Shown here one piece after another: positions 1 to 64,000 of a stretch of DNA of 64,000 nucleotides (position 1 is the stretch's first letter; each line of letters starts with the position of its first letter). The notes under the pieces are model-generated. The model was not told the origin of the DNA and searched no databases. It saw nothing but the letters and a program-made list of their open reading frames with translations. The translations under genes and the position numbers were made by a program. The stretch comes from Actinocatenispora thailandica (lineage in GTDB: Bacteria; Actinomycetota; Actinomycetes; Mycobacteriales; Micromonosporaceae), in assembly GCF_016865425.1 (NCBI RefSeq), contig NZ_AP023355.1, forward strand, positions 6,446,198-6,510,197, in the 5' to 3' direction.

Positions 1-15
1 TCTGCGAACCTGTAG
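1..15 (+). CDS. 3' end of a DUF397 gene (partial)
   Basis: The first five codons of the window read Ser-Ala-Asn-Leu-stop, the same ending (SANL) as the complete DUF397 genes that follow. The following CGAGC then leads into a hairpin, as after the other copies. The body of the gene lies outside the window, so only the tail can be supported. Confidence 0.6.
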   Translation, partial: SANL

Positions 16-30
16 CGAGCAACGACCAGG

Positions 31-58
31 GAGCCCCGGCCGAATCCGGTCGGGGCTC
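31..58 (+). terminator. Hairpin after the partial DUF397 gene
   Basis: GAGCCCCGGCC and GGTCGGGGCTC pair over 11 positions with one G-T, around a GAAT loop. No T-run follows, as is common for actinobacterial terminators. It occupies the same place as the hairpins after the other DUF397 copies. Confidence 0.5.
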
Positions 59-199
59 GCGTCGTGTAGCGGGACCCCTACCTCGGAAAGCCTGGTGCAA
101 AACCGCCATCTCCCCGCTTCCAACGGGCATCGATCAGCATTGTTGGGAAGCGGCCACGTCCGGACCGCTTCATGGAACGAACTGCTGAGGAGGTCAACG

Positions 200-394
200 A
201 TGGCTGACCTGACCTGCGCTGTCTGGCGCAAGAGCACCCGTAGCGGGAACACCGGTAACTGCGTCGAGGTTGCCGGCAACGTCCCGGGCATCGTCGCCGT
301 CCGGGACAGCAAGGACCCGCACGGCCCCGCGCTGGTGGTCGAACCGGCGTCGTTCGCCGCGTTCACCGCGGCCGTCAAGTCCGCGAACCTGTAG
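200..394 (+). CDS. DUF397 domain protein, first complete copy
   Basis: This 64-residue protein has the DUF397 pattern: an early W-R/C-K-S-T-R-S block, then N-C-V-E-V, V-A-V-R-D-S-K-D-P and a C-terminal F-x-A-F. The ATG at 200 follows a GAGGAGG ribosome-binding site at 187-193; longer in-frame starts lack one. DUF397 proteins are small actinobacterial proteins usually encoded next to XRE-type helix-turn-helix regulators; their biochemical role is not firmly established. Here no regulator is visible, so it may lie to the left of the window. It differs from the next three copies mostly in its N-terminal half, while its last 45 bases match them exactly. Confidence 0.85.
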   Translation: MADLTCAVWRKSTRSGNTGNCVEVAGNVPGIVAVRDSKDPHGPALVVEPASFAAFTAAVKSANL

Positions 395-407
395 CGAGAC
401 GCGACCA

Positions 408-440
408 TGTGGCCCCCGGCTGTTCCAGCCGAGGGCCACA
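408..440 (+). terminator. Hairpin between DUF397 genes (also 734-766 and 1060-1092)
   Basis: TGTGGCCC...GGGCCACA with an inner CGGCT/AGCCG arm forms a long near-perfect hairpin just after the DUF397 stop codon. The identical structure recurs at 734-766 and 1060-1092. It probably terminates or stabilises each transcript; no T-run is present. Confidence 0.6.
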
Positions 441-522
441 TCGTCTTCGCGCTCAGTTCGGCGTCGGCGACTCGGTAGGGTTCATTCGCAAGCTCCTCTC
501 CGAGACATGAAAGGAGCGCGGG

Positions 523-720
523 ATGACCATGGACCTGGCCCAGGCCCGCTGGTGCAAGAGCACCCGTAGCAACGGCACGAACAACTGTGTTGAAGTGGCA
601 TCCAACCTGGCGGGCATCGTCGCCGTCCGGGACAGCAAGGACCCGCACGGCTCGGCGCTGGTGGTCGACCCGGCATCGTTCGCCGCGTTCACCGCGGCCG
701 TCAAGTCCGCGAACCTGTAG
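523..720 (+). CDS. DUF397 domain protein, tandem copy 1
   Basis: A 65-residue DUF397 protein starting MTMDLAQARWCKSTRSN and containing NNCVEV and VAVRDSKDP. The ATG at 523 follows GAAAGGAG at a normal distance. It is identical in protein and DNA to the next copy. The family is frequently linked to XRE regulators in actinobacteria, but what this copy does cannot be told from sequence. A second possible ATG lies two codons downstream (MDLAQ). Confidence 0.88.
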   Translation: MTMDLAQARWCKSTRSNGTNNCVEVASNLAGIVAVRDSKDPHGSALVVDPASFAAFTAAVKSANL

Positions 721-848
721 CGAGACGCGACCATGTGGCCCCCGGCTGTTCCAGCCGAGGGCCACATCGTCTTCGCGCTCAGTTCGGCGTCGGCGACTCG
801 GTAGGGTTCATTCGCAAGCTCCTCTCCGAGACATGAAAGGAGCGCGGG

Positions 849-1046
849 ATGACCATGGACCTGGCCCAGGCCCGCTGGTGCAAGAGCACCCGTAGCAACG
901 GCACGAACAACTGTGTTGAAGTGGCATCCAACCTGGCGGGCATCGTCGCCGTCCGGGACAGCAAGGACCCGCACGGCTCGGCGCTGGTGGTCGACCCGGC
1001 ATCGTTCGCCGCGTTCACCGCGGCCGTCAAGTCCGCGAACCTGTAG
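849..1046 (+). CDS. DUF397 domain protein, tandem copy 2
   Basis: An exact duplicate (65 residues, same upstream GAAAGGAG and same downstream hairpin) of the gene at 523. Because promoter-proximal and coding sequence are all duplicated, all copies should be expressed alike unless transcription reads through from one promoter. No change marks it as inactive. Confidence 0.88.
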   Translation: MTMDLAQARWCKSTRSNGTNNCVEVASNLAGIVAVRDSKDPHGSALVVDPASFAAFTAAVKSANL

Positions 1047-1174
1047 CGAGACGCGACCATGTGGCCCCCGGCTGTTCCAGCCGAGGGCCACATCGTCTTC
1101 GCGCTCAGTTCGGCGTCGGCGACTCGGTAGGGTTCATTCGCAAGCTCCTCTCCGAGACATGAAAGGAGCGCGGG

Positions 1175-1372
1175 ATGACCATGGACCTGGCCCAGGCCCG
1201 CTGGTGCAAGAGCACCCGTAGCAACGGCACGAACAACTGTGTTGAAGTGGCATCCAACCTGGCGGGCATCGTCGCCGTCCGGGACAGCAAGGACCCGCAC
1301 GGCTCGGCGCTGGTGGTCGACCCGGCATCGTTCGCCGCGTTCACCGCGGCCGTCAAGTCCGCGAGCCTGTAG
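1175..1372 (+). CDS. DUF397 domain protein, tandem copy 3
   Basis: The third 65-residue copy, identical to the two before except that the fourth residue from the end is Ser instead of Asn (SASL). The sequence after its stop codon leaves the repeat and instead resembles the sequence after the partial gene at the window start, including a GAGCCC-type hairpin. This suggests the array was inserted or expanded between an original gene and its own 3' flank. Confidence 0.88.
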   Translation: MTMDLAQARWCKSTRSNGTNNCVEVASNLAGIVAVRDSKDPHGSALVVDPASFAAFTAAVKSASL

Positions 1373-1388
1373 CGAGACAGATCTGATG

Positions 1389-1418
1389 CGAGCCCTGGCC
1401 GACCCCGGTTGGGGCTCG
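1389..1418 (+). terminator. Hairpin ending the DUF397 array
   Basis: CGAGCCCTGGCC and a GGTTGGGGCTCG arm pair around a short loop. It resembles the hairpin at 31-58 more than those inside the array. Confidence 0.5.
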
Positions 1419-1468
1419 TATCGCGTGGCGCACTCTACGCTGGGAAGAGCCGAAGCAACGCCATTCGG

Positions 1469-1501
1469 TTCGCCGCGGCCGTGAAGTCCGCGAAGCTGTA
1501 G
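1469..1501 (+). pseudogene. DUF397 C-terminal remnant
   Basis: An open stretch reads FAAAVKSAKL-stop, matching the F-x-A-x-V-K-S-A-N-L ending of the complete DUF397 copies. No start codon or upstream DUF397 body accompanies it. It is best read as the leftover tail of another copy lost by deletion. Confidence 0.6.
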
Positions 1502-1730
1502 CAAGAACGAACGCGCGATCCCCGGACGGATCCGGCCCGACTCGCCCCGGGGCCACTGACCTCGGCCGCGACCAACCGTCCTAACCTGCCGACATCCAAG
1601 CTGACATGGTCGGCGCAGCCCAATCCCGAACCGCCAGTCGAGGAATATCCGACCAGTGCGCCAGCGGCTGCGACGATCGACGCCTCCTGCTGTGTACACA
1701 GACACACAGCCGTAGCCTGCCGGCGCGACC

Positions 1731-2096
1731 TCAGTGTTGGGAAACATCCGGATCGAAGGATTTCCATCTCCCCAGACTCGGAATGTCTTCTCGCAATGCC
1801 GAGAATAAATCCGCCTGAACAGACATGTCCGTGAAGTTGCTGATCGTATTGACAGCGTTCATGAACGGGTTGATCACGCCAACAACGATCGCGCCGAAGG
1901 AAATCCCAGAGATCGCCATGACGAATCCGCTGCCAAACGCGACATAGACGACCGGCTTGTCCTGCCATCCGAACGAGATCACGAATACGGCAATCAGGAA
2001 GACCAGCATGCCAAGAACCATGAACCTGGCCGAAATGATGCACACCGACCATTCAGGGCGTTTCCTGAGCTGCCGTATCGCGTCATCAATGGCCAT
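1731..2096 (-). CDS. Small membrane protein, unknown family
   Basis: This 121-residue protein starts MAIDDAIRQLRKRPEWS and has two long hydrophobic segments (about residues 25-45 and 55-80), followed by a soluble tail with a short acidic stretch. I do not recognise a family. The coding sequence is clearly less G+C-rich than its surroundings (many A/T third positions), as are the next two genes on the same strand, which hints at a shared foreign origin. A GAGGGTG stretch just before the ATG can serve as ribosome-binding site. Confidence 0.6.
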   Translation of the reverse strand: MAIDDAIRQLRKRPEWSVCIISARFMVLGMLVFLIAVFVISFGWQDKPVVYVAFGSGFVMAISGISFGAIVVGVINPFMNAVNTISNFTDMSVQADLFSALREDIPSLGRWKSFDPDVSQH

Positions 2097-2220
2097 TCAC
2101 CCTCCTCTTGGCGATACGGTCGGCGCAATGTGCTCGAATGGGTCGAACCCGTCGATAGTGGAGCGAGCAACGCCGCCGGCCGCACCGGTGAGCCAGGCCG
2201 ATCGAACCAACATAAACGGA

Positions 2221-2682
2221 TCAAGAGCGACGAAAGGTGAAGGTCTTCCCTTCATCTGGGTCCCCGATCGAGAAGTTGATAGTCCACTTCCCATCCACGA
2301 AATCCGCAAAAGCGCAGTCGTTGCCAGCCCACGTCCCAATATCGAAGGATATTTGGTTCCGGCCGTCAAAATACCATCTTCCCTTACCAGTCCAAGGGTG
2401 CCGGAAGGTATCGCTGTCCAGTAGCTGCAGCGGAAGTTGAACGCCTTTCATAGTTCCATCCTCCGCGAGTAACAATCGCGTGGCGCCTCGCCCGTACCAG
2501 GACCCTGTGACGTCGCTTGTCCTGGCCGAGCGGAACCAAGAAGAGCATCCTGCAGTCATCACGAGTAACACGATCGCGAAGGCCAGAGCGACCGTCGACA
2601 GATCGCGCCACACCGGCAGCGTTGGCCGCGTCGCATTACCCGCAATCACTGATCCGGACACGATGGACCATCCTGCCACCAA
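2221..2682 (-). CDS. Putative lipoprotein, unknown family
   Basis: About 150 residues with a hydrophobic segment ending in VMTAGCSS, which fits a lipobox with Cys as the lipidated residue (about residue 46 from this start). The mature part contains paired aromatic/Gly-rich blocks (GSWYGRGATRLLL, GRWYFDGRNQISFDI, GKWTINFSIGD) typical of a small lipocalin-like beta-barrel, but no family is recognised. The start is uncertain: the region before the hydrophobic segment is long for a signal peptide and only TTG or GTG starts are available. Base composition is lower in G+C than the core genes. Confidence 0.6.
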   Translation of the reverse strand: MVAGWSIVSGSVIAGNATRPTLPVWRDLSTVALAFAIVLLVMTAGCSSWFRSARTSDVTGSWYGRGATRLLLAEDGTMKGVQLPLQLLDSDTFRHPWTGKGRWYFDGRNQISFDIGTWAGNDCAFADFVDGKWTINFSIGDPDEGKTFTFRRS

Positions 2683-2767
2683 GGCATCGCGCGTGCAAGC
2701 CTACTATCAAGAGAGTGATCAGGAGTGAGGGCGGCGTGGCCGCTCAAGCTAATCAACGTTCGATGCT

Positions 2768-2995
2768 TCACGAGATAGGACGCGCGATCGCCACGATATA
2801 AAACAGGAAGAGCAAGAGCGCTAGCACGGTCGCGTCACATAGGATCAGGAGAGCAATGCCGATCAACTTGCCCACACGCCTATTTTGTCGATAGGAAAGT
2901 GTGAGGTAGACCAACCCCAGAGACATCAAGATGCAGGCGAGGCCGCCGATTATCAACATCAACACAAAGAGCGGCACACCCGATCTCCTTCGCAT
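2768..2995 (-). CDS. Small membrane protein
   Basis: A 75-residue protein, MRRRSGVPLF..., with two hydrophobic segments (about 6-33 and 43-70) joined by the basic loop YRQNRRVGK. A longer in-frame reading upstream is high-G+C, repeat-like and unlikely to be coding, so the ATG at 2995 is preferred although no strong ribosome-binding site precedes it. No family is recognised. It belongs with the two preceding minus-strand genes to a block of small envelope proteins of lower G+C. Confidence 0.5.
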   Translation of the reverse strand: MRRRSGVPLFVLMLIIGGLACILMSLGLVYLTLSYRQNRRVGKLIGIALLILCDATVLALLLFLFYIVAIARPIS

Positions 2996-3171
2996 GGTGG
3001 CAAACTCAAACGCGAGCGCTCGTGCCAGGCGGTGTGGCAGAACACTATCCGGCGGCGTGGCCGGCCGGTCCCGAGCCGCCGGCTGATCGCCCTGGCGTGG
3101 CGGCACCGCCCATCCGGTTCTCTCCGCCGAGCGCACCGCCCTGCACGCCGCCGGCGACCGGCCGCGCCGTA

Positions 3172-3221
3172 GGCCGGGGCTGGTCACCGTGGGCCGGGGC
3201 CGCCGGCGACCAGCCCCGGCC
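3172..3221. terminator. Long inverted repeat between 2996 and 3305
   Basis: GGCCGGGGCTGGTC at 3172-3185 is the exact reverse complement of 3208-3221. It lies downstream of the MFS gene on the minus strand and could end its transcript. The remaining 310 bases of this gap are G+C-rich, with no gene that I can support. Confidence 0.5.
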
Positions 3222-3305
3222 CACGGCGCCGTGACGGTCCCCTCGCCCGCGCCGCCACCGACACGGACCAGCGCCGGCCACGGCCGGCCACGGGCCGGCG
3301 TCCGC

Positions 3306-4505
3306 TCAGCGGCCGCGGAGACCAGCGCGGAACAGCGCCAGCGCGAGTACCAGGGCGAGTGCGGCGAGGGCCGCCACGCTTGGCCAGCCGGCCGCGGAGA
3401 GGACCAGCCCGCCGACCGTGGTGCCGGCGGTACCACCGACGAAGTACACCGTCATGTACGCGCTGTTGAGTTGCGCCGGCCGGCTCGGGTCCAGGCCGAG
3501 CACCCGGGACTGGTTCGCCACCTGCGCGGCGAACAGGCCAGCGTCGAACAGCGCCAGCGCCAGCAGCAGCGGCACCGGATGGGCGAGGCTCGCGCCCAGC
3601 AGAGCCGTGCACCCGGCCGCGACCAGCAGGCCGCAGCACACCACCCGCGACCAGCCGAACCGGTCCGCCAGCCGCCCGGCGAAGCGGGTCACGACCATGC
3701 CGAGCAGCCCGGCCAGCGCGTAGAGCCCGATGGTGCCCGGCGGCAGCGAGACCGGCGGCCGGGCCAGCGCGAGCGACAGCCCCACCCACACCAGGCTGAA
3801 CGCGAAGAACCACAGCGCGCCGGACAGCGCGGCGAACCGCAGCGAGCGATCGGCCCAGACCAGTCGGGGCAGCGCCACCAGCACCGTGCGGTACCCCTGC
3901 GTCGGGGACAGCTGGCGGTTCGGCAGGGTGCGCAGGGCGGCGAGGCCGAGCAGGACGCAGGCCGCGGCGAAGCCGGCCAGCATCAGGCGCCAGCCGAACC
4001 GGTCCGCCAGCACCCCACCGAGGATGCGGCCCAGCACGATACCGGCGGAGATGCCGGCGGTGACCGTACCGACGGTGCGGCCCCGGCGGGCGCCGCCGGA
4101 ATACCGGCCGGCCAGGCTGCTCAGCTGCGCGCCGGTGCTCGCGCAGGCGCCCGCAACGAGCAGCCCGAACCCGAGCAGGACCGGGTTCGGCGCCGCGGCG
4201 GCCACCGCCAGGCCGGCACCGAGCAGCGCGAGCTGACCCGCGATCAGCCGGTTCGAACGCCAGCGATCCGCCAGCGGGACCAGCAGGACCAGCCCCACCA
4301 GGTAGCCGGCAATCGGTACGCCGGCGAGCATGCCGACGGTCGACAGCGACGTGCCGATGCCCGCCGCGACGTCGGACAGTTCGGGTTGCAGGACGTAGCT
4401 CGTGGCGGTTGCCACCGCGGCGGCCAGCGTCGACGCGCCGAGCCCCGCGGCGCCCAGCCCAGGTGTGCGTACGGTCGCCCGTTCGGCCGTCAGGGTCTGC
4501 GTCAT
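3306..4505 (-). CDS. MFS transporter
   Basis: This 399-residue protein has about twelve hydrophobic segments and the two-half layout of the major facilitator superfamily. The cytoplasmic loop 2-3 motif appears as LVPLADRWRSNR and its second-half counterpart as GRLADRFGWSR. Such 400-residue transporters usually export small hydrophobic compounds by proton antiport; the substrate cannot be told. It stands alone on the minus strand, with LigD polymerase upstream on the same strand after about 215 bases. The ATG gives MTQTLTAERATVR, a short soluble N-terminus. Confidence 0.85.
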   Translation of the reverse strand: MTQTLTAERATVRTPGLGAAGLGASTLAAAVATATSYVLQPELSDVAAGIGTSLSTVGMLAGVPIAGYLVGLVLLVPLADRWRSNRLIAGQLALLGAGLAVAAAAPNPVLLGFGLLVAGACASTGAQLSSLAGRYSGGARRGRTVGTVTAGISAGIVLGRILGGVLADRFGWRLMLAGFAAACVLLGLAALRTLPNRQLSPTQGYRTVLVALPRLVWADRSLRFAALSGALWFFAFSLVWVGLSLALARPPVSLPPGTIGLYALAGLLGMVVTRFAGRLADRFGWSRVVCCGLLVAAGCTALLGASLAHPVPLLLALALFDAGLFAAQVANQSRVLGLDPSRPAQLNSAYMTVYFVGGTAGTTVGGLVLSAAGWPSVAALAALALVLALALFRAGLRGR

Positions 4506-4720
4506 ACGGCAACGCTAGAAAGCGCGCCGCCACCGGTGCTGGCGGCAATCCGACCTGGCAGTCCGCCACGGCGACCCGGCATCCGCGGGTCGACGGCGGC
4601 AGGCGCGAGCCGGCGTCCAGCGGTCGACGACGGCCCATCGTTGGCCGGCCCGCTGTGACCGGCGTTCGCCGGGGGGCGGCGATCCGCAGTCGACCGGTCG
4701 GTGGTGCCGCCCGGACCCGG

Positions 4721-6094
4721 TCAGGCGAACGGGTCGTAGTCGGCGTCCAGCGGTTCCTGCTCGGGGCGCTCGTCGGCCGGGACGTGTTGCAGGTTGAGCC
4801 GGATCCGGGTCCAGGTGCTGCTGCGACCGCGCATCGAGTCGACCAGCACGTCGGCCGGCTCCAGGTGCGGCCAGACCTCCGGGTGGCGCTGCTTCCAGCG
4901 TTCCAGCGCGGCCATCGCCTCGTCCTTGGTGCGCGCCCGGGCGATCTCGACCAGCGGCATGGTGGTGCGCCGCCGGCCGGTCGGGCCGCTGGACTTGCCG
5001 GGGGCCGGCGGTGGCACCGCACCGACCTCGGCGTCACCCGCCTGCCCGTCCGGCTGATCCGCGTCGGGCTCCCCCGCGCCCGGCTGGTCCGGGCCGGGCC
5101 GGCGCTTGGACGGCTGCACCCGGCGCGGCTCGCCGCGCTGCTTGGCGAAGTGCGGCGGCCACGGCGCGTCGCCCAGCCCCGCCTCGGCATCCCGCTCGGC
5201 CAGCTCCAGCAGCCCGGTCAGCGAACCGGCGGACGCGTCGATGCCCTGCCACGGGTCGCCGAACTCCGCGTACCGGGCCGGCACGGTGTCGATGGTGAAC
5301 GCCGCCGGATCACAGTCGGGCACCTCGTCCCAGCGCAGCGGGGTGGAGACCCGGGCGTCCGGGGTGGGCCGGATCGACCAGGCGCTTGCCGTGGTGCGGT
5401 CCTTCGCGTTCTGGTTGTAGTCCACGAACACGCCGTGCCGCTCCTCCTTCCACCACTTGCTGGTGGCAAGGTCCGGGGCGCGCCGCTCCACCTCGCGGGC
5501 CAGCGCCACCGCCGCCCGGCGCACCTCGGTGAAGGTCCACCGCGGTTCGATCCGGCAGTACACATGGAATCCGCGCGAGCCGGACGTCTTGGGCCAGCCG
5601 GTGAGGCCGACGTCGGCGAGCACCGCGCGGATCAGCAGCGCCACCTCGCGGATCTGCGGCCAGCCGACACCGGGCACCGGGTCGAGGTCCACCCGTAACT
5701 CGTCGGGGTGACCGAGGTCGCTGGCGCGCACCGGATGCGGGTGCAGGTCGACGCAGCCGAGGTTGACCACCCAGGCGAGCTGGGCGGCGTCGGTCAGCAC
5801 GATCTCGTGCGCGCTGCGGCCGGACGGGAACTTCAGCTCGACGGTCTCCACCCACGGCGGCCGGTTCTGCGGCGCCCGCTTCTGGTAGAACGCCTCCCCG
5901 TCGACGCCGTTGACGTACCGCTTGAGCGCCATCGGCCGGCCACCGACCGCGCGCAGCACGCCCTCGGACACGGAAAGGTAGTAGCGCACCAGATCGAGTT
6001 TGGTGCGGCCGGAGGAGGGGAAGAAGACCTTGTCCGGGTTGGTGATCGGGACGTCCCGCCCCGCAACGTCCACTATCTCCCGTCGACTGGGCAT
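4721..6094 (-). CDS. LigD-type polymerase/primase domain protein
   Basis: A 457-residue protein with the archaeo-eukaryotic primase-like polymerase domain of LigD (about residues 1-300). The catalytic pair is in RVDLDP (D136, D138), and SGSRGFHVY and WSIRPTP are further conserved blocks. This domain adds nucleotides during non-homologous end joining with Ku. No ligase or nuclease domain is fused, so it is the stand-alone actinobacterial form. A Pro/Gly/Asp-rich linker leads to an 80-residue C-terminal module (LVEIARARTKDEAMAALERW...). I chose the ATG at 6094 (MPSRRE) over a GTG nine codons earlier because family members begin here. No ku gene is nearby. Confidence 0.9.
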   Translation of the reverse strand: MPSRREIVDVAGRDVPITNPDKVFFPSSGRTKLDLVRYYLSVSEGVLRAVGGRPMALKRYVNGVDGEAFYQKRAPQNRPPWVETVELKFPSGRSAHEIVLTDAAQLAWVVNLGCVDLHPHPVRASDLGHPDELRVDLDPVPGVGWPQIREVALLIRAVLADVGLTGWPKTSGSRGFHVYCRIEPRWTFTEVRRAAVALAREVERRAPDLATSKWWKEERHGVFVDYNQNAKDRTTASAWSIRPTPDARVSTPLRWDEVPDCDPAAFTIDTVPARYAEFGDPWQGIDASAGSLTGLLELAERDAEAGLGDAPWPPHFAKQRGEPRRVQPSKRRPGPDQPGAGEPDADQPDGQAGDAEVGAVPPPAPGKSSGPTGRRRTTMPLVEIARARTKDEAMAALERWKQRHPEVWPHLEPADVLVDSMRGRSSTWTRIRLNLQHVPADERPEQEPLDADYDPFA

Positions 6095-6155
6095 GGCCCC
6101 ACGATACGGTGCGGCGCCCACCCCCGGCGCGAATTGAGCCCGGCCGATGCAGCGG

Positions 6156-6686
6156 TCAGGTTTCCATCAGCTCCAGCAACCGGCGCACCGTCCGCCAGTT
6201 CCGGGCGGTACCGACGCCGACGATGCGCCGCAACGCCGGTTCCAGCCGGGACTTGTGCACCCCGCCGGGCAGCCACAGGTACAGCTCGCGGCCCAGCAGC
6301 TGGAACCGCTCCGGCTCGTACCGCTGCGCGTCCAGCTCGGCGAGCCGGCCCGGATCCGGCTCGGCGTCGAGGAACTGCACCAGATAGCGGGCCTCGTCGG
6401 CGGCGATCGAGCCGAACGGGTCGGCCGCCAACACCGCGCGCAGCTGGGCGGCGGTGCGCACCAACACCGGTACGTCGAGGCCGAACTCGGACTCGATCGC
6501 GGCCCGAATCAGCGCTGCGGTACGGTCTGCGGGCGTGGCCGCGGAAAACACCGCGTTGCCGCTTTGCAGGTGGGTGCTGATTCGCGCATAGCCAAGCTCG
6601 GCCAACATCGCACGCAACTCGGCCATGCCGACTCGGTTGCGGGTACCGAGATTGACCCCGCGCAGCAGTGCCAGTTGTCGTTCCAC
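6156..6686 (-). CDS. DUF1697 protein
   Basis: The 176-residue protein [26 protein letters not shown] shows the N-terminal signature of DUF1697, including LQSGNAVF. Members are common in bacteria, adopt a small alpha/beta fold and lack an established function. The GTG at 6686 follows a strong AAGGAG, which decides the start against a longer reading. It is divergent from hupB, with about 155 bases between them that must hold both promoters. Confidence 0.85.
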
Positions 6687-6841
6687 GGCGGTCTCCTTCG
6701 GGGCGCGCGCCGCCCGCCGAACGGCTGATTCCTGCGGAACGGGCGGGTATTCGCGCTGTCCTGTTTGGTCAGTGGGATAGTGGCATGCATACTTGCTCGC
6801 GAAAGTACAGCGCATCCGCGCGAAGACTTGAGGAGACTGTT

Positions 6842-7411
6842 GTGAACAAGGCAGAGCTGATCGAGGCACTGGCGGCCCGGCTCGGCGACAAGAAGACCGC
6901 CACCACGGCGCTGGAAGCCGTGCTGGACGAGATCCAGCGCACCGTCGCCAAGGGCGGCAAGATCTCGCTGGCCGGCTTCGGTGTCTTCGAGAAGCGGGCT
7001 CGCGCGGCGCGCACCGCCCGCAACCCGCGGACCGGCGAGACCGTCAAGGTGAAGAAGACCTCGGTGCCGGCGTTCCGCGCCGGGCAGGGCTTCAAGGACG
7101 TGGTGACCGGCAAGAAGAAGATCGCCGCGGCGAAGAAGACCGGCGCGAAGAAGGCCGCCGCGGCGACCAAGACCGCGAAGGCCGCGCCCGCCAAGAAGAC
7201 CACCACCGCGGCCAAGAAGACCACCGCGAAGAAGACCGCGCCGGCCAAGACCACGGCCAAGGCCGCGGCGAAGAAGACCACCGCGAAGAAGACCACGGCG
7301 GCGAAGAAGACCACCGCCAGCGCGGCGAAGAAGACCACGGCGGCGAAGAAGACCACCGCCCGCAAGACCGCCACCAAGTCGGCCGCGAAGCGCACCCCGC
7401 GCAAGCGCTGA
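6842..7411 (+). CDS. hupB: HU-like nucleoid protein with Lys/Ala-rich tail
   Basis: Residues 1-90 are an HU domain ([51 protein letters not shown]), which bends and compacts DNA as a dimer. Residues from about 95 to 189 are a tail built of AKKTT-type repeats, as in mycobacterial HupB and streptomycete HupS. The tail adds non-specific DNA binding. The GTG at 6842 follows GAGGAGA. It is probably monocistronic, with two hairpins downstream. The low-complexity tail is A-rich at lysine codons and stands out from the local base composition. Confidence 0.95.
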
Positions 7412-7420
7412 CCGTCCGAA

Positions 7421-7447
7421 CCGGGCGGCGCCGTCGGTGCCGCCCGG
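7421..7447 (+). terminator. Hairpin after hupB
   Basis: CCGGGCGGC and GCCGCCCGG pair perfectly around a nine-base loop ten bases after the hupB stop codon. No T-run follows. Confidence 0.55.
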
Positions 7448-7496
7448 ATCCCCGAGGCACGTCGCCACGCCCGGGCGTGCCCCGCCGTACCACCCT

Positions 7497-7529
7497 GTGC
7501 CGGCCACCGGAACTCCCGGTGGCCGGCAC
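7497..7529 (+). terminator. Strong terminator hairpin
   Basis: GTGCCGGCCACCGG pairs perfectly with CCGGTGGCCGGCAC around an AACTC loop and is followed by GTTGTCT. This is the best terminator between hupB and the Hsp70 gene. Confidence 0.7.
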
Positions 7530-7672
7530 GTTGTCTGTGGCATGGGCCAGAGCGGGGCGGTGTCGGGTCGCGGGCGCGCGGACCGCGTCGACCCGGCCGC
7601 ACGCGGCCAGCGCCGGACCGCGGCAAGGGGACGCCGTCGGCCGGAGTTGTCCCGGTACATAGACTCCTGTGC

Positions 7673-9901
7673 ATGGCTTCCGGTCCGTCGCTGGGTATCG
7701 ACTTCGGCACTTCCTCCACCGTCGGCGTGTTGCGGCGGGCCGACGGCTCGGTGCGGCCGCTGCTGTTCGACGGCACGCCGCTGCTGCCGTCCGCGGTCTA
7801 CCTGGAGCCGTCCGGGCAGCTGCTGACCGGCCGGGACGCGATCCACGCCGCACGGCTCGACCCGACCCGGTTCGAGCCGGCGCCGAAGCGGCACATCGGC
7901 GAGGGCACCGTGCTGCTGGGCGGCACCGAGGTGACCGCGATCGCGTTGGCCGCCGCGGTGCTGCGCCGGGTCGCGGTCGAGGCGACCCGGGTCAACGGCA
8001 CCGCGGTGCGCGAGCTGACCCTCACCCACCCGGCGACCTGGGCCGGCCCGCGGCGGGACGCGCTGGTCCAGGCCGCACGCCGGGCGGGGCTGCCACGGCC
8101 CCGGCTGGTCGCCGAACCGGTCGCCGCGGCGAGCTACTTCACCGAGGTGCTGGGGCACCGGATCCCGACCGGCTCCGCGGTGGTGGTGTACGACTTCGGC
8201 GCCGGCACCTTCGACGCCAGCGCCGTGCTCAGCGGTACGCACGGCTTCGACGCCGCCGTGGTCGACGGGCTGGAGATCGGCGGCCTGGACATCGACGAGG
8301 CGGTCGTCGGCTGGCTGGGCACCCGGTACGGGGCGGCCGACCCGGCCGGCTGGCAACGGCTCACCGCCCCGAGCGCCACCGGTGACCGGCGGGCCCGCGA
8401 GCAGCTGTGGACGGATGTCCGCGCCTGCAAGGAGCAGCTGTCCCGGTCGTCGTCGGCGCAGCTCGCCGTCCCGGTCCTGGAGGTCGACGCGCACCTGACC
8501 CGGGACGAGTTGGAACGGTTGGCGTCGCCGCTGGTGGAGCAGACCATCACCGCCACCGCGGACGTGATCCGGGCCGCGAAGCTGACCCCCAAGCAGATCG
8601 CCGGGGTGTTCCTGGTCGGTGGCGGCAGCCGGCTGCCGCTGGCGGCCTCGATGCTGCACCGTCGGCTCGGCATCGCATCCACCGCGATCGAGCAGCCGGA
8701 GCTGGTCGTCGCCGAGGGCAGCCTGCGTTCCCCGGAGGCCGGTGGCGGCACCGAGACCCGGATCCTGCCCGCCCTGGCCAACGGGGCCCGGTCCGCCGCG
8801 GGCGCGGGGCCCGGTTTCGGCGCGGCGGGCGGGCAGTGGCCGGCCGCGCCCACCGCCGGCGCGCGGCTTCCGTCCGGGCAACCGATCCCCGCCGCGCCGC
8901 AGGCGTCCGCGCCGCAGGCGCCGGCGCCCCGGTCGGCACCGCAGGCGCCAGTACCGCGGTCGACGCCGCAGGCGCCGGTACCGCGGTCGCCGGTTCCCGC
9001 TCCGCAGCCGGCCGTGCCGCGATCGCCGGCCCCGCAGCTCCCGGTTTCGGCAGCCACGTCTGCGCCGCACCGCGGTTCGGCCAGCAGCGAGAGGGCCGGC
9101 GCCGCGGCACCCACGGCCACCCGGCGGATGCCGGCCACGCCGCGATCGACCGGGCGGTCGGCGACCGCCGCCGGGGCCGGCCGGCCGTACCGGAGCAGGC
9201 GGGGCCGCAGCCGCCAGGCGGTGCTGGCCGCGGTTCTGGTGCTGCTGCTGGCCGGCGGCGGCCTCGCCGCCTGGTACGGCTACCGCCGGGCCACCGCCGC
9301 CGATGGCACCAGGTCGTCGGCGGGCGACGGCCGGCCCGGCTTCGTACCGGCCGGCTGGCAGGTGGCGGTGCCCTCGCTGGACGCGCAGAACGGCTGGCAC
9401 GACAACGATGGCACCGCCGGCTCCTGCCGGTTGAAGGGCGGCACGCTGACCGCGACCCGCACCCGCACCGCCGACACCGGCATGTTCAGCTGTGGCGGTG
9501 GCCAGACCCACTACCGGAACGTGGCGCTGGACACGAGGGTCAGGGTGCAGGCCGGCTGCGCCGGAATCTGGCTGCGCACCGGCGACGTGCACGGCTACTT
9601 CCTCGCGATCTGCGCCGACTCGGTGGCGCTGCACGCGATCAGCGACACGGACCCGTCGGAGACGACCGCGCTGCACACCTGGCCGCTGTCCCGTTCGGCG
9701 ATCGGTCGCTCGATCAGGATCGGTGTGCTGGCCCGCGACGACAACTTCACCGTGTACGCGAACGGCAGGAAGCTCGGTGCCCCGGTCCGCGACGACCAGA
9801 TCACCACCGGCCGGATCGATCTCGGCGTGTTCGCGCCGAAGCACGACGCCACCGCCGTGTTCACCACCGCCCGCGCCTGGCACCCCGCCGACGCCGGCTG
9901 A
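7673..9901 (+). CDS. Membrane-anchored Hsp70-like protein with extracytoplasmic domain
   Basis: A 742-residue protein. Residues 1 to about 345 are an actin/Hsp70-fold ATPase: phosphate loop 1 GIDFGTSST, phosphate loop 2 VVYDFGAGTFDAS and adenosine motif GVFLVGGGSRLPL. There is no Hsp70 substrate-binding domain. A Pro/Ala/Gln-rich linker (about 400-510) with PRSxPQAP repeats leads to one membrane segment (about 515-538, flanked by RSRRGRSRRQ), and then a roughly 200-residue outer domain with four cysteines and a concanavalin-like beta pattern. The nucleotide-binding part should be cytoplasmic and the last domain outside. Its role is unknown; a sensor or envelope scaffold is only a guess. It has no operon partner. 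Confidence 0.85.
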   Translation: MASGPSLGIDFGTSSTVGVLRRADGSVRPLLFDGTPLLPSAVYLEPSGQLLTGRDAIHAARLDPTRFEPAPKRHIGEGTVLLGGTEVTAIALAAAVLRRVAVEATRVNGTAVRELTLTHPATWAGPRRDALVQAARRAGLPRPRLVAEPVAAASYFTEVLGHRIPTGSAVVVYDFGAGTFDASAVLSGTHGFDAAVVDGLEIGGLDIDEAVVGWLGTRYGAADPAGWQRLTAPSATGDRRAREQLWTDVRACKEQLSRSSSAQLAVPVLEVDAHLTRDELERLASPLVEQTITATADVIRAAKLTPKQIAGVFLVGGGSRLPLAASMLHRRLGIASTAIEQPELVVAEGSLRSPEAGGGTETRILPALANGARSAAGAGPGFGAAGGQWPAAPTAGARLPSGQPIPAAPQASAPQAPAPRSAPQAPVPRSTPQAPVPRSPVPAPQPAVPRSPAPQLPVSAATSAPHRGSASSERAGAAAPTATRRMPATPRSTGRSATAAGAGRPYRSRRGRSRQAVLAAVLVLLLAGGGLAAWYGYRRATAADGTRSSAGDGRPGFVPAGWQVAVPSLDAQNGWHDNDGTAGSCRLKGGTLTATRTRTADTGMFSCGGGQTHYRNVALDTRVRVQAGCAGIWLRTGDVHGYFLAICADSVALHAISDTDPSETTALHTWPLSRSAIGRSIRIGVLARDDNFTVYANGRKLGAPVRDDQITTGRIDLGVFAPKHDATAVFTTARAWHPADAG

Positions 9902-9956
9902 CCCGGGCCGGCCCGGCGCGGGCCGGCGCGGCCCCGCCTGGCGCGGCGCCCCCGCA

Positions 9957-10087
9957 CGGCCCGGCACGGCCCGGCACAGCGCGGCGTCGGCCCGGCACAG
10001 CGCGGCCCGGCCCGGCACAGCGCGGCCCGGCCCGGCACAGCGCGGCGCGGCCCGGCCCGGCACAGCGCGGCGCGGCCCGGCGCGGCA
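9957..10087. repeat. CGGCCCGGCACAGCG tandem array
   Basis: After the Hsp70 gene the sequence consists of imperfect copies of CCGGCACAGCGCGGC units of about 15-20 bases, at least six of them. No gene is supported in 9902-10123. Confidence 0.8.
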
Positions 10088-10123
10088 CACATCGACTGCC
10101 CGCTCGGTGCACGGGGCGGCGCA

Positions 10124-11599
10124 TCAGCGAGGTTGTGGGAGGCGTCGCCCGAGGGCGGCGATGAGGACGCAGGCGGCGAGCTGGACGGCCAGTACGGCGG
10201 CCATCCCGTGCGCCGCGCCATCGCCGGCAGCGCCACCGGCCCCGGCCCCGGAACCGGAACCGGAACCGGAACCGGCGACCGTGGCGTACAGGCTGCCGAG
10301 CAGGGCGGTACCGAGGGCGAGGGCGGTCTGCTGGGTGGTGGTGAGGATGCCGCTGCCGGCGCCGGCCCGGTCGGCGGGTACGTCGGAGAGCACGACCCGG
10401 AAGATCGTCAGCGCGCCGACCGCCTGCCCGGCACCGGCGATCACCAGCGGCACGATCAGCAACAGCGGCGCACGGTGCGACCAGCCGAACAGGGCGACCG
10501 GAATCATCAACGCGATGCCGAGCCCCTGCACGGCCACCCCGAACGGCAGCGAGCGCCGGCCGAACCGGCCGATCAGCCGCGGGCTGAGCATGGAGAAGAC
10601 GAAGAACGAGACGGCGAGCGGGCTGATCGCGAGTCCGGCGCCGAGCGGGCCGAGCCCGAGCCCCTGCTGCATGGCCAGGGCGTAGACGAACATGAAGCCG
10701 CCGAACCCGACGAAGAACGGGACCGCGGCGAGCAGCCCGCCACGGACGCCCGCCAACCGGAGCAGCGAGGGCGGCAGCAGCGGCACCCGGCCGGAGCGCT
10801 CGATCCGCCGTTCCACCAGGAAGAACGCGACGGCCGCGAACGGCGCCACGGCGAACAGGGCGAGCAGCCAGCCCGGCCAGCCGAGCGCGCGGCCCTCGGT
10901 CAGCGGTACCAGCAGTGCGGCGACGCCGACCGCCAGCAGCACGGTACCGGCAAGGTCGGCGCGGGCCGGCCGGTCGGACCGGGTCGCCGGCACGGTACGC
11001 ACCGCGAGCAGCAGTGCGGTGAGCCCGATCGGCACGTTGATCAGGAAGATCGGCCGCCAGCCGGTGTTCGCGACGTTCGCGGCGAGCAGCAGCCCGCCGC
11101 CGACCTGGCCGATCAGGCTGGCGATCCCGGAGGTGGCGCCGAACCGGCCGATCGCCCGGGCCCGGCGGGTGCCGGTGGTGGTGGCCTGGATGGTGGCGAG
11201 CACCTGCGGCAGCATCAGGGCGCCGGCGGCGCCCTGCGCGATGCGCGCCGCGATCAGGGTCTGCACGTTCGGGGCGAGGCCGCAGACCAGCGAGGTGAGG
11301 GTGAACGCGGCGAGGCCGGTGAGGAACAGCCGGCGGCGGCCGAACGCGTCGCCGAGCCGGCCGCCCAGCACCAGCAGCAGCGCGTAGCTGATGCCGTACC
11401 CGGCGACGATCAGTTCCAGCGTGGCGGTGGAGGCGTGCAGGTCGCGGTCGATGGTGGGCAGTGCCACGTTGACGACCATGAAGTCGATCGGTGCCAGCGC
11501 GGCGCCGATCAGCAGGGTGGTCAGGCCGGCGGGGGTCAGCCCGCCGGGTGTCGCGCGCCGTTGGCGGGTCGGCCGGGTGGCGAGCAGGGTATCGGTCAT
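10124..11599 (-). CDS. MFS drug exporter, DHA2 (14-TM) type
   Basis: A 491-residue protein with about fourteen hydrophobic segments. The N-terminal segment contains DFMVVNVALPTI, the antiporter signature of the EmrB/QacA family; the loop 2-3 motif is GGRLGDAFGRRR. Such transporters expel drugs or dyes by proton antiport. The tract before the last helix (GSGSGSGSGAGAG) is a Gly/Ser run encoded by a simple repeat. The ATG at 11599 faces an XRE regulator gene at 11701, so the 100 bases between them carry both promoters and probable operators. The regulator is interrupted by a frameshift. Confidence 0.88.
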   Translation of the reverse strand: MTDTLLATRPTRQRRATPGGLTPAGLTTLLIGAALAPIDFMVVNVALPTIDRDLHASTATLELIVAGYGISYALLLVLGGRLGDAFGRRRLFLTGLAAFTLTSLVCGLAPNVQTLIAARIAQGAAGALMLPQVLATIQATTTGTRRARAIGRFGATSGIASLIGQVGGGLLLAANVANTGWRPIFLINVPIGLTALLLAVRTVPATRSDRPARADLAGTVLLAVGVAALLVPLTEGRALGWPGWLLALFAVAPFAAVAFFLVERRIERSGRVPLLPPSLLRLAGVRGGLLAAVPFFVGFGGFMFVYALAMQQGLGLGPLGAGLAISPLAVSFFVFSMLSPRLIGRFGRRSLPFGVAVQGLGIALMIPVALFGWSHRAPLLLIVPLVIAGAGQAVGALTIFRVVLSDVPADRAGAGSGILTTTQQTALALGTALLGSLYATVAGSGSGSGSGAGAGGAAGDGAAHGMAAVLAVQLAACVLIAALGRRLPQPR

Positions 11600-11624
11600 G
11601 AGCACCACGCTCCGTCGCCGCTCA

Positions 11625-11670
11625 ACCTGGTACCAGAGTGTGTTTATCCGGGTATCAGCACTACCTGGTA
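11625..11670. promoter_or_regulatory. Candidate operator between exporter and XRE regulator
   Basis: ACCTGGTA occurs twice (11625-11632, 11663-11670), the first copy lying in the palindrome CTGGTACCAG (11627-11636). A related half-site GGTATCAG sits at 11651-11658. The position between divergent transporter and regulator genes fits an autoregulatory operator. Confidence 0.4.
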
Positions 11671-11700
11671 ACGGGCTGACGGCCGCGGCATCGTAGGGGC

Positions 11701-12587
11701 ATGAGCGAACTGCTGGGCACCTCCGGGACGCGGGACGAGGCGGCGCTGCGTCGGCGCGAGCTGGCCGACTTCCTGCGTACCCGGCGGGAGCGGCTGGTCC
11801 CGGCCCAGGTGGGGCTGCCGCCCGGCCGGCGCCGCCGCACCCGGGGCTGCGCCGGGAGGAGGTGGCGCAGCTGGCCGGCGTCGGGGTCACCTGGTACACG
11901 TGGTTGGAGCAGGGCCGCGACATCCAACCGTCGCTGCAGGTGTTGGAGGCGGTCGCACGCACCCTGCGGCTCGACCCGCACGAGCGGTCGCATCTGTTCC
12001 GGCTGGCGAACGTCCCGGCGCCGGAGGTGACGAAGGACTGCGCCGCGGTGTCGCCGGAGATCCAGCTGATGCTCACCCAGCTGGAGCCGTTCCCGGCGTG
12101 CGTGAAGAACGCCCGCACCGACATCCTGGCGTACAACCGGACCTACGACCGGATGCTCGGCGGGCTGTCCGCGATCCCGCCGGAACGGCGGAACACCACG
12201 CTGCTGCTGTTCACCGATGCGACGTTCCGCACCCGGATCGTCGACTGGGAGTCGAAGGCACCGATGGTGGTGGCGCAGTTCCGGGCCGCGATGGCCCGGC
12301 ACGTCGCCGAGCCGGCCTGGAAGCAGTTGCTGCGCACGCTTCGGCGGGAGTCCCCGGAGTTCGCCGACCTGTGGGACCGGCACGACGTGCGGGAGCCGGA
12401 GAACCAGACGAAGGAGTACCTGACGGACGACGTCGGCCTGATCCGGCTGCGGTACACGAACCTCTGGTCCGGCCCGCGCAGCGAGACGCTGGTGACCACC
12501 TACACCCCGGCGGACCCGGAGTCGGCGGTCCGGCTGGAGCGGCTGTACGAGATCGTCGTCGAGGCCACCGCACCACCGCAGGCATGA
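11701..12587 (+). pseudogene. XRE regulator with MmyB-like domain, frameshifted
   Basis: The family protein would start MSELLGTS..RRELADFLRTRRERLVPAQVGLPPGRRRRT and continue PGLRREEVAQLAGVGVTWYTWLEQGRDI. Here the second part is in another frame: at about 11839-11842 one base appears missing in CCC/GGGG. Adding one C restores the whole helix-turn-helix and a C-terminal MmyB-like ligand-binding domain (LTQLEPFPACVKNARTDILAYNRTYDRML). Downstream codons stay intact to a normal stop at 12587. It may be a young pseudogene or a sequencing error; an internal GTG at 11862 would lack half of the DNA-binding domain. It lies divergent to the 10124 exporter. Confidence 0.8.
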
Positions 12588-12615
12588 GAGCTGGCCCACA
12601 GCCAGACTGGTTTTG

Positions 12616-12623
12616 TTAGCTAA
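12616..12623. promoter_or_regulatory. TTAGCTAA palindrome upstream of MFS gene
   Basis: An A+T-rich patch, TTTTGTTAGCTAAGTAAATG, stands out in G+C-rich DNA and contains TTAGCTAA, resembling MarR-type half-sites. It lies about 60 bases before the MFS start and may be promoter or operator. Confidence 0.3.
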
Positions 12624-12679
12624 GTAAATGACTTCTGCGCCAGAATGGCAGCTGGCGCGGAAGGGCGGGTGCGGCAGGA

Positions 12680-13957
12680 GTGGTTGCGGGGTTCGGCACG
12701 TGGGCCGGTGGCACGTTCCGTTCGCTGCGCGTCCGCAACTACCGGCTGTTCGCGACCGGCCAGATCGTCTCCAACACCGGCACCTGGATGCAGCGCATCG
12801 CGCAGGACTGGCTGGTGCTGAGCCTGACCAACTCGTCCACCGCGGTCGGCATCACCACCGCGCTGCAGTTCCTGCCGATGCTGCTGTTCGGGCTGTGGGG
12901 CGGCGTGCTCGCCGACCGCTACCCGAAGCGCCGCACCCTGATCTGCACCCAGTCCGCGATGGGTCTGCTCGCCGCGACGCTCGCGGTGCTCACCCTCACC
13001 GGCACCGTCCGCGTCTGGTACGTGTACCTGATCGCGCTGCTGCTCGGGTTCGCCACCGTGGTGGACAACCCGACCCGGCAGTCGTTCGTCACCGAGATGG
13101 TCGGCGAGAAGGACCTGCGCAACGCGGTGTCGCTCAACTCGGCGATCTTCCAGTCGGCCCGGCTGATCGGCCCGGCGGTCGCCGGCATCCTGATCAACGC
13201 GGTCGGCGCCGGCTGGGCGTTCGGGCTCAACGCGCTCAGCTTCGGCGGAGTGCTCACCGGCCTGGTCCTGATGCGACCGCACGAGCTGTTCCCGGCGCCC
13301 CGCATCGCCCGCGCCAGGGGCCAGCTGCGGGACGGGCTGCGCTACATCGCCGGCCGCCGCGAGCTGATCTGGCCGATCGTGCTGGTCGGGTTCGTCGGCA
13401 CGTTCGGGTACAACTGGGCGATCGTGCTGTCCGCGTTCGCGAAGAACGTGTTCCATCACGGCGCCGGCACCTACGGCCTGTTCAACACGTTGATGGCGCT
13501 CGGCTCGCTGGTCGGTGCGCTGCTCGCGGCGCGCCGCGCCACCACCCGGCTGCGGCTGCTGGTCCTCGCCGCGGTCGGATTCGGCGCGCTGGAGATCGTC
13601 GCCGCGGTCACCCCGTGGTTCCTCGTCTTCGGGCCGCTGCTGCTGGTGATCGGGCTGGTCGGGATGACGTTCAACACCACCGCGAACGCCACCGTGCAGC
13701 TTGCCGCGGCACCGGAGATGCGTGGCCGGGTGATGGGCGTGTACATGCTGGTGTTCACCGGCGGTACCCCGATCGGCGGACCGCTGATCGGCTGGATCAC
13801 CGAGACGTACGGCGCGCGCATCGGCCTGACCGTCGGCGGCGGGGTGGCCGCCCTCGCCGCCGCGGCGGTCGGCGGCATCCTCTACCGCACCCGGCGCGCG
13901 ACGCCGCCGGCCCCGGTCCCGGACGCGGTCGAGGCGCCCGCCGCGCCCCGCGCCTGA
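12680..13957 (+). CDS. MFS transporter, EntS/MFS_3-like
   Basis: This 425-residue transporter begins with TFRSLRVRNYRLFATGQIVSNTGTWMQRIAQDWLVL, the opening typical of the MFS_3 (enterobactin exporter-like) group. LADRYPKRR is the loop 2-3 motif and DNPTRQSFVTEMV a conserved block of this group. Twelve hydrophobic segments are visible and the substrate is unknown. Only a GTG at 12680 is available in frame; AGGAG directly abuts it. An AraC regulator gene runs toward it and overlaps its 3' end on the other strand. Confidence 0.85.
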   Translation: MVAGFGTWAGGTFRSLRVRNYRLFATGQIVSNTGTWMQRIAQDWLVLSLTNSSTAVGITTALQFLPMLLFGLWGGVLADRYPKRRTLICTQSAMGLLAATLAVLTLTGTVRVWYVYLIALLLGFATVVDNPTRQSFVTEMVGEKDLRNAVSLNSAIFQSARLIGPAVAGILINAVGAGWAFGLNALSFGGVLTGLVLMRPHELFPAPRIARARGQLRDGLRYIAGRRELIWPIVLVGFVGTFGYNWAIVLSAFAKNVFHHGAGTYGLFNTLMALGSLVGALLAARRATTRLRLLVLAAVGFGALEIVAAVTPWFLVFGPLLLVIGLVGMTFNTTANATVQLAAAPEMRGRVMGVYMLVFTGGTPIGGPLIGWITETYGARIGLTVGGGVAALAAAAVGGILYRTRRATPPAPVPDAVEAPAAPRA

Positions 13958-14787
13958 CCCCGCTCGTCCGCTCCGGTCGGACGCGGCACCGGCCCTCCGC
14001 GCTCGTCCGTTCCGGTCTGCGGCGTGAGCAGCCGGCGCAGCGCGGTCGGGGTGTGCCCCAGCTGCGCCCGCACCGTCCTGGTCAGGTGCGCCTGGTCGGC
14101 GAAGCCGAGCCGGGCGGCGAGGCCGGCCAGGTCGGACTCGCCCGCGCCGAGCCGGTCCAGCGCCCGACCGACCCGAACCCGGTTCCGGTACCGGGTCAGC
14201 GACACGCCCATTCGGACCGAGAACACCCGGCTCAGCCGGTACGGCGAGACCCCCAGCAGGGCGGACAGCGAGCACAGCCGCGCCGCCTCCGGCGCGTCGT
14301 CGAGGACCGCCGTGCGGGCCGCTGCCACCAGCGCCTGGTCTCGCACGCCCGGCCGCGGCTCCGGGTGCCCGGCGGCGGCCGCGACGAGGCCCAGCAGCTC
14401 CTCGACCAACGCGTAGTCGACATCGCCGCCGCGCGCCGCCGCCAGCAGCCGGCGATGCGCCAGCTCGATCCGGGCGTCGACGTACACCGACCGGGCGGCG
14501 GCGCGGCCGTCCCACAGCCCGGCCGCGAACGACACCGAGGTGCACGCGTCATCGCCGGCCGGATGGGCGAACCGCTCCTCCTCGTGCGGCGTGCCCAGGT
14601 AGCCGACGGTGCGGTCGAGATCAGCGGCGGCGCCGTCGGTCGCCCGGCGGAACCGGCCGTGCCGCACCAGCACCAGTCGGTGGTCGCCCCGGGCCGCCGG
14701 CCGCGTCCAGAGCACCTGCTCGTCCCGGCAGGTCACCGCGGTCACGGCGAACTCGGCGCGGGCGGCAAGGGTCACGGTGGCCAGCAC
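13882..14787 (-). CDS. AraC family transcriptional regulator
   Basis: About 300 residues. The C-terminal half carries two helix-turn-helix units of the AraC type: LCSLSALLGVSPYRLSRVFSVRMGV and AGLAARLGFADQAHLTRTVRAQLGHTPTALRR. The N-terminal part resembles a cupin-like sensor (DHRLVLVRHGRFRRA, GTPHEEERFAHPAG). Start choice is uncertain: GTG at 14787 or TTG at 14817. The last 50 residues are low-complexity and overlap the 3' end of the MFS gene by 76 bases on the opposite strand. It is divergent from the VOC gene at 14927, a possible target. Confidence 0.82.
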   Translation of the reverse strand: MLATVTLAARAEFAVTAVTCRDEQVLWTRPAARGDHRLVLVRHGRFRRATDGAAADLDRTVGYLGTPHEEERFAHPAGDDACTSVSFAAGLWDGRAAARSVYVDARIELAHRRLLAAARGGDVDYALVEELLGLVAAAAGHPEPRPGVRDQALVAAARTAVLDDAPEAARLCSLSALLGVSPYRLSRVFSVRMGVSLTRYRNRVRVGRALDRLGAGESDLAGLAARLGFADQAHLTRTVRAQLGHTPTALRRLLTPQTGTDERGGPVPRPTGADERGQARGAAGASTASGTGAGGVARRVR

Positions 14788-14926
14788 CCGCCGAACCGTA
14801 CGCCGGGGGTACGACAACGGTGCACCGCAAGGATGTTCAAGACGGCGCCGGGCGGTCGACCGGATGCTGGGGCGTGTCCTCGGCGAGTCACGAGGACACG
14901 CACGAGATCATCCGAGGGAGTCACCC

Positions 14927-15283
14927 ATGCCAATCCAGGCAACACCCACCGCCATCATCCTCGACTGCGCCGACCCGAAGGGGTTGGCCGAGTTCTACCG
15001 GAACGCGACCGGATGGCGGATCACCGACAGCGACGCCGATTCGGCCTACCTGGGCGACGGGCCGGTGCAGCTCGCGTTCCAGCGGGTCGACGGCTACCGG
15101 GGGCCCGGCTGGCCGGACGCCGGCAAGCACGCGCACCTGGACTTCGCCGTCGACGACGTGGCCGCCGCGGTCACCGAACTGCTCGCCCTCGGCGCCGCGA
15201 AGCCGGAGTTCCAGCCCGGCGGCGACCAGTGGACGGTGCTCGCCGACCCGGAGGGCCACCCGTTCTGCATCGCCGCCACCTGA
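14927..15283 (+). CDS. VOC/glyoxalase-like protein
   Basis: This 118-residue protein has the paired beta-alpha-beta-beta-beta modules of the vicinal oxygen chelate fold: IILDCADPKGLAEFYRNATGWRI and HAHLDFAVDDVAAAVTELLALGA, ending DPEGHPFCI. Some metal-ligand positions are present (H in HLDF, E in DPEG), so a metalloenzyme or a binding protein is possible. A GAGGGAG ribosome-binding site precedes the ATG. The SRPBCC gene follows 13 bases later, probably in one transcript. Confidence 0.85.
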   Translation: MPIQATPTAIILDCADPKGLAEFYRNATGWRITDSDADSAYLGDGPVQLAFQRVDGYRGPGWPDAGKHAHLDFAVDDVAAAVTELLALGAAKPEFQPGGDQWTVLADPEGHPFCIAAT

Positions 15284-15296
15284 TCAGGGAGTACAC

Positions 15297-15719
15297 ATGG
15301 CAGCCATCCACCAGGAGTTCGTCGTCGACGCCCGCCCCGAGGACGTCTGGGACGTCCTCGCCGACTACGGCGCGGTGCATCGGCGGCTCGCGCCCGGCTT
15401 CGTCGTCGACACGCAGTTGCACGACGACACCCGCACCGTCACATTCGCCGACGGGACCATCGTGCACGAGCGACTCGTCGACCTCGACGCGACGAGCCGC
15501 CGGGTCGCGTACACCGTCGTCGGCGGCAACCTGCATCCGTCCCATCACCATGCCTGGATGCAGGCGCTACCCGAGGCGGACGGCAGGACCCGGTTCGTCT
15601 GGCACACCGATGTCATCCCGGCCGACCTGGCCGGCCCGATCGCCGAGTTCGTGGAGCACGGTTCGACGGTCATCCGGACCACGCTGTCCGCCACCGGAGC
15701 GGTGCGCGGTTCGAGCTGA
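15297..15719 (+). CDS. SRPBCC family protein
   Basis: A 140-residue START/Bet v1-like protein: IHQEFVVDARPEDVWDVLADYGAVHR is the typical N-terminal strand-helix, and RTRFVWHTDVIPADLAGPIAEFVEHG the C-terminal strands and long helix. Such proteins bind hydrophobic ligands or catalyse cyclisation or polyketide-type steps; the substrate is unknown. It sits in a two-gene unit with the VOC protein and starts at an ATG after AGGGAG. Confidence 0.8.
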   Translation: MAAIHQEFVVDARPEDVWDVLADYGAVHRRLAPGFVVDTQLHDDTRTVTFADGTIVHERLVDLDATSRRVAYTVVGGNLHPSHHHAWMQALPEADGRTRFVWHTDVIPADLAGPIAEFVEHGSTVIRTTLSATGAVRGSS

Positions 15720-15780
15720 CCGCGTACCGCGGCGGGTTCGGCGCAACCGCGTCGAACCCGCCGACGGGAACCGTCGCCGG

Positions 15781-16605
15781 TCAGGCGACGGGGACGGGGT
15801 GCTGGTCCAGCAGGAAGCCGGCGAGCTTGGCGACGAAGCCGGCCGGGTCCTCGGCCGGGGCGCCGTGCCCGGCGTCTATCTCCGCGTACCGGGCGTGCGC
15901 GATCCCGGCGAGCAGCGCCTGCTGCTGTTCCGGCGGGATGATCCGGTCGTGCGCGCTGGCCAGTACCAGCGTCGGTGCGGTGATCGCGGCCAGCCGGTCG
16001 GTGAGGTCGACGGTCAGGTCGACCTCGGTCTGCCGGTCGGTACCGGGCGCCAGGCCGCCGGCGAACTCGGCGAGCAGCAGCGCGTGGTCCTCGGCCGTGA
16101 CCGACCCCCAGAACCGGGGACCGAGCGCGGTGAGCAGCAGCAGCTCGCAGAACAGCGTGCTGCCCTGCGCGGCGTCCTGCCGCAGCAGCGTCAGCCAGTA
16201 CCGCAGCTCGACCGCCATCCGGGTGGTGGTGCGCACCCAGCCGGCGTGCAGCGCGAGCGAGCGGACCCGGTCCGGGTGCGTCGCGGCGAGTTCGGTGGCG
16301 ACGACGGCGCCGAGCGAGTGGCCGGCCAGGTGGAAGTCGGCCAGCCCGGCGTGCTCGGCGGCGGCGAGTACCTCGTCGGCCAGGTCGGCGAGGGTGACCG
16401 GGCCGCCGTGGTCGGTGCTGTCGCCGGAGCCGGAGTAGTCCGGCGCCACGATGGTGAACCGGTCGGCGAGGTGCTCGGTCAGCGGCTGCCACTGGCTCCG
16501 GTCGGCGCCGGTGCCGTGCACCAGGACCAGGCCGGGCCCGGTACCGGTGACGTCGTAGCCGATGCGGGCGGGTCGGCCGCCGATGGTGGTCGGGGCGAAC
16601 GGCAT
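15781..16605 (-). CDS. Alpha/beta hydrolase
   Basis: 274 residues with the alpha/beta hydrolase layout: oxyanion block LVHGTGADRSQW (about 28-39), nucleophile elbow GHSLG (Ser97), acidic residue in ASAHDRIIPPEQQ and histidine in DAGHGAP. The cap region is helical. Substrate unknown; an esterase or carbon-carbon hydrolase are options. A second, unrelated-looking hydrolase gene lies 19 bases upstream on the same strand, so the two are probably co-transcribed. Confidence 0.85.
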   Translation of the reverse strand: MPFAPTTIGGRPARIGYDVTGTGPGLVLVHGTGADRSQWQPLTEHLADRFTIVAPDYSGSGDSTDHGGPVTLADLADEVLAAAEHAGLADFHLAGHSLGAVVATELAATHPDRVRSLALHAGWVRTTTRMAVELRYWLTLLRQDAAQGSTLFCELLLLTALGPRFWGSVTAEDHALLLAEFAGGLAPGTDRQTEVDLTVDLTDRLAAITAPTLVLASAHDRIIPPEQQQALLAGIAHARYAEIDAGHGAPAEDPAGFVAKLAGFLLDQHPVPVA

Positions 16606-16624
16606 GGTGCTTCTCCTGTCGGTC

Positions 16625-17404
16625 TCAGACGGTGGTACGCAGGCGGCCGAGTACGGCGCGCAGCGCGGCGTTGAACTCGGCCGGGCGTTCCTGGTGCGGC
16701 AGGTGGCCGGAGCCGGGGATCACCGTGACGGTGGCCCCGGGGGTACGGGCGGCGCAGTCCTCGGCGACCGCGACCGGGATCTCGGCGTCCAGCTCGCCGT
16801 GCAGGTAGTGGATCGGTACCCGCAGGCCGGGCAGCGACGGCCGCGGGTCGTACGTGCGGAACTGGGCGAACTGGTCGTCGGCGAACGTGGACGAGTCGAG
16901 GATCTGCCGCACCGTCCAGTCGACGAGCGCCGGCGAGGTGCCCGGTGCGTACCAGTTGGCGACCCAGGCGGTCGCGAACCCGGCGCGGTCGCCGCGGATG
17001 GCGGACATGATCGCGGGCAGGTCCATGCCCTGCGCCGGCCAGTACCCGGGGCTGTCGACGGCGACGACGCCGCCGACCAGGTCCGGTCGGCGCAGCGCCA
17101 GTTCGGTGCCGAACACGCCGCCGACCGACGAGCCGACGACGACCGGCCGGTCCAGATCCAGCGCGCCGATCAGGGCGATCAGATCGGTGACGACGCCGTC
17201 GACGTCGTTGCTGGTGGCGGGGTGGTCGGAGCGGCCGCAGCCGCGCCAGTCGGGTACCACCACCCGGTGCTCGGCGGCGAACTCGGGGAGCTGGGCACCC
17301 CACACCCGGCCGCTGGTACCCCAGCCGTGCAGGAACAGGACCGGCTTCCCGGTTCCGGCGTCCTCGTAGTAGAGGCGGGTGTCGTGGACGGTCAGGTACG
17401 GCAT
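16625..17404 (-). CDS. Alpha/beta hydrolase
   Basis: A 259-residue hydrolase with LFLHGWGTSGRVW (oxyanion region), nucleophile elbow GSSVGG (Ser93), acid residue in LHGELDAEIP and GSGHLPHQE supplying the histidine. Cys56 in DWRGCGRSD is part of a common block. Members include haloperoxidase-like and non-haem esterases; the substrate is unknown. It is the first gene of a minus-strand pair and divergent from the LysR gene at 17568, which is its likely regulator. Confidence 0.85.
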   Translation of the reverse strand: MPYLTVHDTRLYYEDAGTGKPVLFLHGWGTSGRVWGAQLPEFAAEHRVVVPDWRGCGRSDHPATSNDVDGVVTDLIALIGALDLDRPVVVGSSVGGVFGTELALRRPDLVGGVVAVDSPGYWPAQGMDLPAIMSAIRGDRAGFATAWVANWYAPGTSPALVDWTVRQILDSSTFADDQFAQFRTYDPRPSLPGLRVPIHYLHGELDAEIPVAVAEDCAARTPGATVTVIPGSGHLPHQERPAEFNAALRAVLGRLRTTV

Positions 17405-17567
17405 CGTCGACTCCTCGGGGTGCTCGTCGTGCCGGGCGTTCGCGCTGCGGGGCCTTGGTGCTCGGTGGCTTCGCGCCCGATGACCCCAGACAACCGCCGG
17501 CGACGCCGTCGATCAACGGCTGACCTGCGACTACAGTGATCACGAAAACTGATCGATCGAGGTGCTC

Positions 17568-18464
17568 GTGGAACTGCGGCAACTGCGCTACTTCCGGACG
17601 CTGGCCGAGGAGCTGCACTTCGGCCGCGCCGCCGAGCGGCTGCACATCGTGCAGTCGGCGGTCAGCCAGCAGCTGCGCCGGCTGGAACGCGAGCTGGGCG
17701 TCGAGCTGTTCGACCGGAGTACCCGAACGGTCCGGCTCACCGAGGCCGGCCACCGGCTGCTGCCGTACGCCGAGCGGGTGCTCGCCGACGTCCAGGCGGC
17801 CCGGGCGGCGATCGACGACCTGCGCAGCCGGCAGGACGGTACGGTCCGGCTGGGCACCAGCACCGGGCTCGGTGCCCGGCTGGACGCGCTGCTGGGCCGG
17901 TTCCACGAACTCGCCCCGGAGGCGACGCTCGACCTGGTCACCGCGCCGACCGCGGAGAGGCTGCGGCGGGTCCGGTCCGGCGAGCTGGACGCGACACTGG
18001 TCCGCGGCGAGCATCCGGACACCGGTCTGGAGCTGCTGGCCGCCTGGCGCGACCCGCTGGTGGTGGCGCTGCCGGCCCGGCACGATCTGGCGGTGCGGTC
18101 CCGGGTCGAAATGGCCGCGCTGGCCGGGCTGCCGCTCCGGCTGGCGAGCCGGCAGCGCAACGCCCCGCTGTACGACCTGATCGTGGACTGCTGCCGCCAG
18201 GCCGGCTTCACCCCGACGCTGGGCCCGGAGTTCACCACCGACCAGGACACCCTGGCCGCGATCGGGTTCGGCACCCCGTCCTGGACGGTGTACTACGCGG
18301 CGCAGGCGGGCCGGATCGCCCCACCGGGCGTGGTGTTCCGGCCGCTGACCGGTCCGGAGCCGGTGATGCCCAGCTACCTCGCGGTGCGCCCGGACCCCCC
18401 GCGCGCCGAGCTGCGCGCCCTCATCGAGGCCGTAGCGCGGACGGCCCGCGACGCGCTAGCGTGA
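17568..18464 (+). CDS. LysR family transcriptional regulator
   Basis: A 298-residue LysR regulator: the N-terminal winged helix reads MELRQLRYFRTLAEELHFGRAAERLHIVQSAVSQQLRRLE, followed by a periplasmic-binding-like effector domain. Of two GTG codons, the one at 17568 is preferred because GAGG lies five bases before it and family members start at this point. The 163-base divergent region to the hydrolase genes contains AGTGATCAC and CTGATCGATCGA palindromic patches that may form the operator. Confidence 0.88.
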   Translation: MELRQLRYFRTLAEELHFGRAAERLHIVQSAVSQQLRRLERELGVELFDRSTRTVRLTEAGHRLLPYAERVLADVQAARAAIDDLRSRQDGTVRLGTSTGLGARLDALLGRFHELAPEATLDLVTAPTAERLRRVRSGELDATLVRGEHPDTGLELLAAWRDPLVVALPARHDLAVRSRVEMAALAGLPLRLASRQRNAPLYDLIVDCCRQAGFTPTLGPEFTTDQDTLAAIGFGTPSWTVYYAAQAGRIAPPGVVFRPLTGPEPVMPSYLAVRPDPPRAELRALIEAVARTARDALA

Positions 18465-18476
18465 CAAGCGTCACGC
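18459..18476. terminator. GCGTGAC palindrome over the lysR stop codon
   Basis: GCGTGAC and GTCACGC pair around AAGC and include the LysR stop codon. It may act as a short terminator or as a binding site for control of the pnt operon. Confidence 0.4.
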
Positions 18477-18599
18477 AAAGACGGCAGGAGGTTGCCCGAG
18501 CCGGCGACGACGCGACCCGTCGAGCCCGCGGGCAGCCTCGGAGCGGTACCGAGGGCCCGCCGGCGGCAACGCGCCCGTGGCCCGGATCGGGAGGCGCGG

Positions 18600-19718
18600 G
18601 TGCGCATCGGCGTGGTGCGGGAAACGGCGGCCGGCGAGCGCCGGGTGGCCATGGTGCCGGAGGTGGTGTCCCGGCTGGCGCGGCTGCCCGCCGAGGTGCT
18701 GGTGGCCAGCGGTGCGGGCGCGGCGGCACTGTTCGCCGACGCGGACTACACCCAGGTCGGCGCCCAGGTGGTCGAACCCGACACCGTGTACCGGACGGCC
18801 GACGTGCTGCTGTCCATCGGCCCACCGCCCGACGACCTGGCCGACCGAGTCCATAGTGGACAGACGTTGATCGGGCTGTACCGGCCGGCCAGCTGCCCGG
18901 AGCTGGTCGACCGGCTCGCCGCCGCCGGGGTCACGCTGATCAGCCTGGACCGGCTGCCCCGGACGCTGAGCCGGGCGCAGGCCGCCGACGCGCTGACCTC
19001 GCAGGCGAACGTCGCCGGCTACCGCGCGGCGCTGGTGGCCGCCGCCGCGTACCCGCGGTTCTTCCCGATGCTGGTCACCGCCGCCGGCACGGTACGGCCG
19101 GCCGAGGTGCTGGTGCTCGGCGCGGGTGTCGCCGGGTTGCAGGCGATCGGCACCGCGCGCCGGCTCGGCGCCCAGGTCCGGGCCTACGACGTGCGGCCGG
19201 ACACCCGGGAGCAGGTCGAGTCGGTCGGCGGCACCTTCGTCACCCTGGACGACGTCGGCCCGGCCGAGGGCACCGGCGGGTACGCGCGGGCGCTCAGCGA
19301 CGACGAGCAGCGGGTGCAGCAGGAGCGGCTCGCCGCGCAGGTCGCCCGGCACGACGTGGTGATCACGACCGCGCAGGTGCCCGGCGCCCGGCCGCCGCTG
19401 CTGGTCACCGCCGAGGCGGTGAAGGCGATGCGGCCCGGCTCGGTGCTCGTCGACCTAGCCGCCGGCCCGTACGGCGGGAACGTCGCGGACTCCGTCCCGG
19501 ACGCGACGATCCGTACCGACAACGGCGTCACGGTGATCGGCGCCGGCAACCTCGCCTCGGAGATGGCGCCGGCCGCGTCCACCGCGTACGCCCGGAACGT
19601 CAGTGCGGTGCTGGCCGTGCTGGTCACCGACGGCGAGCTGCGCATCGACCCGACCGACGAGATCCAGGCCGGCATCGTGGTCACCCACGCCGGCCACCGC
19701 ACCGGGGCGGCGTCGTGA
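18600..19718 (+). CDS. pntAA: NAD(P) transhydrogenase subunit alpha 1
   Basis: The 372-residue soluble NAD(H)-binding component (domain I) of the proton-translocating transhydrogenase. It starts MRIGVVRETAAGERRVAMVPE, contains QANVAGYRA, and binds NAD through VLVLGAGVAGLQAIG. The GTG at 18600 follows GGGAGG; a longer reading upstream is not family-like. With pntAB and pntB it forms the three-polypeptide version of the enzyme, which uses the proton gradient to transfer hydride from NADH to NADP. The stop codon lies inside a 27-bp tandem duplication. Confidence 0.93.
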   Translation: MRIGVVRETAAGERRVAMVPEVVSRLARLPAEVLVASGAGAAALFADADYTQVGAQVVEPDTVYRTADVLLSIGPPPDDLADRVHSGQTLIGLYRPASCPELVDRLAAAGVTLISLDRLPRTLSRAQAADALTSQANVAGYRAALVAAAAYPRFFPMLVTAAGTVRPAEVLVLGAGVAGLQAIGTARRLGAQVRAYDVRPDTREQVESVGGTFVTLDDVGPAEGTGGYARALSDDEQRVQQERLAAQVARHDVVITTAQVPGARPPLLVTAEAVKAMRPGSVLVDLAAGPYGGNVADSVPDATIRTDNGVTVIGAGNLASEMAPAASTAYARNVSAVLAVLVTDGELRIDPTDEIQAGIVVTHAGHRTGAAS

Positions 19719-19764
19719 CGCGCAGCGGCACCCGGCGCGTCGTGACGCGCAGCGGCACCCGGCG
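19711..19764. repeat. 27-bp direct tandem duplication over the pntAA stop
   Basis: CGTCGTGACGCGCAGCGGCA plus seven further bases occurs twice without gap, at 19711-19737 and 19738-19764. The first copy contains the pntAA stop codon, and the spacer to pntAB is thereby lengthened to 91 bases. Confidence 0.9.
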
Positions 19765-19809
19765 CCCGGACCGCGGCGTCGGCACGCTCGGACCCGAGGA
19801 GGCGATGTC

Positions 19810-20097
19810 GTGACCGGCCTGTTGACCGACGTGACGATGTTCGTGCTGGCGGTGCTGGTCGGGTTCGAGGTGATCAGCAAGGTGCCGGCCACCCTGCACA
19901 CGCCGCTGATGTCCGGCGCCAACTCGATCCACGGCATCATCCTGCTCGGCGTGGTCGTCGTCGCCGGCTCCGCCCGCACCCCGCTGGAGTACGCGCTGGT
20001 CGCCGTCGCCGCGGCCTTCGCCACCGCGAACGTGGTCGGCGGTTACCTGGTCACCGACCGGATGCTGGAGATGTTCCGGACCCGGGAGGGTCGATGA
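19810..20097 (+). CDS. pntAB: NAD(P) transhydrogenase subunit alpha 2 (membrane)
   Basis: A 95-residue membrane protein with three hydrophobic segments and the family block VGFEVISKVPATLHTPLMSGANSIHGI. It supplies the N-terminal part of membrane domain II. The GTG at 19810 follows GAGGAGGCG. Its stop codon overlaps the pntB start (ATGA at 20094), so the two are translationally coupled. Confidence 0.93.
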   Translation: MTGLLTDVTMFVLAVLVGFEVISKVPATLHTPLMSGANSIHGIILLGVVVVAGSARTPLEYALVAVAAAFATANVVGGYLVTDRMLEMFRTREGR

Positions 20098-21485
20098 ACG
20101 CGGTGACGCAGCTCGGCTACCTGGCCGCCGCCGTGGCGTTCGTGCTCGGCCTGCACCTGATGAACTCGCCGGCCACCGCGCGCCGCGGCAACCTGCTGTC
20201 CGCCGCCGGGATGGCGGTGGCGCTGGCGATCACCGCGGTACGGCTGGCCCGCAACACCGACACGCTCACCGGCCCGGTGGTCCTGCTCGCCGGGGTGGCG
20301 GTCGGTGCGGCCGGCGGCGCGTTGCTGGCCCGGCGGGTACCGATGACCGGGATGCCGCAGCTGGTCAGCCTGTTCAACGCGGTGGGCGGCGGCGCGGCGG
20401 CGCTGGTCGCGGTCACCGAGTACGTCCGGCTGTCGCCCGCGGTGGGCGCGCAGATCACGGTCAGCGCGCTGCTGGACGTGGTGATCGGTGGCGTCACGTT
20501 CACCGGTTCACTGATCGCCGCCGGCAAGCTGCAGGGCTGGGTGACCGGCAACCCGGTGCTGTTCCCGGGCCGGCGGGTGGTCAGCGCCGCGCTGGTCGCG
20601 ATCGTGGTCGCCGGCGCCGTCTGGTTGCTGGTCACCCCGAACGTGCCGGTACTGGTCGTGGTGATCGTGGCCGCCGCGGCGTTCGGGGTGGCGATGGTGC
20701 TGCCGATCGGCGGTGCCGACATGCCGGTGGTGATCTCGCTGCTGAACGCGTTCACCGGCACCGCGGTGGCGATGGCCGGGTTCGTGCTGCACTCGGTGGC
20801 ACTGATCATCGCCGGTGCGCTGGTCGGTGCGTCCGGCACGATCCTGACCAAGCTGATGGCCGACGCGATGAACCGTTCGGTGGTGGCGGTGCTGGTCGGC
20901 GGCTTCGGTACCGGTGACACCGGCCCGGCGGCGGTCGGCGCCGCGGACACCTCGGTACGGTCGGTGACCGCGGAGGACGCCGCGATCCAGCTGGCGTACG
21001 CCCGGAAGGTGATCGTGGTGCCCGGCTACGGGTTGGCCGCCGCGCAGGCGCAGCACGAACTGTCCGGGCTGGTGGAGCTGCTGATCGAGCGTGGCGTGGA
21101 CGTCTGCTACGCGATCCATCCGGTCGCCGGCCGGATGCCCGGCCACATGAACGTGCTGCTCGCCGAGGCGAACGTGCCGTACCCGATGTTGAAGGAGATG
21201 GACGAGGTCAACGACGAGTTCGCGGCGACCGACGTGGCGCTGGTGGTCGGCGCGAACGACGTGACCAACCCGGCCGCCCGCCGGCCCGGCAACCCGGTGT
21301 CCGGGATGCCGATCCTGAACGTGGACGCGGCCCGCAGCGTCATCGTGATCAAGCGCTCGATGGGCCACGGGTACGCCGGGATCGACAACGAGCTGTACTC
21401 CGCGCCGGGCACCGGCATGCTGTTCGCCGACGCCAGGACCGCGCTGGCCGAGCTCACCGCGTCGGTTCGGACTCTGGTCGGCTGA
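20094..21485 (+). CDS. pntB: NAD(P) transhydrogenase subunit beta
   Basis: A 463-residue subunit. The first 270 residues are membrane-spanning (domain II), and the last 180 are the NADP-binding domain III with IVVPGYGLAAAQAQH, YAIHPVAGRMPGHMNVLLAEANVPY, GANDVTNPAA and the VIKRSMGHGYAGIDN block. Length and motifs are normal for the family. The last 32 bases overlap the convergent HxlR gene on the other strand. Confidence 0.95.
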   Translation: MNAVTQLGYLAAAVAFVLGLHLMNSPATARRGNLLSAAGMAVALAITAVRLARNTDTLTGPVVLLAGVAVGAAGGALLARRVPMTGMPQLVSLFNAVGGGAAALVAVTEYVRLSPAVGAQITVSALLDVVIGGVTFTGSLIAAGKLQGWVTGNPVLFPGRRVVSAALVAIVVAGAVWLLVTPNVPVLVVVIVAAAAFGVAMVLPIGGADMPVVISLLNAFTGTAVAMAGFVLHSVALIIAGALVGASGTILTKLMADAMNRSVVAVLVGGFGTGDTGPAAVGAADTSVRSVTAEDAAIQLAYARKVIVVPGYGLAAAQAQHELSGLVELLIERGVDVCYAIHPVAGRMPGHMNVLLAEANVPYPMLKEMDEVNDEFAATDVALVVGANDVTNPAARRPGNPVSGMPILNVDAARSVIVIKRSMGHGYAGIDNELYSAPGTGMLFADARTALAELTASVRTLVG

Positions 21486-21837
21486 CCGGGTTCCGGGCGC
21501 GCTCGCGGGCGTCGAGGATGTCCGGGACGTGGGCTTCCGCCCACTCCCGGACGGCCCGCAGCGGAACCAGCAGGGACCGGCCGAGGTCGGTGAGCCCGTA
21601 CTCGACGCGGGGCGGCTGCTCGGCGTAGTCGACCCGGGTGAGCAGCCCGTCCTCCTGCATCGTGCGCAGCGTCTCGGTCAGCACCTTCGGGGTGACGCCC
21701 TGGATCCTCGCCACCAGGGCGGTGAACCGCAGCGGGCCGTCCTCCAGCGCGTTCACCACGAACACCGTCCACCGCGCCCCGATGCGATGCAGCACCACCC
21801 GGGACGGGCAGGTGGCGGACATGACGTTGTAGCCCAC
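21454..21837 (-). CDS. HxlR family transcriptional regulator
   Basis: A 127-residue winged-helix protein of the HxlR type: CPSRVVLHRIGARWTVFVVNALEDGPLRFTALVARIQGVTPKVLTETLRTMQEDGLLTR. A single Cys near the N-terminus (SATCPSR) is at the position used for redox sensing in some relatives, so regulation by reactive electrophiles is possible. The GTG at 21837 follows GGAGGAG. It is divergent from the SDR gene, its likely target. Confidence 0.88.
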   Translation of the reverse strand: MGYNVMSATCPSRVVLHRIGARWTVFVVNALEDGPLRFTALVARIQGVTPKVLTETLRTMQEDGLLTRVDYAEQPPRVEYGLTDLGRSLLVPLRAVREWAEAHVPDILDARERARNPVSRPESEPTR

Positions 21838-21855
21838 GGCGACTCCTCCGCCTCC

Positions 21856-21879
21856 GGTTACGTTGAAGTACCTGGTTAC
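21856..21879. promoter_or_regulatory. Candidate HxlR operator
   Basis: GGTTAC occurs at 21856-21861 and 21874-21879, 18 bases apart in direct orientation, with AAGTACC between. The patch is A+T-rich and lies in the 92-base divergent region. HxlR-type sites often contain GTTAC/GTAAC half-sites. Confidence 0.4.
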
Positions 21880-21929
21880 TTTTCCATAGTGTACGTCGGC
21901 GAGGACCACCGACGGAGCGGAGAAGCACC

Positions 21930-22586
21930 ATGGGTAACGGACTGGCCGGTCAATCGGTGCTCGTGCTGGGCGCACGACACCTGGGCACGGCGATCGCGGC
22001 AGCCGCCACCGCCGAGGGCGCGCGGGTACACGTCGCGTCCCACCGGCCCGGCGGGCTGCACATCGACCTGCGCGACGAGGCGACCATCGCCGCCGCCGCC
22101 GCGGAACTCGGAGCGGTCGACCACGTGATCAACACGGCGGCGTCGCCACACGCGGTCCCGATCCGCGAACTGGACCGGGACAAGACGGTCGACGCCTTCA
22201 CCGCCAAGGTGCTCGGGCCGCTGCTGCTCGCCAAGCACTTCACGATCCGGCGATCACTGCTGCTGTTCTCCGGCCAGGTCGGCTGGCGCCCGGCCGCCGG
22301 CAGCGTCGTGACGGGCGTGACGAACGGGGCGGCCGCGTTCGCCGCGCGGCACCTGGCCGTCGAACTGGCGCCGGTGCGGGTCAACGCGCTGTCGCCGGGA
22401 ATCGTCGACTCCGGCGCCTGGGACGCCAAGGGCGAGGCGAAGCCGGGCTTCCTCGCCACCGCCGCGCAGCGGACCCTGGTCGGCCGTACCGGCACCGTCG
22501 CCGACGTGACCGACGCGGTGCTGTGGCTGTTGCAGGCCGACTTTCTCACCGGCGAGACCATCCACCTGGAGGGCGGCCGCCGCTGA
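21930..22586 (+). CDS. SDR-fold oxidoreductase, atypical
   Basis: A 218-residue Rossmann protein related to short-chain dehydrogenases. The nucleotide loop is VLVLGARHLGTA rather than TGxxxGxG, and the usual Tyr-x-x-x-Lys is replaced (VTNGAAAFAARHLAVEL). NTAAS, VRVNALSPG and the C-terminal LTGETIHLEGG are normal family blocks. The missing Tyr and Lys mean it may bind NAD(P) without classical SDR catalysis. It is divergent from the HxlR regulator gene and probably controlled by it. A gene for a sugar kinase faces it nine bases downstream. Confidence 0.8.
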   Translation: MGNGLAGQSVLVLGARHLGTAIAAAATAEGARVHVASHRPGGLHIDLRDEATIAAAAAELGAVDHVINTAASPHAVPIRELDRDKTVDAFTAKVLGPLLLAKHFTIRRSLLLFSGQVGWRPAAGSVVTGVTNGAAAFAARHLAVELAPVRVNALSPGIVDSGAWDAKGEAKPGFLATAAQRTLVGRTGTVADVTDAVLWLLQADFLTGETIHLEGGRR

Positions 22587-22594
22587 CCGCGGAC

Positions 22595-23503
22595 TCAGCA
22601 GGCGAGGCGGGCGGCGAGTTCGGCGGCGGTGGGCGGGTCGGCGCCCGGCCGGCCGCAGGTGATCGCGGCGGCGGTCAACGCCCGGCGCAGCACCTGCCGG
22701 GCGGCGTCGGCGGGCAGCGCCGGCAGCGTGTCGACGGTCAGCGCGCCGGCCCGGAGCAGCCCGTCCAGCAGCGCGGACATGCAGGCGTCGCCGGCACCGA
22801 CGGTGTCCACCACGTCGACCGGCGGCGCCGCGCACCGCAGCTGGTACCCGGCGGTGGCCAGGTAGCCACCGTCGGCGCCCAGCGTCACCACGACCAGGTC
22901 CGAACCGGCGGCAAGCCAGCGCGCCGCGACCGCCTCGACCGGCTCACCCGGGTACAGCCAGGCCAGGTCGTCGGCGGACGCCTTGACCAGGTGCGCCAGC
23001 GGCACGAACCGGGCGACCTGGGCGCGGGCGTACTCGACCGGGCCGTGCAGCGTCGGCCGGATGTTCGGGTCGTACGAGACGACGGTCCCGCCGCGCACCC
23101 CGGCCAGCATGTCGGCCAGGACCGCGTCGCCCGGCGCCAGGGTGGCGAGCGACCCGGCGTGCACCGCCACCGAACCCGGATACGGCGTCAGGTCCTTCGG
23201 CGCCCAGCTCAGGTCGAACTCGTACGACGCGGCGCCGTCGGCACTCAACCGGGCGGTCGCGGTCGCGGTACGGGCCGCGCCGGAATCGCTGCGGTCCAGC
23301 GCGACACCCGCCGCGCCGAGCCGGTCCGCGATCCGCGCGCCGTGCTCGTCCGGCCCGTACTGGGTGATCAACCCGACCGGGTCGCCGAGCCGGGCCAGGC
23401 CCAGCGCCACGTTCGCCGGCGAGCCGCCGACGTGCTCGACCGGCTCGGCGGCCCCGGGCCGCCACACCACATCCACCAGGGCCTCGCCGATCACCGTGAA
23501 CAC
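22595..23503 (-). CDS. PfkB family carbohydrate kinase (fructokinase-like)
   Basis: A 302-residue ribokinase-fold kinase: VGGSPANVALGLARLG is the first PfkB signature, and DTVGAGDACMSALL the second, with the catalytic Asp in GAGD. Fructokinase is likely from the VFTVIGEALVDVV start, but ribokinase-type specificities cannot be excluded. GTG at 23503 is the family-like start. It has no sugar transporter or regulator beside it. Confidence 0.87.
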   Translation of the reverse strand: MFTVIGEALVDVVWRPGAAEPVEHVGGSPANVALGLARLGDPVGLITQYGPDEHGARIADRLGAAGVALDRSDSGAARTATATARLSADGAASYEFDLSWAPKDLTPYPGSVAVHAGSLATLAPGDAVLADMLAGVRGGTVVSYDPNIRPTLHGPVEYARAQVARFVPLAHLVKASADDLAWLYPGEPVEAVAARWLAAGSDLVVVTLGADGGYLATAGYQLRCAAPPVDVVDTVGAGDACMSALLDGLLRAGALTVDTLPALPADAARQVLRRALTAAAITCGRPGADPPTAAELAARLAC

Positions 23504-23815
23504 GGTTGCCGATCGTAGCCGCCATCCCGTCCGCCGACCGCCACCCGGCGCCCCGGATCGCCGACACCCGGCAAACGGGCACCGCCACCACCCGATCCGG
23601 TCACCGCACCGGCCCCCGACCAGCATGCCGGACCGCCCCGGCAGCCCCCGTCCGGCAACGAGGCGCCGGCGCCGAGTGCGGCCCGACCGCGCAGCCGGGT
23701 CGCTTCCCGGCCAGTCCCGCTTCCCGGCCAGTCGGCTCGGGGCCCTACCGATCCGAGGGTTCCGGCGGCAGGATCGAGGTGCGGGCTCGATAGTGGGGTG
23801 GGAAGGGAGGCAACG

Positions 23816-24382
23816 ATGCCCAAGGTGATCATCCTGACCGGCGACGCGGCCGAGTCGTTGGAGGTGATGTACCCGTACCAGCGGCTCCAGGAGGAGGGGT
23901 ACGAGGTGGACATCGCCGCTCCGGCGGTGAAGAAGCTCCAGTTCGTGGTGCACGACTTCGTGGACGGCTTCGACACGTACACCGAGAAGCTCGGCTACAC
24001 CTGGCCGGCGAACGTGGCGTTCGCCGACGTCGACCCGAACGACTACGTGGCGATGGTGGTGCCGGGCGGTCGCGCACCCGAGTACATCCGGAACGACCCG
24101 GACTTCCAGCGCATCGTGCGGCACTTCTTCGAGGCCGACCTGCCGGTGGCGCACCTGTGCCACGCCGCGCAGGGGCTGGCCGCGTCCGGCGTGCTGGAGG
24201 GCCGCCGGACGGCCGCCTACCCGGCGCTGAAGCCGGACGTCGAGGCGGCCGGCGCCGAGTTCGTGGACGCCGCCGCGGTGGTCGACGGGCAGATGGTGTC
24301 GGCCCGCGCCTGGCCGGACCACCCGTCCTGGTTCGGCGAGTTCATGACGCTGCTGCGCAAGAAGGCACCCGCCTCGACCTGA
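23816..24382 (+). CDS. DJ-1/PfpI family protein
   Basis: A 188-residue protein of the DJ-1/PfpI superfamily. VVPGGRAPEYIR provides the conserved Gly-rich block and HLCHAAQG the nucleophile elbow with Cys115 followed by His, as in PfpI. Such proteins are described as peptidases, glyoxalases or deglycases; the activity here is unknown. The ATG follows GGGAGG. A terminator-like hairpin follows at 24470. Confidence 0.88.
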   Translation: MPKVIILTGDAAESLEVMYPYQRLQEEGYEVDIAAPAVKKLQFVVHDFVDGFDTYTEKLGYTWPANVAFADVDPNDYVAMVVPGGRAPEYIRNDPDFQRIVRHFFEADLPVAHLCHAAQGLAASGVLEGRRTAAYPALKPDVEAAGAEFVDAAAVVDGQMVSARAWPDHPSWFGEFMTLLRKKAPAST

Positions 24383-24469
24383 TCGGTACCGGCGCCCCGG
24401 TTGCGGCGCCGTCGCGGGGACCGGGCATCCTGTCAGGCGTGCGCCGCCGGCGCACGGACTACCAGCACC

Positions 24470-24500
24470 TGTCCCGCCATCGAGCCACGGTGGCGGGACA
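24470..24500 (+). terminator. Hairpin after the DJ-1/PfpI gene
   Basis: TGTCCCGCCA and TGGCGGGACA pair perfectly over 10 bases around an 11-base loop. It sits immediately before the palindromic repeat at 24514. Confidence 0.6.
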
Positions 24501-24513
24501 ACTGGTCGGCAGC

Positions 24514-24572
24514 CTTTGCTCTGCCTACCTGAGCGCACCACCCGGTGGTGCAGGTAGGTAACCAGAGCAAAG
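24514..24572. repeat. Palindromic repeat element, single-hairpin form
   Basis: CTTTGCTCTG (left end) pairs with CAGAGCAAAG (right end); inside, CCTACCT pairs with AGGTAGG and GCACCACC with GGTGGTGC. GAGC and TAAC remain as unpaired bulges. The left 23 bases, starting one base upstream, recur at 40217. It is a REP-like intergenic element. Confidence 0.8.
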
Positions 24573-24679
24573 GGATCGGCAAACCATGTCTGCTCCCGGT
24601 CTGTTCCCGGGCACACTCGGCAGATTCGCCGGCCGCGCCACCCCGCGACGGGGATGATGGTGCGCGAGGAGGTCGGCGC

Positions 24680-25171
24680 ATGGAATTCGACATGGTGGTG
24701 GAGATCCCCGCGGGGTCGCGGAACAAGTACGAGATGGACCACAAGACCCAGCGCATCCGGCTCGACCGCACGCTGTTCACCGCGACCCGCTACCCGGCCG
24801 ACTACGGGTTCGTGCCGGACTCGCTCGGCGAGGACGGCGATCCGCTCGACGCGATGGTGCTGCTGCTCGACGAGCCGACCTTCCCCGGCTGCGTCATCGC
24901 GGTCCGGCCGGTCGCGGTGTTCTGGATGCGCGACGAGCACGGCCCGGACGCCAAGGTGATGTGCGTGCCGGCCGGCGACCACCGGTTCGACCACATCCGG
25001 GACATCGGCGACCTGCCCCGCCACCTGCGCGACGAGATCGGCCACTTCTTCGACGTGTACAAGGCGCTGGAGCCCGGCAAGGACACCGAGATCCGCGGCT
25101 GGCAGGGCCGGCTGCACGCCGAGGCCGAGGTCAACGCCGCCTGGGAGCGCGCCGCCGGCGAACACTTCTGA
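24680..25171 (+). CDS. ppa: Inorganic pyrophosphatase
   Basis: A 163-residue family I soluble pyrophosphatase, which hydrolyses PPi and pulls biosynthetic reactions forward. The catalytic signature is EDGDPLDAMVL; PADYGFVPDSLGEDGD and MCVPAGDHR are other family blocks. Length is normal for actinobacteria. The ATG at 24680 follows GAGGAGG. Expression is probably from its own promoter after the palindromic element. Confidence 0.95.
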   Translation: MEFDMVVEIPAGSRNKYEMDHKTQRIRLDRTLFTATRYPADYGFVPDSLGEDGDPLDAMVLLLDEPTFPGCVIAVRPVAVFWMRDEHGPDAKVMCVPAGDHRFDHIRDIGDLPRHLRDEIGHFFDVYKALEPGKDTEIRGWQGRLHAEAEVNAAWERAAGEHF

Positions 25172-25199
25172 CCGCGGCCCGCACCGAGCCCATGCTTCG

Positions 25200-25808
25200 C
25201 TACGCGAAGGTGATGGCGGTGGCGTGCAGGGTGCCGTCCTTGCCGGCGTGGCCGCTGACCACCAGGGTCGTCCCGACGCTGATCGCGCCCACCGACGGGA
25301 ACCCGTCCACGGTCGTACCGTCGTCGGCCTCGACGCCGATGGTCGCGCCGCTGTCCAGGGTCAGCGTCAACTGCCAGCCGTGGTCGATCGGGTGGATCGA
25401 GTAGAGCGTGCCGGTGCACACCGTCGTGATGCCGACCGCGCCGTACCCGTCGACGTACCGGCAGGTCGAGGTGTCCGGCGACGGCACCGCGAACTCGGGC
25501 ACCCGGACCGGGATCTGGGTCGAACTGGCCGTCGTCGCCGTCTCGTCGGCCGGCGCCGGCGCGCTCGCCCGCTGCACCACCATCCCGCCCGCGAAACCGA
25601 TGGCGAGCAGCCCGACGGCACCGGCGACCAGGTAACGCCGGGGCAGCGACACCGAGGCCGACCGGCGGCCGGTCGGCGGCTCCGCGTCGTTCTCGGTCAA
25701 CTGGTCGACGGTGCCCTCGTCGTCGAGGTCGTCGGACAGCTCGATCAGCGGCATCGGCTCGCCGTCGTCGTCCGGTTCGTCGTCCCGCCACCGGTGGGTA
25801 CTGCGCAT
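25200..25808 (-). CDS. Single-pass membrane protein, acidic N-terminus
   Basis: 202 residues: an acidic cytoplasmic segment of about 70 residues (DDEPDDDGEP, LSDDLDDEG), one membrane helix (RRYLVAGAVGLLAIGFAGGMVVQ), a Thr/Ala/Pro linker and an outer domain with two cysteines (TSTCRYV and TTVCTGT). The ATG at 25808 follows GGGGAGGAG. I do not recognise the outer domain. It converges with ppa, leaving only 28 bases. Confidence 0.7.
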   Translation of the reverse strand: MRSTHRWRDDEPDDDGEPMPLIELSDDLDDEGTVDQLTENDAEPPTGRRSASVSLPRRYLVAGAVGLLAIGFAGGMVVQRASAPAPADETATTASSTQIPVRVPEFAVPSPDTSTCRYVDGYGAVGITTVCTGTLYSIHPIDHGWQLTLTLDSGATIGVEADDGTTVDGFPSVGAISVGTTLVVSGHAGKDGTLHATAITFA

Positions 25809-26003
25809 CGCTCCTCCCCGGTGGCACGGACGCCAACGCCGGTGCCACAACGGAATTGTGGCACCGGCGGGCGGGCCACGCCGGCCGGTCGGCGGGTCGC
25901 TGCCCGCAAGGGGACGCCCCGGCGTGGGTACCGGGCCACCCGCGGGCAGTCACGGCCGGCGTGGCAGTGCGAGCAATGCTGTTGGTGGTCCCGCCGTCGC
26001 GGC

Positions 26004-26183
26004 TCAGCGGCGGGTCGGGTGCCAGAATCGGCGCGCCCACAGGGCGCGGATCGTCCGGTCCGCAGGCGGCTCCGCGGGCGGCGCCAGCTGCTCGGTGGTC
26101 ATGGTGAGCGAATTGACCAGTGACATCACCCCGTCGGTGCTGGTGCGCACCTCGTGGGCCAGGTCGCGGATCGTGTTGGCCAT
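26004..26183 (-). CDS. Small hypothetical protein
   Basis: A 59-residue protein, MANTIRDLAHEVRTSTDGVMSLVNSL.., with an AAGGAG ribosome-binding site before the ATG at 26183. The first half is an amphipathic helix with a hydroxyl-rich face; the end is basic (RALWARRFWHPTRR). No family is recognised and no membrane segment is seen. Confidence 0.5.
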   Translation of the reverse strand: MANTIRDLAHEVRTSTDGVMSLVNSLTMTTEQLAPPAEPPADRTIRALWARRFWHPTRR

Positions 26184-26310
26184 CGTGGCTCCTTGGGTCG
26201 AGCAATCCACGCTCATCCCCAGTAGGCACCAAACGCAGCGCGTTGTCACCCCTACCCGCGGCAATTTCGCCGTGCTCCATACCACTTTCGGGTTCACCGG
26301 CCCGTTCCGG

Positions 26311-26835
26311 CTACTGCTCGGTGACGTCCGCCGCCACGATCACACCACCCCGCACCGTGTAGGTACCGGCGTACTCCTTGACCGAGCCGTCGGTCTGGTA
26401 CGCCGACAGCGACACCGATACCACGTCCCCGGACACCCCCTGCACGGTCACCACGTCCATCGCGGTGGTGTCGAACCCGGCCGCGAAGTGGTCGTACGAG
26501 GAGTCCAGGTTCTTGCCGCCCAGCTGCCAGGCGGACCAGTAGTCCGTGTTGTTGATCGCATCGAAGTACGCGTAGACGACCGCCGCCGGATCCTCCGGTG
26601 CGGCCGGAACGGTCGACGGCACCGGTACCGGCACCACGGACGGGCTGGGCGCCACCGGCGCCTGACTGGGCGGCGGCGTCGTACCGTCCGACTTCGGCGC
26701 GGCCGTGGTCGGGCTCGCCGAGTGCGAGGACGCGGCGCCCCGATGCGGCTCCCGGTCAATCCCGATCATGCAGCCGGCCAGGAGCAGCGCAGGCAGCAGG
26801 CAGCACACCAGCCGCAGCGCGAGCCGTCCGGACAT
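26311..26835 (-). CDS. Putative lipoprotein
   Basis: 174 residues with a lipoprotein signal peptide ending in LLLAGC (Cys22), a Ser/Thr/Pro-rich stretch of 60 residues and a C-terminal domain resembling a small NTF2-like or lumazine-type binding fold (AAVVYAYFDAINNTDYWSAWQLGG). The ATG at 26835 follows GGAGGTG. The role is unknown; similar actinobacterial lipoproteins carry an extracellular alpha+beta domain of this size. Confidence 0.75.
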   Translation of the reverse strand: MSGRLALRLVCCLLPALLLAGCMIGIDREPHRGAASSHSASPTTAAPKSDGTTPPPSQAPVAPSPSVVPVPVPSTVPAAPEDPAAVVYAYFDAINNTDYWSAWQLGGKNLDSSYDHFAAGFDTTAMDVVTVQGVSGDVVSVSLSAYQTDGSVKEYAGTYTVRGGVIVAADVTEQ

Positions 26836-27060
26836 GCCCGGCACCTCCTCCCGGTCGGGAGGCGCCCTCACCGTACGGCGTGGGCAGCGGCGGCGACACC
26901 GCCGGGGCATCCGTTCGGGCGTACCACGTCCGGATCGTCCGGCACACCGAACCACCCTCCGGACCTCGGCCGAACGTACCGGTACCAGATCATCCACAAT
27001 GGACCGTCAGCGGTGGCCGGCAGCGCCCGCCGAGGGGCCGGAACGACGTGCGGGCGACGG

Positions 27061-27693
27061 TCAGGGGAAGTCGACGCGCATCACGACCCGGCGCAGGCTG
27101 GGCGTGCTGACCTCGCGGAAACCGGCCTCGGCGAACACCTGGACGCTGCCCACGTGCAGCTCGCCCCAGGTGATCTCCCTGCCCGGTTCGGTGCGCATCG
27201 GGTAGCCCTCCACCGCCCGCGCGCCCTGGTCACGGGCGTACCCGACGGTCGCGGCAGCCAGCGGGTAGGTCAGGCCGCGCTTGCGGAATCCCTTGCGTAC
27301 CACGAAACAGGTCACCGCCCAGACGGTGTCGTCCTGCTTGTCCTCGGCGCGGTCGCGCCACACGGTGCGGCTGGTGACGAGCTTCGGATAGGCGGTCCGC
27401 GGCTGCACCGCCACCCAGCCGACCGGCTCGCCGTCCAGGTAGCCGACCAGCCCGCTGGTGGACCCGGCATCCGGCTCGCCGCACCGGGTCTGCTCGTACA
27501 GCCGGTCCCGCCGCTGCTGGTCGGTCAGCTCGGTCCACACCCAGCCACGCACCTTGAACCGCTGGCAGTTGCAGCGGCCCGAATAGTCCGCGGTGCCGAA
27601 CACCGCGCGCAGGTCGGCCCGGCTCGCCCGGTTCGCCGGTACGACCGTCACCGCCGCCGGGTCGATCGCCGAAGGCCCCGTCACGCTGTCCAT
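27061..27693 (-). CDS. GNAT family N-acetyltransferase
   Basis: A 210-residue acetyltransferase. The acetyl-CoA binding region is WAVTCFVVRKGFRKRGLTYPLAAATVGYARDQGA, with R-K-R-G standing for the Q/R-x-x-G-x-G/A motif. The N-terminal DYSGRCNCQRFKV block with two cysteines recurs in this subgroup. Substrate unknown. It stands alone, divergent from the VOC gene at 27906. Confidence 0.83.
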   Translation of the reverse strand: MDSVTGPSAIDPAAVTVVPANRASRADLRAVFGTADYSGRCNCQRFKVRGWVWTELTDQQRRDRLYEQTRCGEPDAGSTSGLVGYLDGEPVGWVAVQPRTAYPKLVTSRTVWRDRAEDKQDDTVWAVTCFVVRKGFRKRGLTYPLAAATVGYARDQGARAVEGYPMRTEPGREITWGELHVGSVQVFAEAGFREVSTPSLRRVVMRVDFP

Positions 27694-27905
27694 GCCGCAC
27701 GCTAACCCGGATCGACACCGCCATGGGATCCAGCCGAGCGTTTCGTCCCCACCCGTACCGTTCGACGGCCGGCGTCCCGTGCCCCGCCGTCTCCACCTCC
27801 TGCGGCTCCACCCCGCAGCGATCGCCGCGGGGCGTTCCCCGGGTTGCTTCCGCTGCCGCGGTCCGCGCTTGACCCTGACGTCGCAGGAGGCTCGACGATC
27901 GGGGT

Positions 27906-28430
27906 ATGACCGACAACGACGCGTCCGAGCGCACCGACGAGCAGCACTACCTCAGCCCCGTACCGATGCCGGCCGAGGACGCCGTTCCGCCGGGGATCTG
28001 CCGCCAGATCTACGGGATGGCAACGTATCTCAGCGTCCCGACCGCGGACCTCGCCGCCTCGACCGACTTCTGGGTACGCGGGCTCGGCTTCGTCGAGCTG
28101 TTCGCCGTACCGGGCCGGGTGGTGCACCTGCGCCGGTGGGCCTTCCAGGACGTCCTGCTGGTACCGGGCGAGCCGGCCGCCACGCCGTCCGCGGCACACC
28201 TCGGCATCTCCTGCGTGCTCGGCGAGATCGAGCCGACCCGGGCCCGCTGCGAACAGCTCGCGCCGGGCTGCACCAGCGGCCCCGACGAGAAGCCGTGGAA
28301 CGCGGTCGAACTGACCGTCGTCACCCCGGAACGGCAGCGGGTGGTGTGCACCGCCGCCCACCCGCTCGACCCGACCAGCGCGACGGCGGACTACCTGCGC
28401 GCCAGCGGTTTCGACATCCCGCAACCGTGA
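27906..28430 (+). CDS. VOC/glyoxalase-like protein
   Basis: 174 residues. After a 37-residue N-terminal extension comes a VOC domain (MATYLSVPTADLAASTDFWVRGLGFVELF). The pattern is that of a small-molecule binding or resistance protein of the glyoxalase superfamily. Metal ligands are not all evident. It precedes a TipAS-type MerR gene by about 95 bases on the same strand. Confidence 0.75.
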   Translation: MTDNDASERTDEQHYLSPVPMPAEDAVPPGICRQIYGMATYLSVPTADLAASTDFWVRGLGFVELFAVPGRVVHLRRWAFQDVLLVPGEPAATPSAAHLGISCVLGEIEPTRARCEQLAPGCTSGPDEKPWNAVELTVVTPERQRVVCTAAHPLDPTSATADYLRASGFDIPQP

Positions 28431-28525
28431 CGACCGTGCATCACGGCCCGCTCGCCGGTCCGGTTCGTGGCCGCGGTCCGGCCATCGGCACCGGCTGGGC
28501 CGGGGCGGCGCGCCACACTGGGCGG

Positions 28526-29329
28526 ATGAGCTCCGACGAACAGGCGGGCGGGTACACGGTCGGGCCGGCCGCGAAGCTGGTCGGCGTCAGCGTGAAGACG
28601 CTGCACCACTGGGACTCGATCGGGCTGGTCCGGCCGAGCGGGCGGACCCCCGGCGGCTACCGGGTCTACTCGCCCGACGACGTGGCCCGGATCCACCGGG
28701 TGCTGGTCTACCGCGAACTCGGGTTCCCGCTCGCCGAGATCGGCCCGATCCTCGACGATCCCGGTACCGACCCGCGCGACCAGCTGCGCCGGCAGCGGTC
28801 CGAGCTGGCGTCCCGGCGTTCCCGGATCGAGGAGATGATCGCCGCGGTCGACCGGATGCTCGACGCCACCCGGCGCGGCATCCGGTTGACCGCCGAGGAG
28901 CAGGTCGAGATCTTCGGTACGGACTGGCGGCCGGACCGGGTCGACGAGGCGGAGCAGCGCTGGGGCGACACCGCGCAGTGGCAGCAGTACACCGAGCGGG
29001 CCGCCGCGCTGACCGCCGACGACTGGCGGACCGTCGCGGGTTCGATCGAGGCGCTGACCGCCGAGCTGGCCGCCGCCTGCCGGGCCGGTGTCCCGGCCGG
29101 GTCCGCCGAGGCGAACGCGCTGGCCGAGCGGCACCGCACGATGATGGAGACGTACTTCGACTGCACCCACTCGATGCACGTGTGCCTGGGCCGGATGATG
29201 GCCGCCGACGCCGGCTACGTCGAGTACTACGAGCGGTTCGCGCCCGGCCTCGCCGGCTGGCTGTGCGCCGCGATCGCCGCCAACGCCGCCGCGCACGGCA
29301 CCGATCCCGCCACCGCAACCTGGCAGTGA
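28526..29329 (+). CDS. MerR regulator with TipAS-like domain
   Basis: 267 residues. The N-terminal winged helix is MerR-type (YTVGPAAKLVGVSVKTLHHWDSIGLVRPSGRTPGGYRVYS). A coiled coil (RRQRSELASRRSRIEEMIAAVDRML) joins it to a C-terminal TipAS-like domain, the antibiotic-binding module of TipA, with HRTMMETYFDCTHSMHVCLGRMMAAD. By family knowledge it activates transcription upon binding a peptide or drug-like ligand. It may control the upstream VOC gene or itself. Confidence 0.88.
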   Translation: MSSDEQAGGYTVGPAAKLVGVSVKTLHHWDSIGLVRPSGRTPGGYRVYSPDDVARIHRVLVYRELGFPLAEIGPILDDPGTDPRDQLRRQRSELASRRSRIEEMIAAVDRMLDATRRGIRLTAEEQVEIFGTDWRPDRVDEAEQRWGDTAQWQQYTERAAALTADDWRTVAGSIEALTAELAAACRAGVPAGSAEANALAERHRTMMETYFDCTHSMHVCLGRMMAADAGYVEYYERFAPGLAGWLCAAIAANAAAHGTDPATATWQ

Positions 29330-29403
29330 CCTCGGCCCGGTGACCGGGCCGCGCCCGCCGCCGGTGGCCACGCGGCGACCTGGTCGGCGTCGCAGCGCCA
29401 CCC

Positions 29404-29469
29404 ACGAGCCGGACGGCGCCCCGGTGCCGCCCGTACCCGGTGACGAGCCGGACGGCGCCCCGGTGCCGC
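29404..29469. repeat. 27-base direct repeat, spacing 39
   Basis: ACGAGCCGGACGGCGCCCCG plus seven bases occurs at 29404 and again at 29443, in the gap between the MerR gene and the truncated nucleotidyltransferase. No gene is supported here. Confidence 0.8.
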
Positions 29470-29499
29470 TCATGCCCCGCACGCCGCGAGCGCCCGGAA

Positions 29500-29790
29500 T
29501 CAGCGTGCGCCGAGGTGCGTCCCGACCCGGCGGGCGAACGCGGCCACCGCAGCGGGGTCCAGGCCGGCCGCCGGGCACGGCAGTTGCTCCAGCGCCGCGG
29601 CGAGCGCGGACCGCTGCGCCGCACCCGTCGTACCGGCGGAGACCACGAGCACGTCGACGTCGCTGCGCCGGGCGTCGAACCCACCCAGTGCCGCCGAACC
29701 GTGCAGGTAACAGCCGACCAGGTCGTCGCCCAGGGTGGCCGCGGCCACCGCGGCGAGCGCCGACAGGTACCGTTCCGTCGTCTCCTCCAC
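29500..29790 (-). pseudogene. Truncated nucleotidyltransferase (AadA-like N-terminus)
   Basis: 96 residues begin like an aminoglycoside adenylyltransferase-type nucleotidyltransferase: CYLHGSAALGGFDARRSDVDVLVV holds the G-S motif and the two metal-binding Asp residues of D-V-D. Full-length relatives are about 250 residues with a C-terminal helical domain, which is missing; after PCPAAGLD the sequence ends within 25 residues. It is probably a gene remnant, although a minimal nucleotidyltransferase of the toxin-antitoxin MNT class cannot be excluded. Confidence 0.6.
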
Positions 29791-29913
29791 CGCACCGACG
29801 GTAGCCGCCGGGAATGCGGAGGAGCAGCGGGCCGCCGGCGGCTAAGCTGCCGGGGCATGCCCGGCCTGCGGGCGTGCCGCACCGGGAAGCCCGCCGGCGC
29901 CGGGAGGAGAGCA

Positions 29914-30441
29914 GTGAGCCGCGCACCCCGTACCCCGCCACCCACCGAACGGCTCGGGTTCCGACCGATGGCCGACGAGGATCTCGACGACCTGGCCGCG
30001 CTGCTCGGCGACCCGGCCGTGATGCGGTACTACCCGCGGCCCAAGACCCGGGACGAGGCGCGCGGCTGGATCGACTGGAACCAGCGGCTCTACCGCGACG
30101 AGGGGTACGGGCTGTGGGTGGTCGAACTGCGCGAGACCGGCGAGTTCGTCGGGGACTGCGGCCTCACCCCGCAGCAGGTCGACGGCGTCACCGAACTGGA
30201 GGTCGGATACCACGTGCGAACCGCGCTGCAGGGCCGGGGCCTCGCCACCGAGGCCGCGGCGGCCTGCCGCGACTTCGCCCGTGACGTCCTCGGCGCGACC
30301 CGGCTGGTGGCGATCATCCGCCCGGACAACCTCCCGTCGCAGCGCGTCGCCACCAAGATCGGCCTCCCCTTCGAACGCACCGCGACCTCGCACGACCTCC
30401 CCGTCCACCTGCACGCCACCACCTGGCCAACGCACTCCTGA
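29914..30441 (+). CDS. GNAT family N-acetyltransferase (RimJ/RimL-like)
   Basis: A 175-residue acetyltransferase of the RimJ/RimL type: TERLGFRPMADEDLDDLAALLGDPAVMRYY at the start and VGYHVRTALQGRGLATEAAAA, the acetyl-CoA site, later. PDNLPSQRVATKIGLPF is the usual last helix-turn. GTG at 29914 follows GGGAGGAG. The substrate is unknown. It faces a GNAT relic and three minus-strand genes downstream. Confidence 0.87.
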   Translation: MSRAPRTPPPTERLGFRPMADEDLDDLAALLGDPAVMRYYPRPKTRDEARGWIDWNQRLYRDEGYGLWVVELRETGEFVGDCGLTPQQVDGVTELEVGYHVRTALQGRGLATEAAAACRDFARDVLGATRLVAIIRPDNLPSQRVATKIGLPFERTATSHDLPVHLHATTWPTHS

Positions 30442-30469
30442 CGCCGCGCCGGCAGTCGGCACGCAGCGC

Positions 30470-30512
30470 GCCACGCCCGCAGGCGCATCCGCGCGACCGC
30501 CGCCGCGTCGCC
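30470..30512 (-). pseudogene. Relic of a GNAT gene 5' end
   Basis: 41 of 43 bases match 31158-31200, inside the 5' part of the GNAT gene at 30649-31266. On the minus strand it encodes GDAAAVARMRLRAW, matching GDAAAVARTHLRAW of the intact gene. The rest of the copy is gone or degraded, and a 10-bp repeat array abuts it. Confidence 0.65.
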
Positions 30513-30514
30513 GC

Positions 30515-30573
30515 GCAGCGGGGGCAGCGGGGCAGCGGGGGCAGCGGGGGCAGCGGGGGCAGCGGGGGCAGCC
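30515..30573. repeat. GCAGCGGGGG microsatellite
   Basis: About six copies of a 10-base GCAGCGGGGG unit, one copy being a base short. It is non-coding as far as I can tell. Confidence 0.85.
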
Positions 30574-30648
30574 CTACACCGGTGCTCGGTCGGTGTCCGG
30601 GGCACGACCGGGAGGGCGGCGGGAGCCGGCGACACTCCTGCCCGCCGG

Positions 30649-31266
30649 TCACGGCTTGGGGCGGACCATCCGGAGGTTGAGCAGTCGGTCCCGCCAGCGT
30701 TCGCGTTCGCCGGTGGCGACGAAGCCGTACCGGGCGTAGAAGCGCACCGCCCGGGTGTTGAAGGCGCTGACCCACAGCCGGATCGGCGCCGCGCCAGCCC
30801 AACCCAGGAACTCGGCCATCAGCCGGTCCGCGACTCCGGTCCCTTGCGCCTCGGCGAGCAGGTACATCGGGCCGAGCGTCACGGCGTCGGTGCGATGCCC
30901 GTACAGGAAGCCAACGACCCCGGCGTTCGAGCCAGCACCGGCGAGGTCGTGCTGCCGGCTCCCGGCACGGCAGTCCGGCCGGGAGCCGACGCGGGCGTCC
31001 AGCCGGACGATTCGGCAGAACACCCGGTCGGGCTCCCGCCGCGCCGCCGCGATCTCGGCCGCCCAGCCGGCGGTCCCCTCCTCGGTACCGAGATACCCCA
31101 GATTCGCCGCGATCCACCCGGCGTCCACCCCCGAGCCGACCCCGTCGTACGTCTCGTGCCACGCCCGCAGGTGCGTCCGCGCGACCGCCGCCGCGTCGCC
31201 GACGGCAGGCACCTCGATCGTGTAGTCGCCGACGGCCTTCCCGTCCGGTGCGCCGGTGCGATCCAT
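30649..31266 (-). CDS. GNAT family N-acetyltransferase
   Basis: A 205-residue acetyltransferase with YLLAEAQGTGVADRLMAEFLGWAGA as acetyl-CoA site and FNTRAVRFYARYGF as the C-terminal motif. The N-terminal GDAAAVARTHLRAWHETYDG is typical. Its ATG overlaps the stop codon of the preceding GNAT gene (TGATG at 31264-31268), so translation is coupled. The substrate is unknown. A central stretch (GSRPDCRAGSRQHDLAGAGSNAG) looks like a lineage-specific insert. Confidence 0.85.
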   Translation of the reverse strand: MDRTGAPDGKAVGDYTIEVPAVGDAAAVARTHLRAWHETYDGVGSGVDAGWIAANLGYLGTEEGTAGWAAEIAAARREPDRVFCRIVRLDARVGSRPDCRAGSRQHDLAGAGSNAGVVGFLYGHRTDAVTLGPMYLLAEAQGTGVADRLMAEFLGWAGAAPIRLWVSAFNTRAVRFYARYGFVATGERERWRDRLLNLRMVRPKP

Positions 31267-31796
31267 CAGAGGTCGACCGCGTACCGGTGGAGGGGGCCGG
31301 CGTCGTCCAGATCGGTGACGGTGAGCCGCATCCCGAGCGCTTCCACCACCCGCCGGGACCCGACGTTGTCCGGCCGGATCGTGGCCCACACCCGGCTCAA
31401 CCCCGCGGCACGGCACTCGTCGACGACCGCCGTCGCCGCCTCGGTGGCCAGCCCACGGCGCCGGTACCGTCCGGCGATCCGGTAGCCCAGCTCCGACTCC
31501 GCCACCGCCGGCCCGCGGCGAACCCCGCAGGTACCGACCAGATCTCCGGTCTCCCGGTCGCACAGCACGTACGAGCAGAGCCCGGCGGTGCGTTGCTCGT
31601 CGATCCGGTGCGCGACCCACCGCTCGGTCCGCTCCAGCGACCGGAACGGGCTCCGCGACCCGGCCGACATCGCCGGCTCCGCCAACGCCTCGTACAGCCG
31701 GATCGCGTCGGCCTCGGTCACCGCCGCCAGCCGCAACCGCCCGCTCCCCAACAACCCGCGCATCACGTCCACACCCCCGTACGGCCCGGCAAGCAT
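31266..31796 (-). CDS. GNAT family N-acetyltransferase
   Basis: A 176-residue RimJ/RimL-like acetyltransferase: LGSGRLRLAAVTEADAIRLYEALAEPAMSAGSRSPFR and the acetyl-CoA motif GYRIAGRYRRRGLATEAATAV. The start at 31796 (MLAGPYGGVDVMRG) follows GGTGAG; an ATG eleven codons later is an alternative. Gene order on the minus strand is phosphotransferase, this gene, then the coupled GNAT gene, with gaps of 25 and -1 bases, implying one operon. Confidence 0.83.
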   Translation of the reverse strand: MLAGPYGGVDVMRGLLGSGRLRLAAVTEADAIRLYEALAEPAMSAGSRSPFRSLERTERWVAHRIDEQRTAGLCSYVLCDRETGDLVGTCGVRRGPAVAESELGYRIAGRYRRRGLATEAATAVVDECRAAGLSRVWATIRPDNVGSRRVVEALGMRLTVTDLDDAGPLHRYAVDL

Positions 31797-31821
31797 CGTC
31801 TCACCGGAACCGTCCCCGCGG

Positions 31822-32709
31822 TCAGGGCAATCGGGCGGCGGCGAAGGCCAGCTGGTGGTCGATGTCCGCCGGCCCGTGGTGCCGGATCGTCCAGTCGACC
31901 ATGCGCAGGCCCATGTGCGCCCAGTACCGGTGCAGGGCGGACGGTGGGATGGCATCGAGCGCCCTGTCGAGCCTTCGGATCGCGGCCGGATCGACCCGCG
32001 GGTACTGCGGATCGAGCGCGATGCCCCAGGCAAGATCGAACCGCAAGGTGACCAGCCCGAACCGTCGATCGCCACGTGCCAGCCCGTTGTACCCGTGCCA
32101 GTCGACGACGCCGGTGATCTCGCCCGAGGCGTCGACCAGGATGTTTCCCGGCGTGAGGTCGAGGTGCACCACATCGTCGCCGGTCATCCGGTCACCGTGC
32201 ATCTCGCCGAGCGCCCGGATCTGGGCGAGCAACCGCCGGCTTCGATCGTCGTATCCAGCAAGGCTGTCGTGCCGGCACAGGATCCGCCCACCGATCCGGA
32301 GATGCAGGTCTGGATTGGCCGTCTCAGGATGTTCGGCCAGCAACCCCGTGAACCGCCGGGTCAGGTCCTCGACCGCCTCGATGGTGCCACCGGTGATGCG
32401 CCGCGCCGGTTGACCGGGGAGCCGTTCCTGCACGACGACGGTGTGCCCATCGACAGCCGTGACGAGTTGGTATCGCGGTACCGGGATGTCAACGGATCGC
32501 ATCAGGTCGAGGATCCGCCCGGTCTGCAGCAGCCGGTCCGGCGTTCCGGACGCAACCGTAAGAACTCCTGGCCGACCGTCCGGCCAGCGAACGTACCCGG
32601 CGCCGCCGGACTCACCCTGCTCGGCCAGGCCGAGCAGGGTGAGTCCGATGCTCTTCTCGGCGTTGAGCTGTCCGACCAGTCGCTCCGCATTCAGCCGCGG
32701 TACCGCCAT
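31822..32709 (-). CDS. Aminoglycoside phosphotransferase-fold kinase
   Basis: A 295-residue protein of the APH/choline-kinase fold: the catalytic loop is VVHLDLTPGNILVD (catalytic Asp and metal-binding Asn) and VVDWHGY carries the metal-binding Asp of the DFG-like motif. The N-terminal lobe has the Lys/Glu region VVQERLPGQPA. It phosphorylates a small molecule, possibly an aminoglycoside or sugar-like compound; resistance is not implied. It is the first gene of the operon with two GNAT genes. The merR reading frame overlaps its 5' end by 98 bases on the same strand. Confidence 0.83.
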   Translation of the reverse strand: MAVPRLNAERLVGQLNAEKSIGLTLLGLAEQGESGGAGYVRWPDGRPGVLTVASGTPDRLLQTGRILDLMRSVDIPVPRYQLVTAVDGHTVVVQERLPGQPARRITGGTIEAVEDLTRRFTGLLAEHPETANPDLHLRIGGRILCRHDSLAGYDDRSRRLLAQIRALGEMHGDRMTGDDVVHLDLTPGNILVDASGEITGVVDWHGYNGLARGDRRFGLVTLRFDLAWGIALDPQYPRVDPAAIRRLDRALDAIPPSALHRYWAHMGLRMVDWTIRHHGPADIDHQLAFAAARLP

Positions 32710-33256
32710 GCCCGCCAACGATACCGACTCGGCCGGCGTCGGCAGATCGTCGAGGCCCGGCGTGTGGAAGGGGGCAACGCGGCGTCTCGGCGCAGGTGGC
32801 GAGGTCGTCGCAGCCGGCGGCGACTGCCTCTCGCAGGGTGGCCCGGATCGCGGTCAGCTCGGCGATGCGCCGCTCCACCTCGGCCAGCTTCGCAACGGCG
32901 AGCCGGTGCGGTCCGGTGTGCCGCCGGGCCGTGGCGAGCAGGCCGGCGATCTCGTCGAGGGTGAACCCCAGGCGCTGCGCGGTCTTGATGGTACGCAGCA
33001 CCTGCACGGTCTCGGCCGGGTACTGCCGGTGCCCTCCCGGCGTGCGCGCCGGCTCGGCGACCAGCCCGCGGCGCTCGTAGTACCGCAGGGTCTGCCGGTT
33101 GACGCCGGCCGCGGCGGCGACCTGGCCGGACCGCAACGGCTCCCGCTCGACGCCGATCTGGCCGGACCGCAACGGCTCCCGCTCGACGGCGACCTGGCCG
33201 GACCCGAACGCCTGGTGCTCCGCGGGAACCTGGCCGGACCGCGGCGAGCCGGTCAT
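32612..33256 (-). CDS. MerR family regulator with repeat-extended N-terminus
   Basis: The DNA-binding region SGQVAAAAGVNRQTLRYYERRGLVAEPARTPGGHRQYP and the dimer helix with GCDDLATCAETPRC place it among metal/redox MerR proteins. Before this lie three 12-residue copies starting SGQ-I/V (SGQVPAEHQAFG, SGQVAVEREPLR, SGQIGVEREPLR), which are duplications of the gene's own 5' end (36-bp period). The ATG at 33256 overlaps the upstream stop codon (TGATG). Each repeat also ends in GGGAGCCGTTG, so a TTG at 33136 could be the working start. The last 50 residues overlap the kinase gene, look non-family-like, and a frameshift near the end is possible. Confidence 0.75.
   Translation of the reverse strand: MTGSPRSGQVPAEHQAFGSGQVAVEREPLRSGQIGVEREPLRSGQVAAAAGVNRQTLRYYERRGLVAEPARTPGGHRQYPAETVQVLRTIKTAQRLGFTLDEIAGLLATARRHTGPHRLAVAKLAEVERRIAELTAIRATLREAVAAGCDDLATCAETPRCPLPHAGPRRSADAGRVGIVGGHGGTAAECGATGRTAQRREEHRTHPARPGRAG
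33122..33250 (-). repeat. 36-bp tandem repeat in merR 5' end
   Basis: CTGGCCGGACC recurs at 33122, 33158, 33194 and 33230, a period of exactly 36 bases or 12 codons. The two copies nearest the helix-turn-helix are almost identical and the outer ones are diverged, which indicates stepwise expansion. Confidence 0.9.
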
Positions 33257-33606
33257 CACCGCACACCCGCCATCGCCGTCGCGGCGCGGGCGGCGAGCGC
33301 CGTCAGCACCGCGCTGTGCGAGGCCGGCACCTCGATGTCCAAAGTCAACCCGCCGTCCGACATCCGCAGCGTGAAACCGAAGAACGTGCAGCAGGAACCC
33401 TCCCGCATCGCCAGGTCCGCGACCCGTGCCGCGGCGGCCGGCGCCGGCTCGAACCCGATCCGTACCGTCGTCTCGGTCGGCCGCTCGACGGACCGCCCGG
33501 ACTCGGCGAACACCTCGTCGAACGCCGCCAGTCGCAGCGGTCGGTCCACCGCCGGCAGGGTGCACGCCGCCGGTACCCGCGACGCCTCGTCCCTCGTCTG
33601 CCCCAT
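33256..33606 (-). CDS. Hypothetical protein with REGSCCTFFGF motif
   Basis: 116 residues, MGQTRDEASRVPAACTLPAVDRPLRLAAFDEVFAE.., with a conserved-looking Cys at position 15 and a double Cys in REGSCCTFFGFTLR. I know such small proteins as neighbours of MerR regulators in actinobacteria, but no function is established. Three well-placed cysteines make a metal-binding or redox role plausible. Its stop codon overlaps the merR start, so the pair is co-translated. A longer in-frame reading upstream contains a GNAT relic. Confidence 0.65.
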   Translation of the reverse strand: MGQTRDEASRVPAACTLPAVDRPLRLAAFDEVFAESGRSVERPTETTVRIGFEPAPAAAARVADLAMREGSCCTFFGFTLRMSDGGLTLDIEVPASHSAVLTALAARAATAMAGVR

Positions 33607-33639
33607 GCCTCGACGGTAAACCCGTACCCAGGTACGAGA

Positions 33640-33768
33640 TGCAACCCGGATCCGGCCGCGGGGCTCGGCGTAGAGGACGCCGAGAACGTGCCGCGTCGCC
33701 AGCCGGCGCCGGAACCGCCCGAAGTCGCCGCGGGTCAGCGGCCGGAACGAGACCGCATCACCCCGCAT
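33640..33768 (-). pseudogene. GNAT N-terminal relic upstream of the SCC protein
   Basis: In frame with the 33256-33606 gene lies MRGDAVSFRPLTRGDFGRFRRRLATRHV, which looks like the start of an acetyltransferase (V-x-F-R-P-L-T..D). After it the sequence becomes basic and unlike GNAT. It is probably a broken gene; alternatively it is an N-terminal extension of the SCC protein. Confidence 0.35.
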
Positions 33769-34408
33769 CGTGCCGCCCGGACCGAGGTGGTTGCCGCGTC
33801 GATGCCTGATCGTGGCGGCCGAAGGCGAACAGCGCATCGAGGTTCGGCGGGCGGCGACGCCACTCGGCCCGATCCCGAAGGTCCCACCGCTCGCCGGCCG
33901 GCCGGCCGGTACGGGTCGGCGGCTCGTCGCCGGCCGACGCTACCGCCGCCCAGAAGGCGTCTGCATCGCCGGTGACCTGCTCGTACGCCCGGGCTGCCGC
34001 GAACAGCAGCCGCTCGTCCCCGATCCACCGGTCGCGGCCGGCGCCGTCGCTCACGCCCCGTACAGCGGGGTGCGCGGCGAGCGAATCCGGGTCGGCGACC
34101 GCCCGCTCGAACGCGTCCCTGCCCAACCCGACGAGCCCGGCCCGGAACTCGGCGAAGCCGTCGTCGGACAGGAACCCGTACTCGATGATCCAGCGGGCCG
34201 CGCACAGATCCCAGGTGTCGGCCCGCTCGCACACCCGCCCGAGCACCCGGTCGAAGGCGACGATCTCCGGCAGCGGGAGCCGCGTCAGCTCGGCGACCAG
34301 CGCCTCCGCGGTCGATTCCGGTACGCCGGCCTCCACGGCCCGGTCCGCCGCCGATCCCGCCGCGTCGCGCGCCCGCCGCACCAGCTGCCAGAACTCATCG
34401 ACATCCAT
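33758..34408 (-). CDS. DUF4240 domain protein
   Basis: 216 residues. MDVDEFWQLVRRARDAAG.. and WDLCAARWIIEYGFLSDDGFAEFRAGLVGLGRDAFERAVADPDSL match the DUF4240 pattern of actinobacterial proteins of unknown function. The ATG at 34408 follows GGAGG. The C-terminal 60 residues (TGRPAGERWDLRDRAEWRRRPPNLDAL) are basic and less conserved. It is divergent from the histidine phosphatase gene at 34446. Confidence 0.8.
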   Translation of the reverse strand: MDVDEFWQLVRRARDAAGSAADRAVEAGVPESTAEALVAELTRLPLPEIVAFDRVLGRVCERADTWDLCAARWIIEYGFLSDDGFAEFRAGLVGLGRDAFERAVADPDSLAAHPAVRGVSDGAGRDRWIGDERLLFAAARAYEQVTGDADAFWAAVASAGDEPPTRTGRPAGERWDLRDRAEWRRRPPNLDALFAFGRHDQASTRQPPRSGRHDAG

Positions 34409-34445
34409 GCCTCCAGCGTCCCCCAGCGCGGATACGCTTCCGTGG

Positions 34446-35012
34446 GTGATCCCGACCCTGGACGGCCTCACCCTGGACCTGGTGCCACACTGCGCCTCGG
34501 TACAACCTTCGGACTGGCCTGGCGCCCACGACGAGCGCCCCCTGACGGAGGCTGGTCACCAGCAGGCCGTAGCACTGGCGTCTCGGATCGGGGCGGGCAT
34601 CGCGGCGATCTTCTCGAGTCCGATGTTGCGGTGCCTGCAGACGGTCCAGCCACTGGCGGACGCCACCGGGCTGCCCATCGAACGGCTGCCTGAGTTGCGT
34701 GACACGGAGGACTTCGGTGAGCCCCGAGCTTGGAAGGACGGCTTCCTCGCCCCCGTTTCCGGCCCGGTAGCCGGCGCCTGGGCGGCGGGGCGGGGGCTCC
34801 GCGCGGTGCTGACCATCGCGCATCGCGTCCCGGGCCGCCGCGTGGTGGCCACCTCGCACGGCGACCTGATCCCCGTTCTGCTGTCGACGCTCTGCGCGAC
34901 GTACGAAGTGCCGCCGCCAGCGGTCCTCCCCGACCGTGGCGGCTGGTGGACCCTGCACTTCACCGGCGCGACGATCGGCGTCACCCCGCACGCCCCGCTC
35001 CTGCGCCGGTAG
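34446..35012 (+). CDS. Histidine phosphatase family protein, altered RHG motif
   Basis: 188 residues with the phosphoglycerate mutase-like layout: RPLTEAGHQQAVALA, IFSSPMLRCLQTVQPLA and the second catalytic His in VVATSHGDLIPVLL. The first motif, normally V-R-H-G/A, reads LVPHCAS: the catalytic His is kept but the flanking Arg and Gly are Pro and Cys. Activity may therefore be changed or lost. GTG at 34446 is the start; the 37 bases to the divergent DUF4240 gene hold both promoters. Confidence 0.78.
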   Translation: MIPTLDGLTLDLVPHCASVQPSDWPGAHDERPLTEAGHQQAVALASRIGAGIAAIFSSPMLRCLQTVQPLADATGLPIERLPELRDTEDFGEPRAWKDGFLAPVSGPVAGAWAAGRGLRAVLTIAHRVPGRRVVATSHGDLIPVLLSTLCATYEVPPPAVLPDRGGWWTLHFTGATIGVTPHAPLLRR

Positions 35013-35083
35013 CGGCTCGCCCCGCGAGGTCGGGCGGAGGCGCGAACCGGGGTGGCGCCCGGGGCCTTCGGCCCGCACGTTCG

Positions 35084-35221
35084 ATGGCGGAACGGGTGAC
35101 GGCGCGGGCACTGCCTCGGCCGGATCACCGCCCGTGCTGGGTCCGGTTCCTGTACTCGGCAGCGGATCTGCTGGTCATGACGCTGGTCACGACGATTGCG
35201 TTAGTCGTACTAACGATGTAG
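35084..35221 (+). CDS. Possible small membrane protein
   Basis: A 45-residue reading frame MAERVTARALPRPDHRPCWVRFLYSAADLL.. ending in a hydrophobic helix (LLVMTLVTTIALVVLTM). No ribosome-binding site is evident and its 3' end overlaps the MarR operator-like palindrome. It could be a real small protein or chance; confidence is low. Confidence 0.3.
   Translation: MAERVTARALPRPDHRPCWVRFLYSAADLLVMTLVTTIALVVLTM
35199..35215. promoter_or_regulatory. Operator-like palindromes before the marR gene
   Basis: CGTTAGT-CGT-ACTAACG at 35199-35215 is a perfect palindrome, and CGTTCG-G-CGAACG at 35259-35271 is a second one 14 bases before the MarR start codon. CGTTAG also recurs at 35240. The A+T-richer patch is the likely promoter and autoregulatory site. 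Confidence 0.5.
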
Positions 35222-35284
35222 GTTCGCTGCAGAGGTAAACGTTAGACGCCCGAACATTCGTTCGGCGAACGATAGGGAGCCGTC

Positions 35285-35725
35285 ATGACGACGACCGACC
35301 GCACCTTCGGCACCGCGCTCATCGGCCAGACCGAGAAGGCGCTCAACGCGATCCTGGACCGGCAGCTCGCCGGTACCGGCATCACCGAACCCCAGTGGGT
35401 TACTCTCACCCTCGCGGTCGTTGGCGGCGGGGACATCGACCGGGCCGAACTCGTCCGCCGGGTCGGCGGTGCCACCCAGTACAGGCCGGCGGCGGTGGCC
35501 GAGCGCATCGCCGAGCTGACCGCCGCGGGCTTCCTGCGCGACGGCGGCGACGGCCGGATCCAGGTCACCGACGAGGGGCAGGCGCGCTGGGCGACGGTAC
35601 GGGCCGCGATCGGCCCGATCACCCAGGAACTGTGGGGCGACCTGCCGGCCGGGGACCTCACCGCCGCGGCCCGCGTCCTGGGCACCGTTCTGGACCGGGC
35701 CAAGGCGGTCCTGGTCGCCTCCTGA
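35285..35725 (+). CDS. MarR-like winged-helix regulator
   Basis: 146 residues with a MarR arrangement: helical dimer arms, GITEPQWVTLTLAV, the winged helix LVRRVGGATQYRPAAVAERIAELTAAGFLRDGGDGRIQVTDEGQARW and a C-terminal helix. The ligand is unknown. The ATG follows a GGGAG. Two palindromes upstream suggest autorepression. No divergent target gene is obvious except the small hydrophobic reading frame it overlaps. Confidence 0.82.
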   Translation: MTTTDRTFGTALIGQTEKALNAILDRQLAGTGITEPQWVTLTLAVVGGGDIDRAELVRRVGGATQYRPAAVAERIAELTAAGFLRDGGDGRIQVTDEGQARWATVRAAIGPITQELWGDLPAGDLTAAARVLGTVLDRAKAVLVAS

Positions 35726-35822
35726 ACCGGCCACCCGCCGGAACAGCCGCGGTTGATCCTCGCGAACCGAGCCACCTAGCCTGGGCGGACCGATCGGAGC
35801 GGGCCACCGACGAGGAGTACCG

Positions 35823-36296
35823 GTGTTCAATCACGCACCCGAGGGCTACCGCTGCCGGTTCTGCGGCGTGCTCGCCGGCGTCGACAACCCGAGGAACACG
35901 CAACGAGACATCGTCTGCCGCACCGACAAGGCGGCAGCGCTGATCTCACCGCGGTGGTGGCCCAACAACCACGGCCACGTGCTGGTGATACCGACCGCGC
36001 ACCACGAGAACCTGTACGACCTGCCCGACGAGTACGGGCACGCCATCCACGACCTGGTTCGCCGGATCGCGATCGCGATGCGCCACACGTACGGCTGCGA
36101 CGGCATCTCGACCCGGCAGCACAACGAACCGGCCGGCAACCAGGACGTCTGGCACTTCCACCGGCACGTGTTCCCGCGCTACCACGGCGACGAGCTGTAC
36201 CGCTCGGCGCCCGAGGAGCGGATGGCATCGGCCGAGGAGCGCTGGCCCTACGCACAGAAGCTCCGCACCCACCTCGACGCGACCCCGCCCAACTGA
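35823..36296 (+). CDS. HIT family hydrolase
   Basis: A 157-residue HIT protein. The histidine triad is DVWHFHRHVFPR (H-x-H-x-H form), and HVLVIPTAHHENLYDLPDE is the usual upstream block. Two Cys in YRCRFCGVLAG could hold a metal, as in galactose-1-phosphate uridylyltransferase-like HIT proteins. Such enzymes hydrolyse nucleoside phosphoramidates or dinucleoside polyphosphates. GTG at 35823 is the start. Confidence 0.88.
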   Translation: MFNHAPEGYRCRFCGVLAGVDNPRNTQRDIVCRTDKAAALISPRWWPNNHGHVLVIPTAHHENLYDLPDEYGHAIHDLVRRIAIAMRHTYGCDGISTRQHNEPAGNQDVWHFHRHVFPRYHGDELYRSAPEERMASAEERWPYAQKLRTHLDATPPN

Positions 36297-36435
36297 CGTA
36301 CCCGATGACGGCGCCACGCCCAGTGCCCGGCGATACCTCCGGTAGACAGCGCCAGCGAGCCCGGCTGTTGCCGGTGAGGGCGTTCTCGACAGTGACACCA
36401 CTGTCCGATCCTTCTCGTCACGTAGTCTGTCGGCC

Positions 36436-36819
36436 GTGGGAGCAGGCGAGGTTCCGCCAACGGGCACGTGCGACCTGACCACCGTGGGCCGCCGAAGCGG
36501 TCAGCGCCGCCGGGTGGAGATCTGGTACCTGACCGTCGACGGCGAGACGGTGATAACCGGGACACCCGGCGCCCGCAACTGGCTCGCGAACCTGCGGGCC
36601 TGTCCTCGGGCGGTACTGCACCTCCGCAGTCCCGATCGTGACGTCGAAGTCGCGGCCGCAGAAGTGATCGAGCAGGCGAAGCGTCGCCGGATCACGGCCG
36701 AAGCCTTCCGCCTTCAGCCCTGGTACGCCGAACAGCCGTACTCCGTCGAGGACTGGGTGGCCGGCGCGCCGATGGTGGTGCTGACGAGCGTGCCCCCGCG
36801 TGCCCCAAAGGGCAGCTGA
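36436..36819 (+). CDS. Deazaflavin-dependent nitroreductase-like protein
   Basis: 127 residues of the split-barrel family that contains mycobacterial Ddn (F420-dependent). DLTTVGRRSGQRRRVEIWYLTVDGETVITGTPGARNWLANLRACPRAVLHL shows the family's TxGRxSG and GxxxNWxxNL blocks. It may reduce quinones or other acceptors with F420H2. GTG at 36436 is the start. It is the last gene before the tRNA cluster, to which it converges. Confidence 0.83.
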   Translation: MGAGEVPPTGTCDLTTVGRRSGQRRRVEIWYLTVDGETVITGTPGARNWLANLRACPRAVLHLRSPDRDVEVAAAEVIEQAKRRRITAEAFRLQPWYAEQPYSVEDWVAGAPMVVLTSVPPRAPKGS

Positions 36820-36864
36820 TCAAGGGGAAGTCGCGGGCAGTCGCGAGAAGTTTGATGATCACCG

Positions 36865-36899
36865 AAAAAACAGAAGGACCAGGCGAAATGCCTGGTCCT
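36865..36899 (-). terminator. Terminator of tRNA-Phe
   Basis: On the minus strand AGGACCAGGC-ATTTC-GCCTGGTCCT is followed by TCTG and six T (36865-36870 read in reverse). It is a classic intrinsic terminator directly behind the tRNA-Phe gene. Confidence 0.85.
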
Positions 36900-36905
36900 C
36901 TGTGG

Positions 36906-36979
36906 TGGTCAGGGGCGGGGTCGAACCGCCGACCTTCCGCTTTTCAGGCGGACGCTCGTACCAACTGAGCTACCTGACC
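36906..36979 (-). tRNA. tRNA-Phe (GAA)
   Basis: On the minus strand GGTCAGGTAGCTCAGTTGG starts a cloverleaf whose anticodon loop is CTGAAAA (anticodon GAA) and whose T-arm is GCGGTTCGACCCCGC. The acceptor closes with CCTGACC and discriminator A, and CCA is encoded at 36903-36905. Sequence, loop sizes and terminator agree. Confidence 0.95.
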
Positions 36980-37217
36980 GCAGCGTGCTCGCCACATCCT
37001 ACCCGCCCACCCCGCGCCTCTCACACCCGGTTCCCACCGCCATACCCGCCACGCCGGACAGCCGGACCCAGCCACCGGTCGCGGGGCCGCCGGCCGCGCG
37101 CGGCCCGGCAGGTCGGGGACGAGGACGCCCGGCGAACGGCGAGCGAGGTCCAGGGGTACCGGCGAGCGAAACCCCTCCGCCGCGCGGGTCTGGGTGCCGC
37201 GCCCCAGAAAACACGAA

Positions 37218-37256
37218 GCCGGCGTGTGCTCGCGATTTCTGCGAACACACGCCGGC
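37218..37256 (-). terminator. Hairpin after tRNA-Asp
   Basis: GCCGGCGTGTG with TCGC pairs with GCGA and CACACGCCGGC around GATTTCT. On the minus strand CGTGTTTTCT follows. It probably ends the tRNA-Glu/tRNA-Asp transcript. Confidence 0.7.
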
Positions 37257-37263
37257 CGGTCGG

Positions 37264-37337
37264 CGGTCCCGACGGGACTTGAACCCGCGACCTCCGCCTT
37301 GACAGGGCGGCGAGCACTCCAACTGCTCCACGGGACC
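37264..37337 (-). tRNA. tRNA-Asp (GTC)
   Basis: On the minus strand GGTCCCGTGGAGCAGTTGG starts a cloverleaf with anticodon loop CTGTCAA (GTC) and T-arm CGGGTTCAAGTCCCG. The discriminator base is G, as expected for tRNA-Asp. CCA is not encoded. tRNA-Glu lies 20 bases upstream. Confidence 0.95.
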
Positions 37338-37357
37338 TGGTCCGGAAGACCCGGTCG

Positions 37358-37430
37358 TGCCCCCAACGGGATTCGAACCCGTGCTACCGCCTTGAAAGGG
37401 CGGCGTCCTGGGCCACTAGACGATGAGGGC
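37358..37430 (-). tRNA. tRNA-Glu (TTC)
   Basis: On the minus strand GCCCTCATCGTCTAGTGGCC begins the cloverleaf; the anticodon loop CTTTCAA gives TTC and the T-arm is CGGGTTCGAATCCCG. The acceptor ends TGGGGGC with discriminator A. It is the first of two tRNAs in this short operon. Confidence 0.95.
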
Positions 37431-37598
37431 GCTTGGCTGTTGCTGAACCATGATGGCAGAACCACCTTGGCACCATGCAACCGGTCCCAGCACCTCCGCC
37501 GGCCTGCCGTTGGAAGCGACGCAAGCATACGTGACGCCGCCCCGCCGACCAAATCCGATCCCCGGCAGGCGCGGGCCCGGGCCTCGCCGGGACAGATC

Positions 37599-38393
37599 CT
37601 AGAGCCGAATCAGGTCGTACCGGCGGGAAAGGTACGGCAGCAGGGTGCGCAGCGCGGCGCAGGTGTGGGACCGGTCGCCACCGCCGTCGTGCATCAGCAC
37701 GATGGAGCCACGGCCGGTGTGCGATTTCACGTTCGCGATGATCGACCGGGCCGGTGGCCGCTGCCAGTCGGACGGGTCCACCGACCAGTCCAGCGGTGCC
37801 ATCCCGAGCGTGCGGGAGATCCGGACGATGCGCTTCGACCAGTTCCCGCCCGGCTGCCGGTAGTAACGCACCGTAGCTCCGGGTACGGCGTGCCGGATCG
37901 CCGCGGTGGTCCGGGTCAGCTCGGACCGGATGTACTTGGTGGACCGCTGGGACATGTACTCGTCGTGGTCCCAGGAGTGGTTGCAGAGCGTGTGGCCGTC
38001 GGCGGCGATCCGCGCGACCAGCTTCGGATACTCCTTGACCTGCTCGCCGATCAGGCAGAACGTCGCGTGCAGGTGGTAGTGCTTCAGCAACGCCAGCACC
38101 TTCGGCGTCCACACCGGGCTGGGTCCGTCGTCGAAGGTGAGGGCGACCGCGGAGGTTCCGGTAGTCCGCAGCGACCCGCTGGGGCCGTCCCCGCCGCGCG
38201 GTGGCGTGGTCGACTCGACCAGCTTCGCCTGCACGCTCGGTGACGGGCTGGCGGTCGGCGAGGGCGAATGCGCCCGCGGCCGGGCGGCGGCCGGCCCGCC
38301 CGCACGCGCGGGTGCACTGCCACAGCCCGCAGGCAGCAGCATCAGCCCCAGCGCCGCCACCACCATTCGCCAACGATGACGCATCTGTCCCAC
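37599..38393 (-). CDS. Exported polysaccharide deacetylase (NodB fold)
   Basis: 264 residues. The N-terminal lipoprotein-type signal peptide ends LMLLPAGCGS, followed by a Ser/Pro linker. The NodB domain shows TFDDGP (catalytic and metal-binding Asp), HSWDHDE (metal His pair H-x3-H), RYYRQPGGNW and LMHDGG. It should remove acetyl groups from cell-wall or extracellular polysaccharide outside the membrane. Two ATG codons three residues apart are possible starts. It stands alone. Confidence 0.9.
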   Translation of the reverse strand: MGQMRHRWRMVVAALGLMLLPAGCGSAPARAGGPAAARPRAHSPSPTASPSPSVQAKLVESTTPPRGGDGPSGSLRTTGTSAVALTFDDGPSPVWTPKVLALLKHYHLHATFCLIGEQVKEYPKLVARIAADGHTLCNHSWDHDEYMSQRSTKYIRSELTRTTAAIRHAVPGATVRYYRQPGGNWSKRIVRISRTLGMAPLDWSVDPSDWQRPPARSIIANVKSHTGRGSIVLMHDGGGDRSHTCAALRTLLPYLSRRYDLIRL

Positions 38394-38585
38394 CCGTCCC
38401 GGTTAGCCATCCCCGGGGTCAGGTTAGAACGCGTCGGCACGCGACCGACGTGCCGCAAGCTTTGACAGCCGGCACGTCGGCTGCGTCGGGTGGCAGGAAG
38501 GTCGCGCAGCGTCAGTACTGCGTACGATGCGCCCTCGATGGCACGTCGCTGGCCGAGGTGTCCGGCACCTCAGGTGTTTCCCGCC

Positions 38586-39128
38586 TCAGGTGTTCAGGAC
38601 GGCGGGTTCGGCGAGCCGGAGGACCCCGGACAGCCACGGCGTGTACGAGTCGGGGTCGGCAGCCACCGCCGCCCGCAGCTCCGGCAGCGGCACCCATCGC
38701 CACTGCGCCACCTCGGTCGGGTCCGGTTCCGGGGTCGCCCCGTCGACGTACCCGACGAGGACGTGGTCGTGCTCGTCCTCGACCCGGTTGGTCGCGGCGT
38801 CCTCGGCGCGGTAGTCGAACTCGCCGACCTCGCGCAGCTCGACCCCGGTGACGCCCATCTCCTCGGCGAGCCGCTGTGCCGCCGCCGCGGCCAGGTCGCC
38901 GTTCGGGGCCGGGTGCCCGCAGCAGGTGTTCGACCAGCGGAGCGGGAACCGGGTCTTCACCTCGGCACGGCGTTGCAGCAGCACCCCGTCCGGCCCGGCG
39001 AGCAGTACCGAGTAGGCGCGGTGGTGCCGGCCGGGCAGCGTGTGCGCCTCGGCCACGGTGCAGGTGCCGATCGCCTGGCCCGCCGCATCGACCAGTTCGA
39101 CGGGGTGTACTTCCCGGTTTTCCGGCAT
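38586..39128 (-). CDS. idi: Isopentenyl-diphosphate delta-isomerase (type I)
   Basis: A 180-residue Nudix-fold isomerase interconverting IPP and DMAPP. NTCCGHPAPNGDLAAAAAQRLAEEMGV contains the catalytic Cys and the Nudix-derived helix, and NRVEDEHDHVLVGYVDG holds the catalytic Glu. Length is normal. It is divergent from crtB across 155 bases, suggesting joint control of a small isoprenoid unit, although no other carotenoid gene is near. Confidence 0.93.
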   Translation of the reverse strand: MPENREVHPVELVDAAGQAIGTCTVAEAHTLPGRHHRAYSVLLAGPDGVLLQRRAEVKTRFPLRWSNTCCGHPAPNGDLAAAAAQRLAEEMGVTGVELREVGEFDYRAEDAATNRVEDEHDHVLVGYVDGATPEPDPTEVAQWRWVPLPELRAAVAADPDSYTPWLSGVLRLAEPAVLNT

Positions 39129-39283
39129 GCTCGCTCCCGGCTCGTCGCGGCGCGTCGGGCCGGGCCCGGCCCGACGCCTGGGTACCGGATGCGACGTTAC
39201 CGCCCACACCGGGCCGGGGGCCGGTAGGACGATCCAGCGGGTACGTGAGAATCGTCGGGAAGCGACGTGGAGGGGCGGGCGAC

Positions 39284-40177
39284 GTGTCGGTGCGCGGGCC
39301 GGGGTGGGACGGCGGCGAGCCACTGGCCGCGGCGTACCGCCGGTGCCAGGTCCTGCACCGACGGCACGGGCGGACGTACTACCTGGCCACGATGTTGCTG
39401 CCGGGGTGGAAGCGGCGACACGTGCACGCGCTGTACGGGTTCAGCCGGTACGCCGACGACACGGTGGATCGTGGTGGCCCGGTCGCGGCGCGGGAGTCCG
39501 CGCTGCGCGCGTTCACCGCACGGTTCGAGGCGGGGCTGGCCGGAGAACCGGTGACCGATCCGATCCTGCCGGCGGTGCTGCACACCATCCGGGTGTTCGA
39601 CCTGGACGTCGCCGACTTCCGGACGTTCCTCGCCAGCATGGCGATGGATTTGACGGTGACCGACTATCCGCGCTGGGCCGACGTCTGCGGGTACATGGCC
39701 GGCTCGGCGGCGGCGATCGGGTCGATGATGCTGCCGATCCTCGGTACCGAGCGGGTTCCGGTCGCCGCGGCCCGGGAGGCGGCGCGCGGGCTCGGGGTGG
39801 CGTTCCAGCTGACGAACTTCATCCGGGACGTCCGCGAGGACCTGGACCGGGGCCGGGTGTACCTGCCGGGCGAGGACCTGGCCCGCTTCGGCGTGACCCG
39901 GTCGGCGCTGGCCGCGCCGGTGGCGGACGGCGCGGTTCGGGCGCTGATCGCGTTCGAGGTTGCCCGCGCGCACGAGTTGTACGAGGCCGCGCTGCCGGGA
40001 ATCGAGCTGCTGAGCCGGTCGGCGCGACCGGGTATCCGCGCCGCGGCCGTGCTCTACCGGGGGATTCTCGACGAGGTGGCCCGCGCCGACTTCGACGTGC
40101 TGTCCCGCCGGGCCCGGGTGCCCCGCCGGCGCCGTGCCGCCGTTGCCGCCCGCGAACTCGCCCGCCTGGCCTGGTGA
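39284..40177 (+). CDS. crtB: Phytoene/squalene synthase family protein
   Basis: A 297-residue all-helical prenyl synthase. The first Asp-rich motif is SRYADDTVD and the second is NFIRDVREDLDRGRVYLP, both needed to bind prenyl diphosphate through magnesium. These and YLATMLLP fit phytoene synthase, which condenses two GGPP; a squalene or presqualene synthase is possible. GTG at 39284 follows GGAGGGG. No desaturase or GGPP synthase is adjacent, so the product cannot be fixed from context. Confidence 0.87.
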   Translation: MSVRGPGWDGGEPLAAAYRRCQVLHRRHGRTYYLATMLLPGWKRRHVHALYGFSRYADDTVDRGGPVAARESALRAFTARFEAGLAGEPVTDPILPAVLHTIRVFDLDVADFRTFLASMAMDLTVTDYPRWADVCGYMAGSAAAIGSMMLPILGTERVPVAAAREAARGLGVAFQLTNFIRDVREDLDRGRVYLPGEDLARFGVTRSALAAPVADGAVRALIAFEVARAHELYEAALPGIELLSRSARPGIRAAAVLYRGILDEVARADFDVLSRRARVPRRRRAAVAARELARLAW

Positions 40178-40217
40178 CCTGCCGCCGTTTCCCGGGGCGG
40201 CGGTGCTCGCGCACCAC

Positions 40218-40382
40218 CTTTGCTCTGCCTACCTGAGCGTGCCACCGGTGGTGCGGGTGGGTGGCCAGAGCCGGCTCTGCGCACCTCAGCGTGCCACCAG
40301 GCGGTGCGTATTTGTGCGCAGAGCCGGCTCTGCGCACCTCAGCGTGCCGCCGGGCCGGTGCGTATTTGTGGGCAGAGCAAAG
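40218..40382. repeat. Palindromic repeat element, three-hairpin form
   Basis: It starts CTTTGCTCTG and ends CAGAGCAAAG like the element at 24514, but contains three hairpin modules. Module 1 (40218-40270) has the same first 23 bases as the 24514 element, counting from the base before CTTTG. Modules 2 (from 40271) and 3 (from 40324) are near-identical 53-base units, each with CTCTGCGCACC at the left and GGTGCGTATTTGTG near the right. It fills the 333-base gap before the TIGR01777 gene; no gene is supported there. Confidence 0.85.
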
Positions 40383-40510
40383 CGTCGCGCGGAAGTACCC
40401 GGACCCGGGCGGGCGTGCGGGACATGCCGAGTTCCGACGAACCTGGCGGGTTGGCCGTGCGGTGGGAGCGGGAGCGGGCAGACTGGAAGCTCCGCGGTTG
40501 GGGGTTTGCT

Positions 40511-41893
40511 GTGCACAGTTTCACTGCCGAGACGTCGCTGCCACATCCGGTCCGGGAGGTGTTCGACTGGCACACCCGGCCGGGCGCCATCCGCCGGCTG
40601 CTGCCGCCCTGGGAGCCGGTCACGGTGGCGCAGGAGGCGCCGGACCTGGCCGAGGGCGCGGAGGCGATCCTGCGGCTGGCCGGTCCACCGGCGTCGATCG
40701 CGCCGCGGTGGGTGGCGCGGCACACCGCGCTGGAGCCGCCGCACGAGTTCACCGACGTGCAGATCTCCGGGCCGTTCGACAGCTGGCGGCACCGGCACGT
40801 GTTCGATGAGACCGACACCGGCTGCGACCTGCGCGACGAGGTGTCGTACCAGCTCCCGCTCGGCTCGGCCGGTGAACTCGCCGCCGGGCAGGTGCAGGCG
40901 CGGCTGCGGCGGATGTTCGCCTACCGGCACCGGCAGCTCGCCGACGACCTGGCCGCGCACGCCGCGGCCGGCAGCGCGCCACTGACGGTGGCGGTGGCGG
41001 GCGCGTCCGGGCTGATCGGGCAGGCGCTCACGGCGTTCCTGACCACCGGCGGGCACCGGGTGATCCGGCTGGTCCGCCGCACCCCGCGGGTACCCGACGA
41101 GGTGTTCTGGGATCCCGAACGCGCGTCGCTCGACCCCGACGCGCTGCGGCCCGCGGACGCGGTGGTCAACCTCGCCGGTGCGCCGATCGCCGGCCGGTTC
41201 ACCCACGCGCACAAGGACGCGGTGCGCCGCAGCCGGATCCTCGGTACCGGGCTGCTCGCCCGCACGCTCGCCACGCTGCGCCGGGAGGATGCCGGGCCGC
41301 GGGTGTTCGTGTCCGGCTCGGCGATCGGCTACTACGGGGCGGAGCGCGGCACCGAGCGGGTCGACGAGCAGTCCGGTCCCGGTACCGACTTCCTCGCCAC
41401 GTTGTGCCGGGAGTGGGAGGCCGCCGCCGGGCCGGCGCGCGAGGCCGGCGTGCGGGTGGTGCAGGTACGCACCGGGGTGGTGCAGTCGCCGGCCGGCGGG
41501 ATGCTCCGGTACCAGCTGCCGCAGTTCCTGGCCGCGGCCGGCGGCCGGCTCGGGCCGGGCGACCAGTGGCTGTCCTGGGTGTCGATCGACGACATCGTCG
41601 GGATCTTCCACCACGCGCTGACCAACGACGAGATCTCCGGCCCGGTCAACGGAACGGCACCGGCGCCGGTCACCAACGCCTCGTACACCGCGACGCTCGC
41701 CCGGGTGCTGCACCGACCGGCGGTGCTGCCGGTACCGGCGTTCGCGCCACGGCTGCTGCTCGGCGGCGAGGGTGCCCAGCTGACCGTACTGGCCAGCCAG
41801 AACGCGCACCCCGACGTGCTGGCGCGCAGCGGCTACCGGTTCCGCCAGCCGGACCTGGAGTCCTGCCTGCGCCACGTCCTCGGCCGCGTCTGA
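40511..41893 (+). CDS. TIGR01777 family epimerase with SRPBCC domain
   Basis: A 460-residue fusion. Residues 1-150 are a SRPBCC domain (MHSFTAETSLPHPVREVFDWHTRPGAIRRLLPPWEPV). Residues from about 155 onward are an extended SDR of the TIGR01777 type with nucleotide loop VAGASGLIGQAL, VFVSGSAIGYYGA and the C-terminal DUF1731 region. Function is unknown; related plant and bacterial proteins affect cell division or sugar metabolism. GTG at 40511 gives the family-like start. The region upstream is an intergenic repeat. Confidence 0.88.
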   Translation: MHSFTAETSLPHPVREVFDWHTRPGAIRRLLPPWEPVTVAQEAPDLAEGAEAILRLAGPPASIAPRWVARHTALEPPHEFTDVQISGPFDSWRHRHVFDETDTGCDLRDEVSYQLPLGSAGELAAGQVQARLRRMFAYRHRQLADDLAAHAAAGSAPLTVAVAGASGLIGQALTAFLTTGGHRVIRLVRRTPRVPDEVFWDPERASLDPDALRPADAVVNLAGAPIAGRFTHAHKDAVRRSRILGTGLLARTLATLRREDAGPRVFVSGSAIGYYGAERGTERVDEQSGPGTDFLATLCREWEAAAGPAREAGVRVVQVRTGVVQSPAGGMLRYQLPQFLAAAGGRLGPGDQWLSWVSIDDIVGIFHHALTNDEISGPVNGTAPAPVTNASYTATLARVLHRPAVLPVPAFAPRLLLGGEGAQLTVLASQNAHPDVLARSGYRFRQPDLESCLRHVLGRV

Positions 41894-41914
41894 CCGTTCC
41901 GGCCCGCGCCGGGG

Positions 41915-42247
41915 TCAGCGGAGGGGGACGGCCGTGAGGAGGATGGCGGAGTCCTCCAGGGCGGTGACGTTGTGCCGGGCGTGCGGCACGGTGATCAGGT
42001 CGCCCTCCGCGCCGTCCCAGGACACCTCGTCGGCGGCGAGCCGGATCCGGCCGGACAGCACGAGGACGGTGGCCTCGCCCGGGTTGTCGTGATCGCTGAG
42101 CACCTCGCCCGCGGTCAGCCCGATCACCGTCTGGCGCAACCGTCGCTCGTGCCCGCCGTACACGGTGGACGCGCTGCGGCCGTTGGCGGACCGCAGCGCG
42201 GCGGCCAGCTGCTCGCGGGCCAGGGCGGTCAGTGACGACTTCTGCAT
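41915..42247 (-). CDS. Cupin-domain protein
   Basis: A 110-residue single-domain cupin. SDHDNPGEATVLVLSGRIRL is cupin motif 1 with H, E-type ligands and EGDLITVPHARHNVTALEDSAILL is motif 2. Such proteins bind a metal and act as small dioxygenases or storage/sensor modules. GAGGGAG lies before the ATG at 42247. It converges with the epimerase gene. Confidence 0.85.
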   Translation of the reverse strand: MQKSSLTALAREQLAAALRSANGRSASTVYGGHERRLRQTVIGLTAGEVLSDHDNPGEATVLVLSGRIRLAADEVSWDGAEGDLITVPHARHNVTALEDSAILLTAVPLR

Positions 42248-42791
42248 GCCCGACTCCCTCCGGCGGGTCCGACGCCGACCGTACCGGCAGCGCCCGGCCG
42301 CCGCACGCCGAACGCACCCAACTGCTCTCCGGCCGGGCGCCAGCGACCGGCAGTACCGCAGGCAGACCGGACGCCGCGAACAACGTGGCCACGCCGCCGG
42401 CGGTCCCGCAGGCACTCCGACGAGGCCGCAGGCGGTCCGGCGACACGGCAGTCCGGCGACGCGGCGAGGCGGCGAGGCCGGCGATCCAGCGACACGCCCG
42501 GGCCCCGGGCCGGCCCGGGGCAATGTGGGGTAGCTCATAGCAAATCCACAAGAAGCCAAAAGAAATCGCCGGACCCATCAACTTTTCAGGCACTTTGTGC
42601 GTCTTCATAGGTGACGGCAAGATCGCGACGCGACTCCACGACGGCCGGTGGTGGAGCGCCGATCGTCCTGTGCCCGACACTGCCTGATCGGCGAAATCTC
42701 TTGTCCCACAAGGGTTTTCTCATCGGCCTATGGTGCCGTCACAGCACCCGGCAGCGACCGCAGCGTCGCTCGACACACGGGGGAAGGACTC
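42248..42791. other. Long intergenic region, 544 bases
   Basis: The first 270 bases are G+C-rich without a supported gene. From 42530 to 42610 the sequence is clearly A+T-richer and probably contains the promoter of the secreted protein gene. GCCGATC at 42658-42664 and GATCGGC at 42686-42692 could pair in the leader RNA. I do not recognise a known riboswitch. Confidence 0.5.
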
Positions 42792-44843
42792 ATGCCAGCA
42801 GCCGCAGAGCACAGCACCTCAGCACCCAGACCGCGGCGCGGCCGGCGGGCCGCCGCCGTGGCGGCCCTCGCCGCAACCGCCGCGGTCGGTACCGCCGCCG
42901 CGGCCCTGCCCGCCGCGGCCGGCCCGACCGTACGGCCGGCCCTCAGCACCGACCAGACCGGCGCCGGGCACGCCCGTACCGCCAGCGTGACCCTGCCGAC
43001 CGGCGACAAGGTGATCGTCGGGACCGACCCGCAGGGCCGGGTCCGCACCGCGCACCCGGCGAGCACCGCGCGCCGCACCTACCTCACCCAGCGGTACGGC
43101 GACGACACCTACGTGGTGCCGGCGACCGCGCTGCACGCGCTCGGCGCGGGCAGCTACCGGCTGGCGCAGTTCGACGTGTCCGCACTGGTCGCCGGGCGGC
43201 CCGGGGTCGCGCCGGGCAGCGGCACCGCGCACCCGGACTTTCCGATGCGGACCGCCACCATCAAGGTCACCGACCCGCAGGGCAGGCCGGCCGACGACGC
43301 CAGCCTGAGCGTCGTCAACGTCGACGACTCCCGCAAGTACGCCGCGTTCCCGGAGGCGTTGCACGGCGAGGCGCGGATCAGCGTGCCGGACGGGCACTAC
43401 GCGCTGATGGCGTACTACTACACGGCCGACGACCAGGGCGAGCTGACCGGCGAGTGGCTGTCGTTCGGCCAGTTCACCGTGTCGGGCACGGCGACCACGA
43501 CGGCGGTCGACCTGCGCCGGGCCACCCACGAGGTGTCGGTCGCGACGCCGAAACCGGCCGAGGTGCAGGGCATCGACCTCACCTGGGCGCGCGGCGCCAG
43601 CGACGACTACGGGCTGCAGTCCGGCGTCAGCACCTACGCCGGGCATCCGGTCCGGCTGTCCACCAGCCCGGCCGGCGTCGGCGTGCAGCACTTCTCCGTG
43701 CACGAGACGGCGACCTCGCCGGACTCGGCGGCCACACCGTACCTGTACGACGTGATCTTCCCGAGCGACCGGGCGATCGGCGCAAACCAGCACTACCGGG
43801 CCACCGCCGGCAGCCTCGCCACCCTGAACACCAGCTACTACGCGGACGAGAAGCGCACCGGTGACAGCGTCTGGTTCGACTCGCCGTCCTGGGAGCTGTT
43901 CCAGTTCCGGCTGGGGATCCCGCTGCCGCAGCCGATGCGGCGCACCGAGTACCTGACCGGCGGGGCCGAGCTGACCTACTCGGCGATGATGGACGCCGAG
44001 ATGTCCGACGAGGCGTTCGGCGGCACCTTCCAGTCCGGCTCGTACGTGTTCCGCGGCGGCCAGCACGAGCGGGTCGACTGGCTGCGCGGGCCGCTCGCGC
44101 CGACGATCCCGGCCGACACCGGCGTCGGCGGGTACTTCTGCGGCGCCTGCCGGATCGACGACACGCTGTCGATCGCGCTGGCCCCGGTCGGCGACTCCAC
44201 CCCGGACCACTCCGGCTACCTGGACGACCCGAGCACCCCCGGTACCGTCTCCACCTCGCGCTTCCAGCTGTTCTCCGGCAGTACCCAGCTGGCCGACGGG
44301 AAGGACGTGACCGGCGTCGACGTCGCGGTACCGGCGGCGCGCGGGAACTACCGGATCTCGTACGACCAGACCCGCAAGGCGCCGTGGACCGCGCAGTCGA
44401 CGTCGTCGCACAGCGAGTGGACGTTCAGCTCGGCGCACTCCGGCAGGACCACGGTGCCCACCGACCGGTGGGGTTGCGGCTCCGACGGCGACCCCACGCA
44501 CTGCTCGCCGGTGTCCCTGCTGCTCCCGCACTACCGGCTGAAGCAGGGCCTGGACGGCCGGATCCCGGTCGGCCGGAACACCCTCGCGCTGACCGTCGAC
44601 CACTCGGCGGGTGCCCCGCGGGTACCGGTCGAGTCGGCCACCGTGTCGGTGTCGTTCGACGACGGCAGGACGTGGACCAGGGCGAAGGTCAGCGACCTGG
44701 GCGCCGGCAACTTCCGGGCGCACTGGCGCAACCCGGCAGCCGCGGCCGGCCACCAGGTGACCCTCAAGGTCACCGCGTCCGACTCGACCCACGCCACCGT
44801 CACCCAGATCGTGCACGCGGCGGCGACCGTCGCCCAGTCCTGA
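42792..44843 (+). CDS. Large secreted protein with protease-propeptide-like N-terminus
   Basis: 683 residues. A signal peptide (RRGRRAAAVAALAATAAVGTAAAALPAAAG) is followed by SVTLPTGDKVIVGTDPQGRV, a block common at the start of actinobacterial secreted subtilases. No catalytic subtilase motifs follow; the rest is rich in beta strands. Pairs of Cys (YFCGACR, WGCGSDGDPTHCSP) suggest disulfides. The ATG follows GGGGGAAGG. The next gene encodes a secreted sedolisin, so a shared extracellular role, perhaps substrate or partner, is possible. Confidence 0.75.
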   Translation: MPAAAEHSTSAPRPRRGRRAAAVAALAATAAVGTAAAALPAAAGPTVRPALSTDQTGAGHARTASVTLPTGDKVIVGTDPQGRVRTAHPASTARRTYLTQRYGDDTYVVPATALHALGAGSYRLAQFDVSALVAGRPGVAPGSGTAHPDFPMRTATIKVTDPQGRPADDASLSVVNVDDSRKYAAFPEALHGEARISVPDGHYALMAYYYTADDQGELTGEWLSFGQFTVSGTATTTAVDLRRATHEVSVATPKPAEVQGIDLTWARGASDDYGLQSGVSTYAGHPVRLSTSPAGVGVQHFSVHETATSPDSAATPYLYDVIFPSDRAIGANQHYRATAGSLATLNTSYYADEKRTGDSVWFDSPSWELFQFRLGIPLPQPMRRTEYLTGGAELTYSAMMDAEMSDEAFGGTFQSGSYVFRGGQHERVDWLRGPLAPTIPADTGVGGYFCGACRIDDTLSIALAPVGDSTPDHSGYLDDPSTPGTVSTSRFQLFSGSTQLADGKDVTGVDVAVPAARGNYRISYDQTRKAPWTAQSTSSHSEWTFSSAHSGRTTVPTDRWGCGSDGDPTHCSPVSLLLPHYRLKQGLDGRIPVGRNTLALTVDHSAGAPRVPVESATVSVSFDDGRTWTRAKVSDLGAGNFRAHWRNPAAAAGHQVTLKVTASDSTHATVTQIVHAAATVAQS

Positions 44844-44850
44844 GTACGAG

Positions 44851-44890
44851 GTCCGGGCAGCGCGGCCGACCGGCGCCGCGCTGCCCGGAC
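44851..44890 (+). terminator. Strong hairpin between secreted protein genes
   Basis: GTCCGGGCAGCGCGGC pairs perfectly over 16 bases with GCCGCGCTGCCCGGAC around an 8-base loop, 8 bases after the stop codon. It separates the two secreted protein genes at transcript level. Confidence 0.8.
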
Positions 44891-44917
44891 CTGCCCATCG
44901 AGCATGAGGAGGGATCG

Positions 44918-46126
44918 ATGATCGGAACGGTTCGCCGCGGAAGAACGCTTCGCCGCACCCTGGCGGGCGCCGCGCTCGCCGCCCTGGCCGTCGGGATGGT
45001 CGCCGCGGCCACCCCGGCCTCGGCCCAGACCCCGTCGACCGGGCTGCACACGGCGTGTTCGGTGGCCGGGCCGGGCGCGGCCCGCTGCCTTGCCGAGTAC
45101 CGGGCCACCGGGCGGACGCGGCACGACGCGATGCGCGCCGACGCGACCCCGGACGGGTTCGGCGCGAAGGACCTGCGCGCCGCGTACGGGCTGCCGGCCC
45201 AGGGCGGCACCGGCACGGTGGCGATCGTCGACGCGTACGGCTACCCGACCGCCGCGAAGGACCTGGCCGCCTACCGCAAGCAGTACGGGCTGCCCGCGTG
45301 CACGGTGCAGTCGGGCTGCCTGCGCATCGTCAACCAGCAGGGCGACACGTCTCCGCTGCCCGAGCCGGACTCCGGTTGGGGTGTGGAGACCGCGCTGGAC
45401 CTGCAGCTGGCGTCCGCCGCCTGCCCGAGTTGCAGGCTGCTGCTGGTGCAGGGCGACGACGCCAGCCTGGACGCGCTCGGCACCTCGGTGGACACCGCGG
45501 TACGGCTCGGCGCCTCGGTGGTGTCGAACAGCTACGGCACCGACGAGTTCAACGGGATGTCCGACTACGCGCACTACTACCAGCACAGCGGGGTTCCGAT
45601 CACGGTGTCGTCCGGCGACGCCGGGTTCGTCGCCGCGTCCTTCCCGGCGGTACTCACGTCCACGATCGCGGTCGGCGGCACCACCCTGACGAAGGCGGAC
45701 AACGCGCGCGGCTGGTCCGAGAGCGCCTGGTCCGGCGCGGGCAGCGGCTGCTCGGCCTACATCGACAAGCCGTCCTGGCAGCGGGACGAGAACTGCTCGA
45801 TGCGCACCGTCGCGGACGTCTCCGCGGTCGCCGACCCGGCCACCGGCGTCGCCGTCTACGACACGTACGGGCTCGGCGCGGACGCGGGCTGGCTGGTGGT
45901 GGGCGGCACCAGCGCGGCGTCGCCGTTCGTGGCCGGCGTGATCGCGCTGGCCGGGCACCCGTCGACGGTGACCCCGAAGCGGCTGTACGGCGAGCCGACG
46001 GCGTTCCACGACGCGGTCGGCGGGTCGAACGGCTACTGCGGCGGCGACTACCTGTGCACCGGCGTCCAGGGGTACGACGGCCCGACCGGCCTCGGTACCC
46101 CGAAGGGCGTGACGCCCTTCGAGTGA
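44918..46126 (+). CDS. Secreted serine-carboxyl peptidase (S53, sedolisin-like)
   Basis: 402 residues with a signal peptide (RRTLAGAALAALAVGMVAAATPASA). WGVETALDLQ provides the sedolisin Glu and Asp four residues apart, SSGDAGF the oxyanion Asp and GGTSAASP the nucleophile Ser. This arrangement identifies the S53 family rather than subtilisin. The long propeptide usual in S53 is very short here (about 40 residues), as in some actinobacterial forms. The ATG at 44918 follows GAGGAGGG. It likely digests extracellular protein. Confidence 0.85.
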   Translation: MIGTVRRGRTLRRTLAGAALAALAVGMVAAATPASAQTPSTGLHTACSVAGPGAARCLAEYRATGRTRHDAMRADATPDGFGAKDLRAAYGLPAQGGTGTVAIVDAYGYPTAAKDLAAYRKQYGLPACTVQSGCLRIVNQQGDTSPLPEPDSGWGVETALDLQLASAACPSCRLLLVQGDDASLDALGTSVDTAVRLGASVVSNSYGTDEFNGMSDYAHYYQHSGVPITVSSGDAGFVAASFPAVLTSTIAVGGTTLTKADNARGWSESAWSGAGSGCSAYIDKPSWQRDENCSMRTVADVSAVADPATGVAVYDTYGLGADAGWLVVGGTSAASPFVAGVIALAGHPSTVTPKRLYGEPTAFHDAVGGSNGYCGGDYLCTGVQGYDGPTGLGTPKGVTPFE

Positions 46127-46139
46127 TCGCGGCGGCGGG

Positions 46140-46155
46140 GTGCCCGGGCGGGCAC
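46140..46155 (+). terminator. Hairpin after the sedolisin gene
   Basis: GTGCCC-GGGC-GGGCAC, 14 bases after the stop codon, is a short G+C-rich hairpin. The rest of the gap to 46378 holds a GCCGGCCAGGCCGGC palindrome but no gene. Confidence 0.5.
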
Positions 46156-46378
46156 TCCGCCGCTGCCCGCAGCCACACTCGGCACGACGCGGCCCCGGTC
46201 CCACTCGCCAGGGATCGGGGCCGCCCCGCGCCGGGAACCCGATCGGGCGAACCCGTGCGCGTCCAAAACCGCTGGCACGTCGTTGATCTCGGCAGTACGG
46301 CCGCCGGCCAGGCCGGCGCCCCCCATCCACCGTCGCCCCGCTCCGACGGCGGGATCCGTTGCTAGGTATGGAGTTTCG

Positions 46379-46612
46379 ATGACGCTTGCGCTTGCCACCG
46401 ACCCCACCACCGTCACCCGAATCGAGATCGCCGACCACGTCGAGTCGGCGTTCGCCACCGGCGCGGCCAGCCGGGACGACCTGCTCGGCGCCGCCCGTAC
46501 CGCCGGGGCCCGGCCCGCGCTGCTCGCGGTGCTCGGCGACCTGCCCGACCGCCCGTACGCCGAACTGCGCCAGCTGTGGACCGACCTGCCGGAGATCCCC
46601 ATCGCCCGCTGA
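46379..46612 (+). CDS. DUF2795 protein
   Basis: A 77-residue protein: [62 protein letters not shown] matches the DUF2795 pattern (helical repeats, D-L-P-D-R-x-Y). Function is unknown; members are widespread in actinobacteria. The A+T-richer GCTAGGTATGGAGTTTCG immediately upstream is a likely promoter -10 region and leader. Confidence 0.75.
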
Positions 46613-46696
46613 GTACCCCGCCCCGCCGGTCGGTGCGGGCCAGTCGGCTCCGATTGGCTCTTGGCGGACCCGGCGCCGCCACGCAGGATCGGCGCC

Positions 46697-47815
46697 ATGG
46701 CACGGTTTCCACTCAGTACGATGTCGAGCCTGATCGACACCTCGGTCCGGTACGACCTGGCCGAGAGCACCTGCCCGGCACTGCGGCTCGACGAGATCGT
46801 CGACCCGACCGGCCTCGCCGCGCTGACCCTCGGCTACGGCACCTCGCCCGGCGACGCCGAGCTGCGGGCGCTCGTCGCCGCCGACACCGGGGTACGGCCG
46901 GGCCAGGTCCTGCTGACGACCGGCGCCGCCGGCGCGATGTCGCTGCTCGCCCTCGACCGGACGCCCGGCCGGGTACTCGTGGTCGGCCCCTGCTTCCCAC
47001 CGACCGGTACGGTGCCCGCCGGGCTCGGCGCCGCGGTCGACGTGGTGTCGGCGCGCTTCGACGACGGGTACCGGCTGCCGATCGACGCCGTCGCGGCCCG
47101 GTTGACCGGCACGACCCGGCTGGTCTCGCTCGCCTCCCCGCAGAACCCGTCCGGGGTGCGCTACTCCGGCGAGGAGCTGGCGGCGCTGCTCGACGTGGTC
47201 GCCGAACGCGCCGCACCGGACGCGATCGTGCTGGTCGACGAGACCTACCGGGCCTGCACGTACGGCGCCGCGCCGGTGCCGCCGTCCGCGGCGCCGCGCT
47301 CGCCCCGGGTGGTCACCTGCTCGTCGCTGTCCAAGGCGCACGGCGCGCCCGGCCTGCGGCTCGGCTGGCTGACCGTCACCGACGCCGAGCTGTACGAGCG
47401 GCTGCGGAACGCGAAGTTCCTCACCTCGATCTCCGGCGCCCGCATCGACGAGGTGCTCGGCGCCGCCGTACTGCGCCGGCAGCGGGAGATCCTCGCCCCG
47501 CGGGCCGCGTTCCTCGCCGGTACCCTCGCCACGCTGACCGCCTGGGTCGAGACCGCACCGGTCGACCTGGTCCGGCCGGACGGCGGCGCGCTGTGCTGCC
47601 TCCGGCTGTCCCCGGAGGAGATCCCGGACCGCGCGGTACCCGCGTTCTACGCGCGGCTGGCCGAACTGGACACCCGCGTCGAGCCCGGCGGCACGTTCGG
47701 CGAGCCGGACCGGGTGTTCCGGCTCGGCTTCGGCCACCTGCCCGAGCCGGACTTCGCCGAGGCGCTGACCCGGCTCGGCGCCGCCGTCGACGCCGCGGCG
47801 ACCCGCGCCCGCTGA
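46697..47815 (+). CDS. PLP-dependent aminotransferase, class I/II
   Basis: A 372-residue fold-type I enzyme. Conserved blocks are [10 protein letters not shown], the PLP-pairing Asp in [13 protein letters not shown] and the Schiff-base Lys in [16 protein letters not shown]. Substrate specificity is not evident; the short N-terminus is like that of the capreomycidine-synthase or aspartate aminotransferase branch. It starts at an ATG at 46697. It lies alone between DUF2795 and tRNA-Ser. Confidence 0.85.
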
Positions 47816-47868
47816 GCGCCCGCCGGGGGAATGGAGCCGGCTCGGAGCCATCCGGTACAGTCCTTCGC

Positions 47869-47955
47869 GGTGGTGTGTCCGAGCGGCCTAAGGAGCACGC
47901 CTCGAAAGCGTGTGAGGGTTCACGCCCTCCGTGGGTTCAAATCCCACCACCACCG
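47869..47955 (+). tRNA. tRNA-Ser (CGA)
   Basis: GGTGGTGTGTCCGAGCGG begins the cloverleaf. The anticodon loop CTCGAAA gives CGA, a long variable arm (GAGGGTTCACGCCCTC) marks it as serine, and T-arm GTGGGTTCAAATCCCAC is followed by CACCACC with discriminator G. CCA is not encoded. Confidence 0.95.
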
Positions 47956-48057
47956 CCGGTCGGCCGGCGTGCGGCTGCGGAGTTCCGCGGCGGCGCGCCG
48001 GCCTTCTGCTTTCCGGCCGGCGGCAGTGCGCCGACCAGCGCGAGGACTGGAGTGATC

Positions 48058-48771
48058 ATGAGTACGCACATCGGGGCGGAGCGCGGGCAGATCGCGGAGC
48101 GGGTGCTGATGCCGGGCGACCCGCTGCGGGCGAAGTGGATCGCGGAGACCTTCCTCACCGACGCGACCTGCTATTCGACCGTGCGCAACATGTTCGGCTT
48201 CACCGGTACCTACCGCGGGGTGCCGGTGTCGGTGCAGGGATCCGGGATGGGCATCCCGTCGATCTCCATCTACGCGCACGAGCTGATCAACGACTACGGC
48301 GCGAAGACCCTGGTACGGGTGGGCAGCTGCGGCGCGCTGGCCGACTCGCTGCGGCTGCGGGACGTGATCGCGGCGATCGGCGCGAGTACCGACTCGGCGA
48401 TCAACCGGCAGCGGTTCGACGGCGTGATCGACTACGCCCCGGTGGCCGACTTCGGGCTGCTGCGTGGCGCGGTGGACGCGGCGGCCGGGCGCGACGTCGA
48501 CGTCAGGGTCGGCCAGGTGCTGTCCGCGGACGTGTTCTACAGCGACCGGCCGGACCTGCCGGAGCGGCTCGCCGGCTACGGCGTGCTGGCGGTGGAGATG
48601 GAGGCGGCGGCGCTGTACACGCTGGCCGCGAAGTTCGACGTCCGGGCGCTGGCGCTGCTGACCGTGTCCGACCACATCGTGCGCGGCGAGGCGCTGCCGG
48701 CGGCCGACCGGGAGCGGTCGTTCTCCCAGATGGTCGAGATCGCCCTGGACACCGTCACCGCCGACGCCTGA
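48058..48771 (+). CDS. deoD: Purine nucleoside phosphorylase (hexameric type)
   Basis: 237 residues highly similar in pattern to Deo[60 protein letters not shown] and [12 protein letters not shown], and [19 protein letters not shown] with the catalytic Asp. It cleaves purine nucleosides with phosphate in salvage. Length is normal. The ATG at 48058 follows GGAGTG. Confidence 0.95.
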
Positions 48772-48913
48772 CAGTGGAGGTGGGTGGCCGCCGGCCGGCG
48801 TTCGAACGGTTGGTGGCCGCCGAGATCCCGACCCGGCGTAACCCGGCGGCCAGCGAAACGTCGTACCGGCCGGGCAGGATCGGACCGAGACGACACGGCG
48901 AGGGGAGGCGCGG

Positions 48914-49309
48914 ATGGGTGCCTGGGACACCGGGATCTTCGACAACGACGGTGCCGGGGATTTGCACGCGGAGTTGCTGACCGCCGCGCCGGCGGGGCGG
49001 GCCGACGTGCTGCGGTCGGCGTTCGCGCTGCCCTGCGAGGAGTACGTCGAGGTCGACGAGGGGCAGCGGGCGCTGGCCGCCGCCGCGGTGGTGTCCGCCG
49101 CAGCCGCCGGCACCGACCTCACCGCGTACGGGCGGAGCCTGCCCGCCGCCGACCTCCCGGCAGCGACCCCGGAGCTGGTGGCGCTCGCCCGCGCCGCGGT
49201 CGACCGGGTCCTCGGCGCCGACTCGGAGTGGCGCGAGCTGTGGGACGAGGCGGAGCTTGGCGCCGACGCGTTCAGCGCCGCCGCCAAGCTCCGCGCCGGT
49301 CTCAGCTGA
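48914..49309 (+). CDS. DUF4259 protein
   Basis: 131 residues. MGAWDTGIFDNDGAGDL is the signature start of DUF4259, a small actinobacterial and bacillar family of unknown function. The later WRELWDEAELG block is also typical. GGGGAGG precedes the ATG. It appears to be a single-gene unit. Confidence 0.85.
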   Translation: MGAWDTGIFDNDGAGDLHAELLTAAPAGRADVLRSAFALPCEEYVEVDEGQRALAAAAVVSAAAAGTDLTAYGRSLPAADLPAATPELVALARAAVDRVLGADSEWRELWDEAELGADAFSAAAKLRAGLS

Positions 49310-49327
49310 CCGACCCACGCCACGGCA

Positions 49328-49440
49328 CCGCGCGGCGGGTCCGCGGCCTCGCGGCGGGCCGGCGGCGGCCTCGCGGCGGGTCCGCGGCCTCGCGGCGGGC
49401 CGGCGGCCTGGCGGCGGGTCGGCGGCGGCCTCGCGGCGGG
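49328..49440. repeat. GCGGCCTCGCGGCGGG repeat array
   Basis: Between DUF4259 and aroA the sequence is made of imperfect copies of GCGGCCTCGCGGCGGGTCC, at least five, 15-25 bases apart. No gene is supported. It ends at the aroA stop codon on the minus strand. Confidence 0.85.
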
Positions 49441-50718
49441 TCAGCGGAGCGAGTCGAGGACCTCGAAGTAGGTCGGGAAGGTCTTGGCCACGCAGCCGGG
49501 GTCGGCGATGCCGATGCCGGGGGTGCCGAGGCCGAGCAGGGCGAGGCTCATCGCCATCCGGTGATCGTCGTAGGTGGCGAACGTCGTCGGCCGCGGCGTG
49601 CCGGGGTGGATGGTGAAGCCGTCCTCGTCCTCGGTGGCGTCGATGCCGGCCCGGCGCAGCTCGGTGACGACCGCGCCGATCCGGTCGGTCTCCTTGCGCC
49701 GGATGAAGCCGATCCCGCGCACCCGGGTCGGCGAGTCGGCGTGCACCGCGACCGCGGCGAGCGTCTGCGCGGTGTCCGAGATGTCGGCCATGTCGACGTC
49801 GATGCCGTGCAGGGTGCCGGTACCGCGGACGGTGATCGCGTCCCGGCCGCGCTCGACCGCGGCGCCCATCTTCGCCAGTACGTCGACGAACGCGACGTCG
49901 CCCTGCAGCGCGTCCGGGCCGAGGCCCGGCACGGTGATCCGGCCGCCGGTGATCGCCGCCGCCGCGAAGAAGTACGATGCGGCGCTCGCGTCCGGCTCGA
50001 CCCGGTAGGCGACACCCCGGTACGACCCGGCCGGCACGACCACACACGACTCGGTCACGTCGGCCCCGGTCGCGCCGAACGCGGCCATCACCCGCGCCGT
50101 CATCCGCACGTACGGCACGGAGACGAGCGGGGTGGACACCCGGACGCGCAGACCGCCCGGCAGCAGCGGCGCGGCGAGCATCAACCCGGACAGGAACTGG
50201 CTCGACAGGTGCCCCGGGATCGTCACCTCGCCACCCCGGATCGGCCCGGCCACCTCGACCGGCAGGTAGCCGGGTGCGGCCAACGGCCGGACCGCCGCAC
50301 CCAGCTCCACCATCGCGTCGAGCAGCGGCCCGAACGGCCGGGCCCGCAGCTGCGCGGCACCGTCGACCACCACCGGCGCCGCGGTCAGGGCCGCCGCCGG
50401 CAGGACGAACCGCGAGGTCGCACCGGACTTCCGGGCGTCCACGGTGGCCGGCTCGGCACCGACGCCACGGCCCGCCCCGGCCACCACCATCCGGGCGGCG
50501 GCCTCGTCGGTGCGCACCTCGACCCCGAGGCCGCGCAGCACACCCACCATCGCCGCGGTGTCGTCGGCGAACAGCGCGCCGGCGAGGGTACTGGTGCCGT
50601 CGGCGAGCGCCGCGCACAGCAACGCCCGGTTCGTCACGCTCTTCGAACCGGGGATCGTGACTTCGGCGTCCGGCGCGGCGGCCAGCGGCTCGACCAGCCG
50701 CACCGCGGGGTCGGTCAT
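49441..50718 (-). CDS. aroA: 3-phosphoshikimate 1-carboxyvinyltransferase (EPSP synthase)
   Basis: A 425-residue EPSP synthase, catalysing the sixth shikimate step. VTIPGSKSVTNRALL contains the conserved Lys, DDTAAMVGVLRGLG and ARKSGATSRFVLP are family blocks, IRRKETDRI the second signature and TYDDHRMAMSLALLG the C-terminal active-site region. Length and motifs are normal. A G+C repeat array adjoins the 3' end. tyrA of the same pathway lies 5 kb away on the other strand. Confidence 0.95.
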   Translation of the reverse strand: MTDPAVRLVEPLAAAPDAEVTIPGSKSVTNRALLCAALADGTSTLAGALFADDTAAMVGVLRGLGVEVRTDEAAARMVVAGAGRGVGAEPATVDARKSGATSRFVLPAAALTAAPVVVDGAAQLRARPFGPLLDAMVELGAAVRPLAAPGYLPVEVAGPIRGGEVTIPGHLSSQFLSGLMLAAPLLPGGLRVRVSTPLVSVPYVRMTARVMAAFGATGADVTESCVVVPAGSYRGVAYRVEPDASAASYFFAAAAITGGRITVPGLGPDALQGDVAFVDVLAKMGAAVERGRDAITVRGTGTLHGIDVDMADISDTAQTLAAVAVHADSPTRVRGIGFIRRKETDRIGAVVTELRRAGIDATEDEDGFTIHPGTPRPTTFATYDDHRMAMSLALLGLGTPGIGIADPGCVAKTFPTYFEVLDSLR

Positions 50719-50847
50719 CGGCCCGGCCGATCGGTCGCGGGGCGTCGGTCTGCAGCGTCGGTCATGTCCCCATGCTGCCGCAGCGCCGCGCCCCGGGTAC
50801 CGACAGGTACCCCCGCCGCCCACCCACCGGACGGCGGCCGGCGCAGG

Positions 50848-51270
50848 TCAGCGGCCGAAGAAGGACCGCAGCAGCGCGCCGCACTCGTCGGCGAGCACCT
50901 CCGGGTACACCTCGGGGCGGTGGTTGAGGCGGCGGTCCCGGACCACGTCCCAGAGCGACCCGACCGCGCCGGCCTTCGGATCCCAGGCGCCGAACACCAC
51001 CGTGTCGACCCGGGCCAGCACCAGCGCACCGGCGCACATCGTGCACGGCTCCAGGGTCACCGCGAGCGTGCAGCCGGTCAGCCGCCACTCGCCCCGTACC
51101 GCGGCGGCACGGCGCAGCGCGAGTATCTCGGCGTGCGCGGTCGGATCGCCGACCGCCTCCCGCTCGTTGGCGGCCGCGGCGAGCTCCACGCCGTCCGCAT
51201 CGACGACGACCGCACCGATCGGTACGTCGCCGGCCGGTGCGGCCGCCGCCACCGCGAGCGCGCGACGCAT
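50848..51270 (-). CDS. tadA: tRNA adenosine(34) deaminase
   Basis: A 140-residue zinc deaminase that makes inosine in the tRNA-Arg anticodon. The zinc site is HAEIL (His46, catalytic Glu48) and PCTMCAG (Cys76, Cys79). The ATG at 51270 is slightly downstream of where some relatives start. Just upstream on the same strand lies its usual actinobacterial partner, 29 bases away, so the two are co-transcribed. Confidence 0.93.
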   Translation of the reverse strand: MRRALAVAAAAPAGDVPIGAVVVDADGVELAAAANEREAVGDPTAHAEILALRRAAAVRGEWRLTGCTLAVTLEPCTMCAGALVLARVDTVVFGAWDPKAGAVGSLWDVVRDRRLNHRPEVYPEVLADECGALLRSFFGR

Positions 51271-51299
51271 CAGCTCGGGGTGGCGGTCGGGCGGCAGGC

Positions 51300-51818
51300 T
51301 CAGCGCAGTTCCTCGACGGCGTCGGCGCAGCCGAGCACCGCGCAGATCTCGGTCGTCACGTCGCTGGGCATCATGCCCTCACCGGCGCACAACTCGACCA
51401 GCTTCTGCCCGGAGACGCCCAGGTCGGCCAGCAGATCGGAGTCGCCGACCGGCTCGATGTCGTCGGCGTTGCCGGGCGGCTGCTCGGGCGCCTCGTAGTC
51501 GTCGTCCTCGTCCGGCAGTTCGATCGTGTCGTGCCGGTCCTGGTCGCCGAGCAGCACGGCGCCGAGCGGCGACTCGTCCACGAACGCCGCGTCCGAGCCG
51601 AAGACCCGCAGGTCCTCGCCCTCGTCCAGGCGCAGGACCGCCAGGTACTCGTCGTCGACCTCGACGAACAGCAACGACACGGACGCATCGGCGTCGACGT
51701 CGCGCAGCAGGTCGGCGACGTCCTCCACGTCCGCCAGGTCGGCGGGCCGACCCAGATCCAGCTCGGCGACAGCCCAGTCGCGTGGTCCGCGAGCCGCCGC
51801 GACAGCGAAGTACGACAC
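51300..51818 (-). CDS. tRNA adenosine deaminase-associated protein
   Basis: 172 residues, MSYFAVAAARGPRDWAVAELDLGRPADLADVEDVADLLRDVDADAS.., matching the acidic protein that precedes tadA in many actinobacteria. The middle has a run of acidic residues (LPDEDDDYEAPEQPP). Function is unproven, but the conserved linkage to tadA suggests a role in tRNA modification. GTG at 51818 after GGGGGG is preferred over a longer reading. Confidence 0.87.
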   Translation of the reverse strand: MSYFAVAAARGPRDWAVAELDLGRPADLADVEDVADLLRDVDADASVSLLFVEVDDEYLAVLRLDEGEDLRVFGSDAAFVDESPLGAVLLGDQDRHDTIELPDEDDDYEAPEQPPGNADDIEPVGDSDLLADLGVSGQKLVELCAGEGMMPSDVTTEICAVLGCADAVEELR

Positions 51819-52171
51819 GATCCCCCCGGGGCACGTGTAGGAGATGATCGACGTCCGGTCCGGTGGAAGCACCGGTCCGAAGGTCTCACGGAGATTGTGT
51901 GCGGGCGCCCGGCGGCGTCAGCGGCCCGGCCGTCGGATGTACGGCAGGTCACTGACCGGCGGTGCGGCCACAGCGAAATCGTAGACCGAAGCGCGACGGA
52001 CGCGGACCCCGCGCCGGGTTCCGTTCCTCCGGCCCGCCCGCACCGGCGCCCGGAGGGGGCGGCGACGGCACGGTCGGCCGGCGTCCGGACCCGACGCGGG
52101 TACGGCGGGGCGTGCGGCCGGCGACCGGGCCGGCCGGTGATGGTGGCCGATCGGAGGTCGGGAGTCCTCGA
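51819..52171. other. Intergenic region without a supported gene
   Basis: About 350 G+C-rich bases. The part near 51850 probably holds the promoter of the tadA operon. I see no conserved reading frame, tRNA or riboswitch. Confidence 0.4.
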
Positions 52172-52203
52172 AGCCCCGCCGCGGATGCCGCGGGGCCGGG
52201 GCT
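52172..52203. terminator. Strong hairpin near 52.2 kb
   Basis: AGCCCCG plus CCGCGG pairs with CCGCGG and CGGGGCT around ATG, with a GGC bulge. It lies directly downstream of the small minus-strand gene and could end its transcript. Confidence 0.65.
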
Positions 52204-52212
52204 GCCCGGACC

Positions 52213-52377
52213 CTAGACGGCCTCCCGGCGGCGGCGGGTGGCGATCAGTTCGCGCAGCCGGTCGACCTGGGCCCGGCGGGGGGCGACCCGGTCACGCAGC
52301 GCCTTGGCGTCGGACAGCTCGGCGAGCAGCTGCAGTCGTCGGCGCCGCCGCTCAGGGTCGAGCCGCTGCAACTTCAT
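52213..52377 (-). CDS. Small basic protein
   Basis: 54 residues, MKLQRLDPERRRRRLQLLAELSDAKALRDRVAPRRAQVDRLRELIATRRRREAV, mostly Arg/Leu and predicted helical (coiled coil). A terminator-like hairpin just downstream supports expression, but no strong ribosome-binding site is present. I do not recognise a family. Confidence 0.4.
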   Translation of the reverse strand: MKLQRLDPERRRRRLQLLAELSDAKALRDRVAPRRAQVDRLRELIATRRRREAV

Positions 52378-52693
52378 GGGGGGCATTCCGCGAATGTGCC
52401 GGGCCGGCGCCACCAGCGTCAAGTCCGGGAGTGCTTTTGCAGTCGACCCCACACGGTGGGTACGCATCTGACAACCTGCCGGGTTGGTGCCGGTACCGTC
52501 CGTCGCGGTCCCGGCCGGACACGGCCGTTCCACTGACACCTCCGAATCGCGGTCCGCGAGGTCCGCGCGAGAAGGCCACCGCGATCGACGCGACGTTCCG
52601 GCCTGCACCCCCGCGCGCAGGACCTCCCCAGAACCGCGACCTTACCGGGCCTAACGGGCCTGTCGGGCCGTCTTGCGGATCAGCGCGACGAAT
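52378..52693. other. Intergenic region without a supported gene
   Basis: This 316-base gap is partly less G+C-rich (GAGTGCTTTTGCAGTC near 52430), probably promoter for the small gene. Near 52645 CGGGCC repeats may form a hairpin behind the 52694 gene. Nothing else is recognised. Confidence 0.4.
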
Positions 52694-53401
52694 TCACCAG
52701 AGCAGCCAGTGCCCGGTGAAAGCGCTGACGACCGCCACGATTCCGGCGATACCCAGGCAGCAGCCGGCCGCCGCGGCCACCCCGACCGCGACGCCACGGT
52801 CCCCGAACCGCAGCAGAGCCACCGCCGCGAGCAGCGCGAGCACGGCGGCGCCCAGGGTGCTCCACGCGTACGCCCGGGCCGACCAGCTGATCGCGGCGAA
52901 CATGCCGAACCAGACGACCGTCGAGCCGATCCCGGCCCAGACCGACCGGGCCCGGATCGGATGCGGCTCGCGATAGTACGGCCGGGGTGGCGCGATGGCG
53001 CCCGGTGTCCACGGCATCCCGGGGCGCGGCCACGCCGGCCGGCCGGTACGCGGGTCCACGCCGGGGCCGGCGGGCGGCCAGCCGGGGCCGGCCGCCGCCC
53101 AGCCGGACGGCGGCCCGGGGCGGCGGTGTCCGGGCGGGTACGCGGCGGGCGGCGGCAGGCCGCCCGCGGGGCCGCCGGGAGCCGGCCAGGGTCGCGCACC
53201 GGGGCCGGGCCACCCGTTCCGACCGGTACCGGGCCGGGCCGGGCCGGCGGCGGGTGCCGGCGGGCGGCCGGCGGCGGCATCGCCGGCCGGTGGGCGGTCG
53301 GTGGCGGCCAGCCCCGCGCCGTACGACGAGGGTGGCGTGTCCGGCGGCGCCCAGCCTTCGGTCTCGTTCGACCCGTCCGGCCGCTGGCTGCGCTCGACCA
53401 C
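52694..53401 (-). CDS. Pro/Gly-rich membrane protein
   Basis: 235 residues. The first 140 are rich in Pro, Gly and Ala (YPPGHRRPGPPSGW, GWPPAGPG), and the last 90 hold three hydrophobic segments (AGIGSTVVWFGMFAAISWSARAY, STLGAAVLALLAAVALLRFG, VAVGVAAAAGCCLGIAGIVAVVSAF). This layout resembles DUF4190-type actinobacterial membrane proteins, whose function is unknown. GTG at 53401 is the start. Confidence 0.7.
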   Translation of the reverse strand: MVERSQRPDGSNETEGWAPPDTPPSSYGAGLAATDRPPAGDAAAGRPPAPAAGPARPGTGRNGWPGPGARPWPAPGGPAGGLPPPAAYPPGHRRPGPPSGWAAAGPGWPPAGPGVDPRTGRPAWPRPGMPWTPGAIAPPRPYYREPHPIRARSVWAGIGSTVVWFGMFAAISWSARAYAWSTLGAAVLALLAAVALLRFGDRGVAVGVAAAAGCCLGIAGIVAVVSAFTGHWLLW

Positions 53402-53536
53402 GTGCCCCCTCCCCTACCGGGCTGGCCATCCGACGCTGCGCTGCGGACCTTGGCGGTCCTGGCAGTCCTCGCCGAAGCGTACCCGGGCCACCCCGCCGGG
53501 CGGTCCGCCGCGGCGAGCGGCCGGTGACGCTGCCGG

Positions 53537-54931
53537 TCAGCGGGCGAACTGGGCGAATCGCGACTTGACGGTGGTGTCGCCGAAGGTGGTGAACGCGCCG
53601 CCGACCGCGAGCGCGTGCCGGGACGCGGAGGCGGCCAGCACGATCACCCCGACCGTCGAGTTGGCCTGCGGCGCCCAGCCGAGCAGGTGGCCGGACAGGT
53701 CGGCGGCGAACAGCTTCTGCCGGCGCTGGTTGCCGTCCAGGCAGTCGCCGTTGGTGTTCGCCACCCGCGCGGTGGTGCACGCGTGGTCGAAGTGGCCGCC
53801 GCCGTAGACCACCCCGTCCAGCACCGCGACGTCGGACACGTCGCCGTCGGTGGTCAGCGTCCAGCCGGCCCGGCCGGCCCGGTCGTACGACACGACCCGG
53901 CCACCGGGCCCGGCCATCGCCGCGTAGACGGTGCCGCCGGCGACCGTGACGTGGTGCACCGCGTACGGGGCGCTGCCGGCGAAGCCGGTGTCCAGGGCGC
54001 CGGTGCTGGCGGAGACCGCGGCGAGCCGGGCGTGCCCGCCGGCGCCGTCGACGGCGTGGAACGTGCCGCCCAGGTACGCCCGGGAGCCGGACACCGCGAT
54101 GCTGCGGACGGTGCCGTCCAGCTCGGGCCGGAACGACGCGTCCAGGGTGCCGCCGGCGAGGTCGAACGCGGCGGCGTGCGTCCGGGTGGTCCGGTCGACG
54201 GTGTCGAACGTGCCGCCCGCGTAGAGCCGGCCACCGGCGGCGGTGAGCACGTCCGGCGCGGTCGAGATGCTGTGCCGGAACGTGTCGTCGACCGCGCCGC
54301 TGCCGGTCGCCGCGACCTTGGCCAGGTGCCGGTGCGCCCGCCCGCCGACGGTGGTGAACGACCCGCCGAGGTACACCGAGCCGCCGCTGACCGCGAGCGC
54401 GGTGACCGGCCCGTTCACCGCCGGCGCCCAGCCGGTCAGCGCGCCGGTCGCGGCATCGACGGCGGCCACGTACCCTCGCGCGACCCGCCGGCCATTGGCC
54501 ACCGCGACGGTGAACGACCCGCCGAGGTAGATCGTGTCCCCGCCGTACGCGACGGCCCGGACCTGGTCGTTGAAGCCCGGCGTGGTGGACTGCGGGGTCG
54601 CCGAGACGGTCGCGGTCGCGGCGCCGGCCGGCGCGGTACCGGCGACGGCCAACGCGACCCCGGCGGCCACCGCACCGGCGAGCCGGCGGCCGGCCAGGCG
54701 GCGCGTCGTCGTGGCCGGCCCGGCCGCTATCTCGCGGGTGTCGGCGCCGTGGGTGGCGGCGCGGGTGTCGGCTCGGCGGGTGGCGGCGCGGCGGGGGTCG
54801 GCGCCGCGGGTGGCGGCGCGGCGGGTGGCGGCGGTACGGGTGGCGACGCCGGGGATGCCGGTGCCGCGGGTGGCGGCCGGCCGGGCGGCGGCCGGGCGCC
54901 GGGTCGTCAGGAGGCTGATCGGCGCTCGCAT
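53537..54931 (-). CDS. Secreted beta-propeller-like protein with repeat-extended leader
   Basis: 464 residues. After a signal peptide-like segment (RRLAGAVAAGVALAVAGTAPAGA, about residues 82-104) come seven or so repeats of the form V-Y/T-L-GGSFTxVGG / LGGTFHAVDG, typical of a delta-60/beta-propeller protein. Residues 15-70 before the signal sequence are ATRRAATRGAD-type repeats, an unusual leader. The true start may be a GTG or other codon nearer the signal peptide. Cargo or partners are unknown; the protein is probably extracellular. Confidence 0.75.
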   Translation of the reverse strand: MRAPISLLTTRRPAAARPAATRGTGIPGVATRTAATRRAATRGADPRRAATRRADTRAATHGADTREIAAGPATTTRRLAGRRLAGAVAAGVALAVAGTAPAGAATATVSATPQSTTPGFNDQVRAVAYGGDTIYLGGSFTVAVANGRRVARGYVAAVDAATGALTGWAPAVNGPVTALAVSGGSVYLGGSFTTVGGRAHRHLAKVAATGSGAVDDTFRHSISTAPDVLTAAGGRLYAGGTFDTVDRTTRTHAAAFDLAGGTLDASFRPELDGTVRSIAVSGSRAYLGGTFHAVDGAGGHARLAAVSASTGALDTGFAGSAPYAVHHVTVAGGTVYAAMAGPGGRVVSYDRAGRAGWTLTTDGDVSDVAVLDGVVYGGGHFDHACTTARVANTNGDCLDGNQRRQKLFAADLSGHLLGWAPQANSTVGVIVLAASASRHALAVGGAFTTFGDTTVKSRFAQFAR

Positions 54932-55033
54932 GAACCCCTCCGAATCAACGGATTGTCATTGGACGGTCACAATCTGCCCTGTTCGGGGTCAGCGGTACGC
55001 GCGACGCGCCGCTGTGCCACGCTGTTGCGCGTG

Positions 55034-56014
55034 ATGCTGCGGACCGTGACGGTGATCGGCCTCGGCCTGATCGGCGGCTCGGTCCTGCGCGCCGCCGCCC
55101 GCGCCGGTCACGACTGCCGCGGCTACGACCCCGATCCGGCCACCCGCTCCGCCGCCCGGGACGCCGGCGACTGGCGGATCGACGACTCGCCCGGCCCGGC
55201 CACCGACGGCGCCGACCTCGTCGTACTCGCGGTACCGCCGGCGGCGCTGCCCACGGTGCTCGAATCCCTCGCCGGGCACCCCGGGATCGTCACCGACGTG
55301 GCATCGGTCAAGCAGCCGGCGCTCGCCGCAGTGCCCACCGGCGTACGGTTCGTCGCCGGTCATCCGATGGCCGGCCGGGAAGTGTCCGGTTTCGCTGCCG
55401 GCGACGCCGCCCTGTTCGACGACCGACCGTGGGTGCTGTGCCTGGACGAACCGACCGCGCTCGCCGACTGGCTGGCCGTCGCCGAGTTCGTGCTCGCCCT
55501 CGGCGCCCGGGCGGTGCCGGCCGTCGCCGCCGAGCACGACGACGCCGTCGCCCGGGTCAGCCACCTGCCGCACCTGGCCGCCGCCGCGCTCGCCGCCCAG
55601 GCCGCCGGGGCGCTGCCGGCCGGTCTCGCGGCCGGGTCGTTCGCGGACGGTACCCGGGTCGCGGCCAGCCCGCCGGCGCTGTGGGCGGACATCTGCGCGG
55701 CGAACGCGCCCGCGGTCCGCGCCGCCCTGGACCGCCTGATCGCCGACCTCGGCACCGCCCGCGCCGCCCTCGACGCGCCCGCCCCGGCGCTGGAGACCTG
55801 GTTCGGCGCCGGTCACGCCGCCCGCGCCGGCTGGCCGCCCACCGCGGGACCGGCCATCCCGATACCGCCCGAGCGCGACGACCTGCTGGCCCTCGGCCGG
55901 GCCGGCGGCTGGCTCACCGAGATCGCCGGTACCCGGCTCACCGCCGTACTCCCGAGCCGACCGGCCGCCGGCACCGACGGGCCGCGGAGCCGGAAACTCG
56001 GCCGGGCGAGGTGA
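55034..56014 (+). CDS. tyrA: Prephenate dehydrogenase
   Basis: A 326-residue NAD(P)-dependent enzyme of tyrosine synthesis: nucleotide loop VIGLGLIGGS, VVLAVPPAALPTVLES, GHPMAGREVSGFAAGDAALF and the substrate region HDDAVARVSHLPHLAAAAL. An ATG at 55034 (or GTG three bases earlier) is used; no clear ribosome-binding site is seen. The C-terminus lacks an ACT domain. It shares the pathway with aroA 5 kb to the left. Confidence 0.92.
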   Translation: MLRTVTVIGLGLIGGSVLRAAARAGHDCRGYDPDPATRSAARDAGDWRIDDSPGPATDGADLVVLAVPPAALPTVLESLAGHPGIVTDVASVKQPALAAVPTGVRFVAGHPMAGREVSGFAAGDAALFDDRPWVLCLDEPTALADWLAVAEFVLALGARAVPAVAAEHDDAVARVSHLPHLAAAALAAQAAGALPAGLAAGSFADGTRVAASPPALWADICAANAPAVRAALDRLIADLGTARAALDAPAPALETWFGAGHAARAGWPPTAGPAIPIPPERDDLLALGRAGGWLTEIAGTRLTAVLPSRPAAGTDGPRSRKLGRAR

Positions 56015-56077
56015 GCGGCCCGGTGCCGCCGCAGCTGGCGCGCGGACTTCGAGACAGCCCCGCGCCGGACTCGGTGC

Positions 56078-57199
56078 TCAGGGAGCGTTCGGGCGAAGCA
56101 CGCGGCGGTCCGTGACGATCGCGGTGACCAGGTCGGACGGGGTGATGTCGAACGCGGGATTCGCCGCCGCCGCGCCGTCCGGCGTGGTGCGACGCCCGGC
56201 GTAGGCCAGCACCTCGTCGGCCGGCCGGTCCTCGATCGGTACGTCCGCGCCGGTCGCGGTCGCATCATCCACTGTGGACTCCGGCGCCACCACGAGGAAC
56301 GGGATGCCGGCCCGCGCGGCGCCGAGCGCGTGCGCGTAGCTGCCGACCTTGTTCACCACGTCACCGTTGGCGCAGATCCGGTCGGCGCCGAGGATCACCG
56401 CGTCGACCTCGCCGCGGGCCATCAGGAACGGGCCGGCGCCGTCGACGGCGACCCGGAACGGTACCCCCGCCTCCCGCAGCTCCCACGCGGTCAGCCGGGC
56501 GCCCTGCAACAGCGGCCGTGTCTCGGACGCGACCACCCCGGCCAGCGCGCCGCGCCGGTGCAGCTCGGTGACCACGGCCAGTGCCGTACCGCCGGTGACG
56601 GTCGCGAGGCCACCGGTGTTGCAGTGGGTCAGCAGCCGCGCCGACGGGCCGACCAGTTCGGTCACCAGGTCGGCGCCCCGGGTGGCCATCGCCTGCGAGC
56701 TGGCGATCTCCTCGTCCCGCAGCGCGAGCGCCTCGGCCAGCACCGCGGCCGGGCCGGCCGGGATCCGCGCCGCGGCCCGGTCCACGCCGCGCGCCAGGTT
56801 GACCGCGGTCGGCCGGGCGTTGCGCAGCGCAGCGACGTCGGCAGCGAGCCGGTCCGCTGCACCGTCGCCGCTCGCCGCCGCACCAGCACCACCCGAAGCT
56901 GCTCCGGCCGGCGCGGCACCGGACGCTCGTCCGGCCGGCGCGGCACCGGACGCTCGTCCGGCCGGCGATCCGGCTGCGGCCGGATCGGCCGCCGAGCCGC
57001 CGGCAGCGGCGAGGGCGACGCCCAGCGCACCGGCGACGCCGAGCGCGGGCGCGCCGCGTACCGCCAGGCGGGTGATCGCGTCGACCACCTCGGCGGTGGT
57101 ACGCAGCCGCAGCATCCGGGTGGTGTCCGGCAGCGCCGTCTGGTCGATGATCTCGATCGCCGGCCCGGCCGCGTCGGACACCCAGTCGATCGTCCGCAT
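56078..57199 (-). CDS. mtnA: Methylthioribose-1-phosphate isomerase
   Basis: A 373-residue isomerase of methionine salvage. Active-site blocks are THCNTGGLATVTGGTAL (catalytic Cys region), VILGADRICANGDVVNKVGSY (catalytic Asp) and the N-terminal RGAPALGVAGALG. Residues 66-114 are an Ala/Gly/Pro-rich insert containing GRASGAAPA repeats, absent from usual family members, encoded by a 27-bp repeat. The rest is intact, so the enzyme is probably functional. No other mtn gene is in the window. Confidence 0.93.
   Translation of the reverse strand: MRTIDWVSDAAGPAIEIIDQTALPDTTRMLRLRTTAEVVDAITRLAVRGAPALGVAGALGVALAAAGGSAADPAAAGSPAGRASGAAPAGRASGAAPAGAASGGAGAAASGDGAADRLAADVAALRNARPTAVNLARGVDRAAARIPAGPAAVLAEALALRDEEIASSQAMATRGADLVTELVGPSARLLTHCNTGGLATVTGGTALAVVTELHRRGALAGVVASETRPLLQGARLTAWELREAGVPFRVAVDGAGPFLMARGEVDAVILGADRICANGDVVNKVGSYAHALGAARAGIPFLVVAPESTVDDATATGADVPIEDRPADEVLAYAGRRTTPDGAAAANPAFDITPSDLVTAIVTDRRVLRPNAP
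56904..56975 (-). repeat. 27-bp tandem repeat inside mtnA
   Basis: CCGGCCGGCG starts recur at 56904, 56931 and 56958 (period 27 bases, 9 codons), coding for GRASGAAPA units in mtnA. The reading frame is kept. Confidence 0.9.
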
Positions 57200-57226
57200 C
57201 CCGCCACGGTACCGGCGCCACCCCCC

Positions 57227-57414
57227 GACCGAGACGCACGCGGCACCACCGGCACGCCCCCACGACCGAGACGCACGCGGGTACCACCGGCACGTCACCT
57301 CGACCGAGACGCACGCGGCACCACCGGCACGCCCCCACGACCGAGACGCACGCGGGTACCACCGGCACGTCACCTCGACCGAGACGCACGCGGGCGCCAC
57401 CGGCACGTCACCTC
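57227..57414. repeat. 37/38-bp tandem array, five copies
   Basis: GACCGAGACGCACGCGG starts at 57227, 57264, 57302, 57339 and 57377, spacing alternately 37 and 38. Two unit types alternate (ending CACGCCCCCAC or CACGTCACCTC), giving a 75-base higher-order repeat. It lies between mtnA and the PHP gene; both promoters would be here. No gene is supported. Confidence 0.95.
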
Positions 57415-57520
57415 GATCCACCCGCGTGGCGGGCAGGAGGCCTGATCGGCGCGCGTCCGGCGGCGCGCCTCCCTGGCCGATGGCGGGTACGGGCCGGGGA
57501 AGCGACCGTACGATCGGCGG

Positions 57521-58558
57521 ATGGGTACCGAGGGTGCGCGGGATCCGGTGGCGGACCTGCGGCGGATCGCGTTCCTGCTGGAGCGCGCCGGCGAGGCGAC
57601 GTACCGGGTGCGTGCGTTCCGGCGCGCCGCCGGTACGGTGGCGGGTCTCGACGCCGGGGAGATCGACGCGCGGGTCGCCGCCGGTACGGTCGGGGAGCTG
57701 CCCGGCATCGGCGCGGTCACCGAACGCTGCATCGTGGAGTCGCTGCGCGGCGAGGAACCGGTGTACCTCCGGCGCCTGCTCGCCACCGCCGGCCGGTCGG
57801 TGGACGCCGACGGGGATGCGTTGCGCGCCCGGTTGCGTGGCGATCTGCACAGCCACACCGACGCCTCGGACGGCGGTTCGCCGCTGGCCGAGATGGCCGC
57901 GGCGGCCATCGACCTGGGGCACGACTACCTGGCGATCACCGACCATTCGCCCCGGTTGACGGTGGCGAACGGGCTGTCCGCGGACCGGCTGCGCGCCCAG
58001 CTGGACCAGATCCGCGCGCTGGCGCCGGCGATGGCGCCGTTCCGGCTGTTGACCGGGATCGAGGTGGACATCGACGCGGACGGCTCGCTCGACCAGGAGC
58101 CGTCGCTGCTGGCCGAGCTGGACGTCGTCGTCGCGAGCCTCCACAGTGGACTCCGTGGCAGCCGGGAGGTGGTCACCGGCCGGATGCTCGCCGCGATCCG
58201 GTCGGGCCAGATGGACGTGCTCGGCCACTGCACCGGCCGGATGGTCACCGGCAAACGGCACCGGCCGGAGAGCGAGTTCGACGCCGACCGGGTGTTCGCC
58301 GCCGCGGCGGCGGCCGACGTGGCGATCGAGGTGAACTCCCGGCCGGAGCGGTTGGATCCGCCGAAACGGTTGCTGCGACTGGCGATCGAGGCCGGCTGCC
58401 TGTTCTCGATCGACAGCGACGCGCACGCGCCGGGCCAGCTCGACTGGCTGCCGTACGGGTGCGCCCGCGCGGCGGCCTGCGGCATCGACCCGGACCGGGT
58501 GGTCAACACCTGGCCGGCCGACCGGCTACTGGAATGGACCGGGCGGCGGCGCGGGTGA
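57521..58558 (+). CDS. PHP domain protein with helix-hairpin-helix N-terminus
   Basis: 345 residues. The N-terminal 100 resemble the helix-hairpin-helix region of DNA polymerase X (FLLERAGEATYRVRAFRRAAGTVAGL, GELPGIGAVTERCI). The rest is a PHP phosphoesterase domain: RGDLHSHTDASDGGSPLAEM, YLAITDHSPRL, VVASLHSGLR and SIDSDAHAPGQLDWLPYG with metal ligands. It is the PolX-type layout without the polymerase core, so a phosphoesterase acting on DNA or nucleotides is likely. It is divergent from mtnA. Confidence 0.88.
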   Translation: MGTEGARDPVADLRRIAFLLERAGEATYRVRAFRRAAGTVAGLDAGEIDARVAAGTVGELPGIGAVTERCIVESLRGEEPVYLRRLLATAGRSVDADGDALRARLRGDLHSHTDASDGGSPLAEMAAAAIDLGHDYLAITDHSPRLTVANGLSADRLRAQLDQIRALAPAMAPFRLLTGIEVDIDADGSLDQEPSLLAELDVVVASLHSGLRGSREVVTGRMLAAIRSGQMDVLGHCTGRMVTGKRHRPESEFDADRVFAAAAAADVAIEVNSRPERLDPPKRLLRLAIEAGCLFSIDSDAHAPGQLDWLPYGCARAAACGIDPDRVVNTWPADRLLEWTGRRRG

Positions 58559-58820
58559 TCGGCCGCCGGCGGGTGATCGGCCGCCGGCCACCCCCCGACG
58601 CTGCCAGCCCGGCCGAGCACCAGCGCGGGTGAACGATCCTCGGCCGGTCGCCGCGCAGCCGGCGGGGGTGCGCGGCAGGCATCGGTCGGCCGACCGCCGA
58701 GCCCGGCGTCGGCGGTCGGCGGGGGGCCGGGCGTCGGCGCGATTCCGGAACGGTCGAGTGGCCATAACGGAAGGCCATAACGGGGAGTGCGGAACCGGCG
58801 GGTTCGCGTACTGTCCGGGC
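58551..58820. repeat. Short direct repeats between PHP and DUF885 genes
   Basis: GCGGGTGATCGGCCGCCG occurs twice, 18 bases apart, over the PHP stop codon; CCGACCGCC/GGCGGTCGG (58690-58719) is a hairpin; GGCCATAACGG occurs at 58760 and 58773. The last is an A+T-rich patch suited to the DUF885 promoter. Confidence 0.7.
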
Positions 58821-58821
58821 C

Positions 58822-60477
58822 GTGGGACGTATTGACGAGATTGCCGACCGGTACGTGGACGACTGGGCCACCCTCGATCCGGCCGGTGCCACCGAGGCCG
58901 GCGTGGTAGGCCACGACGACGAAATGCCCGACCTGACCCCGGACGGGTACGCGGCGCGGGCCGAGCTGAACCGGCGGGTGCTGGCCGAGCTGGCCGGCGT
59001 CGAGCCGGCCGACGAGCGGGAACGCGCAGCCAAGGCGGCCATGCAGGAGCGGCTCGGCCTGGAGGTCGAGATCGCCGACGCCGGCGAGGACCGCGAGATG
59101 AACGTGATCGCGAGCCCGGTGCACGGGTTGCGGCAGACGTTCGACCTGATGCCGCTGGCCGGCGAGGAGGCCGCGAGCAACGTCGCGTCCCGGCTGGAGA
59201 AGCTGCCCCGCGCGCTCGACCAGCTGCGTACGACGCTGTCCGCGGACGCCGCGGCCGGCCGGGTCGCGTCCCGCCGGCAGCTCGCCGCGTGCGTCGACCA
59301 GTACAAGGAATGGACCGGTACGGACGACTTCTTCGCCGGCCTCGCCACCCGGGTCGGCGCCGAGGGTGCGCTGGGTGCCCGGATCGCCGCCGCCGCGGCC
59401 GGCGCCCGGCAGGCGGTGGACGAGTTCGGCGGGTTCGTGACCGGTGAGCTGCTGCCGCGCGCCGCCGAGTCGGACGCGGCCGGCCTGGAGAAGTACCAGC
59501 GCGCGTCGCGGTACTTCCTCGGGGCCAGCATCGACCTGGCCGAGACGTACGAGTGGGGTTGGCAGGAGCTGGCCCGGATCGAGACCGAGATGCGCAGGGT
59601 GGCCGGCCAGATCGTGCCGGGCAGCAGCTCGATCGTCGAGGCGGCGGCCGCCCTGGACGCCGATCCGAAGCGGCGGATCGCCGGCAAGGAGGCGTTCCGG
59701 GAGTGGATGCAGCGGCAGGCCGACGAGGCGATCGCGGCCGTCGACGGCGTGCACTTCGACATTCCGGAGCCGGTGCGCACCATCGAGGCGTGCATCGCGC
59801 CGACTTCCGACGGCGCGATCTACTACACTCCGCCGAGCGAGGACTGGTCCCGGCCGGGCCGGATGTGGTGGGCGGTGCCGAACGGTGTCGAGGAGTTCGC
59901 CACCTGGCGCGAGGTGACGACCGTGTACCACGAGGGCGTCCCCGGGCACCATCTCCAGGTCGGCCAGACCGTGTACCGGTCGGAGTTGCTGAACCGCTGG
60001 CAGCGGCTGCTGTGCTGGGTGTCCGGCTCCGGTGAGGGCTGGGCGCTGTACGCGGAGCGGCTGATGGACGATCTCGGTTTCCTGTCCGACCCCGGTGCCC
60101 GGCTGGGCATGCTGGACGCGCAGTCGTTCCGGGCAACCCGCGTCATCATCGACATCGGCATGCACCTGCAGCTCAAGATCCCCGCCGGTACCGGCTTCCA
60201 CGAGGGTGAGACGTGGACCCCGGAGCTGGGCTGGGAGTTCCTGCGCGCGCACTGCCGGATGGAGGAGGAGTTCCTCCGCTTCGAGCTGCTGCGCTACCTG
60301 GGCTGGCCGGGGCAGGCCCCGGCGTACAAGGTGGGTGAGCGGATGTGGCTCGCCGCCCGCGAGGAGGCCAGGGCGCGCAAGGGCGCCGACTTCGACCTGA
60401 AGGCGTTCCACGCCGCCGCCCTCGACCTCGGCTCGATCGGCCTGGACCCGCTCCGCGAGGCCCTCGCCCGGCTCTGA
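58822..60477 (+). CDS. DUF885 family (putative metallopeptidase)
   Basis: A 551-residue protein of the DUF885 family. TTVYHEGVPGHHLQVGQ holds the H-E-x3-G-H-H zinc-type motif, with SGEGWALYAERLMDDLGFL and LQLKIPAGTGFHEGETWTP as later blocks. Family members look like carboxypeptidase-type zinc enzymes; the substrate here is unknown. No signal peptide is seen, so it is cytoplasmic. GTG at 58822 is the start, and a hairpin follows the stop. Confidence 0.87.
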   Translation: MGRIDEIADRYVDDWATLDPAGATEAGVVGHDDEMPDLTPDGYAARAELNRRVLAELAGVEPADERERAAKAAMQERLGLEVEIADAGEDREMNVIASPVHGLRQTFDLMPLAGEEAASNVASRLEKLPRALDQLRTTLSADAAAGRVASRRQLAACVDQYKEWTGTDDFFAGLATRVGAEGALGARIAAAAAGARQAVDEFGGFVTGELLPRAAESDAAGLEKYQRASRYFLGASIDLAETYEWGWQELARIETEMRRVAGQIVPGSSSIVEAAAALDADPKRRIAGKEAFREWMQRQADEAIAAVDGVHFDIPEPVRTIEACIAPTSDGAIYYTPPSEDWSRPGRMWWAVPNGVEEFATWREVTTVYHEGVPGHHLQVGQTVYRSELLNRWQRLLCWVSGSGEGWALYAERLMDDLGFLSDPGARLGMLDAQSFRATRVIIDIGMHLQLKIPAGTGFHEGETWTPELGWEFLRAHCRMEEEFLRFELLRYLGWPGQAPAYKVGERMWLAAREEARARKGADFDLKAFHAAALDLGSIGLDPLREALARL

Positions 60478-60484
60478 AACGGCA

Positions 60485-60524
60485 CGTGCCGGGTGGCCCG
60501 CCGTCGTGCGGGCTGCCCGGCACG
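60485..60524 (+). terminator. Terminator after DUF885
   Basis: CGTGCCGGG pairs with CCCGGCACG, with an inner GGCCCGC/GCGGGCT arm. It is followed by TTGCC. Imperfect repeats of CACGGGTCGCCGCCG follow to about 60610. Confidence 0.75.
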
Positions 60525-60651
60525 TTGCCCGCACGGGTCGCCGCCGCGCGCGCGACGGCGACTGCTTGCCCACACGGGTCGCCGCCGACCGCGCGGCGGC
60601 TGCTTGCCTCCGGCGTACCGCCCGGCACGGACGGTCGGGTGGCCGCCGGGG

Positions 60652-61002
60652 TCAGCCCCAGAAGACGCCGTGCGGGTTGGACTCGATGGTGGCCAGCAGC
60701 GGGCCGGGGCCGGAGGCGGCCGGCACCTCCGGAGCCGGGTGCCACCGGTTGTGGCTGTCGGACCAGTGCAGCGTCCACTCGCCGCCGTCCGGTGGCGGCG
60801 GGGCGTAGCGCAGCTGGGCGACCCGGGTCTCGGTCCAGTCGGGGCCGAGTTCGGGCATGAACGGTGGCCGGCACTCCACGATCGTGATGTTGCGCCCGCG
60901 TAGCCGGTACTCGACCCGCACCTGGTCGCGCAGCTGGTTCGGCACTCGCCGATCGCACCAGCGGGCGATCTGCCGTAGCTGAAGCTCCGGTACGGCAGAC
61001 AA
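60652..61002 (-). CDS. DUF3024 protein
   Basis: 116 residues, MSAVPELQLRQIARWCDRRVPNQLRDQVRVEYRLRGRNITIVECRPPF.., fitting DUF3024, a small actinobacterial family of unknown function. TTG at 61002 follows GGGAGGTGA at seven bases and gives the family-like N-terminus, which decides against a longer reading. It converges with DUF885 and is divergent from the S15 peptidase gene across the DnaA-box cluster. Confidence 0.85.
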   Translation of the reverse strand: MSAVPELQLRQIARWCDRRVPNQLRDQVRVEYRLRGRNITIVECRPPFMPELGPDWTETRVAQLRYAPPPPDGGEWTLHWSDSHNRWHPAPEVPAASGPGPLLATIESNPHGVFWG

Positions 61003-61105
61003 CGCGTCACCTCCCACGCCAGCGGTTCCTTGAACCGTACGTGTCGTCGTGGTGCTGCTGCCACGGTTCGGTCGCACCCGCGGCCCTGTTCACAGCCGGC
61101 ACGAC

Positions 61106-61221
61106 TTTTCCACAGTTGTCCACAGGTTCGGGCGGGTTATCCACAAGCGAACCGGCCGGTTATCCACAGATTTGTCCCCAGCTAGCCCGGTGGACCGGCA
61201 GCGAACGCCGCGTTGTCCACA
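61106..61221 (+). promoter_or_regulatory. Cluster of six DnaA-box-like 9-mers
   Basis: Nine-base sites matching the DnaA box (TTRTCCACA) occur at 61106 (TTTTCCACA), 61116 (TTGTCCACA), 61137 and 61160 (TTATCCACA), 61172 (TTGTCCCCA) and 61213 (TTGTCCACA). All point the same way within 116 bases, in an A+T-richer patch between divergent genes. dnaA and dnaN are not here, so this is not the usual origin; it may be a DnaA-titrating or regulatory cluster. Confidence 0.8.
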
Positions 61222-61282
61222 ATGCTTCCCTCTCGGGCACCGGCCCCGATAGCGTGTGATCGCGTCGTCGAGGGGAGTTGTC

Positions 61283-63217
61283 GTGGAAAACCGTCGTTCC
61301 CGGCGGGCCGCCGCCGCGGTCGCTCTGGTCACCGCACTGCTCACGCTGGTCGGTGCGCTCGCCGCACCGGCCGCCGCGGCGCCGCCACCGCCGTACGTGC
61401 ACGGCGGGCAGACCGTGCCCACCTACTCGTACGCCAGCGCGGTGCGCGAGAGCGTGCAGGTGGACACGAAGCTGGACAGCGACCACGACGGCACGCCGGA
61501 CACGGTGTCGGTGGACATCGTCCGGCCACGCACCGCGACCCGGGTGCCGGTGATCATGGAGGCCTCGCCGTACTACTCCTGCTGCGGCCGGGGCAACGAG
61601 TTCCAGCTCAAGAAGTACGACCGGAACGGCACGATCCTCTCGATGCCGCTCGCCTACGACAACTACTTCGTTCCCCGCGGGTACGCGTTCGTCGCCGTCG
61701 ACCTGGTCGGGACCAGCCGCTCCACCGGATGCGGCGACGTCGGCGGCCCGGCCGAGATCGGCAGCGTCGAGGCGGTGGTCGACTGGCTGAACGGCCGCGG
61801 CACCGCACGCTACCGGGACGGGCGAACGGCGCGCCCCGGCTGGACCACCGGCCGGGTCGGCATGATCGGCAAGTCCTGGGACGGCACCCTGGCCAACGGG
61901 GTCGCCGCGACCGGGGTGCGCGGCCTGGCCACCATCGTCCCGATCTCCGGCATCTCCAGCTGGTACGACTACATGCGGCTGGACGGCGTGCCGCGCGCGA
62001 CCGGCTACCCGGGCTGGCTGGCCGGCGCGGTGGACGGGCGGCCCGCCGGCACCTGCGACGCGGTCCAGGCCGGCCTGACCAGCGCCGGCGACGACACCAC
62101 CGGCGACTACAACGACTTCTGGGCGGCCCGCGACTACGTCCCGGACGCGGGCAAGGTGCGCGCCAGCGTGTTGATCGCGCACGGGCTCAACGACCAGAAC
62201 GTGTTCGCGCGCAACTTCTCCCGGTGGTGGGACGCGCTCGCGGAGCACCACGTGCCGCGCAAGCTGTGGCTGCACCAGGAGGGGCACACCGACCCGTTCG
62301 ACATCGACCGGGGCGCCTGGATGACGATGCTGCACCGCTGGTTCGACTACTGGTTGCAGGGCATCCACAACGGCGTGATGGGCGGACCGAAGGTCCGCGT
62401 CGAGCGCGCCCCGCAGCAGTGGCAGCAGCAGGCCGACTACCCGGCACCGGGCGCCCGGCCGGTCCGGCTGTCGCTGGCGGCGGGTGGCGGCGGCGCCGGC
62501 ACGATCGGTACCGGGGGCGGATCGGGCACGGTCGCGCTGACCGACAACCCCGACCTGACCGAGACGCAGGCGGTCGGCGACCCGAACGCGGCCCGCAGCG
62601 ACCGGGCGACGTTCCTGTCCACCGCGCTGTCCGGCACCACCCACCTGTCCGGTACGCCGACCGTCACGCTGCGGTTCCGCTCCGACGAGCCGGACACCGA
62701 GCTGACCGCGAAGCTGGTCGACTACGGCACCGCGGCCCGGGACGACTACCTGGCCAACGACCTGAGCGGGATCGAGGACCTGGACACCCGGTCCTGCTGG
62801 GGCGAATCCACCGCGGACGACTCGGCCTGCTACCTGGACACCACCGAGGTCGTGCACAGCACCGACTACGGGGTGCTGTCCCGCGGCTGGACCGACGCCG
62901 CGCACCGCACCGGCCTGACCCGCTACACGCCCGTCGCCCCCGGCCGGTGGTACTCGATCACCATCCGGTTGCAGCCCCAGGACCAGCTGCTCGCCGCCGG
63001 CCACCATCTCGGCCTGGTCGTCTCGCTGTCGGACACCGAGAACACCAGCCCGTCCAGTACCGGCGCGAAGGTCACCGTCGACCTGGCGCACTCGACCCTG
63101 TCGCTGCCGGTCGCCGGCGCCACCCACCTGGGTACCGTGGCGACGGCGCCGCAGCTGACCGTCACCGCCCCGGCGACGCGCGCCACCCGCTCCACCCCGG
63201 CCCGCCGGTTGCCCTGA
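61283..63217 (+). CDS. Secreted X-Pro dipeptidyl-peptidase-like hydrolase (S15)
   Basis: 644 residues with a signal peptide (RRAAAAVALVTALLTLVGALAAPAAAAPP). The peptidase S15/CocE domain shows nucleophile GKSWDGT, acid HGLNDQNV and His in QEGHTDPF, followed by a C-terminal galactose-binding-like jelly-roll domain (VTLRFRSDEPDTELTAKLVDYG). It removes X-Pro dipeptides or hydrolyses esters outside the cell. GTG at 61283 follows GGGGAG. The upstream region is the DnaA-box cluster, which may influence its transcription. Confidence 0.9.
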   Translation: MENRRSRRAAAAVALVTALLTLVGALAAPAAAAPPPPYVHGGQTVPTYSYASAVRESVQVDTKLDSDHDGTPDTVSVDIVRPRTATRVPVIMEASPYYSCCGRGNEFQLKKYDRNGTILSMPLAYDNYFVPRGYAFVAVDLVGTSRSTGCGDVGGPAEIGSVEAVVDWLNGRGTARYRDGRTARPGWTTGRVGMIGKSWDGTLANGVAATGVRGLATIVPISGISSWYDYMRLDGVPRATGYPGWLAGAVDGRPAGTCDAVQAGLTSAGDDTTGDYNDFWAARDYVPDAGKVRASVLIAHGLNDQNVFARNFSRWWDALAEHHVPRKLWLHQEGHTDPFDIDRGAWMTMLHRWFDYWLQGIHNGVMGGPKVRVERAPQQWQQQADYPAPGARPVRLSLAAGGGGAGTIGTGGGSGTVALTDNPDLTETQAVGDPNAARSDRATFLSTALSGTTHLSGTPTVTLRFRSDEPDTELTAKLVDYGTAARDDYLANDLSGIEDLDTRSCWGESTADDSACYLDTTEVVHSTDYGVLSRGWTDAAHRTGLTRYTPVAPGRWYSITIRLQPQDQLLAAGHHLGLVVSLSDTENTSPSSTGAKVTVDLAHSTLSLPVAGATHLGTVATAPQLTVTAPATRATRSTPARRLP

Positions 63218-63303
63218 CCCGCCCGGCGAACGGCGACCGGCCCGTCGGTGTTGAGACGACCGTCACGGGCCACCGCGGGCCTGTTGCGGCGTCACCGGAT
63301 CCG

Positions 63304-63335
63304 AGTAGGTTTCGTTCGTTGAATCTGAAACTACT
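63304..63335. promoter_or_regulatory. Inverted repeat before the OYE gene
   Basis: AGTAGGTTTC at 63304 and GAAACTACT ending at 63335 form an imperfect palindrome with GTTCGTTGAATCT between. It is an A+T-rich patch right before the ribosome-binding site, fitting promoter and operator. Confidence 0.45.
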
Positions 63336-63346
63336 TGGAGGTCGTG

Positions 63347-64000
63347 GTGGGTGAGCGGGTCGAGCCGATGCTGTGGCGGCCGTACTCGCTGCGCGGCACC
63401 ACGTTCCGCAACCGCGCCTGGCTGTCCCCGATGTGCCAGTACTCGTCCCGGGACGGGTTCCCGACCGACTGGCACCGCACGCACTACCCCAGCCGCGCGA
63501 TCGGCGGTGCCGGGCTGGTGCTGTTCGAGGCCACCGCGGTGAGCCCGGCCGGCCGCATCTCGCCGCTGGACGCCGGCCTGTGGTCGGCCGAACTGGCCGA
63601 GGCGTACCGGCCGATCACCGCCGCGGTGGCGGCGGCCGGCGCCGTCCCGGGGGTGCAGCTGGCGCACGCCGGTCGCAAGGCGTCCACCCGGGCACCGTGG
63701 CACGGCCGCGGCTGGGTCCCGCCGCAGGAGGGCGGTTGGGCCACGATCGGGCCGTCGCCGGTGCCGTTCGAGGGGTCCCCGCCGCCGGTCGCGATGTCCA
63801 CCGTGGACATCGATCGGCTGGTGGCGGACTTCGCCCGCGCCACCCAGCTCGCCGTGCACGCCGGGTTCGGCGTGATCGAACTGCACGCGGCGCACGGCTA
63901 CCTGCTGCACCAGTTCCTCAGCCCGCTGTCCAACCGGCGCACCGACCACTTCGGCGGCGACCTCGCCGGCCGGATGCGGCTGCCGCTGGCCGTGGTCGAC
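63347..64000 (+). CDS. NADH:flavin oxidoreductase, Old Yellow Enzyme family (partial)
   Basis: The first 218 residues of an OYE/YqjM-like FMN enzyme: MLWRPYSLRGTTFRNRAWLSPMCQYSSRDGFPTDWHRTHY, GVQLAHAGRKAST, and HAAHGYLLHQFLSPLSNRRTD. The Cys in SPMCQYS is the redox-modulating Cys of the YqjM class. It reduces activated alkenes with NAD(P)H. GTG at 63347 follows GGAGG; the window end cuts the gene. Confidence 0.92.
   Translation, partial: MGERVEPMLWRPYSLRGTTFRNRAWLSPMCQYSSRDGFPTDWHRTHYPSRAIGGAGLVLFEATAVSPAGRISPLDAGLWSAELAEAYRPITAAVAAAGAVPGVQLAHAGRKASTRAPWHGRGWVPPQEGGWATIGPSPVPFEGSPPPVAMSTVDIDRLVADFARATQLAVHAGFGVIELHAAHGYLLHQFLSPLSNRRTDHFGGDLAGRMRLPLAVVD

What the first reader, a model, noticed from the sequence alone, without database searches (positions are those of the whole stretch)
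61106..61221. Dense same-strand DnaA-box cluster away from dnaA
Six 9-mers resembling TTRTCCACA lie in 116 bases in one direction, between DUF3024 and an S15 peptidase. No dnaA, dnaN or gyrB is visible. Such clusters elsewhere can titrate DnaA, control replication start or regulate genes, so this may be an undescribed actinobacterial DnaA-binding locus.
Basis: partly seen in the sequence, partly recalled or inferred. Interest (0 to 1): 0.75.

Follow-up and report, generated by a model that had tools for sequence, protein, structure and literature searches.

The report
Conserved DnaA-box array near origin
A short stretch between two ordinary genes holds a row of likely binding sites for DnaA, the protein that starts chromosome copying; the sites are preserved within the genus while the DNA between them changes, so the row probably soaks up DnaA, and may also tune the neighbouring genes, as similar clusters are thought to do in other bacteria.

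Summary
In detail: six same-strand DnaA boxes (four exact TTRTCCACA, two with one mismatch) lie at 61106-61221; no other 116-bp span of this 7.43 Mb chromosome holds as many exact boxes (61 in all). The host is an Actinocatenispora (Micromonosporaceae). It is not oriC: dnaA, dnaN and gyrB lie 435-448 kb away (6% of the chromosome), and the dnaA-dnaN gap has its own 20 mostly weaker boxes. The boxes are under selection: in three close genomes of the genus, host included, 0 of 48 fixed box positions vary against 36 of 62 spacer positions, and the spacing of the first five boxes is unchanged; the fourth genome held keeps a rearranged cluster. The peptidase loci examined outside the genus lack it. 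In the family, direct pairs of exact boxes gather near dnaA and prefer spacings of about 10-13, 18-24 and 30-36 bp. Best reading: a high-affinity, origin-proximal array that titrates DnaA, working like the Streptomyces and Bacillus clusters; control of the two divergent genes is the main rival and may coexist. DnaA binding was not tested. New member of a known kind; the lineage-specific spacing of box pairs is the more surprising by-product.

The parts
61106..61114 (+). DnaA box 1, TTTTCCACA (TTATCCACA in G001 and G003)
61116..61124 (+). DnaA box 2, TTGTCCACA, exact
61137..61145 (+). DnaA box 3, TTATCCACA, exact (TTGTCCACA in G001 and G003)
61160..61168 (+). DnaA box 4, TTATCCACA, exact
61172..61180 (+). 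DnaA box 5, TTGTCCCCA, one mismatch, unchanged in the three close genomes
61213..61221 (+). DnaA box 6, TTGTCCACA, exact (TTTTCCACA in G003); 61 bases between it and the inferred peptidase start
61106..61221 (+). the whole array, 60% G+C; lowest 30-mer of the region 50% G+C, so no A+T-rich unwinding stretch
60652..61002 (-). DUF3024 gene; TTG start inferred by eye from a GGAGGTGA ribosome-binding-like sequence
61283..63217 (+). S15-family peptidase gene; GTG start inferred by eye from a GAGGGGAG ribosome-binding-like sequence

Best explanation
A high-affinity, origin-proximal array of DnaA binding sites that titrates the initiator. DnaA is thought to bind the head-to-tail boxes cooperatively; because the array is copied fairly soon after initiation, its doubling would draw DnaA away from the weaker boxes of oriC and delay re-initiation. 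Shown here: the boxes, their selection within the genus, their distance from oriC, the weaker oriC boxes, the gathering of box pairs near dnaA in the family. Inferred: that DnaA binds them, that binding is cooperative, and that titration rather than local gene control is the selected function.
For: Selection: in G000, G001 and G003, 0 of 48 box positions other than the third vary, 3 of 6 third positions, 36 of 62 gap-free spacer positions inside the array (Fisher p 2e-12), with no indel between boxes 1 and 5. Box cluster upstream of the orthologous peptidase in 4 of 4 genus genomes held. 445 kb from the oriC gap; 396-397 kb from dnaA in G003. The 983-bp dnaA-dnaN gap has 1 exact box, 8 with one and 11 with two mismatches; the array has 4 exact in 116 bp. 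Family: 84 of 125 direct-pair loci lie within 0.1 genome length of dnaA (uniform: 25), and 59 of 100 when loci within 20 kb of dnaA are dropped (uniform: 20). The C-terminal 97 residues of this DnaA match 3pvp, E 9e-33 (that 3pvp is M. tuberculosis DnaA domain IV is recalled). TTGTCCACA is given as the high-affinity box of M. tuberculosis and S. coelicolor (PMC4285127 Table 1, passage).
Against: No binding or phenotype data. The array lies in a divergent promoter region, where gene control would explain selection nearly as well. Outside the genus the peptidase loci examined have no cluster, so nothing ties this place to replication over longer times. E. coli DnaA ChIP-seq prefers box pairs 2-3 bp apart (PMC11317965, abstract and passages): here boxes 4-5 fit (3 bp), boxes 1-2 are 1 bp apart, the others are further apart. 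Within the genus the placement of box pairs relative to forks does not follow the rest of the family. Related genomes and orthologous loci are not independent in the family counts.
Confidence: 0.52

Rival explanations
1. DnaA acts here as a local transcription factor on the divergent promoters of the S15 peptidase and the DUF3024 gene, tying their expression to the replication state.
For: All six boxes lie in the 280 bp between the two inferred starts; a TAGCGT that could be a -10 element lies between box 6 and the peptidase start in three of four genus genomes, G003 reading TACCGT (promoter assignment by eye). The sequence outside the boxes but between the genes is also conserved, 20 of 145 positions varying. 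DnaA regulates genes in several bacteria, with 3 boxes at E. coli nrdAB and 12 of unknown function at Pseudomonas putida dnaA (PMC8203912, passages).
Against: The linkage is confined to the genus: no exact box within 700 bp upstream at 78 of 78 other named peptidase loci, no cluster at 26 of 26 family loci, three of which have a single exact box (the two sets overlap). Neither gene has an evident link to replication (judgement).
Confidence: 0.33
2. The array binds another protein whose site happens to read TTRTCCACA; DnaA is not involved.
For: Spacings of direct pairs are fixed within some lineages and differ between them: 29 bp in 9 of 9 pairs of three genomes of family f18, 33-34 in 7 of 8 in another genome of that family. 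A plain DnaA-binding model does not predict this.
Against: Match to the high-affinity DnaA box given for two actinobacteria; pairs concentrate around dnaA in the family; DNA-binding end of DnaA conserved.
Confidence: 0.08
3. A datA-like or DARS-like element that switches DnaA between its ATP and ADP forms rather than merely holding it.
For: Compact array of conserved boxes with fixed spacing.
Against: DARS2 requires Fis and IHF sites and datA carries an IHF site (PMC4585315, passages); no such sites were looked for here and no sequence of these elements was compared.
Confidence: 0.05
4. A second replication origin, or the origin of an integrated element.
For: Dense boxes in one direction.
Against: No A+T-rich stretch: lowest 30-mer 50% G+C against 37% in the dnaA-dnaN gap; the usual dnaA-dnaN-recF-gyrB origin region is elsewhere; same place in 4 of 4 genus genomes.
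Confidence: 0.02

Closest known systems
Streptomyces coelicolor DnaA-box clusters outside oriC (Smulczyk-Krawczyszyn 2006)
   Same: Actinobacterial; [quoted passage not shown]
   Different: The original paper was not held; its cluster names (D78, H69, H24) and higher affinity than oriC are recalled. No sequence or place was compared, and there are no binding or deletion data here.
Bacillus subtilis oriC-proximal DnaA-box clusters (Okumura 2012)
   Same: [quoted passage not shown] paper not held).
   Different: Another phylum; nothing compared.
Origin-proximal enrichment of DnaA boxes in E. coli (Olivi 2025, PMC12371093; abstract, section 6 and passages seen)
   Same: Boxes gather near oriC, as a titration model wants.
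   Different: E. coli boxes prefer the lagging strand. Direct pairs in 16 family genomes outside this genus run with the fork in 81 of 105 loci; in G003 3 of 6 and in the host 4 of 11 do, and the host's single exact boxes lean the other way, 21 of 59 with the fork.
E. coli double DnaA boxes (Stringer 2024, PMC11317965; abstract and passages)
   Same: DnaA prefers closely spaced pairs; boxes 4 and 5 here are 3 bp apart.
   Different: The commonest pair spacings in this family, 19 and 21 bp start to start, leave 10 and 12 bp between boxes.
E. coli datA / DARS
   Same: Several boxes in a non-coding stretch outside oriC.
   Different: DARS2 requires Fis and IHF sites, datA carries an IHF site (passages); not tested here.

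Membership tests
extra-oriC DnaA-box titration cluster (Streptomyces/Bacillus type) | dense group of DnaA boxes outside oriC | tested here: met
   4 exact and 2 one-mismatch boxes in 116 bp; the dnaA-dnaN gap is 445 kb away
extra-oriC DnaA-box titration cluster (Streptomyces/Bacillus type) | lies near oriC | tested here: met
   0.060 of the chromosome from dnaA; 396-397 kb in G003. 445 kb is near only relative to a 7.4 Mb chromosome
extra-oriC DnaA-box titration cluster (Streptomyces/Bacillus type) | boxes maintained by selection | tested here: met
   0 of 48 fixed box positions against 36 of 62 spacer positions vary in three genomes
extra-oriC DnaA-box titration cluster (Streptomyces/Bacillus type) | binds DnaA more tightly than oriC (recalled for the Streptomyces case) | not testable with these tools
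   indirect only: more exact boxes than the oriC gap
extra-oriC DnaA-box titration cluster (Streptomyces/Bacillus type) | deletion raises, extra copies lower initiation (recalled for the Streptomyces case) | not testable with these tools
   needs strains
oriC | adjacent to dnaA/dnaN with an A+T-rich unwinding element | tested here: not met
   dnaA 446 kb away; lowest 30-mer 50% G+C
DnaA-regulated promoter | boxes in a promoter region | tested here: inconclusive
   boxes lie between two divergent inferred starts, but no promoter was mapped
DnaA-regulated promoter | box-gene linkage kept with the gene | tested here: inconclusive
   kept in 4 of 4 genus genomes; absent at 78 of 78 other named loci
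datA / DARS | IHF or Fis sites and nucleotide-switch activity | not tested
   no sites searched

The most novel reading that the evidence does not exclude
Actinobacterial chromosomes carry a dispersed set of head-to-tail DnaA-box pairs and arrays whose spacing is locked per lineage (peaks at 12, 19, 21 and 31-32 bp in Micromonosporaceae; 29 bp in three genomes of another family and 33-34 bp in a fourth of that family), concentrated near oriC at least in Micromonosporaceae. They would form a distributed titration system whose geometry coevolves with the DnaA oligomer, and the window array is the densest one in its host.
Probability: 0.3. Interest if true: 0.7.

Novelty: new member of a known kind. 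Interest (0 to 1): 0.45.

Why it matters
How filamentous actinobacteria time replication in multi-genome hyphae is poorly known (judgement). A compact, conserved array outside oriC is a direct handle: it can be deleted or multiplied without touching oriC. The spacing rule, if real, would help tell DnaA-binding sites from chance boxes by sequence alone and would constrain how actinobacterial DnaA molecules sit next to each other on DNA.

Tried and rejected
oriC or second origin: rejected on distance and composition. Chance: rejected. An element that goes with this peptidase beyond the genus: not supported. A universal helical-turn rule for pair spacing: it fits the own family, but other families show 15-20, 27-28 or 29 bp, so it is at most lineage-specific. 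GC skew to place the terminus: 20 stretches and the window gave weak values, so the terminus is assumed opposite dnaA. A lagging-strand preference as in E. coli: the family outside the genus shows the opposite, while the host's single exact boxes lean against the fork (38 of 59). One search aligned the four loci in mixed orientation and was useless; redid it in one orientation. Divergent (back-to-back) box pairs, IHF or Fis sites and expression data were not searched.

Mended: the place of that repeat, the ThiF wording, the distance range, the three-genome wording, the overlap of two locus sets and two claims that were only recalled.

Full report
What is there. The window is bases 6446198-6510197 of one 7,426,695-base contig. 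Six DnaA boxes, all on the + strand, lie at 61106, 61116, 61137, 61160, 61172 and 61213: four exact TTRTCCACA and two with one mismatch. They fill part of the 280 bases between the inferred starts of a DUF3024 gene (minus strand) and an S15 peptidase gene (plus strand).

Not chance. A first-order Markov model of the intergenic stretch gives a mean of 0.07 such boxes on the + strand and at most 2 in 3000 trials. Of 20,000 random placements of the genome's 61 exact boxes none put even three within 116 bp, while the array holds four. No other 116-bp span holds four; a second group of four spreads over 198 bp at 6721843-6722040.

Not oriC. dnaA (6953729-6955774 as an open frame), dnaN, recF and gyrB stand in the usual order at 6942484-6955774, 435-448 kb from the array (named by NCBIfam models over their cut-offs). 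The 983-base dnaA-dnaN gap carries 1 exact box, 8 with one and 11 with two mismatches, and a 30-mer of 37% G+C; the lowest 30-mer of the array region is 50% G+C. The array lies 445 kb from that gap. That the gap is oriC is inferred from this layout.

Under selection. All four genus genomes held, the host included, carry the peptidase and have boxes upstream of it: G000 4 exact and 2 with one mismatch, G001 5 and 1, G003 4 and 2, G002 2 and 5. In the alignment of the three close ones (G000, G001, G003), gap columns left out, 0 of 48 box positions other than the third vary, 3 of 6 third positions vary, 36 of 62 spacer positions inside the array vary, and 20 of 145 positions outside it vary. The low figure outside means that promoter or leader sequence is conserved as well. 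Spacings 10, 21, 23 and 12 are unchanged; the last is 41 in G000 and 42 in the other two. G002 has a rearranged set.

Confined to the genus at this place. Of 80 named peptidase loci (the best 80 of 476 relatives) the two Actinocatenispora loci have the cluster; the other 78 have no exact box, and at most one box with a mismatch, within 700 bases upstream of the match (L141 and L205 offered only 488 and 307 bases). Of 26 family loci outside the genus, the best-scoring ones fetched, none has a cluster and three have one exact box (L094 offered only 482 bases upstream). A DUF3024 homologue was found in 7 of 81 family genomes.

Family pattern. For direct pairs of exact boxes with at most 30 bases between them I used the 17 genomes that one search listed out of 23 searched (six were cut from the listing, and G025 shows 9 of its 10 rows) plus G000. 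After merging rows within 1000 bases, 84 of 125 loci lie within a tenth of the chromosome from dnaA; without loci nearer than 20 kb it is 59 of 100, where a uniform spread gives 20%. Genome lengths were rounded, and orthologous loci are counted more than once. The reversed control pattern found no pair in these genomes. In 26 genomes direct pairs number 255 and convergent pairs 38 (summed by hand); random orientation would give 2 to 1. Spacings of 188 pairs from 20 genomes fall at 10-13 (39), 18-24 (103) and 30-36 (43), with 3 elsewhere; one genome for each of 13 genera, 129 pairs, gives the same picture. In the array, boxes 1 to 6 lie at 0, 0.95, 2.95, 5.14, 6.29 and 10.19 helical turns of 10.5 bp, so the first four are nearly in phase and the fifth is not.

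Against a general rule. Of 98 genomes drawn from the class, two of them of the own family, 43 have pairs. Spacing differs by lineage: 29 bp in 9 of 9 pairs of G157, G176 and G116 (f18), with unlike interiors by eye; 33-34 in 7 of 8 of G166 (f18); 27-28 in 7 of 10 of f13; 15-20 in 10 of 10 of f2; scattered in f15. Several of these are not whole helical turns. Why spacing is locked within a lineage is open.

Orientation. Outside the genus 81 of 105 pair loci more than 3 kb from dnaA run with the replication fork; in G003 3 of 6, in G000 4 of 11, and of the single exact boxes of G000 21 of 59. The terminus was assumed opposite dnaA.

Who binds. The C-terminal 97 residues of the host's DnaA match 3pvp over 94 residues, E 9e-33, and 1j1v, E 7e-19, with the RDHTT stretch intact (that these are DnaA-DNA complexes of M. 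tuberculosis and E. coli is recalled). TTGTCCACA is given as the high-affinity box of M. tuberculosis and S. coelicolor (PMC4285127 Table 1, passage). Binding here is inferred.

Mechanism and comparison. B. subtilis and S. [quoted passage not shown] coli concentrates boxes near oriC, which suits titration (PMC12371093, section 6). The array fits this: strong boxes, early replication, selection. It fits local gene control nearly as well, since it lies in a divergent promoter region. I put titration at 0.52 and gene control at 0.33. Paper searches on DnaA-box clusters and on Actinocatenispora listed nothing on this locus, but only the top rows were seen, for example 20 of 3,442 and 5 of 338.

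Noticed in passing
G000:C1:4935761-4935821 (L024; 20 kb around it in L087): A box triple with offsets of about 0/31/52 recurs at what looks like one orthologous place in Micromonosporaceae: of 12 loci picked for this layout, the YgjP-like metallopeptidase neighbour of the own locus has relatives in 10 of the other 11. The gene on the other side has no Pfam match in the own genome; a relative in L026 matches ThiF at 23 bits, below the cut-off of 28.
   Followed up: partly
G000:C1:271942, 387266, 990729, 6823121, 7254690 (L001, L002, L003, L012, L013): Five exact box pairs spaced 19 bp sit near a C-rich/G-rich inverted element like CCCCCACCC...GGGGG (by eye; the exact CCCCCACCC in three of the five); it could be a repeat or a terminator.
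   Followed up: no
G000:C1:6721843-6722040 (L010, L011, L092): A second group of four exact boxes on one strand, about 232 kb from dnaA.
   Followed up: no
G000:C1:6887448-6887466: A palindromic box pair TTATCCACA-N-TGTGGATAA 66 kb from dnaA; the same form is in G001 and in G003, there also about 66 kb from dnaA.
   Followed up: no
genomes, families f18, f13, f2: Direct DnaA-box pairs keep much the same spacing within a lineage, for example 29 bp in 9 of 9 pairs of three f18 genomes with unlike interiors.
   Followed up: partly
window 61023-61037: A short inverted repeat CGGTTCCTTGAACCG near the DUF3024 start, unchanged in the three close genomes, may be an operator.
   Followed up: no
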